Positions 1 to 38,321 of a stretch of 38,321 nucleotides of DNA are shown here, piece by piece. The stretch is taken from the NCBI GenBank assembly GCA_007117135.1, contig SKHB01000111.1, positions 1-38,321 on the forward strand, written 5' to 3'. A program made the translations under genes and the position numbers. The notes below the pieces were generated by a model. That model worked only from the letters and a program-made list of their open reading frames with translations, was not told the DNA's origin and did no database searches. The stretch comes from Microbacteriaceae bacterium (lineage in GTDB: Bacteria; Actinomycetota; Actinomycetes; Actinomycetales; Microbacteriaceae). Every line of letters begins with the position of its first letter. Position 1 is the first letter of the stretch.

Positions 1-619
1 CAATGAGCTGATTGTTTGTCAAGTTGAGCGGATCTGGAGCGACAGGCTGAGCAGCCAACAACAGTTCGTTGTAGTCAAAGTAGCTGTCTGGGGCAAAGTT
101 TGCCACACATGCTGCAGAGTTTGCCGCCCGGGTGGCGTATCGCTGGCCAGCCGTCTGGGCGTCCCGGAAAGAAATGGGGTGGTAAGACACGGTGACCGTT
201 CCAGACTCTAGCCAGGTGCGAAGCAGGGGACTGTGAATTTCTTCAAACTGTTTACATGCCGGGCAGGAGTAGTCGACAAAAATGGAAATCCTCGGCACAT
301 CCTGACCGTTGGTTTGGGGCAAAACGGGGAGTTCGTCTGGCTGAAGTGCTGGAGTGCGCTCAGCGACCAGGCCCTGCCCAATGGTGATGGAGTCGGCCTG
401 CATGTTCAGCGGCCCCGGTCCTGGAGGTGTGATGGACGACACCACAAAGAAAGTGACGACACCAATGACTGCAAGCGTTCCCACAACCAGCGACGACTGA
501 AGGATGACTTTCTTCCGCCTAGAATTCTTAGATTCTTGTTCCCGCAATTGGCGGGCCTTTTCACGGGCTTCCGCTCGGCGTTCATTCTTCGTTTGACGCG
601 GTTCAGAGTAGGCGTTCAT
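1..619 (-). CDS. DsbA-family membrane-anchored thioredoxin (C-terminus cut by window edge)
   Basis: This is a partial gene: about 206 residues are visible and the 3' end lies outside the window. The N-terminal 37 residues are rich in Arg, Lys and Glu. A single membrane segment follows at about residues 39-61, then a linker, and then a thioredoxin-like domain with the motif DYSCPACKQF (Cys119 and Cys122). The CxxC and the following helix match the DsbA/thioredoxin_4 family, which oxidises or isomerises disulfides outside the membrane. The topology (N-terminus inside, thiol domain outside) fits that role. The start ATG at 619-617 has a GAGGAG ribosome site just upstream. I cannot tell oxidase from isomerase. 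The downstream insertion domain is not fully visible. Confidence 0.85.
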   Translation of the reverse strand, partial: MNAYSEPRQTKNERRAEAREKARQLREQESKNSRRKKVILQSSLVVGTLAVIGVVTFFVVSSITPPGPGPLNMQADSITIGQGLVAERTPALQPDELPVLPQTNGQDVPRISIFVDYSCPACKQFEEIHSPLLRTWLESGTVTVSYHPISFRDAQTAGQRYATRAANSAACVANFAPDSYFDYNELLLAAQPVAPDPLNLTNNQLI

Positions 620-828
620 CTGGTGATAGTTCTCCTCAACAAGTGCTGTATGGCGAGCGCACAGATGCGCCACAACTCACCCCGACATGCTACCCGGGTT
701 GCCTCAGAAACGGCCACTTGAGTTTGACTCATGGTGATAACCGCGCAGTTCTTCCCGCCATCTGACATACTGTTCACAGTCAATGGCGACACACTCGCCG
801 CAGGCTGCTCTTGCTCACAACGGATCGT

Positions 829-854
829 CCGGCACGTACCTGCCGGTGAAGGAG
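829..854 (+). promoter_or_regulatory. Hairpin and ribosome-binding site in the ABC ATPase leader
   Basis: CCGGCA (829-834) pairs perfectly with TGCCGG (841-846) around a 6-nt loop. The ribosome site GAAGGAG follows immediately (848-854), before ATG 857 or 863. A hairpin abutting the SD could modulate translation. An RNA motif named msiK is known upstream of this gene type in actinobacteria, but I cannot confirm that this is an instance. Confidence 0.4.
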
Positions 855-862
855 AAATGACC

Positions 863-1963
863 ATGGCATCTGTCACTTTTGACAAAGCAACCCGCATCTA
901 CCCGGGAACCGATATCGCTGCCGTCCACGAGTTGAATCTCGCCATCGACGATGGCGAATTTCTGGTTCTCGTTGGCCCCTCGGGCTGCGGAAAGTCCACA
1001 TCTTTGCGCATGCTCGCAGGGCTGGAAGAAGTCAACGACGGCCGCATTCTGATTGGTGACCGCGACGTCACCGACATGCCCCCCAAAGACCGCGACATTG
1101 CGATGGTGTTCCAAAACTACGCCCTCTATCCGCACATGTCGGTGGCAGAAAACATGGGGTTTGCGCTCAAAATTGCGGGCATCGCCAAAGACGAGCGGGT
1201 TCGCCGCGTCGAAGAAGCCGCCAAGCTTCTTGACCTCTCCCCCTACCTTGACCGCAAACCGAAAGCCCTATCTGGTGGACAGCGTCAACGTGTCGCCATG
1301 GGCCGCGCCATCGTGCGTGAACCGCAGGTGTTCCTCATGGATGAGCCGCTGTCGAACTTGGACGCCAAACTGCGTGTTCAAACCCGCACCCAGATTGCCT
1401 CCCTGCAGCGCCGTCTCGGTGTCACCACTGTTTATGTGACTCACGACCAGGTTGAAGCGCTCACCATGGGTGACCGGATTGCCGTGTTGAAAGATGGTTT
1501 ATTGCAGCAGGTCGGAACACCACGCGACCTCTATGAAGCGCCCAAAAATGTTTTCGTGGCCGGCTTCATCGGCTCACCTGCAATGAACCTGTTCAACGCA
1601 GACCTCACCGATTCGGGTGTCCACTTTGGCACCAAAGAGGTCAAGTTGGAACGCGACACCATCTCTGGCGCAACGGGAACGCAGGTCACTTTGGGTATTC
1701 GGCCGGAAGACCTTCGAGTGTCAACCAGCGGTGACGGCTTGGAGACAACCGTGGATTTGGTTGAAGAACTCGGTGCTGACGGTTTCCTCTATGGCAACAC
1801 GGTCATCCACGGCGAGCGCGTCGACATTGTCGCCCGCGTCGATGGTCGCATCCACCCCCACGCTGGTGACAAGGTGGTCATTTCGCCCGTCGAAGAACAC
1901 CTTCACGTTTTCGACGCCGGCACCGGCGCCAGGCTGTCCAAAGAGGTCAGCCTCGACTCCTAA
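863..1963 (+). CDS. ugpC: Multi-sugar ABC transporter ATP-binding protein (MalK/MsiK/UgpC type)
   Basis: This is a 366-residue ABC ATPase of the carbohydrate-import (CUT1) class. It has Walker A GPSGCGKST (38-46), signature LSGGQRQRV (from 136), Walker B VFLMDEP (156-162) and the H-loop in YVTHDQ. A C-terminal TOBE/MalK-like domain includes LGIRPEDL. No permease or binding-protein gene lies nearby. In actinobacteria such orphan ATPases (MsiK) energise several sugar importers at once, so that is the likely role. Two in-frame starts exist, ATG 857 and ATG 863. The SD GAAGGAG (848-854) suits 863 better, and MASVTFDKA is the family-like N-terminus. The UgpC name follows common annotation; glycerol-3-phosphate specificity is not implied. 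Confidence 0.9.
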   Translation: MASVTFDKATRIYPGTDIAAVHELNLAIDDGEFLVLVGPSGCGKSTSLRMLAGLEEVNDGRILIGDRDVTDMPPKDRDIAMVFQNYALYPHMSVAENMGFALKIAGIAKDERVRRVEEAAKLLDLSPYLDRKPKALSGGQRQRVAMGRAIVREPQVFLMDEPLSNLDAKLRVQTRTQIASLQRRLGVTTVYVTHDQVEALTMGDRIAVLKDGLLQQVGTPRDLYEAPKNVFVAGFIGSPAMNLFNADLTDSGVHFGTKEVKLERDTISGATGTQVTLGIRPEDLRVSTSGDGLETTVDLVEELGADGFLYGNTVIHGERVDIVARVDGRIHPHAGDKVVISPVEEHLHVFDAGTGARLSKEVSLDS

Positions 1964-1981
1964 GCATTATTTATAAGCTAG

Positions 1982-2009
1982 AGAGCCGGGGATGTGTCCC
2001 CGGCTCTTT
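1982..2009 (+). terminator. Intrinsic terminator after the ABC ATPase
   Basis: There is a perfect 11-bp stem, AGAGCCGGGGA (1982-1992) with TCCCCGGCTCT (1997-2007), around a TGTG loop. It ends in a short T run 19 bp after the ATPase stop codon. Confidence 0.8.
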
Positions 2010-2038
2010 GCTCTTCAGGCTGTGAAAGGGGAGTGGCC

Positions 2039-3316
2039 GTGGTTGCACTGTCTATTCAGGCGGCCAAACCTGATGCGGAACTGTTTGATTTGCCGTGGGA
2101 TGCGGCGTTGGAGTCGTGGCCAGACGAAACAATCGCCGCGCTACCGAAGGGTATTTCCCGTCACGTTGTCCGGTTTGTTCACCTCGGTGACTACATAGTC
2201 GCGATCAAGGAGACAACTGAAGAGCTCGCCCGGGGCGAGTATGAGCTGCTGCGCGCACTGAGGCGTCTCGATGTCCCCTGCGTGGAACCGGTTGCGATTG
2301 TTTCCGGTCGAGTCTCCGCAGCGGGTGAACCTCTTGCCCCCGCGCTTGTCACCAGACATTTGCGGTTTTCTCTGCCTTACCGGGCCCTCTATTCACAAAC
2401 GTTGCGGCCCGACACTGCTACCAGGCTTGCTGATGCCCTCGCGGTGTTGCTGGTGCGGCTTCACCTGGTGGGATTTTTTTGGGGCGACGTGTCGCTATCG
2501 AACACCCTGTTTCGGCGAGACGCTGGAGCCTTCGCCGCCTACCTCGTCGATGCGGAGACAGGCAAACTGGTTCCCTCGGGGCTGTCCGACGGTCAACGGG
2601 AACACGATTTGGATATCGGCATGACGAATGTGGCGGGGGAACTTTTTGACCTGCAGGCGGGTAACCGGCTCGACGCCGACATTGACCCGATTGCCGTCGC
2701 GCGGTCCATTGTTGATTCGTATCATGCACTGTGGCGGGAGCTCACCGAAGGGGAAACTTTCTTATCGAATGAGCGGTGGCGAATGGCTGACCGAATCTCG
2801 AAACTTAACGACCTGGGCTTTGACGTGGAGGAGCTTTCTGTCACCACCGACGACACCGGCACAACCCTGTCGATTCAGCCAAAAGTTGTCGACGCTGGGC
2901 ATCACCAGCGACGTCTTCTGCGACTCACCGGCATTGACGCCGGTGAGAATCAAGCCAGGCGACTGCTCAACGATCTTGACTCCTACCGAGCCACCTTTTA
3001 TGCCGACCAAGATGTGGACGAAGAAATGGTCGCCCACGAGTGGCTCAGCCAAGTATTCGAACCTGTTATCCGAGCAGTGCCCCGAGAGTTTCGCGGCCGG
3101 TTGGAACCAGCCGAAATGTTTCACCAGCTGCTTGATCACCGCGCCAAACGCTCCCGTGAGGAGGAACGCGACGTGTCACTTGCGGAGGCGTTGGGCTCTT
3201 ACGTTGACGAGGTGCTTCGATACCGCCGGGACGAAATCACCATGATGAACCCGCCCACCGGGGCTATTACGCAACCCACTCCGACAGTTCAAATTAACTG
3301 GCGGGACCTGGTTTAG
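2039..3316 (+). CDS. DUF4032 kinase-like protein
   Basis: This protein of about 425 residues matches the actinobacterial DUF4032 family, related to lipopolysaccharide-kinase/RIO-like folds. Kinase-like landmarks are visible: a Lys in YIVAIKET, a catalytic-loop-like WGDVSLSNTL (compare HGDxxxxN) and LVDAETGK in the position of the metal-binding Asp motif. The family's substrate is unknown, so I give no function. The DUF4032 domain usually occupies the C-terminal part (MVAHEWLSQVFEPVI onward). I chose GTG 2039, about 5 nt after AAGGGGAG. GTG 2033 and ATG 1994 (inside the terminator) are less likely. The 3' end overlaps the convergent rlmB by 23 bp. Confidence 0.8.
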   Translation: MVALSIQAAKPDAELFDLPWDAALESWPDETIAALPKGISRHVVRFVHLGDYIVAIKETTEELARGEYELLRALRRLDVPCVEPVAIVSGRVSAAGEPLAPALVTRHLRFSLPYRALYSQTLRPDTATRLADALAVLLVRLHLVGFFWGDVSLSNTLFRRDAGAFAAYLVDAETGKLVPSGLSDGQREHDLDIGMTNVAGELFDLQAGNRLDADIDPIAVARSIVDSYHALWRELTEGETFLSNERWRMADRISKLNDLGFDVEELSVTTDDTGTTLSIQPKVVDAGHHQRRLLRLTGIDAGENQARRLLNDLDSYRATFYADQDVDEEMVAHEWLSQVFEPVIRAVPREFRGRLEPAEMFHQLLDHRAKRSREEERDVSLAEALGSYVDEVLRYRRDEITMMNPPTGAITQPTPTVQINWRDLV

Positions 3317-4241
3317 CGCTCCGCTTCGACAGTTCATACAACACAATTCCGGCTGCGACGCTGGCGTTGAGAGACTCGACCGCCTCATTCATCGGGACAG
3401 ACACCAGGATGTCGCAATTTTGCATCACCAGACGCGACAAGCCGTCGCCTTCAGCTCCAACAACAACGACGACAGGGACGTCAGATACGTCTGCCTTGGG
3501 AAGGCTTGTTGCACCAGACCCAGCCAGACCCACCACAAAGAACCCTTTCGATTTGAGGTCCTGCAGGGCGTTCACCAGGTTGCCCGCTAAAGCAACGGGG
3601 GCGTGAACAATTTGCCCCGCGGATGTTTTCCAGACAGCCGGTGTCACCCCAGCGCTTCGGCGCTTGGGAACAATCACCCCCGAGCCGGAGAAAGCTGCTG
3701 TTGACCGAATAATCGCTCCTAAGTTTCGGGGGTCTGTCACCCCGTCCAACGCCACGAGGAGGGGACGGTCTGTAGCGAGCGCGGCATCGGCCACATCGCC
3801 CGGGTGCGCGTAGGTGTATGGCTCACAGCTCAACACAATGCCCTGATGAACTGTTGCTTCACCGGCAAGACGGTCCAACTCTGGTCGTGTTACCTCCAGC
3901 AGTGGAATGTTATTCTTTTGCGCGAGAGAGAGTGCCTCTTTGATGCGCTGGTCGTGATCGATTTGGTAGGCAAGGTGAAGCGAGAGGGCGGGGACGCCCG
4001 CTCGGAGGGCTTCAACCACGCTGTTGCGGCCGGCAACAATGTCTGGTTTATCTGGCGACTGCTGTCGACCGGACGAACCGGGGCGACTCGCCCCGCGCGG
4101 CTTTTTGTCTTGGAACCAGTGCCGGTCTTCAGCACGAGGGGTGGGTCCACGTCCTTCGAGAGCTTTTTTTCCCCGACCGCCTGACCCGGCGGTCGGTTTC
4201 TTCTTCCCCGATCCAGCTTGGGGGTGTCCTTTTTTAGCCAT
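3294..4241 (-). CDS. rlmB: 23S rRNA (guanosine-2'-O-)-methyltransferase RlmB/TrmH family
   Basis: This is a 315-residue SPOUT methyltransferase. A basic, Gly/Lys-rich N-terminal tail of about 75 residues is followed by the substrate-binding SpoU_sub domain (VAGRNSVVEALRAG) and the knotted SpoU domain. The three SPOUT motifs are present: NLGAIIRSTAAF, VGAEGDGLSR and PMNEAVESLNASVAAGI. The latter two bind S-adenosylmethionine in the trefoil knot. The expected reaction is 2'-O-methylation of a 23S rRNA guanosine (E. coli G2251). The start ATG 4241 has GGAGG 4 nt upstream and overlaps the cysS stop by 8 nt (ATGGCTAA), so translation is probably coupled. It is the last gene of the carD-ispDF-cysS-rlmB operon. 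Confidence 0.92.
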   Translation of the reverse strand: MAKKGHPQAGSGKKKPTAGSGGRGKKALEGRGPTPRAEDRHWFQDKKPRGASRPGSSGRQQSPDKPDIVAGRNSVVEALRAGVPALSLHLAYQIDHDQRIKEALSLAQKNNIPLLEVTRPELDRLAGEATVHQGIVLSCEPYTYAHPGDVADAALATDRPLLVALDGVTDPRNLGAIIRSTAAFSGSGVIVPKRRSAGVTPAVWKTSAGQIVHAPVALAGNLVNALQDLKSKGFFVVGLAGSGATSLPKADVSDVPVVVVVGAEGDGLSRLVMQNCDILVSVPMNEAVESLNASVAAGIVLYELSKRSAKPGPAS

Positions 4242-5640
4242 CAATCCTCCACGTTGACCCATCACTGCCGTCTTCGACAACAATTCCCGATTCGGCCAGT
4301 ACGTCCCGGAGCGTATCGGAGAGGGCAAAGTCTTTTGCTTCTCGCGCGTCGTGACGCCGAGCAATGAGCTGGTCGACTATCCGGGTGAGCACCTGGTCAC
4401 TTGCTGACAATGTTGCCTCACTGGCCCATTCGGGTGCTGCCGGGTTGATGCCCAAAACGTCACACATGGCCACCACCGAAGCCCGATAGGTCTTTACCTG
4501 CTCGGTGTCGCCCGCATCCAAGGCGTTGTTTCCTTGGCGAACGCTCTCATGCAAAACGGCGAGAGCCACCGGTGTCCCCAGGTCGTCGTTCATGGCTTCA
4601 ACAAAAGTGTCAGGGATGGCGCCCGGGATGGCGCCCAGGTGGGCGGTCCGGTCCAAAAAACCCTCGATGCGGCCAAAAGCTTTGGCTGCTTCGTCCAAAA
4701 AACCCTCGTGAATGTCAATGTCAGACCGGTAGTGGGCTGTCATGAGGGCATAGCGGGCAACAAGTGCCCGCGTTCCCTCCAGCCACTGTGTTGCAGACAC
4801 ACTGTTGCCCAGAGATTTGGACATTTTTTGGCCACCGACCAACACCAGGGCGTTGTGTAACCAGTGGGTGGCAAAGGGATGACCAGCTGCGGTGGATTGC
4901 GCGAGTTCGTTTTCGTGGTGGGGGAAACGCAAATCCAAACCGCCGCCGTGAAGGTCGAACTGGGAGCCCAAGTATCTTGTCGCCATGGCGGAGCATTCAA
5001 TATGCCATCCCGGCCGCCCGGCACCCCACGGCGCATCCCACGCGGCTGTGACCGGTTCGTGTGTTTTGTGTCCCTTCCACAGCGCAAAGTCATGGGGTGA
5101 GCGTTTTCCGGGAGCGGTCGCTTCGCCTGCTTCCATGTCGTCTGGCGACTGCCTCGTCAGCGTCCCATAGTCCGGCCATGATGCAACGTCGAAATAGACG
5201 TCTCCTGACGTGTCGTCTGCGACGTATGCGTGGCCACGGTCGATGAGATCGGCAATCATTCGAATCATTGCGGGAATATCTCCGGTGGCACGGGGTTCAT
5301 GGTGGGGGGTGCGAATACGGAGTGCTGTGGCTGCAGCAGCGAATTCGGTTTCGACCCGGTGCGCCAATTGCCACCACTGCTCCCCCGTTTCAGCCGACTT
5401 TTCCAGAATTTTGTCGTCGATGTCTGTGACATTTCGAACAAAGGTCACCTGATAGCCCCGGTTTTCCAACCATCGCCACCACAGGTCATAGACCAGGGCG
5501 CTTCGAATGTGCCCAACGTGGGGAGCTGATTGGACCGTTGGCCCACAGACATACATGGACACGTGTCCAGGGGTCAACGGTGAGAACTCCACCGTGTCAC
5601 GGCGGAGAGAATCGTAAAGCCTGATGGACACGGCTTTCAT
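4234..5640 (-). CDS. cysS: Cysteine--tRNA ligase
   Basis: This is a 468-residue class I aminoacyl-tRNA synthetase of the usual length. The HIGH-type motif is HVGH (41-44), and KMSKS is at 272-276. The zinc ligands expected by alignment with the E. coli enzyme are all present: Cys32, Cys216, His241 and Glu245. It activates cysteine with ATP and loads tRNA-Cys in the cytoplasm. The mycothiol enzyme MshC is a close relative. I favour CysS because of the full C-terminal anticodon-binding region and the ispDF/rlmB context, which is standard for actinobacterial cysS. The gene lies 18 bp after ispDF and overlaps rlmB by 8 nt. The ribosome site is weak, consistent with translation coupled to ispDF. 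Confidence 0.93.
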   Translation of the reverse strand: MKAVSIRLYDSLRRDTVEFSPLTPGHVSMYVCGPTVQSAPHVGHIRSALVYDLWWRWLENRGYQVTFVRNVTDIDDKILEKSAETGEQWWQLAHRVETEFAAAATALRIRTPHHEPRATGDIPAMIRMIADLIDRGHAYVADDTSGDVYFDVASWPDYGTLTRQSPDDMEAGEATAPGKRSPHDFALWKGHKTHEPVTAAWDAPWGAGRPGWHIECSAMATRYLGSQFDLHGGGLDLRFPHHENELAQSTAAGHPFATHWLHNALVLVGGQKMSKSLGNSVSATQWLEGTRALVARYALMTAHYRSDIDIHEGFLDEAAKAFGRIEGFLDRTAHLGAIPGAIPDTFVEAMNDDLGTPVALAVLHESVRQGNNALDAGDTEQVKTYRASVVAMCDVLGINPAAPEWASEATLSASDQVLTRIVDQLIARRHDAREAKDFALSDTLRDVLAESGIVVEDGSDGSTWRIDG

Positions 5641-5658
5641 GCTACCGGCACCAGGGGT

Positions 5659-6816
5659 TCAGGAGCCGTGGCGTGCCACAAGGGCGACAGCAAAAGCTGC
5701 CATGCCCTCTCCTCGGCCGGTAAACCCCAGGCCGTCACTTGTCGTGGACGCGACATGGACGGGAGCGCCAACAATGTCTGTGAGAAGCCCAGATATTTCT
5801 TCCCGACGTCCGGCAAAACGGGGAGTGTTTGCCACCAGTTGGCAGGACACCGAGCGGATTGTGAAACCGTCCTCGGCAAGACGCTGGAGGACGTTGTCCA
5901 CAAAAACCCGACTATTGGCGCCGTCAAACTCGGGTCGGGACACCCCAAACAGTGTGCCCATGTCACCCAGTGAGGCAGCTTGCAACAGGGCATCACAAAT
6001 GACGTGTAACACGATGTCGCCATCAGAGTGGCCAGACAGTCCGGGTTCCCCCGGCCATGCCACACCCCCCAGCACTAGTGGTGTGTGGTCGTCGTACGCG
6101 TGGACGTCGGCCGCAATTCCCACCCGAAGATCTTCGGCCTGGCCGAGCAATAGTCGCGCCCGTTCGAGGTCAGCAGGGTGAGTAATTTTGAACGCCCTCA
6201 AATCCCCCGGCACACTCATGACATTGTGGCCAGCCATCCGCGCAATTTCTGCGTCATCGGTGGCGTTTTCGGGGTGTGCGGTGTGGGCGTCGCTAATGAC
6301 CTTCCGGGAGAAACCCTGCGGTGTTTGAACAATGGAGAGAGCGCTTCGGTCAACCGCGAAGCCTGTGACACCGGTGGTGTGGTCAATCGGTGACAGGGTG
6401 TCAACAACGTCGATGGTGGGGATAACGGCCTGTGCGCCGGCAGTAAGGGCATCAATCACCCGGGTGAACACTTCCGGTGGGCACAGTGCGCGCGCGGCGT
6501 CATGAATCAACACCGTGGTGACGTCGTCAGCCAACACCCCCAGTCCCGCGCGGACACTATCCGAGCGGGTGGCACCGCCCGAGACGACCACGACCGCGTG
6601 GCGTGGCGAAACAGCCGCCCTGCCCAGGTCTTCCGCCGCACCCACCCATGGGGCGGGTGCAACAATGATGACTTGCATGTCGTGAGCGACATCGTTGAGA
6701 GCCGATAGGGCGTGTTCGAGCAGGGTTTTCCCCGCAATGTCGACGAAGGCTTTGGGCCGGGTGGCACCTAAACGTTCGCCGCTTCCCGCGGCGACAACAA
6801 TGACCGAAATCGTCAT
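5659..6816 (-). CDS. ispDF: Bifunctional IspD-IspF (MEP pathway cytidylyltransferase / cyclodiphosphate synthase)
   Basis: This is a 385-residue natural fusion. Residues 1 to about 226 are IspD (MEP cytidylyltransferase), with the nucleotide loop AAGSGERLG (9-17) and HDAARAL. Residues about 230-385 are IspF, with metal ligands Asp238 and His240 (DVHAYD) and His271, plus SGHSDGD. IspD makes CDP-methylerythritol and IspF closes CDP-ME-2-phosphate to MEcPP. IspE performs the step between and is not in this window. Fused IspDF occurs in several bacterial groups, including some actinobacteria. The gene lies 15 bp downstream of carD and 18 bp upstream of cysS, inside one operon. Both halves keep their key residues, so both activities are probably intact. 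Confidence 0.93.
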   Translation of the reverse strand: MTISVIVVAAGSGERLGATRPKAFVDIAGKTLLEHALSALNDVAHDMQVIIVAPAPWVGAAEDLGRAAVSPRHAVVVVSGGATRSDSVRAGLGVLADDVTTVLIHDAARALCPPEVFTRVIDALTAGAQAVIPTIDVVDTLSPIDHTTGVTGFAVDRSALSIVQTPQGFSRKVISDAHTAHPENATDDAEIARMAGHNVMSVPGDLRAFKITHPADLERARLLLGQAEDLRVGIAADVHAYDDHTPLVLGGVAWPGEPGLSGHSDGDIVLHVICDALLQAASLGDMGTLFGVSRPEFDGANSRVFVDNVLQRLAEDGFTIRSVSCQLVANTPRFAGRREEISGLLTDIVGAPVHVASTTSDGLGFTGRGEGMAAFAVALVARHGS

Positions 6817-6831
6817 CGGTCGCCGGCCCGC

Positions 6832-7314
6832 CTACGAAGCCAGGACGTCGTCGAGAACCTGAGAGGCGGACTCTTCGTCAGTCTTTTTCGCCAAGGCCAA
6901 CTCGGAGACAAGAATTTGGCGGGCCTTCGCAAGCATCCGCTTCTCCCCCGCTGACAAGCCGCGGTCCTGGTCTCTCCGCCACAAATCCCGAACCACTTCG
7001 GACACCTTAATGACGTCTCCCGAGGCAAGCTTTTCGAGGTTCGCTTTATACCGCCTGGACCAGTTGGTGGGCTCTTCGGTGAAGGGCTCCCGCAACACAT
7101 CAAAGACGCGCTTCACGCCCGCCTTATCAATCACGTCGCGGACACCCACCAGATCGACGTTTTCAGCCGGCACCTCAATGGTGAGGTCACCTTGCTTGAC
7201 GTTGAGCTTCAGATAAAGCTTTTTTTCACCTCGAACGGTCCGATTCTTCACCTCAGTGATGGTGGCTGCCCCGTGATGCGGGTAGACAACGGTTTCCCCA
7301 ACTTCAAACTGCAT
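6832..7314 (-). CDS. carD: CarD-family RNA polymerase-binding transcription regulator
   Basis: This 160-residue protein opens with [15 protein letters not shown], the hallmark of the CarD/CdnL/TRCF RNA-polymerase interaction domain. A helical DNA-binding C-terminal domain follows, containing [19 protein letters not shown]. CarD binds the RNAP beta lobe and stabilises the open complex at housekeeping promoters, especially rRNA promoters. I use ATG 7314 because mycobacterial CarD begins at the equivalent Met. A longer frame reaches ATG 7335. It is the first gene of the carD-ispDF-cysS-rlmB operon. A possible -10, TAAACT, lies at about 7343-7348. The adjacency of carD and ispD is typical of actinobacteria. 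Confidence 0.92.
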
Positions 7315-7477
7315 CCTCGAAAGTCCCTTCGACAAACGCCCAGTTTATCACAGCCGGCGTGCTACGATTCCGCCCCGGATAGGTGGCATGCCTGGGCAGC
7401 GGCACGTGCGCAATCGGATAACATGGGGGTGTCGGGATGACAACGGGTACAACCGTGTGCCTGTGCCCGCGTGGAGG

Positions 7478-7960
7478 ATGATTTCAAAAGTGCGCACTCG
7501 TATTGCTTCGACTATTGCCGCGGCTGTCGTGACCGTGTTGACACTCACCGGGTGCGGATTTTCTACGCCCGTGGCAACGATGAAACCATATGACCCGTCA
7601 GACGGTGTGGGTGCCGACATCGGTGACCTCGCTCTGCGAAACGTCCTGCTCATCGCTAACGACAACAGTGAAGCAACCCTCATCATGACTGTTGTTAACC
7701 GGGCTGATGACGACATTATTTTGAACCTCCAATATGGTGACGCCAATGTGCGCGTCAACGAATCGGTGACGATCACTGGCGGCAATGCCCGCACCAATGT
7801 GGGTGACGACCCCGGCACAGCCATCCTCGTGTCAGACCCGACGATGACCCTCGGAGCGCTGTTCCCCATCTACTTTGAGTATGGGAATGTGCCGGGCGAA
7901 GTGGTGCTCGTCCCCGTGTTGGATGGCACGCTACCCGAATACGAACTCTACGTTCCCTAA
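7478..7960 (+). CDS. Small secreted lipoprotein, unknown function
   Basis: This protein of about 160 residues has a basic N-terminus, a hydrophobic stretch (IASTIAAAVVTVL) and the lipobox LTGC, so it should be exported and lipid-anchored at the Cys. The mature part is mostly beta-prone, with alternating hydrophobic residues and no Cys. It resembles small copper-chaperone-like or DUF-type actinobacterial lipoproteins, but I do not recognise a named family. The start is uncertain: ATG 7478 directly abuts GGAGG, while GTG 7490 sits 12 nt after it. Both give an intact signal. The stop is immediately followed by the end of regX3 on the other strand (no gap). Confidence 0.7.
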   Translation: MISKVRTRIASTIAAAVVTVLTLTGCGFSTPVATMKPYDPSDGVGADIGDLALRNVLLIANDNSEATLIMTVVNRADDDIILNLQYGDANVRVNESVTITGGNARTNVGDDPGTAILVSDPTMTLGALFPIYFEYGNVPGEVVLVPVLDGTLPEYELYVP

Positions 7961-8641
7961 CTACGCTTCGAAACGGTAACCCAAACCTCGGACCGTCACA
8001 ATCATGGTGGGCTCTGACGGTTCCGGCTCAATTTTTGACCGCAGTCGCTTGATGTGAACATCAAGAGTTTTCGTATCGCCGAAATAGTCTGACCCCCAGA
8101 CACGGTCGATAATTTGGCCACGGGTGAGAACCCTGCCGGCGTTCACCATCAATAGTTCGAGTAGTTCGAACTCTTTCAGCGGTAATGCGACCGGTTTTCC
8201 GTCTTTGGTGACCTGGTGGCGTTCCGGATCCAACACGATGCCGTGGTATTCGATACTCGCCTCGCCAGACTCCCCCCCGGGCAGTTTCCGACGCAACACC
8301 GCCCGAATCCTCGCCAACAGTTCACGAGACGAGTAGGGCTTTGTGACATAGTCATCGGCCCCTAACTCCAATCCCACAACAATGTCCACCTCGGAGTCTT
8401 TCGCAGTGAGCATGATGATGGGAACCTGGGAGCGTTGCCGAATCTCTTTACACACCTCAGTGCCAGGCATCCCCGGCAACATCAGATCCAAAACAATCAG
8501 GTCTGCAGGTTGGCTGTGGTGAAAATCGACGGCAGCTTGCCCATTGTCCACCCCAAACACTTCATACCCTTCGCGACGAAGTAAGTACTCGAGTGGCTCC
8601 CGAAGGGACTGTTCGTCCTCGACGACAAGGATGCGTGTCAC
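7961..8641 (-). CDS. regX3: Phosphate-responsive OmpR/PhoB-family response regulator RegX3
   Basis: This is a 226-residue regulator. The receiver domain has Glu8/Asp9, the phosphoacceptor Asp52 (VLDLMLPG) and Lys101 (YVTKPY). A winged-helix domain follows, ending in GLGYRFEA. With SenX3 it forms the actinobacterial phosphate-starvation switch that induces high-affinity phosphate uptake genes. The start is GTG 8641, which overlaps the senX3 stop by 4 nt (GTGA), so the two are translationally coupled. The arrangement senX3-regX3 divergent from phoU matches the usual actinobacterial locus, which makes RegX3 more likely than another OmpR-type paralogue. Confidence 0.9.
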   Translation of the reverse strand: MTRILVVEDEQSLREPLEYLLRREGYEVFGVDNGQAAVDFHHSQPADLIVLDLMLPGMPGTEVCKEIRQRSQVPIIMLTAKDSEVDIVVGLELGADDYVTKPYSSRELLARIRAVLRRKLPGGESGEASIEYHGIVLDPERHQVTKDGKPVALPLKEFELLELLMVNAGRVLTRGQIIDRVWGSDYFGDTKTLDVHIKRLRSKIEPEPSEPTMIVTVRGLGYRFEA

Positions 8642-9885
8642 GTGGTCTCCTTTGCTGGTGCGGCATGGTCAAGACCCTGCCCGGTGGCAATAAATTCCGC
8701 GGAGCGGCTTTTGTGCTCAACGGCACTGCCGGCATCGACCACTGTGGGGTGGTCAGTAGGCACGGCGGGGCCGGGGTCAACGGTTCGAAATTTGAGGGTA
8801 AATGTGGAGCCCTTACCGGGCTGAGACCACACCCGCACCTGGCCGTCGTGGTTTGCGACAATGTGTTTCACAATGCTGAGCCCCAAACCTGTTCCTCCGG
8901 TTTGGCGGGACCTCGCAGGGTCACCTCGATAGAAACGCTCAAAAATGCGCTCGAGTTCTTGCGCGGGAATACCTATTCCCTGATCGGTGACAGACACTTC
9001 CACCATTGCGTTGCGTTCAACAACGCCAATGCCGACTCGGCCCGGGCCTTTCGAATAGGTGATGGCGTTTCTCACCAGGTTGTTCATAGCGGTCACCAGC
9101 GACGATTCATCTCCCGCCACATACGCGCCAGATTTCGCGTTCACAATCAGTTCAATATCGCCTGATTCCGCCACGACCCGGTTGGTGTCTATCGCCCTCA
9201 TCACCACCTGGTCAATGTTCACCGGCACAGGGTTTTGAATGCGGCCGCCGGATTGAAGCCTGGAGAGTTCAATAATGTCGCTGGTGAGCTCAGCAAGCCG
9301 GCCGGATTCTTTTTCCAAACTGGCGGCGAACGTTTTCACCTGGGTGGGGTCATCCGCTGACACAATGAGGGCTTCTGCAAGGAGAGAGATGGCTCCGATA
9401 GGTGTTTTTAGTTCGTGAGAAATGTTGGCAATGAAGTCTCTTCGAACCGCGTCAATGCGGTAAATGTCTGAGCGGTCGTCTGCGACCATCAACAAAAACT
9501 GTGACCCGAGCGGTGCGACACGAACCAGCAGGTGTTGTGGCTGGGCGTTAGTCCGAGGAATTTCAAACTCCTCAAAAAGTTGCCTGTTTGCAACTCGTGC
9601 TCGGTCAACAAGTCTCGCGACCGGCGGCAAACTGACCTCGCGTCCGTCAACGATACCCAGGTCAATGGCCGACCTGGACGCACGGATGACCCGGTTTTTT
9701 GCATCCAACACCACTCCAATGGCGCCGATCACTTCTAAGGCCGTGTCGAGACCGTCCGGAACAGGCTCATGGCCCACCTCTTTGGGCCCGCTCCGGCTGG
9801 ATACAAACCACATGGCGCCAATCATTAAACCGCCGGAAATAATTCCGATGACCAGCGCCCACGGCCACTCCAACCAGATGTTCAC
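8638..9885 (-). CDS. senX3: Sensor histidine kinase SenX3
   Basis: This is a 415-residue membrane kinase. One N-terminal membrane segment spans about residues 8-28. A PAS-like region (about 45-140) follows, then the HisKA motif with phosphorylated His157 (ISHELKTP). The HATPase domain has N-box Asn273, DQGIGIP (301-307) and GTGLGL (332-337). There is no large extracellular loop, as in SenX3, which senses phosphate status through PhoU and the Pst system rather than an outside ligand. The start is GTG 9885, supported by a TACCCT -10 box exactly 6 nt upstream, which implies a leaderless transcript. The phoU gene reads away on the opposite strand. Confidence 0.9.
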   Translation of the reverse strand: MNIWLEWPWALVIGIISGGLMIGAMWFVSSRSGPKEVGHEPVPDGLDTALEVIGAIGVVLDAKNRVIRASRSAIDLGIVDGREVSLPPVARLVDRARVANRQLFEEFEIPRTNAQPQHLLVRVAPLGSQFLLMVADDRSDIYRIDAVRRDFIANISHELKTPIGAISLLAEALIVSADDPTQVKTFAASLEKESGRLAELTSDIIELSRLQSGGRIQNPVPVNIDQVVMRAIDTNRVVAESGDIELIVNAKSGAYVAGDESSLVTAMNNLVRNAITYSKGPGRVGIGVVERNAMVEVSVTDQGIGIPAQELERIFERFYRGDPARSRQTGGTGLGLSIVKHIVANHDGQVRVWSQPGKGSTFTLKFRTVDPGPAVPTDHPTVVDAGSAVEHKSRSAEFIATGQGLDHAAPAKETT

Positions 9886-9891
9886 ACCCTC

Positions 9892-9897
9892 AGGGTA
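9892..9897 (-). promoter_or_regulatory. -10 box of the leaderless senX3-regX3 promoter
   Basis: On the minus strand TACCCT fits TANNNT and is followed by six bases and then GTG 9885. No Shine-Dalgarno sequence is properly spaced. The predicted transcription start therefore falls on the start codon. Confidence 0.55.
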
Positions 9898-10037
9898 CGC
9901 CGATTAACCAGAGAATTCGCATCTATCCTCGCTAAACTGTGGGACACACCAGCAGAGTTCACGAGTGCGCCACTTGCTGTTAACCTGCTCGGGAAAAAAT
10001 CCAAGAGTCCAACGATTCTGGGCCAGTCAGGAGCATC

Positions 10038-10691
10038 ATGCGCGAGCTTTTTCAACAGGAACTCAAAGAATTACAAGACGACCTCGTCGAGATTGCTGGT
10101 CTTGTTCACCAGCAAATGGCCGATGCCGTCACCGCGTTCAACAAATCCGACGTGGAACTTGCCGAATCTGTCATCGCCCGCGATGACCAGATCGACACCG
10201 CTGTGAAAGAACTTGACGAGCAGGCAATCGCCATTTTGGCCAGACAGTCACCTGTTGCCGACGACCTGCGGCTCGTTGTCAGTGCCCTGCGGATCAGTAG
10301 TTCCCTCGAGCGGATGGGGGACATGGCAGAGCACCTTGCTCAGCTTGCCCGGTACCGCTTCCCCGATAAAGTGGTCCCCAAGTCGGTTCGCCCCATTTTC
10401 AAAGACATGGGCAAGCTGGACGTTGAAATGGCCGCCATGTTGGTCGAACTGTTGAAAACGAACGACTTAGTTTTGGCCGAGAAGATCCGCGACGAGGACG
10501 ACCGAGTAGATGCTCTGCATTTGAGTGTGTTCGAGAATGTGCTCAGTGAAGGGTGGAGCGCCGGCGCAGAAACCACTGTCGACGCGACGCTCGCCTCCCG
10601 CTATTTGGAACGGTTCGCAGACCACGCCGTGTCGATCTCGAAGAAGGTCACCTATCTGGCTACTGGGGAGTGGGCTAACAGCGGAGCCTAG
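10038..10691 (+). CDS. phoU: Phosphate signalling protein PhoU
   Basis: This 217-residue all-helical protein has two PhoU repeats, each with the acidic metal-binding pattern. They can be seen around ELDEQAIAIL and RMGDMAEHLAQLA in the first repeat, and around ERFADHAVSISKKV in the second. PhoU links the Pst phosphate transporter to the SenX3 kinase and holds the regulon off when phosphate is plentiful. ATG 10038 follows AGGAG by 4 nt. It is divergent from senX3, with 152 bp between the starts. A TAAACT -10-like box near 9930 in that gap is a plausible phoU promoter. No pst genes are in the window. The 3' end is convergent with gpmA, 26 bp away. Confidence 0.92.
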   Translation: MRELFQQELKELQDDLVEIAGLVHQQMADAVTAFNKSDVELAESVIARDDQIDTAVKELDEQAIAILARQSPVADDLRLVVSALRISSSLERMGDMAEHLAQLARYRFPDKVVPKSVRPIFKDMGKLDVEMAAMLVELLKTNDLVLAEKIRDEDDRVDALHLSVFENVLSEGWSAGAETTVDATLASRYLERFADHAVSISKKVTYLATGEWANSGA

Positions 10692-10717
10692 GCTCGCCCC
10701 CTCCTGCTCCAGGCGAA

Positions 10718-11458
10718 CTATTTTCCCTGCTTGGCGACCGCTGCGGCGCCCGCTGCAGCGGCGTCGGGGTCCAAGTATTGTCCCGGGCCAGAAATACCCA
10801 TCTGTTCGTCCATCTCATACACGAGGGGAATGCCAGTGGGGATATTCAGGTCGGCAATGTCTGCATCAGAAATGCCTTCCAAGTGCTTCACTAAGCCCCG
10901 CAAGCTGTTGCCGTGTGCAACGACAAGGGTGGTGTGACCAACTGCGACATCAACCGCGATATCAGAGTGCCAATAGGGCAACATGCGGTCAATCACTGTT
11001 TTCAGTGACTCGGTGTCGGGGACGTGCCCGCCGATTGCGGCATAGCGGGGGTCATTGTCTTGCGCCCACTCCGACTCCGGGTCAATGGGCGGTGGCGGGG
11101 TGTCAAAACTCCGACGCCACGTCTGAAACTGTTCGTCACCATATTCAGCCAGGGTGTCGGCTTTGTCTTTCCCCTGCAAAGCCCCATAGTGGCGCTCGTT
11201 GAGCCGCCAAGACCGTTTCACCGGAATCCACAGGCGGTCAGCTGAATCAAGCGCCAAGTTGGCTGTTTGAATGGCGCGAGACAACACAGAGGTGTGAACA
11301 ACGTCTGGCAGCAGATTTGCTTCTTTCATCAACTGCCCCGCCCGTGTGGCTTCAGTTTTCCCTTGGTCGGTCAATCGAACATCGACCCAGCCGGTGAAAA
11401 GGTTTTTTTGGTTCCACTCAGAGTTGCCGTGTCGAAGGAGAATGAGATTTCTAGACAT
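10718..11458 (-). CDS. gpmA: 2,3-bisphosphoglycerate-dependent phosphoglycerate mutase
   Basis: This is a 246-residue histidine phosphatase-fold enzyme with the phosphohistidine motif [10 protein letters not shown] at the N-terminus, [14 protein letters not shown], and [16 protein letters not shown] near the end. It interconverts 3- and 2-phosphoglycerate in glycolysis and gluconeogenesis. The length and the LTDQG and ERHYG motifs separate it from broad-specificity phosphatases of the same fold. Its usual actinobacterial position next to phoU/senX3 is kept. The ATG 11458 has a TAGGCT -10 box exactly 6 nt upstream, so it may have its own leaderless promoter although ygfZ ends only 29 bp before it. 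Confidence 0.94.
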
Positions 11459-11464
11459 ACCCTC

Positions 11465-11470
11465 AGCCTA
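11465..11470 (-). promoter_or_regulatory. -10 box of gpmA (leaderless)
   Basis: TAGGCT on the minus strand is followed by GAGGGT and then ATG 11458. The GAGGGT also resembles a ribosome site but is too close to the start to work well. Confidence 0.5.
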
Positions 11471-11487
11471 TAAGCCTGTGGTACTTC

Positions 11488-12534
11488 CTATTTGCCGGGA
11501 AGCTTCGGCGCATTAACCCGACCGGCATCAGGGGTCACCAACATTTCCTGGCTTGCCGCCACGACCCCTTCAGCCATAACCGTAAGAACGTCGTCGCCGG
11601 ACACGGAGCGCTTGATGAGCGCCAAAGCAATGGGGCCCCACTCGTGGTGAGTAGCAGCTCGGGTGATATAACCCACCGTTTTGTCTCCCGCCACAACCGC
11701 AGACCCTCGGTCAGGAAGCGAACTTTCCGAACCATCCAGGTGGAGCAACACAAGCCGTCTCGGCGGGTGCCCCAGATTGTGAACCTTCGCAACTGTTTCC
11801 TGCCCGCGGTAACAGCCCTTATTGAGATGCACGGCTGTTCGAAGCCAGTCGACCTCGTGTGGCAGAGTCTTGTCATCTACTTCGTGGCGAAGACTGGGGC
11901 GCCCTGCTCGAATCTCGGCCGCATCGAGCGCCCAGACGCCGGAGCGTTCACGCTGGGACAATGTGTCCGCACCCGGAGGGACAGCAACATAGGTGAGGCG
12001 AAAACCTGACGCTGGGTGCTCCGAACCAGAGTAGGAAAAACCGCCAGGTTCTCCTCCCGGCCACGGGTCTCGCCACACCACAGAGCCTGCAGGGAAATTC
12101 AGCTCACGGTCGTCCCGCACTGCCCATAACGCATAGACGTTCACGCCTGCGCTGTGGTCAGTTTTGTCAATCTGGGCGCGGAATGTCATCCTCTCCAACC
12201 ACGCCAGGAGTGGGTCGGCAGTGCCCGGTTCAACCAATAGCCAGCTTGTCTCACCGTCGTCGACAACGAGGAACCGGTGTTCGACCCGCCCCTGAGGTGT
12301 CAAAATGAGACTCTCTGTGGTGTGGCCTGAGGGCAGCCCGACCAAAAATTGCGACGACAGGGAATCCAACCATGTCAACCGGTCGGGGCCCGAAATACTG
12401 ATGACGTGATGGTTGTCGAGGGAAATAACAGCATCGCCGGCGAAAAAACGTCTCTGCTCGCCCAGTGGGTCGCCCAAGTGGTGATACCCCGGGATGATCG
12501 GGGCTAGATCGGGAGAACCCGACTCGTGGGACAC
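11488..12534 (-). CDS. ygfZ: YgfZ/GcvT-domain folate-binding protein
   Basis: This protein of about 348 residues carries the YgfZ signature KGCYRGQE followed by VHNLGHPPRRLV. YgfZ-type proteins bind tetrahydrofolate and support assembly or repair of certain iron-sulfur enzymes. The invariant Cys of KGCYxGQE is present. The N-terminal GDPLGEQRR...GDAVISL matches actinobacterial homologues. I choose GTG 12534, 5 nt after the stop of the preceding small gene, because homologues have only about 20 residues before GDPLGEQ. The alternative ATG 12588 would overlap the small gene by 49 bp. It is the last gene of a three-gene minus-strand cluster. Confidence 0.85.
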   Translation of the reverse strand: MSHESGSPDLAPIIPGYHHLGDPLGEQRRFFAGDAVISLDNHHVISISGPDRLTWLDSLSSQFLVGLPSGHTTESLILTPQGRVEHRFLVVDDGETSWLLVEPGTADPLLAWLERMTFRAQIDKTDHSAGVNVYALWAVRDDRELNFPAGSVVWRDPWPGGEPGGFSYSGSEHPASGFRLTYVAVPPGADTLSQRERSGVWALDAAEIRAGRPSLRHEVDDKTLPHEVDWLRTAVHLNKGCYRGQETVAKVHNLGHPPRRLVLLHLDGSESSLPDRGSAVVAGDKTVGYITRAATHHEWGPIALALIKRSVSGDDVLTVMAEGVVAASQEMLVTPDAGRVNAPKLPGK

Positions 12535-12539
12535 AGCGC

Positions 12540-12650
12540 CTAGCGCTGCCCGCGGAACAAGTTCATCAAAACAATTCCCGCCACCCATGCGATGGCGAGC
12601 GCCGCCAACACCAACAGGCCGAGGAAAAAAATTTCAATCGCGAGAAGCAT
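12540..12650 (-). CDS. 36-residue single-span membrane protein
   Basis: ATG 12650 to TAG 12540 encodes 36 residues. The protein has a short start (MLLAIE), an uninterrupted hydrophobic span of about 25 residues, and the basic tail LFRGQR, which predicts an inside C-terminus. It lies 4 nt after the upstream gene's stop and 5 nt before the preferred YgfZ start, in the same direction. That spacing is typical of a real operon member and explains why YgfZ should start at GTG 12534. There is a weak AGGG before the ATG. The function is unknown. Confidence 0.6.
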   Translation of the reverse strand: MLLAIEIFFLGLLVLAALAIAWVAGIVLMNLFRGQR

Positions 12651-12654
12651 GACC

Positions 12655-12921
12655 CTAGTCTACGACGGTTTGTATTTGAAAGAGCACTGCGCCGGCAGCA
12701 GTGAGGACAACACTGCCCGCGGTTGCCCACGACAGCCTCGACACCAGGCTGCCTGAGCGGTATGCGACAACCTGGAGGGCAAAACTGACCAGCACGGATG
12801 CCGCCAACACTGCCACCATCGCGCCGACCCGGCGGCCCTCACTCACACCAAAACCGACCAGGGCAATCCCGGCCGCCGTGAAGAGCCACACTGGCACCAC
12901 GTTGGTCCACATTTTGCCCAT
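12655..12921 (-). CDS. Small three-span membrane protein, unknown function
   Basis: This 88-residue protein has three hydrophobic segments: about residues 6-23, 30-52 and 62-80. Short polar links contain EGRR and YRSG. I do not recognise the family. The ATG 12921 is preceded by TAAAGT exactly 7 nt upstream on the same strand, which supports this start and a leaderless message. The longer frame to 12966 is less likely. It heads a cluster with the 36-residue protein and ygfZ. It is divergent from glnR, with 67 bp between the starts. Confidence 0.7.
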   Translation of the reverse strand: MGKMWTNVVPVWLFTAAGIALVGFGVSEGRRVGAMVAVLAASVLVSFALQVVAYRSGSLVSRLSWATAGSVVLTAAGAVLFQIQTVVD

Positions 12922-12928
12922 ACCCACC

Positions 12929-12934
12929 ACTTTA
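12929..12934 (-). promoter_or_regulatory. -10 box of the small-membrane-protein/ygfZ cluster
   Basis: TAAAGT on the minus strand, then 7 nt, then ATG 12921. Confidence 0.45.
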
Positions 12935-12988
12935 CGGGCGTGACTACACTGGAGGGCACACGACAACTAGTTTCAGGGGGCATCACAC

Positions 12989-13705
12989 ATGGCCACCGTC
13001 CTCATGCTGACATCCGCTGAGGCCTCTGACGTCCTGCCCGCATTGGCGCTTCTCAGCCACCGTGTGAAGACAATTCCGGCCGAACCCGCGGCGCTCGTTC
13101 GCGCCCCGTCAACAGACGTTGTCATCGTTGACGCGCGAAACAACCTGCTTCAAGCCAAAGCACTCTGCCGAATTCTCACGACGACGGGCATGTCCCAGGC
13201 ATTGTTGGCCGTGGTGACAGAGGGCGGAATGCCGGCAGTCAACCAGGAGTGGGATGTGGACGACATTGTCCTTGCCACCGCTGGCCCAGCTGAGGTGGAC
13301 GCGAGAATCCGCTTACTGGTGTCACGGGGGCGTAACTCGGGCGAGTCCGACATGATCTCCTCGTCGGGCGTGGTCATCGACGAGGGTAGCTATCAGGCAA
13401 AAGTGAATGGCCGGCCACTTGACCTCACTTTTAAAGAGTTCGAACTGTTGCGTTTTCTCGTTGGCCACCCCTCACGAGTTTTTACCCGCGAACAACTTCT
13501 CAGCGAAGTGTGGGGGTATGACTATTTTGGGGGCACCCGAACGGTGGATGTTCACGTGAGGCGTCTTCGCGCGAAGCTGGGTGACATGGAATCTCTCATC
13601 GGCACGGTTCGGAATGTTGGATACCGCTTCACGGTGCCCGACGAGGTGCGTGAGCGGGATGACGCAGGCATTGTTTCTGAGGATGCGAGGGCTGAGAACC
13701 AGTGA
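12989..13705 (+). CDS. glnR: Nitrogen-response regulator GlnR (atypical OmpR family)
   Basis: This 238-residue protein closely resembles actinobacterial GlnR. It has an N-terminal receiver-like domain ([18 protein letters not shown] with Asp48, [22 protein letters not shown]). A winged-helix domain follows, with [33 protein letters not shown] and TVRNVGYRF. GlnR controls ammonium assimilation and uptake genes. Typical receivers have an acidic pair near residue 10 that binds Mg; here that site is Ser-Ala-Glu, so regulation by phosphorylation is unlikely, as known for GlnR. ATG 12989 follows AGGGGG by 9 nt. A TACACT -10-like box lies at about 12943. The downstream ppk1 begins 59 bp after the stop. 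Confidence 0.9.
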
Positions 13706-13763
13706 GGCAAACCCGTGCGGGAGTGTCACCTCGTGTTCACCCGAGACTGTTTCGATAAACGCC

Positions 13764-15944
13764 ATGTCACTCTCTGAAGCTGATTACGACGTCGCCACCG
13801 GGGTGGGTGGCGACTTCATCGACGACTATGACGAAGGATCCCACTCCTCTCTGGACCTGCCCGTCGAAAGGTATTTGGACCGGGAGCTCAGCTGGTTGGC
13901 GTTTAACCAGAGAGTGTTGGAACTTGCCGAAGACCCACACACACCCCTCTTGGAACGGGTGAACTTTCTGGCCATTTTTGCCAGCAACTTAGACGAATTC
14001 TTCATGGTTCGAGTAGCCGGGCTGAAGCGCCGCATCGCCACCGGTATTGCCGTGCCCACAAATACGGGGCGAAGCCCTCAGCAAGTGTTGGACGACATTG
14101 CCGAAACGGCCCACGCTTTGCAAGATCGCCACGCCAAGGCCTTCCACGACCTGGTCAAACCTACTCTCGATGACGAAAATATTCACATCGAATTGTGGTC
14201 AGATATGACCGACGAGGACCGGGAAAAACTCCATGAGCTGTTCCAAGAGAAAATCTTCCCTGTTCTCATGCCCCTCGCTGTCGACCCCGCCCACCCTTTT
14301 CCCTACATTTCCGGGCTGTCGTTGAACATGTCAGTGAGGATTCGCAACCCCAAAACACATCGGGTGGAGTTTGCGAGGCTGAAAGTGCCACCCATTTTGC
14401 CCCGTTTTTTGCCTCTCCCCGACGACCACTCCGGCCGAACCCGGTTTGTTGCCATCGAAGACCTGATCGCCCACCACATCGATGAACTTTTTCCCGGAAT
14501 GGAAGTTCTTGCTCACCACGAGTTTCGCGTCACCAGAAACGAAGACGTCGAAATCGACGAAGACGAGAGTGAAAACTTAATTCAGGCTCTTGAGCGCGAA
14601 CTTCTTCGCCGGCGCTTCGGGCCGCCCATTCGCTTGGAAATCACCGACGACATGGACGACGTCACCCGTGAACTGTTGGTGAGCGAGCTGGGGGTGAGTG
14701 AACAGGAGGTGTATCGACTTCCCGCTCCCCTGGGTCTCAACGGGTTGTTCGAACTGGGCTCACTGGACCGACCAGATTTGAAGTATCACAAGCACTTGCC
14801 AGTGACACCGAGACAACTGCAACCACCAGAGCCGACCGACCAGCCAGATATTTTCCGGTCCCTTCACCACGGGGATGTTCTCGTTCACCACCCTTACGAA
14901 TCTTTTGCGACGAGTGTTCAAACCTTTATTGAGCAGGCAGCTGCTGACCCCAGCGTGTTGGCCATCAAGCAGACGCTGTATCGAACAAGCGGTGATTCGC
15001 CCATCATCGAGTCGCTCATCCGAGCCGCTGAAGCGGGCAAGTCAGTTTTGGCTCTCGTTGAAATCAAAGCCCGCTTCGACGAACAGGCAAACATTTCGTG
15101 GGCGAGGAAACTTGAAAAAGCGGGTGTCCACGTTGTGTACGGTCTGGTGGGCCTGAAAACCCACTGCAAGCTGGCGTTGGTGATTCGCCAGGAGTCCGAC
15201 GGAACACTTGGCCACTATTCCCATATTGGAACGGGAAACTACAACCCCAAAACGAGTCGCCTGTATGAGGACTACGGGCTGTTCACCGCCGACCTGCAGG
15301 TCGGAAAAGAAGTCACCAGACTGTTCAACGAACTCTCCGGTTACGCCATCGAGAAGAAGTTCAAACGACTTCTTGTTGCCCCGCGTTATTTGCGCAAGGG
15401 GCTCCTCAAACTCATCCGCAACGAGATTGCCCACCACCAGGCGGGCAAACCTGCTCGGATTGTGTTGAAGCTCAACTCACTAGTTGATGAGGTCATTATC
15501 GACGCCCTCTACCGGGCCAGCCAGGCTGGTGTTCCCGTGGACATTTGGGTGCGGGGCATTTGCGCCCTCGTTCCGGGGGAACCGGGCCTGAGCGACACCA
15601 TCAGAGTCAGAAGTGTGTTGGGTCGATATCTTGAACACTCGAGAGTGTTTTGGTTTGCTGGCGGGGGAAAACCTGAACTGTTCATCGGGTCCGCCGACAT
15701 GATGCACCGAAACTTGGATCGCCGCATCGAAGTGTTGGTGAAACTCACTGACCCCGACCATATCGACCAAATAACAGCTCATCTCGACCGGGGACTGGGT
15801 GATCATGTGTCATCGTGGCATCTTCAGCCATCAGGCGAATGGGTTCGACACGCGACGGATAAAAACGGTGAGCCCCTTCCCGACATTCAAAATGACACCA
15901 TGGCGTTCTTTTCATCACGTCCCCGAACTAGGGCAAAACGGTGA
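13764..15944 (+). CDS. ppk1: Polyphosphate kinase 1
   Basis: This 726-residue enzyme reversibly polymerises the gamma-phosphate of ATP into polyphosphate. The N-terminal domain contains [19 protein letters not shown] (37-55) and [16 protein letters not shown]. The catalytic phospholipase D-like half has His467 in KTHCKL, the expected autophosphorylated residue. It also has [19 protein letters not shown] and [14 protein letters not shown]. The open frame extends upstream to 13581, but that part overlaps glnR, and MSLSEADYD at ATG 13764 gives the usual length. No strong ribosome site is visible. It overlaps mutT1 by 4 nt (GTGA). Confidence 0.94.
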
Positions 15945-16885
15945 GCAAAAAAAATATGCCCGTCCTAGCAGGTGGGGCGGTGTGTTGGAAAAGGGTTGAC
16001 GGTGAGGTTCGCGTATTGCTCGTCCACCGCACCCAACATAAAGATATTTCCCTACCTAAAGGGAAACTTGACCCGGGTGAGAGCGTTCCAGAGTGCGCGC
16101 AGCGCGAAATCCTCGAAGAAACCGGTCTTCACATCACCCTGGGCGCCTATCTCGGCAACGTCGACTACGTTTTGCCCAGCGGCAAAGACAAAAATGTGTA
16201 CTACTGGGCCGCTGAGGTGGACCCCGGGGAGGCAGAGCGCACCAGCTTTGAGGCAAACAGTGAAATTTCGAAACTGGAATGGGTGGGCTTAGATGACGTC
16301 CACGACCGCCTGAGTTACCCTCAGGACGGGGACATTATTGACCGCTTTGCGCAGCTCGTCCAAACAGGCCAAGAACGAACCTTCCCCCTCGTTCTCGTCC
16401 GGCATGCCAAAGCTATGCCCCCAGAGAACTGGGACGGCCCCGACCATACACGGCCACTCTTGCAAAGAGGTCTCAACCAGGCCAAACGCATTGCCAAGGG
16501 GATGGCGGCGTTTGGCCCGCAGAGAATCGTGTCCAGTCCCGCGGCACGCTGCCTCGCCACCGTTGACCCTCTCGCCCGCATCACGGGGGTTGGTGTGAAA
16601 GTCAAAGGGGGCATCAGCCAAGACTCGTATCGTGCAGATGGCGACAAGCCCAGAAAGGCTGTCAGTAAAGAGGTCGCGAAACAGGTGGGAAGTGTGCTGT
16701 GTTCTCACGGGCCGGTGCTGCCCCAGCTGTTGACAGCAGCTGCGGAAGTGGGAAACGGTGACGGGGTCGCCGCGTTCAGCAAACTGGGAATGTCAACCGG
16801 CCAGTTCACGGTGATTCATTTTTCCCGTGACACTGCCACGCCTCGAATTGTTGCGGTGGAAACACACCAAGCACCCGAAGATTAG
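15941..16885 (+). CDS. mutT1: NUDIX hydrolase fused to a histidine phosphatase (MutT1 type)
   Basis: This is a 314-residue two-domain protein. The NUDIX box is perfect: G-x5-E-x7-RE-I-L-EE-T-G-L at about residues 42-64. A histidine phosphatase domain starts at about residue 146 with [10 protein letters not shown] and ends with [13 protein letters not shown]. Mycobacterial MutT1 has this layout. It hydrolyses 8-oxo-(d)GTP to the diphosphate and then the monophosphate, and also acts on diadenosine polyphosphates. Here it probably sanitises oxidised nucleotides. GTG 15941 overlaps the ppk1 stop, so the two genes are co-translated. The ppk1-mutT1 pairing is common in actinobacteria. Confidence 0.9.
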
Positions 16886-16888
16886 TTA

Positions 16889-16965
16889 CCTGGTCGCAGA
16901 ACGCCTCTCGGCGCAAGGTCCGCTCGTAGCGGCTAAAAATGGAGCCCGGGGTTACTGCGACCAGG
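16889..16965. other. Folded 77-nt element with an 11-bp closing stem in the mutT1 convergent gap
   Basis: CCTGGTCGCAG (16889-16899) is the exact inverted complement of CTGCGACCAGG (16955-16965). Between them lie hairpins CGCC/GGCG (16902-16905 with 16910-16913), CCGC/GCGG (16920-16923 with 16929-16932) and a competing GGCT/AGCC (16931-16934 with 16943-16946). The result is a cloverleaf-like shape. It is not a tRNA, because it has no T-loop or D-loop consensus. No T tract follows on either strand. It may be an unusual terminator, a small RNA or the relic of a small repeat. Confidence 0.45.
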
Positions 16966-17000
16966 CCCCCACAGTCTACGGCAGTCGCTGAGCGCGCCAC

Positions 17001-17636
17001 TCAGGAAAGGCCGTGTCTTCGCTCCGCATCACCCGCAGTCATCAACTCATCGGCCACCACTCCCCACGCAAGCGACGACTGGGCGAGGCCAACCGAGTCT
17101 GAGCGGTCGTGGGGAACATCGAGAAGGCCGCGCGCGACCAGTTTTGCCAGCGCGCCCACTCGGGTGAGAGCCTCGGCGAGCTCCCCATCAAAAGCGCCAA
17201 AGAACACCGAGTCGATGAGCGCCCTGACACTTTCCGCAGTGATGGGGTCTCTCAGCCCCGCGACCACCGGGTCGATAGTGTCGAGGGAATCGTGGCCGAT
17301 TTCGGCAAGTCGGGCGATATCTTCGGGCTGTTTGAGTATCTGGTCTCTCACCCGATACAACCGCCATAGCGCCCCGGGCAGGCTGACAGCTTGTGCCTCT
17401 GACCACAAATGAGCAACATCGTCCAAGCCCCCGTCGACGATGAAGTTCTTCACACGACGAGACATGTCTCCAGGCAGCGGGGAGTCTGTGGCGCGGCCGA
17501 GAATAAGCAGAGCCGTGTCTCTGGCGAGGCCTGCTTTCCGCTCTGGGTGCGACCGCCACACCGCCTCATCGACGTCTTCCGACCACTCCACCTGCCAGGG
17601 CGGCATGGTGACAGGTTTGTGGGGTCGCTTGCTCAC
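17001..17636 (-). CDS. Conserved actinobacterial hypothetical protein
   Basis: This protein of about 211 residues is largely alpha-helical, with no signal peptide and no Cys pairs. The stretches VAHLWSEAQAVSLPGALWRLYRVRDQI and RVGALAKLVARGLLDVPHD look conserved, and I have an impression of homologues across actinobacteria. I cannot name a domain and do not assign a function. GTG 17636 is my preferred start. A GTG at 17681 and an ATG at 17612 are alternatives, and none has a convincing ribosome site. A 146-nt hairpin-rich leader precedes it. It ends convergently with mutT1. Confidence 0.7.
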   Translation of the reverse strand: MSKRPHKPVTMPPWQVEWSEDVDEAVWRSHPERKAGLARDTALLILGRATDSPLPGDMSRRVKNFIVDGGLDDVAHLWSEAQAVSLPGALWRLYRVRDQILKQPEDIARLAEIGHDSLDTIDPVVAGLRDPITAESVRALIDSVFFGAFDGELAEALTRVGALAKLVARGLLDVPHDRSDSVGLAQSSLAWGVVADELMTAGDAERRHGLS

Positions 17637-17782
17637 CCCACCAGCGTAATTGGCACACCGACGAAATGCCTGTGCGCTCACAGGCCATCGCCATCGGTTG
17701 CTGGCACCCTTCCGCAGCTGTCAGCAACCCGAGACGGGTGACTCCCTCAGCGTCACGTGTCCTGCTTCGCGTAAGCGAACAG
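17637..17782 (-). other. Hairpin-rich leader upstream of the hypothetical gene
   Basis: This 146-nt gap holds four or five strong inverted repeats. TTCGC/GCGAA (17766-17779) lies just after the DUF3048 stop. GTGAC/GTCAC is at 17738-17756. ACCCG/CGGGT (17727-17739) shares bases with GGTTGCTG/CAGCAACC (17696-17729). A perfect 7-bp GCCTGTG/CACAGGC is at 17668-17685. The two overlapping pairs are mutually exclusive, as in switching leaders. I could not match it to a known riboswitch consensus. Confidence 0.35.
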
Positions 17783-18931
17783 CTAGTCGAAACTAATTGA
17801 CCCTGCTCCTGGACCACCACTTCGCGTAATGATTGGGCCTGACGCGTCTCCCGGGAAGACCATAATCCAGGTTTGACCAGGAGCCAGGGTGACCGGGTCG
17901 CCGTCTCGATCCGTGAATTCAAACGGCACACCGATGGCGCCGCTCGTCCAGTTCACTTTGAGAATTTGGCCGCCGGTCGCCACCCAGGCAGGACCGGTGG
18001 CGCCATCGGTGAAACGGGCTGTCGGTTGACCGACAATGTCGTCGTGCTCCACGCTCATCACCACCAGGTTGGTGGCAGAGAGCTGAACACATTCCCCGCA
18101 GGTTTGTCCGGACACCCAGTCGCGGGTTTCTGACAAAACGGGTTCACCGTTCAGGAATACTTTTTTATAAACATTGTCGGCGGGATCCCATTCCCATTTG
18201 GATACCAGGTAGTTGTTCCGGCCTTGTTTCTCAGCGTCTGCAAAGTAGACGGTCACGTTGGTCGCCGGCTCACCCTTCGCAACAGCTGTTGTCTCAGCGG
18301 GGTCCGAGAGATAGTTGAAGTATTGAACCGGGGCGGCCAGGGAACCAAACTGTTCTTGGGCATCCGCAGCAGCAAACTCGATTGACGAAGCCGCCGAATA
18401 GGGCTTACCTGTGTTTCGCCACAGGTCACGGTCTTCTGGGCCACGGTAATCCCAGACCACGTTTTGGACCCCGGCGCCACTCAGCGCATCCAGGTAGGGC
18501 AGAACCCCGGAGAACAAGCCCGTGGAGGCAAGCACGCCGCCAAACGGGGATGCCATGGTGTAGTCGTGGGGACGGAAGGAGCGCACGTAGGAGACAGAGT
18601 CAGGGACATCGGAGTGCCAAATGGCAATAAACCGGGTGCCGTTTTGTGGAATCAATTGCTGCCAGACAATGTCGGCGCGGTGAAGGTTTACGTAGGGCCT
18701 GTTTTCGTGGTCGATTTTTGCCATGATGGCTGGCCCGGTCACGGAACCCGCAGGAACTTCGACACCTGTCAGCGGGTGGCGGGGCACATCAGGCACCACC
18801 TCTTCTTGTTCTTCAACAAAAGGCTCTGCCTCGTCCACTTCTTCGACAGCGTCCTGCGCCGTACACCCGGCAAGAGCTAGGGCAGCAATAAGACCGCCAA
18901 CAACACTACGTTTCCACGCAGACCTAATCAC
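17783..18931 (-). CDS. DUF3048-domain lipoprotein
   Basis: This 382-residue exported protein has a signal peptide with lipobox LAGC (about residues 18-21), then an acidic Glu/Val-rich linker of about 30 residues. The DUF3048/YerB region follows (about 45-382), with KIDHENRPYVNLHRADIVW and SYVRSFRPHDY. A disulfide-capable CGEC lies near GQTCGECVQL. The family's function is not established; members are cell-surface lipoproteins in Gram-positive bacteria. GTG 18931 is preceded by AAGGGA at 7 nt and yields the proper signal peptide. The longer frame to 18967 adds a charged stretch that would spoil it. Confidence 0.85.
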   Translation of the reverse strand: MIRSAWKRSVVGGLIAALALAGCTAQDAVEEVDEAEPFVEEQEEVVPDVPRHPLTGVEVPAGSVTGPAIMAKIDHENRPYVNLHRADIVWQQLIPQNGTRFIAIWHSDVPDSVSYVRSFRPHDYTMASPFGGVLASTGLFSGVLPYLDALSGAGVQNVVWDYRGPEDRDLWRNTGKPYSAASSIEFAAADAQEQFGSLAAPVQYFNYLSDPAETTAVAKGEPATNVTVYFADAEKQGRNNYLVSKWEWDPADNVYKKVFLNGEPVLSETRDWVSGQTCGECVQLSATNLVVMSVEHDDIVGQPTARFTDGATGPAWVATGGQILKVNWTSGAIGVPFEFTDRDGDPVTLAPGQTWIMVFPGDASGPIITRSGGPGAGSISFD

Positions 18932-19045
18932 TGTGGTTCCCTTCGACGAATGTTCCACACGCTCCATAAGTATGCCACCAAATCCATGGCCGTCCAGATA
19001 AAGAGGTGTGACTTTTCTCTGGCCAACCGACTCTTGCGAGGGCGC

Positions 19046-19051
19046 TACACT
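19046..19051 (+). promoter_or_regulatory. -10 box of the tRNA-Lys gene
   Basis: TACACT ends 6 nt before the first base of the tRNA, so transcription should start at or next to the mature 5' end. Confidence 0.5.
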
Positions 19052-19057
19052 AGTGCG

Positions 19058-19133
19058 GGGCCTCTAGCTCAGTTGGTAGAGCATCGGACTTTTAATCCGC
19101 GGGTCGTGGGTTCGAGTCCCACGGGGCCCACCA
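19058..19133 (+). tRNA. tRNA-Lys (anticodon UUU)
   Basis: This is a complete 76-nt cloverleaf. The acceptor GGGCCTC pairs with GGGGCCC with one G-U. The D arm is GCTCAGTTGGTAGAGC. The anticodon loop CTTTTAA has anticodon TTT. The T arm is GTGGGTTCGAGTCCCAC. The discriminator is A and the CCA end is encoded. The outermost anticodon-stem pair (T27-C43) is mismatched, which is unusual but tolerable. Confidence 0.97.
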
Positions 19134-19153
19134 CGGAGCATTTCTCCCGGCGT

Positions 19154-19159
19154 TACGAT
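19154..19159 (+). promoter_or_regulatory. -10 box of dgcN-dgcA (leaderless)
   Basis: TACGAT is followed by six bases and ATG 19166, with no ribosome site. It lies 20 bp after the tRNA, so dgcN may have its own promoter as well as read-through from the tRNA. Confidence 0.45.
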
Positions 19160-19165
19160 GGGTCA

Positions 19166-20203
19166 ATGGCGTCTTCACACCCCCTCTCCACCGTTACCCT
19201 CGCTCCTCCGTATCTTCTGTTCCTCGGCGAGGAGACCTCCCCCGTATACGCAAAGACCGCAGCCGGTTTGGCGCAATGGCGTCCTGAGCTATGCGCTGGG
19301 CAGATTCGTCTTCCCGGTGGCACGGTTGACTTAGGCCTTCCGACCATGACCGTGGCCGAGGCGGTGCAAGCGGGCGCCAAAACACTGATCATTGGAACCG
19401 CGCCCGTCGGCGGGGCCATCCCCGATCGCTGGCTCGACGTGCTGGTGGATGCCCTGGAAGGTGGCTTGGACATTGCGGCTGGGGTTCACAAGAAACTCGT
19501 CGACACTCCCCGCCTAAAAGAGGCCGCTGAGAGGAATGGGCAAGCACTCATTGACGTGCGGGTTCCCCCGAAAGATTTACCCGTTGGCACCGGCACGAAG
19601 CGCACCGGCAGAAGGCTCTTGACGGTGGGAACAGACTGCGCCCTGGGCAAGAAATACACGGCGTTAGCACTCGAAAAGGAAATGGCCTCCCGAGGGTTTT
19701 CTGTCGATTTTCGTGCAACCGGCCAAACAGGAATCATGATTGCGGGGAGCGGTATTCCGATTGACGCCGTCGTCGCTGACTTCGTGTCAGGCGCAGCCGA
19801 GGTGCTCTCCCCCGATGCGGCGGATGACCATTGGGACGTTATCGAGGGGCAGGGGTCTATTTTTCACCCGGGTTTTGCTGCTGTCAGCATGGGACTTCTC
19901 TACGGCTCACAGCCTGATGCTTTCGTGGTCTGTCATGAGGCAGGTCGAACACAGATCAAAGGCTGGGACGGCTTCGATCTTCCCTCCATTGACCAGGTCA
20001 TTGACAGAACAATCGACATTGGCCGGCAAGTGAACCCGGATATTCGCTGCGTGGGGCTCAGCGTCAACACGTCACCGCTGTCAAGCGACGACGAGCGCAC
20101 AGCTTACCTTTCTGATCTGAGCGCCCACTACGGCCTCCCGGTGGTCGATCCGCTGTTCACCGGAGTGGCGGAGATTATCGATTACGTGAATACGGCACCC
20201 TAA
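19166..20203 (+). CDS. dgcN: DUF1611 family protein, likely D-glutamate N-acetyltransferase DgcN
   Basis: This 345-residue DUF1611 protein has an N-terminal Rossmann-like domain and a C-terminal P-loop-like domain. The latter contains TVGTDCALGKKYTALALEKEM, FRATGQTGIMIAG and VIEGQGSIFHPGF. DgcN was described as acetylating D-glutamate to N-acetyl-D-glutamate in a D-glutamate degradation route of marine proteobacteria and haloarchaea. The adjacent gene encodes the matching racemase-type partner with a 1-nt TAATG overlap, which makes this assignment more likely than a generic DUF1611 call. Start ATG 19166 is supported by the -10 box 6 nt upstream. Substrate identity is inferred from family and context. 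Confidence 0.8.
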   Translation: MASSHPLSTVTLAPPYLLFLGEETSPVYAKTAAGLAQWRPELCAGQIRLPGGTVDLGLPTMTVAEAVQAGAKTLIIGTAPVGGAIPDRWLDVLVDALEGGLDIAAGVHKKLVDTPRLKEAAERNGQALIDVRVPPKDLPVGTGTKRTGRRLLTVGTDCALGKKYTALALEKEMASRGFSVDFRATGQTGIMIAGSGIPIDAVVADFVSGAAEVLSPDAADDHWDVIEGQGSIFHPGFAAVSMGLLYGSQPDAFVVCHEAGRTQIKGWDGFDLPSIDQVIDRTIDIGRQVNPDIRCVGLSVNTSPLSSDDERTAYLSDLSAHYGLPVVDPLFTGVAEIIDYVNTAP

Positions 20204-21180
20204 TGCGGATGCGCATCGAAACCATCAAGCGCCCACTGGCTCGACCCTTCGCCATCACCGGATACACTTTCACCCACTTGGAGGCCATTTGGGTTCACCT
20301 CGACGACGACGGTGTGGCGGGCAAGGGTGAAGGGGTGGGGATGTATTACCTCGGAGAAACTCCGGCCACCATGACAGCCCAGCTGGAACACATTCGAGCA
20401 GACGTTGAGTCTGGTGCCACTCGGGCTGACATTCAGACACTGTTGGGCCCTGGAGGGGCGAGAAACGCCCTCGATTGTGCACTGTGGGATCAAGAATGCA
20501 AAAAGACGGGCACCAGCGTCTTCGACATGGTCGGCATCACTCCCAGACCCCTGACAACCGTTGCCACTGTCGGGATGGGTTCCCCCGACGAGATGGCCTC
20601 CCAGGCGCTGCGGTTTTCCGACTACCCGCACCTCAAAATCAAACTTGATGCACACACACCTCTCGAGCGCCTGCGGGCTATTCGTGACGTGCGGCCCGAG
20701 GCGACACTGGTGATTGATGTGAACCAGGGGTGGTCACGGCGGGAGCTGGAAGACTATTTGCCCGAATTGGACGAAATGGGTGTCGCGATGGTGGAGCAAC
20801 CACTGCCCAGAGGCAAAGATTCCGAGCTGGATGGCCTGGGCTCTCCCATACCTTTGGGAGCAGATGAAAGCATTATCCACCTCGGCGAATACGACGAAGT
20901 GGTCCCGTACTACGACGTTGTCAACATCAAACGGGATAAGTGTGGGGGGCTGACCGAGGCGCTGAAAATTGCGACGAGGGCCCAAGCTGACAACAAAGTG
21001 CTCATGGTCGGCAACATGACAGGCACGTCACTATCAATGGCACCCAGTCACGTGATTGGCCACATGTGTCGGTTCGTCGACATCGACGGGCCGCTCCTTC
21101 TCGCCGACGACATTACGCCTGGACTTCGATACTCTCCCGGCGGTTTTGTCGACCCGCCCCCACCGGAATTGTGGGGGTAG
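20203..21180 (+). CDS. dgcA: Enolase-superfamily epimerase, likely N-acetyl-D-glutamate racemase DgcA
   Basis: This is a 325-residue member of the muconate-lactonizing/dipeptide-epimerase subgroup. The catalytic lysines are Lys147 in KIK and Lys243 in NIK. Mg ligands are Asp172 (IDVN), Glu198 (VEQP) and Asp221 (GADES). The late motif GNMTGTSLSMAPS replaces the GCM(I/V) loop of L-Ala-D/L-Glu epimerases, as in DgcA-like proteins. With DgcN it would turn N-acetyl-D-glutamate into N-acetyl-L-glutamate. A deacetylase should complete the route and is not in the window. A generic dipeptide epimerase remains possible. The gene ends before a strong hairpin shared with the convergent SDR operon. Confidence 0.8.
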   Translation: MRMRIETIKRPLARPFAITGYTFTHLEAIWVHLDDDGVAGKGEGVGMYYLGETPATMTAQLEHIRADVESGATRADIQTLLGPGGARNALDCALWDQECKKTGTSVFDMVGITPRPLTTVATVGMGSPDEMASQALRFSDYPHLKIKLDAHTPLERLRAIRDVRPEATLVIDVNQGWSRRELEDYLPELDEMGVAMVEQPLPRGKDSELDGLGSPIPLGADESIIHLGEYDEVVPYYDVVNIKRDKCGGLTEALKIATRAQADNKVLMVGNMTGTSLSMAPSHVIGHMCRFVDIDGPLLLADDITPGLRYSPGGFVDPPPPELWG

Positions 21181-21212
21181 AACAAACGAGGGCAGACATT
21201 CGTCTGCCCTCG
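21181..21212 (-). terminator. Terminator of the amidase-transporter-SDR operon
   Basis: There is a perfect 11-bp stem, CGAGGGCAGAC (21187-21197) with GTCTGCCCTCG (21202-21212). On the minus strand it is followed by TTTGTT. Read from the plus strand it also lies just after dgcA and could stop both, though no T tract follows there. Confidence 0.8.
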
Positions 21213-21228
21213 CCTGTCGGTTGGCTTG

Positions 21229-21990
21229 CTAGAACTGGATACCGCGGGTGAGTGCTCCGTCGACAACCAGGTTGGTGCCGCTGGTGCGGGAAGAGACGGG
21301 GCTGGAAATGAACACGACTCCAGATGCCACCTCCTGCGGCGTTCCCATTCGACCGGTCGGGTTCAGGCCCATGGCGAAAGAGAACAGGTCGGGGTTTCCC
21401 CCTTCAATGTTCTGCCACACACCACCTTCGAAGTAGGTGTTTCCTGGCGACACCGTGTTCGCCCGAATACCCTTCTCCGCCAGCTGAAGGGCAAGCCCCG
21501 CCATGTATCCGATGATGGCAGTTTTGAAGGTGCCGTAGGGGCCAGACGCGAAGTCTGCTTCCCGCCCGGACACACTAGAAATTGCTACCAGGGATTTCAC
21601 GTCCGACTTGTCCAAGTGCGGAATGACCGCTTTACACAGGTTCACCGTTCCCATCATGTCGACGCGGAACGAGGTGTCCCAGTTTTCGTCTTCGTCGGGA
21701 ATGGCGAGCGCGGACACATTGGCCACCGCCATGTCGATTCCGCCAAACTCTTTCGCGGTGTCTTCCACCCACGCGCGAAGTGCTTTCGCGTCACCCACGT
21801 CAAGCGCTGTGCCTTTGGCTTTCACGCCCTTGGCGGTCAGTGCTTCTTCAGTGGCTTTGACTTCGTCAGCGTTCCTGGCACAAAAAGCAACATTGGCACC
21901 CTCATCGGCGAAAGCTTCGACGATGGCGCGACCAATACCTTTCGTTCCGCCGGTGACGATGGCGGTTTTTCCTTTAATTTTTAGATCCAT
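21229..21990 (-). CDS. SDR-family NAD(P)-dependent oxidoreductase
   Basis: This is a 253-residue classical short-chain dehydrogenase. The cofactor loop TGGTKGIG is at about 13-20. CARN at the end of beta2 suggests NADP(H) preference. The active site has Ser in AISSVSG and YGTFK (YxxxK). The usual NNAG is replaced by ANVSA, so the catalytic-tetrad Asn may be shifted. The C-terminus GTNLVVDGALTRGIQF is typical for 3-ketoacyl-ACP-reductase-like SDRs. Its substrate is unknown. ATG 21990 follows AAGGAGAA by 7 nt. It is the last gene of a three-gene unit with the amidase and the acetate-type transporter, and may act on a product of that pathway. Confidence 0.88.
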   Translation of the reverse strand: MDLKIKGKTAIVTGGTKGIGRAIVEAFADEGANVAFCARNADEVKATEEALTAKGVKAKGTALDVGDAKALRAWVEDTAKEFGGIDMAVANVSALAIPDEDENWDTSFRVDMMGTVNLCKAVIPHLDKSDVKSLVAISSVSGREADFASGPYGTFKTAIIGYMAGLALQLAEKGIRANTVSPGNTYFEGGVWQNIEGGNPDLFSFAMGLNPTGRMGTPQEVASGVVFISSPVSSRTSGTNLVVDGALTRGIQF

Positions 21991-22006
21991 ATGTGGTTCT
22001 CCTTTT

Positions 22007-22573
22007 CTATGAGCGCATTGGGGCGCCAACGGGCAACACGGATGCTCCGCGCATTTCGTTGAGCAAGAAAGCAAACGCGAGGTACATCGCCAGCGCACCG
22101 GTAATAATTCCGATGATGCCGCCGAAGAGACCCAGCGCCGCAATTCCGAGAATGTTGGCCAAGGCCAATGAGCCCAACAATACGACGGTAAACATCAACA
22201 CAATAGTGAGCATTCGTGGGGCCACTGTGGAGGCGATGGCGAGGAAAATGGTGAACACCATCCACAGAACCAAATACCAGCCGATTGCTTGAGGGTCGAC
22301 TGTCCACCATTCTCTGAATGCTCCCACGTTGATCAAACCAAATGACAACCACAGGAATGAGTAGCCACCAAAGGCCACCACACCAAACGTGTCACCGAGT
22401 TTGAAAGCCATGGCTGCGACCATGGTTTGAGCGGCACCACCGAAAAACAGTGCCATCGCCAAGATGACACCGTCGAAAGCAATAACTCCAGAGTTTGCCA
22501 AACTGAGCAAAACGGTGGACATGCCGTATCCGAGCAGACCTAAGACTGCCGGGTTTGCAACTTTTTCGTTCAT
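22007..22573 (-). CDS. GPR1/FUN34/YaaH (SatP)-family acetate/ammonium-type transporter
   Basis: This is a 188-residue membrane protein with six predicted hydrophobic segments. The N-terminal signature NPAVLGLLGYGMSTVLLSL (7-25) matches the family motif NPAPLGL(L/M)G. Members carry acetate and succinate (E. coli SatP) or are linked to ammonium movement. Because it lies 57 bp downstream of an acetamidase/formamidase gene, the likely cargo is the carboxylate, or the ammonia, released by that enzyme. ATG 22573 follows AAAGGAG by 7 nt. An SDR gene begins 16 bp after the stop. Confidence 0.88.
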   Translation of the reverse strand: MNEKVANPAVLGLLGYGMSTVLLSLANSGVIAFDGVILAMALFFGGAAQTMVAAMAFKLGDTFGVVAFGGYSFLWLSFGLINVGAFREWWTVDPQAIGWYLVLWMVFTIFLAIASTVAPRMLTIVLMFTVVLLGSLALANILGIAALGLFGGIIGIITGALAMYLAFAFLLNEMRGASVLPVGAPMRS

Positions 22574-22630
22574 ACGTGGACTCCTTTGTCCGCAATGTGA
22601 CACAGGCGAGTGCTCTCGCCTGCCTCCTCG

Positions 22631-23632
22631 TTACATCGCCTCCTTGGCGAGGTCACGAAGTTTTTGGTGCATTCCGTCGAATGCTGTGGCTTTGCCGACG
22701 ACCGACTTCGGGATTTTTACAACAACCGAATAGTTGGTGTCGACACAGTTCGCGATTGGTGAAAGCGAGGTTTGGGTGAGCAACTGGTAGGCATCCATGT
22801 AGTGGATGTCGAGAATTTCCGACAACCAGTGGATCATTTCAACCTGGGCGATACGCCACGCGTCTTCCATGGGCCTCGATGAGCCAACAACCATCCAATA
22901 GTCGTCATTTTCTAGCCTCGGCCACAGCGGTGCTTTGCCTTTGATGAGCTCGACAAGGATCACCGAGTTCATTGCACCTTCAACCGCCGTGCCACACGCT
23001 TCCCCTTCACCCTGGCGGTAGTGGCCGTCACCGATGGAGAACAGTCCCCCCTCGACGTTGACGCCGAGGTAGACGGTGGTGCCCACTTTCACTTCGGGGC
23101 TGTCCATGTTTCCCCCGAAGCGTTCAGGCACAAGAGATGTCCGAACCTCTCCAGCAGGCGGGGCAACACCGATTGTTCCCAACATGTTTTCAATAGGGAG
23201 GGCCAGTTCGAAGTCCCCGAATCGGGACTGAAAACCGACGGTGTTGTTCGCCGTGTCTACCTCGTATATCCAGGTTGCTTCGGGGAGTGGGTCGTGAAGC
23301 ATCGCCGTACGGTCGGTGGCTGACAGTCCACCAAAAAACGGGATAGTCGTGGATGCGCCAAAATTTCTCGCGGGTTCCAGGTCAACAATATGAATGGCGA
23401 GGGTGTCGCCCGGTTCTGCGCCTTCAACATAGAAAGGGCCGGTCTGCGGGTTGACATAACGGATGTCGATTTTTTCACTGGGCATGTCGTCGACGGATTG
23501 GAGAGCAAAGTTGAAAGCATCTTCACTCCACAGTCTCATCACCGAGCCTGGCTTCACCGTCAGTGCCGGCTTCGCACCACCAAAGGTGTATGCATACTGG
23601 TGGGGTTCTGGGCGGAAAATGACTTCGTGCAT
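22631..23632 (-). CDS. Acetamidase/formamidase family amidohydrolase
   Basis: This 333-residue protein matches the FmdA/AmdA family. It has HIVDLEPA, TTIPFFGGL, LGTIGVAPPAGEV, the ligand-rich GGNMDSPEVKVGTTVYLGV and GDGHYRQGEGEACGTAVEG. These enzymes hydrolyse short amides (formamide, acetamide) to the acid and ammonia. The real substrate cannot be read from sequence. ATG 23632 follows AAAGGAG by 7 nt. It is the first gene of an operon with a SatP-like transporter and an SDR. This arrangement suggests scavenging of amide carbon and nitrogen. No amide ABC transporter is adjacent. Confidence 0.85.
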   Translation of the reverse strand: MHEVIFRPEPHQYAYTFGGAKPALTVKPGSVMRLWSEDAFNFALQSVDDMPSEKIDIRYVNPQTGPFYVEGAEPGDTLAIHIVDLEPARNFGASTTIPFFGGLSATDRTAMLHDPLPEATWIYEVDTANNTVGFQSRFGDFELALPIENMLGTIGVAPPAGEVRTSLVPERFGGNMDSPEVKVGTTVYLGVNVEGGLFSIGDGHYRQGEGEACGTAVEGAMNSVILVELIKGKAPLWPRLENDDYWMVVGSSRPMEDAWRIAQVEMIHWLSEILDIHYMDAYQLLTQTSLSPIANCVDTNYSVVVKIPKSVVGKATAFDGMHQKLRDLAKEAM

Positions 23633-23731
23633 GGAAGCTCCTTTGCTTGCCGTCTCGATTCGCCTAGGCGACTCCAGGGGCGCCCGGGTTCTCAGTTGCC
23701 ATTACCCTAGCTCAGGTGCGAGGGGGTGTGT

Positions 23732-24736
23732 CTAGTCTGTGAGAGCCTCGCGGAAAAACTCGCCGAGGAGCTGCTGGTAGCGCTCCGGTTCGGTCAACAT
23801 TCCTTCGGTGTGATCCGAGCCGACAAACGGTTCCAGCACCACCGACTGTCCGACTGAGGCGCCAAAACTGGCCAATTTGACGGCTTCTTCGAAGGCGAGT
23901 CGCTGGTCGACGGTGCCGTGGAGGATCATCATTGGCCGACCGTCTAATGCCACGACGGCTTGAGCAATGGGGACTTCTTGCAAGTTGTCGCCTCGAAGCC
24001 TCGAGGCGACATTAGCTAACCGCCATAAAAATCCGGGGAAACCTTGGTATTGCACCTCCCTGGTGGCCGTATCGGCGAAATCAAAAATGGCCGACTCGAT
24101 GGCGAAAGCAGACACGTCTGTAGTTTTTGCGGGGAGGACACTGGTGGCAATGCCCCCGCCGGATACTCCAAACATGCCGAGCCTCCCGGGGGTGGCGTAG
24201 CCGTTGTCGAGAGCCCACGTGGCAACTTTCGCAAAGTCGTCCGATTCGACTTGGCCGGCCGTGTGACGACCGGTTGTGCACGTGGATTCGCCTGAGTTTC
24301 GTTGATCGACCAACAGCACGTTGAAGCCTTCACGAATCAACATGGCCGTGGGGAGCAGAGTATTGAAGTCTCTTCTGCTTGCTCCGTACCCGTGGGTGAC
24401 AACAACGGTTCCCTGAGCATTGTCGGCCTCCAGCCACCAACCTCGGAGCTCCACGCCATCATCGACGGGAATAACAACGTCGATGACGGGTGTGTCTGTC
24501 AGCCAGTAGTCAGAGAGGTCGAATCCGACCCACCTATTCCACCCGTCACCCGGGAACGGCCCGTTGTCGATACTTGAGGGGTAAAACTCTGCCGGGGAGT
24601 TTCGCAGCTGGTCATCATTGATTGAACAGGTCAGGCTTGTGCCCTCCCGATACACATAATCCCCGATGGCAACAGCACCCCCCGCCACCACCACGGCGGT
24701 AACCGCCAGGCCGATTAAAAGTTTTCGTGCCGCCAT
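23732..24736 (-). CDS. Membrane-anchored alpha/beta hydrolase
   Basis: This is a 334-residue hydrolase. An N-terminal hydrophobic segment (residues 4-25) is followed by a short external stretch with one Cys (LTCSI), then an alpha/beta hydrolase domain. Landmarks are HGYGASRRD (oxyanion), GVSGGG (nucleophile Ser), HGTVDQRL (acid) and SDHTEG (catalytic His). It resembles BAAT/dipeptidyl-peptidase-like hydrolases of YfhR/BEM46 type, and the substrate is unknown. ATG 24736 has a TACTCT -10 box 7 nt upstream and no ribosome site, so I trust it over the longer frame to 24823, whose N-terminal extension is Pro/Thr-rich and lacks signal character. Confidence 0.85.
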   Translation of the reverse strand: MAARKLLIGLAVTAVVVAGGAVAIGDYVYREGTSLTCSINDDQLRNSPAEFYPSSIDNGPFPGDGWNRWVGFDLSDYWLTDTPVIDVVIPVDDGVELRGWWLEADNAQGTVVVTHGYGASRRDFNTLLPTAMLIREGFNVLLVDQRNSGESTCTTGRHTAGQVESDDFAKVATWALDNGYATPGRLGMFGVSGGGIATSVLPAKTTDVSAFAIESAIFDFADTATREVQYQGFPGFLWRLANVASRLRGDNLQEVPIAQAVVALDGRPMMILHGTVDQRLAFEEAVKLASFGASVGQSVVLEPFVGSDHTEGMLTEPERYQQLLGEFFREALTD

Positions 24737-24743
24737 GCTGGTG

Positions 24744-24749
24744 AGAGTA
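24744..24749 (-). promoter_or_regulatory. -10 box of the alpha/beta hydrolase (leaderless)
   Basis: TACTCT on the minus strand, then 7 nt, then ATG 24736. Confidence 0.45.
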
Positions 24750-24853
24750 GCAGTGGTGGGCGGTGAGACAAAGAGCTCAGGGGGTAGGGCTTGTGGTGGG
24801 GGTGTATGTGACGCGGGCAACACATGTTTTACGCCCGGTTAACCCTCAGAGAC

Positions 24854-24859
24854 TAGGCT
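24854..24859 (+). promoter_or_regulatory. -10 box of the DUF5652 gene (leaderless)
   Basis: TAGGCT, then 6 nt, then ATG 24866. It is the same hexamer and spacing as seen for gpmA and pta. Confidence 0.5.
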
Positions 24860-24865
24860 GACGTT

Positions 24866-25093
24866 ATGGATGCCCTCACTGCACTACTCCCGGATTTTTT
24901 TCAAACACTCCTCGGATCAGTAGTTTTGTTGACCGTGATTTTGTGGTCGACAGTCTGGAAACTTTTGGCGCTCTATCGAACCGCTTCGCGTCGGCACAAA
25001 GTGTGGTTTGTTGTGCTGTTTTTTGTGAACACTGCAGGCATTTTGGAAATTATTTACCTGGTGCTCAACCGAAGCAAACCACGTCGCGCTTAG
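24866..25093 (+). CDS. DUF5652-type two-span membrane protein
   Basis: This 75-residue protein has two hydrophobic segments (about 14-33 and 44-66), the basic link YRTASRRHK and the basic tail NRSKPRRA. The pattern LWKLLALYRTASRRHKVWFVVLFFVNTAGILEIIYL matches the DUF5652 family, related to the PLDc_N membrane anchor. The function is unknown. Both termini are probably on the same side of the membrane. The leaderless start is supported by TAGGCT 6 nt upstream. The stop overlaps the end of the convergent TDT transporter gene by 4 bp. Confidence 0.8.
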   Translation: MDALTALLPDFFQTLLGSVVLLTVILWSTVWKLLALYRTASRRHKVWFVVLFFVNTAGILEIIYLVLNRSKPRRA

Positions 25094-26133
25094 CGCTGAA
25101 AGACAGCACCGGAGCGAACACCCCTCACCGTCTTCCCTGTCAGCCACACGAGAAGAACACCCAGCGATAGCCAGAGGATGGCGCCGAAGACGGACAGGGC
25201 CGCAAAGTCGTGTCTTCTTGCCACCTCGAGGCTTAGCGAAGCAAATGCTGCTGTCGGGAAGCCGAAAGCCCAGTAGCCGAGGTGAAAGTGCGCTGCCGCG
25301 CGGGAGCGAATAATCACAATGAGGGCAAACACTGCCCACCAGGCCGAAAAACCCCACACGGCGAGGATCAGCCACTCGGCGACCGCAATGGACGCCGTAT
25401 CGCCTATCAGGGTTGCACCAGAGACCATGCCGAGGCCTCCGGCACCAAGGGGCGCGAGCCATGCCCACCAACTGGGGAGGGCGTGAGGCGGCAGGGGTTC
25501 GGCCAGGAGGAGTCTTCCGCCAATGATGGCGGCTAACAGCATGAACAGTCCGAAACCGATTCCCCAGGCGGCAACGCCCAACCAGGTGAGTAGTGCATCG
25601 GGCAGTGGGGAGTCGAGGTTTTTCAGCCGGACACTAATGCTCGGGACGAGGACGAGCGGCACGACGGGAACAAACCAGCTTGCTGAGATGGCTGCGGGGG
25701 GAATCTGTTCGAGGCCAATCACCCGAGCGAAGAAGGCAAACCCAATAAGCGCTGTCCCCACCAGTCCGAGACCACCGACCACCATCGCCGGCCACAGGGC
25801 AAGTCCCGGGCTCAACACGCCCGACGTTGCCGCCTGGCTGGTGGCAAGGGCCGTGATGAGCAGTGAGGCCGGCCAGGCGGCTGTTTGGGAACCCATGCCG
25901 GGGTGTCGAAGGTCAGCAAGGAAGCTGTCAGTGTGCCACACGAGTTTGATGCCGTAAAGGACGGTGATGGTGAGTGCGGTGAGGCCGGAGAGTGCGAGAA
26001 AGACCAAACCAATGGTGTCGTCCAGCTGAGAACCTGGAAGCGGGTCAAGAAGACTGACCATGGACGCCCCTGCGACACTCATCGCAAGAGCCCCCCATGC
26101 GGGGTGAAGGGTGGCGATACGTGACTCTGTCAT
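25090..26133 (-). CDS. TDT/SLAC1-family transporter (tellurite/dicarboxylate/sulfite exporter class)
   Basis: This 347-residue protein has about ten membrane segments. The C-terminal motif FHLGYWAFGFPTAAFA matches the SLAC1/TehA/Mae1/Ssu1 family pattern (WW.FTFP..AFA). The family moves anions such as malate, chloride, nitrate or sulfite. The operator-like palindrome at its promoter is of the CsoR/CstR type, which would favour a sulfite or sulfur-stress exporter (compare Ssu1), though this remains inference. ATG 26133 lies exactly 6 nt after a TATAGT -10 box, so the transcript should be leaderless. The CPBP protease gene ends 27 bp upstream. Confidence 0.85.
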   Translation of the reverse strand: MTESRIATLHPAWGALAMSVAGASMVSLLDPLPGSQLDDTIGLVFLALSGLTALTITVLYGIKLVWHTDSFLADLRHPGMGSQTAAWPASLLITALATSQAATSGVLSPGLALWPAMVVGGLGLVGTALIGFAFFARVIGLEQIPPAAISASWFVPVVPLVLVPSISVRLKNLDSPLPDALLTWLGVAAWGIGFGLFMLLAAIIGGRLLLAEPLPPHALPSWWAWLAPLGAGGLGMVSGATLIGDTASIAVAEWLILAVWGFSAWWAVFALIVIIRSRAAAHFHLGYWAFGFPTAAFASLSLEVARRHDFAALSVFGAILWLSLGVLLVWLTGKTVRGVRSGAVFQR

Positions 26134-26139
26134 CCCCCC

Positions 26140-26145
26140 ACTATA
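26140..26145 (-). promoter_or_regulatory. -10 box of the TDT transporter (leaderless)
   Basis: TATAGT on the minus strand is followed by GGGGGG and ATG 26133. It is a near-perfect -10 hexamer. Its first three bases lie inside the adjacent palindrome. Confidence 0.6.
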
Positions 26146-26160
26146 TACCCCCGGGGGTAT
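26145..26160. promoter_or_regulatory. CsoR/CstR-like operator palindrome
   Basis: ATACCCCCGGGGGTAT is a perfect 16-bp palindrome. It overlaps the TDT -10 box and would cover the -10/-35 spacer, the expected position for a repressor site. CsoR-family repressors (Cu(I)-sensing CsoR, persulfide-sensing CstR) bind G-tract palindromes of the TAC(C)n...(G)nGTA form. No such regulator is encoded in this window. Confidence 0.6.
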
Positions 26161-27114
26161 TTAGGGCGCGGTGGTCATGGGGTCAGCCGGCGCGAAGGCG
26201 GGAGCCTTTTTTGGCCGAGGCGGACGCTTTTCGTGCCCCCAACGGGACACCAAAATAAACACCGGAATCAAGATTGCCGTCACAACAATGTTCCCCACAC
26301 CAAGCTCAGCCGAGTCGGTGACAAAAAGGGCTTCCGCGGGAAGAGCGCCCCCCTCGTACCCGGCAACCAAAGACAGGAACAAGTTATGGGCGGCGTGCGC
26401 GCCGATCGCAATCTCAATAGAACGGTCTCGAACACTCACCCACCCCCACACAAACCCCACTGAGGCATAGGTAATGAAAGCCAAGACCGGCTGGCTAAGA
26501 GCCTCCGGGTTTGCCATATGGGGCAGCGCGAAAACAACCCCACTGAGCGTCGACAGAATCCAGATGCTCGAAGTACCTCGGCTAAACCATTGCAGCAACC
26601 ATCCGCGGAAAAATACTTCCTCCGCCGTTGTTTGAACCGGAATCAGCAGAAGGGTGATGATCGCGAAGGGGATAAATGCGGTGGCTTGGAAGTTCCACTC
26701 ATAACCGTTCTCGGCAGGAAAAGCCAATAAGAAAAAAATCGACGGGCCCAACATGACCAACAACCAGGTGAAAAACCCCCACCACACGCGGCGCATCCGA
26801 AACCGCACCCCCACAGCAAACAACTCTCCTGCGGGACGGCCAAGAATAAACCGGTAGGTAAGAATGGTGCCCGCAAGCAGGGGAATGAAACTTACCAGCG
26901 CGAAAAGCATGAACCCCCACCCGGGGAACGCCCCAAACAGGTCCCCCTCAACAAAAAGTGCGATGACATCAACGCCGGTGAAGGGAATCACCACCAGACT
27001 CAAAATGGTCCCCAGGACAGCCCAAGCAAACAGGATTGCCAGCGTTCCCACCAAGAACCGCCACCACATCACACGACCAGGTGGGGTAAAGCGAAGGCCA
27101 AGCGGGTAAGACAT
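26161..27114 (-). CDS. CPBP-family intramembrane metalloprotease
   Basis: This 317-residue protein has about eight membrane segments and the CPBP (Abi) motifs: TTAEEVFFRGWLLQW (EExxxR), then VVFALPHMAN (FxxxH) and HAAHNLFLSL (HxxxN). These form the membrane-buried active site of Rce1-like proteases. Bacterial members process CAAX-like or peptide substrates or give bacteriocin self-immunity; no partner gene is visible. ATG 27114 has a GACAAT box 6 nt upstream, which fits a leaderless start weakly. The longer frame to 27162 is less likely. It is divergent from the galactokinase-like gene. Confidence 0.85.
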   Translation of the reverse strand: MSYPLGLRFTPPGRVMWWRFLVGTLAILFAWAVLGTILSLVVIPFTGVDVIALFVEGDLFGAFPGWGFMLFALVSFIPLLAGTILTYRFILGRPAGELFAVGVRFRMRRVWWGFFTWLLVMLGPSIFFLLAFPAENGYEWNFQATAFIPFAIITLLLIPVQTTAEEVFFRGWLLQWFSRGTSSIWILSTLSGVVFALPHMANPEALSQPVLAFITYASVGFVWGWVSVRDRSIEIAIGAHAAHNLFLSLVAGYEGGALPAEALFVTDSAELGVGNIVVTAILIPVFILVSRWGHEKRPPRPKKAPAFAPADPMTTAP

Positions 27115-27215
27115 GGCGGCATTGTCCCGCACTCGCCTGAGTGCTCCATCACAGCGTGTCACCCCGCCGTCACAGAAATAGGGAACAATGGAGCGTTGGC
27201 GTGAATGGAGACTTT

Positions 27216-28376
27216 GTGACTGATATTCGTGAAGAGGCTCGAGACGGCTTTGAGCGCATCTTTGGCTACCCGCCCCACGGCCTGTGGTCGGCGCCGGGCG
27301 CCCTGCGCCTCATCGGAGACCACACGGATTACGCCGAAGGTCACACGCTGACTGTCACCATCGACCGCCGGGTCGTTGTCGCCCTGGGTGTGACAAAAGA
27401 ATCCCGCATTCGCGTCGCAAGCCCGCACGCCGGAGAAATTGCTGAAATCCCCCTGACCGAGCTGGATGAGGAAGAACTCTCCGGCTGGCCCAGCTACCCA
27501 CTTGGCGTCGCCTGGGCACTCGGACGCCTGGGTGTTGACCTGGAAGCGGTTCCAGGTGTCGACATGTATGTGGAATCAACAGTGCCCGAAGGCGTCGGCC
27601 TGGGATCCTCCGCGGCACTGACCGCGGCCGTAGCCCTTGCCCTGTCTGATGCTTGGCAAGTCGGTTCAGACAAGATGATGCTCGCTCGAGCCTGCGCTCT
27701 GGCTGAAGGTCGCGCCACGGGAGAAGAAGTGGGCATTGGCCCGGCGATTGCCGCGCTGAGCGCTGAACCGGACTCCGCTGTCCTCATCGATGAGCGGTCA
27801 AAAGATGTTGACCAAATTCGACTGGGTTTCGACGACGGGGATGTGTCCCTGCTCTTCATCATGTGCGAGGACGAGCCGGTTGCACTCCCGCCGCTTCGCG
27901 AGCGCCTCGCCGCCCTCGAAGAAGTAGCTGACCGCTTAGACGCCGGGTCAATCAGAAACGTGAAGCTCTCAGACCTCCAAGCGCTGACCCTCGACGACCA
28001 CCTCAGCGAAGGAACCCTCGCTCGGGCCAGACACACGGCAGAAGAGAATGCGCGAGTTTTGCAGACCGTCCAAAAGCTGCGCGAAGAAGGCCCCGACTCG
28101 CTCGCTCCCATCTTTGCGGACAGTCACGAATCGGTGACCAGAGCCCACCGACTGGGGAACCCCAGTGTCCACCTGGCCGTGTCCACCGCCCTCGAACACG
28201 GCGCGTTCGCCGCGAGGCTCCTCGGCCACCGTTCGACCGGAACCGTGGTGGCTATTTGCCCAGACGGTTCTGTGTCTCGGATTATTCAAGCCCTTGACGG
28301 CGCCTTCAGTGAACACGCACTAGACATTCCGGACACTGTGGTGTGCCGTGTCGGCGACAAAGCTCTCCGACACTGA
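27216..28376 (+). CDS. Galactokinase-like GHMP protein with degraded active site
   Basis: This 386-residue protein follows galactokinase from end to end: SAPGALRLIGDHTDY (25-39), then PEGVGLGSSAALTAAVALAL (124-143). Catalytic features are altered. In GalK the first motif is GRVNLIGEHTDY; here the Arg is Ala29 and the Glu is Asp35. The MDQ motif with the catalytic Asp is replaced by Gly-Pro-Ala (175-177). The third GHMP motif (GGGFGG) near the C-terminus is replaced by a GHRSTGT stretch. The frame is open and codon use is ordinary, so it is not a decaying pseudogene. It may bind sugar, act on another substrate, or regulate. GTG 27216 follows GGAG by 5 nt and gives the family-like MTDIR start. 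GTG 27201 is also possible. Confidence 0.8.
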   Translation: MTDIREEARDGFERIFGYPPHGLWSAPGALRLIGDHTDYAEGHTLTVTIDRRVVVALGVTKESRIRVASPHAGEIAEIPLTELDEEELSGWPSYPLGVAWALGRLGVDLEAVPGVDMYVESTVPEGVGLGSSAALTAAVALALSDAWQVGSDKMMLARACALAEGRATGEEVGIGPAIAALSAEPDSAVLIDERSKDVDQIRLGFDDGDVSLLFIMCEDEPVALPPLRERLAALEEVADRLDAGSIRNVKLSDLQALTLDDHLSEGTLARARHTAEENARVLQTVQKLREEGPDSLAPIFADSHESVTRAHRLGNPSVHLAVSTALEHGAFAARLLGHRSTGTVVAICPDGSVSRIIQALDGAFSEHALDIPDTVVCRVGDKALRH

Positions 28377-28384
28377 CAAGAGTC

Positions 28385-29851
28385 CTAAATGTTGAGCACC
28401 CTGGCGGTGCGGAACATTTGGTCAACCATCACCTCAGTGCGCTGGCGACCCTCCACAGCGTAAGCGGGGACCATCTGACGCAGTGTCGGCGTCCACGCCG
28501 ACATCTTGTCGGGGAAACACTTTTCCAACACGTCAAGCATGATGGGCGCTGCGGTGGAGGCCCCCGGGGATGCCCCCAACAGGCCAGCAATCGTGCCGTC
28601 TTCGCTGGCAATCACTTCGGTCCCAAACTGTAAAACGCCGACTTTCTTTCGATCCGGCTTGATCACTTGGACGCGCTGACCGGCCCCCATGGTGTACCAG
28701 TCGTCCGGGTCAGCGTCAGGATAAAACTCGTATAAGGCTTCTAGCTTTTTGAGCCTGGATGCAAAAACTTCTTTTGCCAGGTACACCACCAACGACAGGT
28801 TTTGGGCAGCAACGGCAAGCATCGGCAAAATGTTGTGCCAACGCAGCGACGAAAACAGGTCCGTCACGGACCCCTTTTTCAAAAACTTTGGCGTAAAACC
28901 GGCATACGGGCCAAATAGAAGGCTTGCTTCCCCCTCGACAACGCGGGTGTCCAAGTGGGGGACAGACATGGGTGGCGCCCCAACAGCAGCCTTGCCATAC
29001 ACTTTTGCGTTGTGTCGGCGAACGACATCAGGGTTGTCACACCTCAACCATTCGCCCGACACCGGAAACCCGCCATATCCTCTGATTTCCGGGATGCCCG
29101 ATTTTTGCAACAGTGGGAGCGCCGCCCCCCCTGCTCCAACAAAAACAAATGACGCCTCCACCTCCTGCGGGGTGCTCCCCAGTTCGTGCCGCAAGTGCAC
29201 CCGCCAAGTGCCCTCCGGGGTTTTTGTAAGATTGGTCACACGGTGTTCAGTGATGAACTGGGCGCCCCCATTTTTCAGATTCACCATCATCTGCCTGGTG
29301 AGCGCACCAAAGTCAATGTCTGTCCCTTGGGCGACACGGGTGGCCGCCATCGGTTCAGACTTGAGCCGCCCATCGATGGTGAGAGGCGCCCACTTCGCAA
29401 TTTCCAGGGGGTCTTCAGAATATTGAAGCCCCGCAAACAGGGGGTTTTCAGCCAGCGCCTCATAGCGCTTGCGCAGATACCGCACATTGTCTGCCCCCAG
29501 CACGAGGGACATGTGAGGCACCGATGTCAAAAACGATGACGGGTCGGGGATATCCCCCGACTCGACCAACCACGACCACAACTGCCTGGAGATTTGAAAC
29601 TGTTGGTTCACCTTAATCGCGTTGTCCACCACGATGTCGCCGTTGGCGTCTTCTGGCGTGTAGTTCAGCTCACACAGCGCCGAATGCCCCGTGCCCGCGT
29701 TATTCCACGGCGACGACGATTCCAAGCCAACGTCGGAGAGTTTCTCGACGACAACAATGTCCCACCTGGGTTCAAGTTTTTTGATGAGTGTCCCCAGGGT
29801 GGCGCTCATGATTCCGCCGCCCACCAACACCACATCGACTCGTTGCATCAC
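28385..29851 (-). CDS. mqo: Malate:quinone oxidoreductase
   Basis: This is a 488-residue FAD enzyme of the Mqo family. The FAD-binding start is VVLVGGGIMSATLG. The family-specific ESSSPWNNAGTGHSALCELNYTP follows, with HLDTRVVEGEASLLFGPYAG and LLGASPGASTAAPIMLDVLE further on. It oxidises malate to oxaloacetate at the inner face of the membrane and passes electrons to quinone, feeding both the TCA cycle and respiration. TAGAAT lies 6 nt before GTG 29851, suggesting a leaderless start there. ATG 29848 is the adjacent alternative, with GGAG at 5 nt. It converges on the galactokinase-like gene with 8 bp between stops. Confidence 0.95.
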   Translation of the reverse strand: MMQRVDVVLVGGGIMSATLGTLIKKLEPRWDIVVVEKLSDVGLESSSPWNNAGTGHSALCELNYTPEDANGDIVVDNAIKVNQQFQISRQLWSWLVESGDIPDPSSFLTSVPHMSLVLGADNVRYLRKRYEALAENPLFAGLQYSEDPLEIAKWAPLTIDGRLKSEPMAATRVAQGTDIDFGALTRQMMVNLKNGGAQFITEHRVTNLTKTPEGTWRVHLRHELGSTPQEVEASFVFVGAGGAALPLLQKSGIPEIRGYGGFPVSGEWLRCDNPDVVRRHNAKVYGKAAVGAPPMSVPHLDTRVVEGEASLLFGPYAGFTPKFLKKGSVTDLFSSLRWHNILPMLAVAAQNLSLVVYLAKEVFASRLKKLEALYEFYPDADPDDWYTMGAGQRVQVIKPDRKKVGVLQFGTEVIASEDGTIAGLLGASPGASTAAPIMLDVLEKCFPDKMSAWTPTLRQMVPAYAVEGRQRTEVMVDQMFRTARVLNI

Positions 29852-29857
29852 CTCTCC

Positions 29858-29863
29858 ATTCTA
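29858..29863 (-). promoter_or_regulatory. -10 box of mqo
   Basis: TAGAAT on the minus strand, then GGAGAG, then GTG 29851 / ATG 29848. Confidence 0.5.
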
Positions 29864-29890
29864 GGTGTCACAGGTTAACGCGCTACCTGG

Positions 29891-32193
<2,303 letters not shown>

Positions 32194-32281
32194 TGTTGAG
32201 GCTCCCTCTTAACACCCGCAAAGCGTGTGCAACCCCGCCATTCTACTGACCTGTTGCAGCCTCTTCGAACCAGGGGTTTTG

Positions 32282-32887
32282 TTACCGTCGCTCGTCAATG
32301 TTCCGCCGGCCAGCAAACGCCCGCGACAAAGTAATTTCGTCAGCGTATTCGAGGTCTCCGCCGACCGGCAGGCCGCTGGCAAGCCTCGATACCGTTAACC
32401 CCGGCTGAATAAGCAGCCTGGACAGGTAACTCGAAGTTGCCTCACCCTCCAAGTTGGGGTCAGTCGCAAGAATGACCTCTTTCACCACACCCGAACCGAG
32501 CCGCCCGAGGAGCTCACGGATACGCAAATCATCGGGCCCTATTCCGTCAATGGGGCTGAGTGCCCCGCCAAGAACGTGGTAGCGGCCGCGAAATTCTCGA
32601 GTTCGCTCAATAGCGACCACATCTTTCGGCTCCTCCACCACACACAAGACACTGTCGTCACGTCTCGGGTCAGAACACAACCCGCAAGTCTCTTGGGCAG
32701 AAATCATCCCGCACACCTCACAAAACCGAATACTCCCGCGAATCTCGCCCAAAATCTCCCCCAAGCGGCTGGGGTCATAAGTTTTGGATTGAACAATATA
32801 AAAGGCGATACGTTGGGCAGACTTTGGTCCAACGCCCGGGAGTTTGGCGAGCTCATCGATGAGCTCGGCAATAATCCCCTCATACAT
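32282..32887 (-). CDS. recR: Recombination protein RecR
   Basis: This is a 201-residue protein. A helix-hairpin-helix ([21 protein letters not shown]) is followed by a C4 zinc finger ([16 protein letters not shown]) and a Toprim domain with [14 protein letters not shown] and [15 protein letters not shown]. RecR acts with RecF and RecO to load RecA at gaps during repair. ATG 32887 overlaps the dnaX stop by 8 nt, so the two are co-translated. The ybaB gene that often sits between dnaX and recR is absent here. Confidence 0.95.
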
Positions 32888-34712
32888 CCGAATCTCCCGA
32901 CGATTCCTGCTCTAACAGTTCTTCGGCAATCAGTTCGCCGCCAAGAATGGTTCGAATAGCGGGCTCACCCCGTTGTCCGAGAACGGAACCACTGGCAGGG
33001 GTGTCTGTCGGCTCTGCCGATTTCTCACTGTCGGTCTGATCAGTTGGTTGCGGGGTGTGGGTGGCCTCCGGTTCGACGGTGAGGTCTTCACCGTCCGCTT
33101 CAGAACCGGGTGATGCCACCACCGGCCACGAGGATTCGGGGCTCTCGCCAGCGGGAGAAACGGCTCCCGCCGGCAACTCCCCGACGGTGAAACGGACACG
33201 GTGACCGGTGTGCTGAAAGATGGCGTCACGCAAAAGGTCAGCGTTTGGCAGTGGGCTTCCAGGGCCTTGCGGTTTGCGCAAAATCTCTGCATCCTGCCGC
33301 TTTGCAAAACCGATGGTGACAACATCGCTGTCAACAGCAACGGGGAGTGTTTCAGACAGTGCCGCCCACAGGGACCTCTTGGTTTCGGCCAAAGATTCGA
33401 TAACCGCCGGCCATTTCTGAAGCAACCCCGCCACATCCCACGGGGACATAGGTGGAATGGTTTCTCCAGCAGCGCTCGGCTCTGGTTCAGTCGGCTCCTG
33501 CGACGACTCCTGGACGGGGGCTGATGGTGCGGGGGGTTCCGATGGGGGGGCTGATGGTGCGGAGCCGCTCGTCAGGGCTGTGTTTGCTTGTACTGGCGGC
33601 GGAGCACCATCGGCCACCAGGGTCAGCACTTTCGCCATCATCACTTCCAGATGAAGCTTCGGTGAGGTCACACCAGCCATTTGGCTCAGAGTTTGGCTTG
33701 TAATGTCAGCAATTTTTGTGAGCTGCTGGGGGGTAAATAGTTCTGCTTGACCGTGCAGACGGGAAACTTCGTGGCTGGGCACACCAGGAAACAGCGACGA
33801 ATCTTCAGCGCCGGCAGCGCCGGCGACAATGAGGTCTCTGATGTGTGACAAGAAGTCTTCAACAAACCGTCTCGGGTCACCACCGGAATGAACAACACCA
33901 TCGATGTGTTGGAAAAGGTCAGCCGCCCGGTTTTCAGTTATCGCCAGAGTGACATCGTCCAACACCTGGGTGGAGGTGTAGCCGAGGAGTGTCCGGGCGT
34001 CGTGCAAGGTCAGAGCGTCCCCGGTGCTTCCGGCCATCAGCTGGTCAAGCAGTGACAACGAATCCCTCACCGACCCCCCGCCTGCCCGCACCACCAGTGC
34101 CAACACTCCGTCTTCGGCGCCGAGTCCTTCGGTGTCAAGCACTGACTGCAGGTAGGCAATGAGTTCGGCCGGTGCCACCAAACGGAAGGGATAGTGGTGG
34201 GTGCGAGAGCGGATGGTGGTGAGAACCTTATCCGGCTCTGTGGTGGCAAAGATGAACTTGATGTGCTCGGGAGGTTCTTCAACGATTTTCAGCAGGGCGT
34301 TGAATCCCTGCTGGGTAACCATATGTGCCTCGTCGAGGATGAAAATCTTGTAACGGTCGCGAGATGGCGCGAAAACGGCGCGCTCCCGAAGCTCTCGGGC
34401 ATCTTCAACACCGTTATGGCTGGCGGCGTCGATTTCAACAACGTCTAAAGAGCCTCCGCCATCGCGCGAGAGTTCTACACAACTGGGGCACTCACCGCAT
34501 GGGGTGTCGGTGGGGCCCTGGTGACAGTTCAAACAGCGGGCAAGAATTCGCGCCGACGTTGTCTTCCCGCAGCCACGGGGGCCGCTGAACAAATACGCAT
34601 GGTGGGTGCGATCTGACGACAAAGCTTGGCGGAGCGGATCGGTGACCTGGGTTTGACCAATCAGCTCAGCAAAGTTTTCTGGTCGGTAGCGACGGTACAG
34701 TGCAGAGCCCAC
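32880..34712 (-). CDS. dnaX: DNA polymerase III subunit gamma/tau
   Basis: This is a 610-residue clamp-loader subunit. Walker A is [13 protein letters not shown] (about 44-56). A zinc module follows with [19 protein letters not shown], then DEAHMV (Walker B), sensor-1 FATTEPDKV and the sensor-2 region. The C-terminal half (about 375 on) is Pro/Ser/Glu-rich and carries a tau-like tail ([26 protein letters not shown]). GTG 34712 starts 9 nt after the ackA stop. I looked for but did not confirm a programmed frameshift site for a short gamma form. Confidence 0.95.
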
Positions 34713-34721
34713 GATGTGAGC

Positions 34722-35846
34722 CTACCGGCCGCCACCTGCAAGCAGGTGGCTGTGACGGGCAATTTGTAACTCTTCGTTGGTGGCAATCACCCACACTGCC
34801 ACCTCTGACGCCTGCGACGAGATTTTCTCAGCCTCCCCATCAGCGGTGTCGTTGGCCGAAACATCCACCACAACCCCCAGTGGCGCCAGCAACTCCAGCA
34901 CCTGCTTCCGTAACACGGCAGAATTTTCCCCGATTCCTCCGGTAAACACCAGGGCGTCAAGACCGCCCATGAGAGCCCAGTAGGCGCCGACATAGTGGCG
35001 AATGCGCCCAGCCCAAATTCGAAGCGCCAACTCGCAGTCATCATCGCCGGCTTCTGCTCGGGCGATGATGTCGCGCATGTCGCTGGACCCCGTCAGCCCC
35101 ACGAGCCCACCCTCTTGGCCAAGTGCCGTGTCGACGTCGTCGACACTCATGCCCTCTCGAAGCAGATGCGTGACAACTGCCGGGTCAATGTCGCCTGATC
35201 TGGTTCCCATGACAAGGCCCGGCAGGGGTGTGAAGCCGAGTGTGGTGTCGAGGGCGACACCATCAACGATGGCGGCCATCGATGAACCGTTGCCGAGGTG
35301 GCAGGTGATGACCTTGGTGGGTGGAGGGTCAGAGACGGCCTGGAGTGTTTGGTTGACATATTGGTGGCTGGTGCCATGAAAACCATATTTTCTGATTCCG
35401 AAACGCTCACGCAGGTCTTTGGGGAGGGCATAGGTGAAAGCTTCCGCTGGCAGGTCTCGGAAAAACGCCGTGTCAAACACGGCCACCTGGGTGGCGTTCG
35501 GCAGGGCATGCTGGGCAGCACGAATACCCGCAATGTTGGGCGGGTTGTGTAACGGGGCGAGAGAGCTCACGTCTTCGAGGGTCTGAATGACGTCATCGGT
35601 GACGACGGTGGGTTCGGTGAATAGTCCACCGCCGTGAACTACCCGGTGGCCAACAATGTCGATGGTGACAGTGTCAGGCAACTCAGACACCATCTGGGCG
35701 AGTGCCTCGTCGTGACTGGGGTAGTCACCGCCGACAATGCCGATGCGATCCTTGTGCCCCTGGGCGATGACAGTTTCGGTGGGCATGTCAAAGAGTTGGT
35801 ATTTCACCGATGAAGAACCAACGTTGAGAACCAGCACACCTGTCAT
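34722..35846 (-). CDS. ackA: Acetate kinase
   Basis: This 374-residue ASKHA-fold kinase contains VLNVGSSSVKYQLFD (5-19), KYGFHGTSHQYVNQ, CHLGNGSSMAAI and FTGGIGENSA. It makes acetate and ATP from acetyl phosphate and ADP in the acetate-overflow and reuse pathway. The gene overlaps pta by 4 nt (ATGA), the usual pta-ackA pair. It is followed 9 nt later by dnaX, an unusual link that may couple their expression. Confidence 0.96.
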   Translation of the reverse strand: MTGVLVLNVGSSSVKYQLFDMPTETVIAQGHKDRIGIVGGDYPSHDEALAQMVSELPDTVTIDIVGHRVVHGGGLFTEPTVVTDDVIQTLEDVSSLAPLHNPPNIAGIRAAQHALPNATQVAVFDTAFFRDLPAEAFTYALPKDLRERFGIRKYGFHGTSHQYVNQTLQAVSDPPPTKVITCHLGNGSSMAAIVDGVALDTTLGFTPLPGLVMGTRSGDIDPAVVTHLLREGMSVDDVDTALGQEGGLVGLTGSSDMRDIIARAEAGDDDCELALRIWAGRIRHYVGAYWALMGGLDALVFTGGIGENSAVLRKQVLELLAPLGVVVDVSANDTADGEAEKISSQASEVAVWVIATNEELQIARHSHLLAGGGR

Positions 35847-37954
35847 GATGTCTCCGCCGCTTGAATGGCCGTAATGGCGACAGTGTTCACAATGTCTCGA
35901 ACGGTGGCCCCTCGGGACAGATCATTGACAGGCTTGTTGAGACCTTGTAACACCGGCCCTATCGCGACCGCCCCCGACACCCGCTGGACAGCCTTGTAAG
36001 TGTTGTTGCCGGTGTTCAGGTCGGGGAACACAAAAACTGTGGCCCGACCTGCCACTCCACTTCCCGGCATCTTCGAGGCCGCAACGCTCGGCTCAGCAGC
36101 AGCGTCGTACTGAATCGGACCGTCGACCTCTAAGTCGGGGCGGTTGTGTTTCACCAGTTGTGTGGCGGAGCGGACTCTTTCGACTTCAACACCGTGACCG
36201 GATTCGCCGGTTGAATATGACAACATGGCCACCCTCGGCTCAATACCAAACTGTGCTGCGGTGTCCGCCGAGGATGCAGCAATGTCAGCCAGTTCAGTGT
36301 CTGTTGGCTCGGGGACAACAGCGCAGTCCCCATAGACCAGCACCCGGTCTTCTAAACACATGAAAAACACGCTGGAGACAACAGAAATGCCAGGTCTGGT
36401 TTTGATGATCTGAAACGACGGGGTGAGCGTGTGCGCGGTAGTGTGTGCGGCACCCGAGACCATGCCGTCAGCGAGTCCCAAGTGAACCATCATCGTGCCG
36501 AAGTAGGAAACGTCTGTGACAATCTGCTTCGCGTCCTCAAGAGTGACACCCTTGTGGGCCCGGAGGGCCGCATACTCGGTGGCGAACTTGTCGACGAGTT
36601 CGGGGGCGGTGGGGGAGAGAATCTGAGCCTGGTCAATGTTGAGGCCCAACTCGCTTGCTCGAAGCCGGGTGGCCACCTCATCGCCAAGAAGCGTGATGTC
36701 GACAACATCACGGGCAAGCAGTGTTGCTGCTGCCCGGATGATTCGGTCGTCTGTTGCTTCGGGCAACACGATGCGTTTTTTGTTGAGCCGAGCCCGCTCC
36801 AACAGGTCGTATTCGAACATCAGCGGTGTCACGACATCACTTCGGGTAACGTCAAGGCTTCCGAGCAACGCATCGGTGTCCACGTTGTCTCGAAACAGTG
36901 CCAACGCAGTGTCGTATTTGCGTTGCGAGTCAGCGGCAAAACGACCCCGGGCCGACGTGATCCGCAGGACTGATTCGTAAGTGTCAAAGTCGGTGAGAAT
37001 AATCGGCAACGATGTATCCACGCCGGCAATCAGGTCTCTCAAAGAATCCGAGACTCCAAACCCGCCGTATAAGACAATGCCAGCCAGGCTCGGGAAGTGT
37101 TCACTTTGGTGGGCGAGAAGCACGGCGATGATCACGTCGGTGCGGTCTCCTGGAACAAGAACAACGTGACCCTCTTTGAGTCTTGCTACCACGTGGTCAA
37201 GGCTCATCGCCGCGACCATCACCCCTAACGCCTCACGGTCTAGCGCATCCGGGTCTCCCTGGAAGACTTCCCCTGAGATGGCTTCAGTGACAGCGTTGAT
37301 GGTCGGTGAGACAAGAACACGGTCTTCGGGGACACTTCCGATGACCAGGTTGCCCGACACTTTCCGCAACGCCGTCAAGATGGCTTCAGTGTTGTCCGGG
37401 TCGCCACGATTCACCAACACGGCTGCGGGGGTGGCGTGGTGGGAGCGAAGCTCGGCCAATGTTGACTGCGCCACTCGGGCAATATCGTCAGCTGACCTCG
37501 CACTAGCACCCGCCACCCCGCGGTGTGCTTGGTCGCTTGGGTCACGCCCTGTCACCACCAACACGACAGGTGCTCCCAGGTTTGCGGCTACCGTCGCGTT
37601 GAAAGAAAACTCTGTCGGGTTCCCCACATCCGTGTAATCGGAACCCAAAATCACGACATAGTCGTGGTCTTTTTCCATCTGCCGATATCGGGCAACAATT
37701 TCAGACAGTGCCGACTCAGTGTTGCTATGAACGTCGTCGTAGGTGACACCCACACTCGAGTCGTAGTCGGTCGTCACCGCGTTGTGAGAGAGCATCAACT
37801 GAAGCACGTAGTCACGGTCACCCTCTCGTCTGACTACCGGACGAAAAACACCCACGCGGCCAACGCGCCCAGCAAGCGCATCAATAACACCGAGGGCGAT
37901 TGTCGACTTTCCAGAAAAGCCTTCAGCCCCTGCGATGTAAATACCGGTGGCCAT
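35843..37954 (-). CDS. pta: Phosphate acetyltransferase (long form)
   Basis: This 703-residue long-type Pta has three parts. The N-terminal P-loop/BioD-like domain has AGAEGFSGKST and VVILGSDYTDV. A central DRTGG domain covers about 215-330. The catalytic PTA_PTB domain (about 370-703) has VLPEATDDRIIRAA, DGMVSGAAHTTAHTLTP and VFPDLNTGNNTYKAVQR. It converts acetyl-CoA and phosphate to acetyl phosphate and CoA. ATG 37954 follows TAGGCT by exactly 6 nt and has no ribosome site, so the operon pta-ackA probably starts with a leaderless message. Confidence 0.95.
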   Translation of the reverse strand: MATGIYIAGAEGFSGKSTIALGVIDALAGRVGRVGVFRPVVRREGDRDYVLQLMLSHNAVTTDYDSSVGVTYDDVHSNTESALSEIVARYRQMEKDHDYVVILGSDYTDVGNPTEFSFNATVAANLGAPVVLVVTGRDPSDQAHRGVAGASARSADDIARVAQSTLAELRSHHATPAAVLVNRGDPDNTEAILTALRKVSGNLVIGSVPEDRVLVSPTINAVTEAISGEVFQGDPDALDREALGVMVAAMSLDHVVARLKEGHVVLVPGDRTDVIIAVLLAHQSEHFPSLAGIVLYGGFGVSDSLRDLIAGVDTSLPIILTDFDTYESVLRITSARGRFAADSQRKYDTALALFRDNVDTDALLGSLDVTRSDVVTPLMFEYDLLERARLNKKRIVLPEATDDRIIRAAATLLARDVVDITLLGDEVATRLRASELGLNIDQAQILSPTAPELVDKFATEYAALRAHKGVTLEDAKQIVTDVSYFGTMMVHLGLADGMVSGAAHTTAHTLTPSFQIIKTRPGISVVSSVFFMCLEDRVLVYGDCAVVPEPTDTELADIAASSADTAAQFGIEPRVAMLSYSTGESGHGVEVERVRSATQLVKHNRPDLEVDGPIQYDAAAEPSVAASKMPGSGVAGRATVFVFPDLNTGNNTYKAVQRVSGAVAIGPVLQGLNKPVNDLSRGATVRDIVNTVAITAIQAAETS

Positions 37955-37960
37955 GGGTTA

Positions 37961-37966
37961 AGCCTA
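37961..37966 (-). promoter_or_regulatory. -10 box of pta-ackA (leaderless)
   Basis: TAGGCT on the minus strand, then TAACCC, then ATG 37954. Confidence 0.5.
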
Positions 37967-38174
37967 GCCAGCGCACACTATGCACAAACAGAACAGTTGT
38001 CGACAGTAAAAGAAACATTGGTGGAGCGAGACTGTCAATCAGGTCAACTGGTGTGATTCACAGAACCAGGATAGTGAGTCAAAGGGCTCGACATTATTCA
38101 CGCATTAGGTTTCGTGAGTAAAGCGCGGACCGAGAAAGCGAAGCTGAACCTCCTAAGTACAGGCCACATTATCT

Positions 38175-38266
38175 GGAGCGACTCCCCGTGCACCCGCCAG
38201 AGCCCAGTTACCCTTGCTACGTTTCCGTCCTGGGGGATTAGCCAAGATAGCGCCACACGAGGAGCC
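38175..38266 (-). ncRNA. ffs: Signal recognition particle RNA (4.5S type)
   Basis: On the minus strand the apical motif CAGGACGGAAACGTAGCA (38215-38232) fits the SRP RNA helix 8 pattern: CAGG, 3-bp stem ACG/CGU, GAAA tetraloop, AGCA. The flanks AAGGGTAAC and CCCCC complete the asymmetric loop. Long-range stem GGCUCCUCGUG (from 38266) pairs with CACGGGGAGUC (to 38180) over 11 positions with G-U wobbles only. A TATGCT -10 box (38273-38278) places the transcription start exactly at 38266. About 90 nt fits the small bacterial form that binds Ffh. The exact 3' end is uncertain. The gene lies near dnaX-recR, a common setting for ffs. Confidence 0.88.
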
Positions 38267-38272
38267 ACCATC

Positions 38273-38278
38273 AGCATA
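38273..38278 (-). promoter_or_regulatory. -10 box of the SRP RNA gene
   Basis: TATGCT on the minus strand ends 6 nt before the first base of the closing stem, the same geometry as the tRNA-Lys promoter. Confidence 0.5.
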
Positions 38279-38321
38279 GCGCGCTCGTCTGTGGCGAAAT
38301 CCTGAAGCAGTTCTTCGCCGC

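Follow-up and report, generated by a model that had tools for sequence, protein, structure and literature searches.

A TDT/SLAC1-family gene that begins 11 bp after an exact palindrome raises the question of what the palindrome does, and of which signal and substrate belong to the transporter. The locus lies in a stretch of 38,321 bp (the window, meaning the whole of the DNA analyzed) from a Microbacteriaceae draft genome. Sequence comparison makes it highly probable that a CstR-type persulfide-sensing repressor, whose gene lies outside the window, uses the palindrome as its operator and serves a scattered sulfur regulon in which the TDT protein is a likely sulfite exporter. The features concerned are these:

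25090 to 26133, minus strand: gene for a TDT/SLAC1-family anion channel or exporter, 347 aa (Pfam SLAC1, E=2e-39; AlphaFold fold match)
26140 to 26145, minus strand: TATAGT, predicted -10 element, with its first base common to the operator (from the sequence and similar sibling sites)
26145 to 26160, no strand assigned: palindrome ATACCCCCGGGGGTAT, exact over 16 bp, predicted CstR-type operator of the form ATACC-n6-GGTAT (from the sequence and the published ScCsoR operator)
26161 to 27162, minus strand: gene for a CPBP (Rce1-like) intramembrane protease, the upstream neighbor, whose stop codon abuts the operator (sequence and domain search)

Read on the minus strand, the order is the protease TAA (26163-26161), ATACCCCCGGGGGTAT (26160-26145), ATAGTGGGGGG, and the ATG at 26133. 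The original prediction described a flawless 16-bp palindrome sharing bases with the TATAGT -10 box and lying 12 bp before the ATG; the palindrome is indeed exact (the span of 26140-26160 first given for it also takes in the -10), the sharing amounts to the single base 26145, and the ATG is where it was placed, but the gap counts 11 bp. Six G residues separate TATAGT from the ATG, so transcription of the TDT gene would plausibly begin at or next to the ATG, a predicted leaderless start. A sequence scan found no -35 match before the gene.

Perfect 16-bp palindromes of any sequence are expected about 0.7 times per 38-kb window and three are present, so palindromicity by itself is weak evidence; the sequence itself is the signal. 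The ATACCCCNNGGGGTAT occurs four times in the 1.71-Mb draft genome against 0.007 expected, the ATACCNNNNNNGGTAT has five copies with none of the reversed pattern, and a search for the full 16-mer with up to three mismatches returns the ATACCCCCGGGGGTAT site as the sole match in the window. Each of the four strict sites stands at a gene start, the genes coding for a thioredoxin, a YgaP-like transmembrane protein, a rhodanese lipoprotein, and the TDT protein. A fifth, weaker ATACC-n6-GGTAT match, ATACCATCCAGGGTAT at G000:C62:31567-31582 (L202), is without the full G/C tract, and the one-mismatch sites inspected in the window genome (L006 and L007) have no gene start tied to them. The window also contains a 20-bp perfect palindrome, CGAGCTCATCGATGAGCTCG (32848-32867), near the start of a gene at 32282-32887 (minus strand) and just outside the end of another at 32880-34712 (minus strand).

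Conservation in relatives, on which the original prediction hinged, extends across the genus: all 19 of its genomes have two to five strict sites, and the reversed-pattern control is zero in 40/40 genomes searched. The recurrent targets are genes for thioredoxin (18 genomes), rhodanese (15), a DUF4395 protein (8, by Pfam), and YgaP-like proteins (3); CoA-disulfide-reductase-like genes are also fronted by sites. At many thioredoxin sites and at 7/7 tabulated DUF4395 sites, a TATAGT/TATACT-like -10 has the final three operator bases as its own first three, whereas for most rhodanese sites it is found further downstream, beginning four bases past the operator. In the 99% complete, single-contig genome G004, the site ATACCCCAGGGGGTAT lies at a similar distance (12 bp) before the start of a TDT gene, though the flanking bases differ; the TDT protein is 61% identical, and a CPBP protease gene is likewise upstream.

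A further operator target, in ∼12 genomes of the genus, is a Cys-rich protein of 47 to 51 aa with the pattern CSPxxCxxCxKxTWxGCGxH...CxC (for example, L076:558-710, minus strand, and those in L026, L069, and L074), for which no Pfam or NCBIfam match was found. Its gene is also an operator target in G033, G034, G036, and G583, and the copy of the window genome (G000:C3:1-117, L177) sits at a contig edge. This small protein is a new candidate for persulfide or sulfane-sulfur handling.

The motif equals the published 16-bp ATACC-n6-GGTAT operator of the S. coelicolor persulfide sensor ScCsoR. Sulfane sulfur persulfidates Cys37 of ScCsoR, upon which the repressor leaves the promoters of a persulfide dioxygenase gene, TauE (the proposed sulfite exporter), a rhodanese gene, and its own gene (PMC7533328). 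The present system resembles that of ScCsoR (SCO0620; PMC7533328) in its 16-bp operator, two-Cys DUF156 repressor, and rhodanese and exporter targets, as well as in probable self-regulation, seen here in a reductase-cstR operon of relatives. It differs in that ScCsoR serves one cluster with persulfide dioxygenase and TauE, whereas here there are scattered single promoters, the exporter is of the TDT/SLAC1 family, and thioredoxin and YgaP-like genes are among the targets. The S. aureus CstR/cst operon (PMC5480029) likewise combines a CstR-type regulator with sulfur-handling targets, including the tauE exporter, but CstR there likely controls a single operon directly, compared with at least four separate loci here. 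Thermus TTHA1953 (PMC10318464) is similarly a Cys-based CsoR-family repressor acting on distant sulfur genes, thioredoxin included, although its operator, TACNNTACNNNNGTANNGTA, is without the G/C tract.

In the proposed switch, the reduced repressor bound to ATACC-n6-GGTAT would cover the space upstream of the -10 together with its first base, and would so block RNA polymerase. A build-up of persulfide or polysulfide would modify the conserved Cys pair and release the repressor, turning on together the scattered thioredoxin, rhodanese, YgaP-like membrane protein, and TDT exporter genes; in relatives the regulon would add the operon of the CoA-disulfide-reductase-like/rhodanese protein and cstR, the DUF4395 protein, and the small Cys-rich protein. 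The TDT protein would most likely export sulfite or a similar sulfur oxyanion that arises during sulfane-sulfur removal, a role which in S. coelicolor has been proposed for TauE.

The family assignment of the transporter in the original prediction agrees with both the Pfam SLAC1 domain and the predicted structure. The AlphaFold model (pLDDT 77, pTM 0.80, from an alignment of 21 sequences) finds its best fold matches in TehA/SLAC1 structures, with TM scores of 0.68/0.76, and no PDB sequence match was found. The modeled SLAC1 fold settles the fold and leaves the substrate unfixed, and the resemblance to Ssu1-type sulfite exporters is at the family level only; anion (sulfite) export is the probable function. 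That the operator is of CstR type and the substrate is something else (thiosulfate, tellurite/selenite, or a dicarboxylate) is a real possibility, though an unlikely one. The TDT family takes in tellurite-resistance and dicarboxylate transporters (TIGR00816), sulfite, selenite, and tellurite all modify S. aureus CstR (PMC5016687), and in yeast there is a link between the sulfite pump and efflux of selenium (PMC10269739). However, the genes coregulated with the TDT gene code for sulfane-sulfur enzymes, the known partner exporter of CstR and ScCsoR is TauE, proposed for sulfite or sulfonate/thiosulfate, and the TDT protein scores 95.9 with TIGR00816, far below the cutoff of 237.

Sulfite export by the TDT protein need not be the only route in the genus. 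TauE-family genes are present in 15 of the 19 genomes, and ATACC-n6-GGTAT is absent from all 20 TauE loci inspected, on which ground TauE was rejected as the exporter under operator control in this genus. For the window genome and G004, the exporter gene found with the operator is that of the TDT protein; these are the only two of the 19 genomes with a TDT gene, which makes the exporter an accessory target of the regulon.

The window carries no regulator gene, and the original prediction expected one to act from elsewhere. A genome search located a single DUF156 gene, truncated at the edge of contig C64, whose C-terminal fragment keeps both Cys positions; in an alignment with 43 others, Ala replaces the His at C-4. 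All DUF156 proteins of the genus keep the two Cys positions and have no His four residues before the second Cys, where CsoR-type proteins carry one. S. aureus CstR, which served as the seed of the search and as one row of the alignment, is a reference point only, the Cys/His comparison itself using genome sequences. Wherever a DUF156 gene was detected in the genus, it is of the CstR type only, and none of the genomes, G004 included, yielded a CsoR-type gene. By its signature of a Cys pair with no copper-site His, the CstR type is the only kind of DUF156 regulator found in the genus.

Site and regulator also occur together across genomes. Among 40 genomes, of which 18 are of the same genus and not independent, the strict site is present in 24 of the 27 that have a CstR-type gene and in one of the other 13; this exception, G009, is a draft of 84% completeness that gave no DUF156 match. 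Counted by genus (22 genera), the figures are 7/10 with a CstR-type gene and 0/12 without (one-sided Fisher P ∼0.0007, computed by hand). Two sites outside the genus, L036:1501-1516 and L116:1434-1449 (in G025 and G036), overlap the 5′ part of tRNA-Gln genes and were set aside as motif false positives; excluding G025 leaves 6 of 10 genera (P ∼0.003).

The original prediction also proposed looking for the palindrome near DUF156 genes, and it is present in the cstR region of G004 and of five other genomes. In G004, cstR (protein of 120 aa) starts within the last bases of a gene for a reductase whose C-terminal part is rhodanese-like; by sequence this reductase is of the CoA-disulfide-reductase type, like its Pfam-tested homologue in G026, and the site ATACCC(T/C)..GGGTAT is just upstream of this reductase gene. 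A similar site is upstream of cstR in G007, G010, G013, G016, and G017, where the intervening gene is unannotated. Given these sites, the CstR-type regulator is probably autoregulated, by analogy with ScCsoR. When the reductase gene was sought in the window genome, distant relatives alone turned up, and the gene probably lies in the missing part beyond the contig end.

The original prediction left sulfur and copper control side by side, and only the first is supported. M. tuberculosis CsoR senses Cu(I) through a Cys-His-Cys site, of which the His is missing in the present regulator (Ala at C-4 in the window genome, and no His there genus-wide), and an equivalent of the CsoR copper operon was rejected on this point. 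There is likeness in other respects: the regulators belong to the same fold family, the M. tuberculosis operator also overlaps promoter elements, and operators of the CsoR family share the general G-tract layout of the site (PMC10318464). Copper control, in which a CsoR-type Cu(I) sensor would bind the site and the TDT gene would belong to a copper response, is nevertheless very improbable: the detectable DUF156 genes of the genus, that of G004 included, are all CstR-type, genera having CsoR-type proteins only are without the palindrome, and no copper gene is among the recognized site targets. Sulfur control is favored over copper by the regulator without the copper His, the lack of a CsoR-type gene, and the sulfur-gene targets; as in a persulfide regulon, ATACC-n6-GGTAT at the promoter, a DUF156 protein that has the Cys pair but not the copper His, and sulfur-handling cotargets are found together. 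It is also very improbable that the palindrome, which abuts the protease stop codon and belongs to a class that is not rare in the window, is a terminator of the protease gene or a chance GC palindrome, a reading rejected since the palindrome has no loop and no T-run, a terminator scan found none here, and copies of the sequence stand at the promoters of other, unrelated genes genus-wide, with a control of zero.

The predicted operator has counterparts outside the genus. Among 70 SLAC1 loci sampled across the class, ATACC-n6-GGTAT is present in five, 36 to 68 bp before the SLAC1 match, and all five belong to one other family (f51). In the SLAC1 protein tree, the two palindrome-bearing groups fall in separate well-supported clades, forcing at least two changes. 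No DUF156 gene was found within ∼10 kb around each of the five f51 TDT genes, and no palindromes precede distant TDT relatives of sulfate reducers and haloarchaea in 20 loci. The related genome G583 (family f54) has a TDT protein of 40% identity, but there the site precedes the gene of the small Cys-rich protein, ∼3.5 kb from the TDT gene. A wider proposal, put forward tentatively and at somewhat less than even probability, is that, in two or more lineages of the class, a TDT/SLAC1 channel replaced TauE as the sulfite exporter inducible by reactive sulfur and came under CstR-type control more than once, within a scattered regulon in which the 47- to 51-residue Cys-rich protein may carry persulfide or act as its sink.

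The operator and regulator are of an already known kind, and the TDT target and the makeup of the scattered regulon appear to be new; a literature search with few subscription papers in its scope found no CstR-controlled TDT/SLAC1 gene. The operator would give a physiological signal and a likely substrate class to a functionally unassigned bacterial TDT/SLAC1 branch, and would outline a compact persulfide regulon in a genus of small genomes. With the site also before TDT genes in a second family, sulfite export by this TDT branch is directly testable.

Two neighborhoods outside the genus have additional features. In G026, the same palindrome (L012, 1501) is just before a TsoY-family gene (L012:261-1484, minus strand; NCBIfam, 1.8e-123), possibly another sulfur-related membrane protein under the same control; TsoY was rejected as a TDT homologue, as there is no profile similarity. 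In the f51 loci L275 and L277, the operator-bearing TDT gene is followed by a gene for a PLP-dependent decarboxylase (PF00282), and TetR-like and S51 peptidase genes are on its other side.
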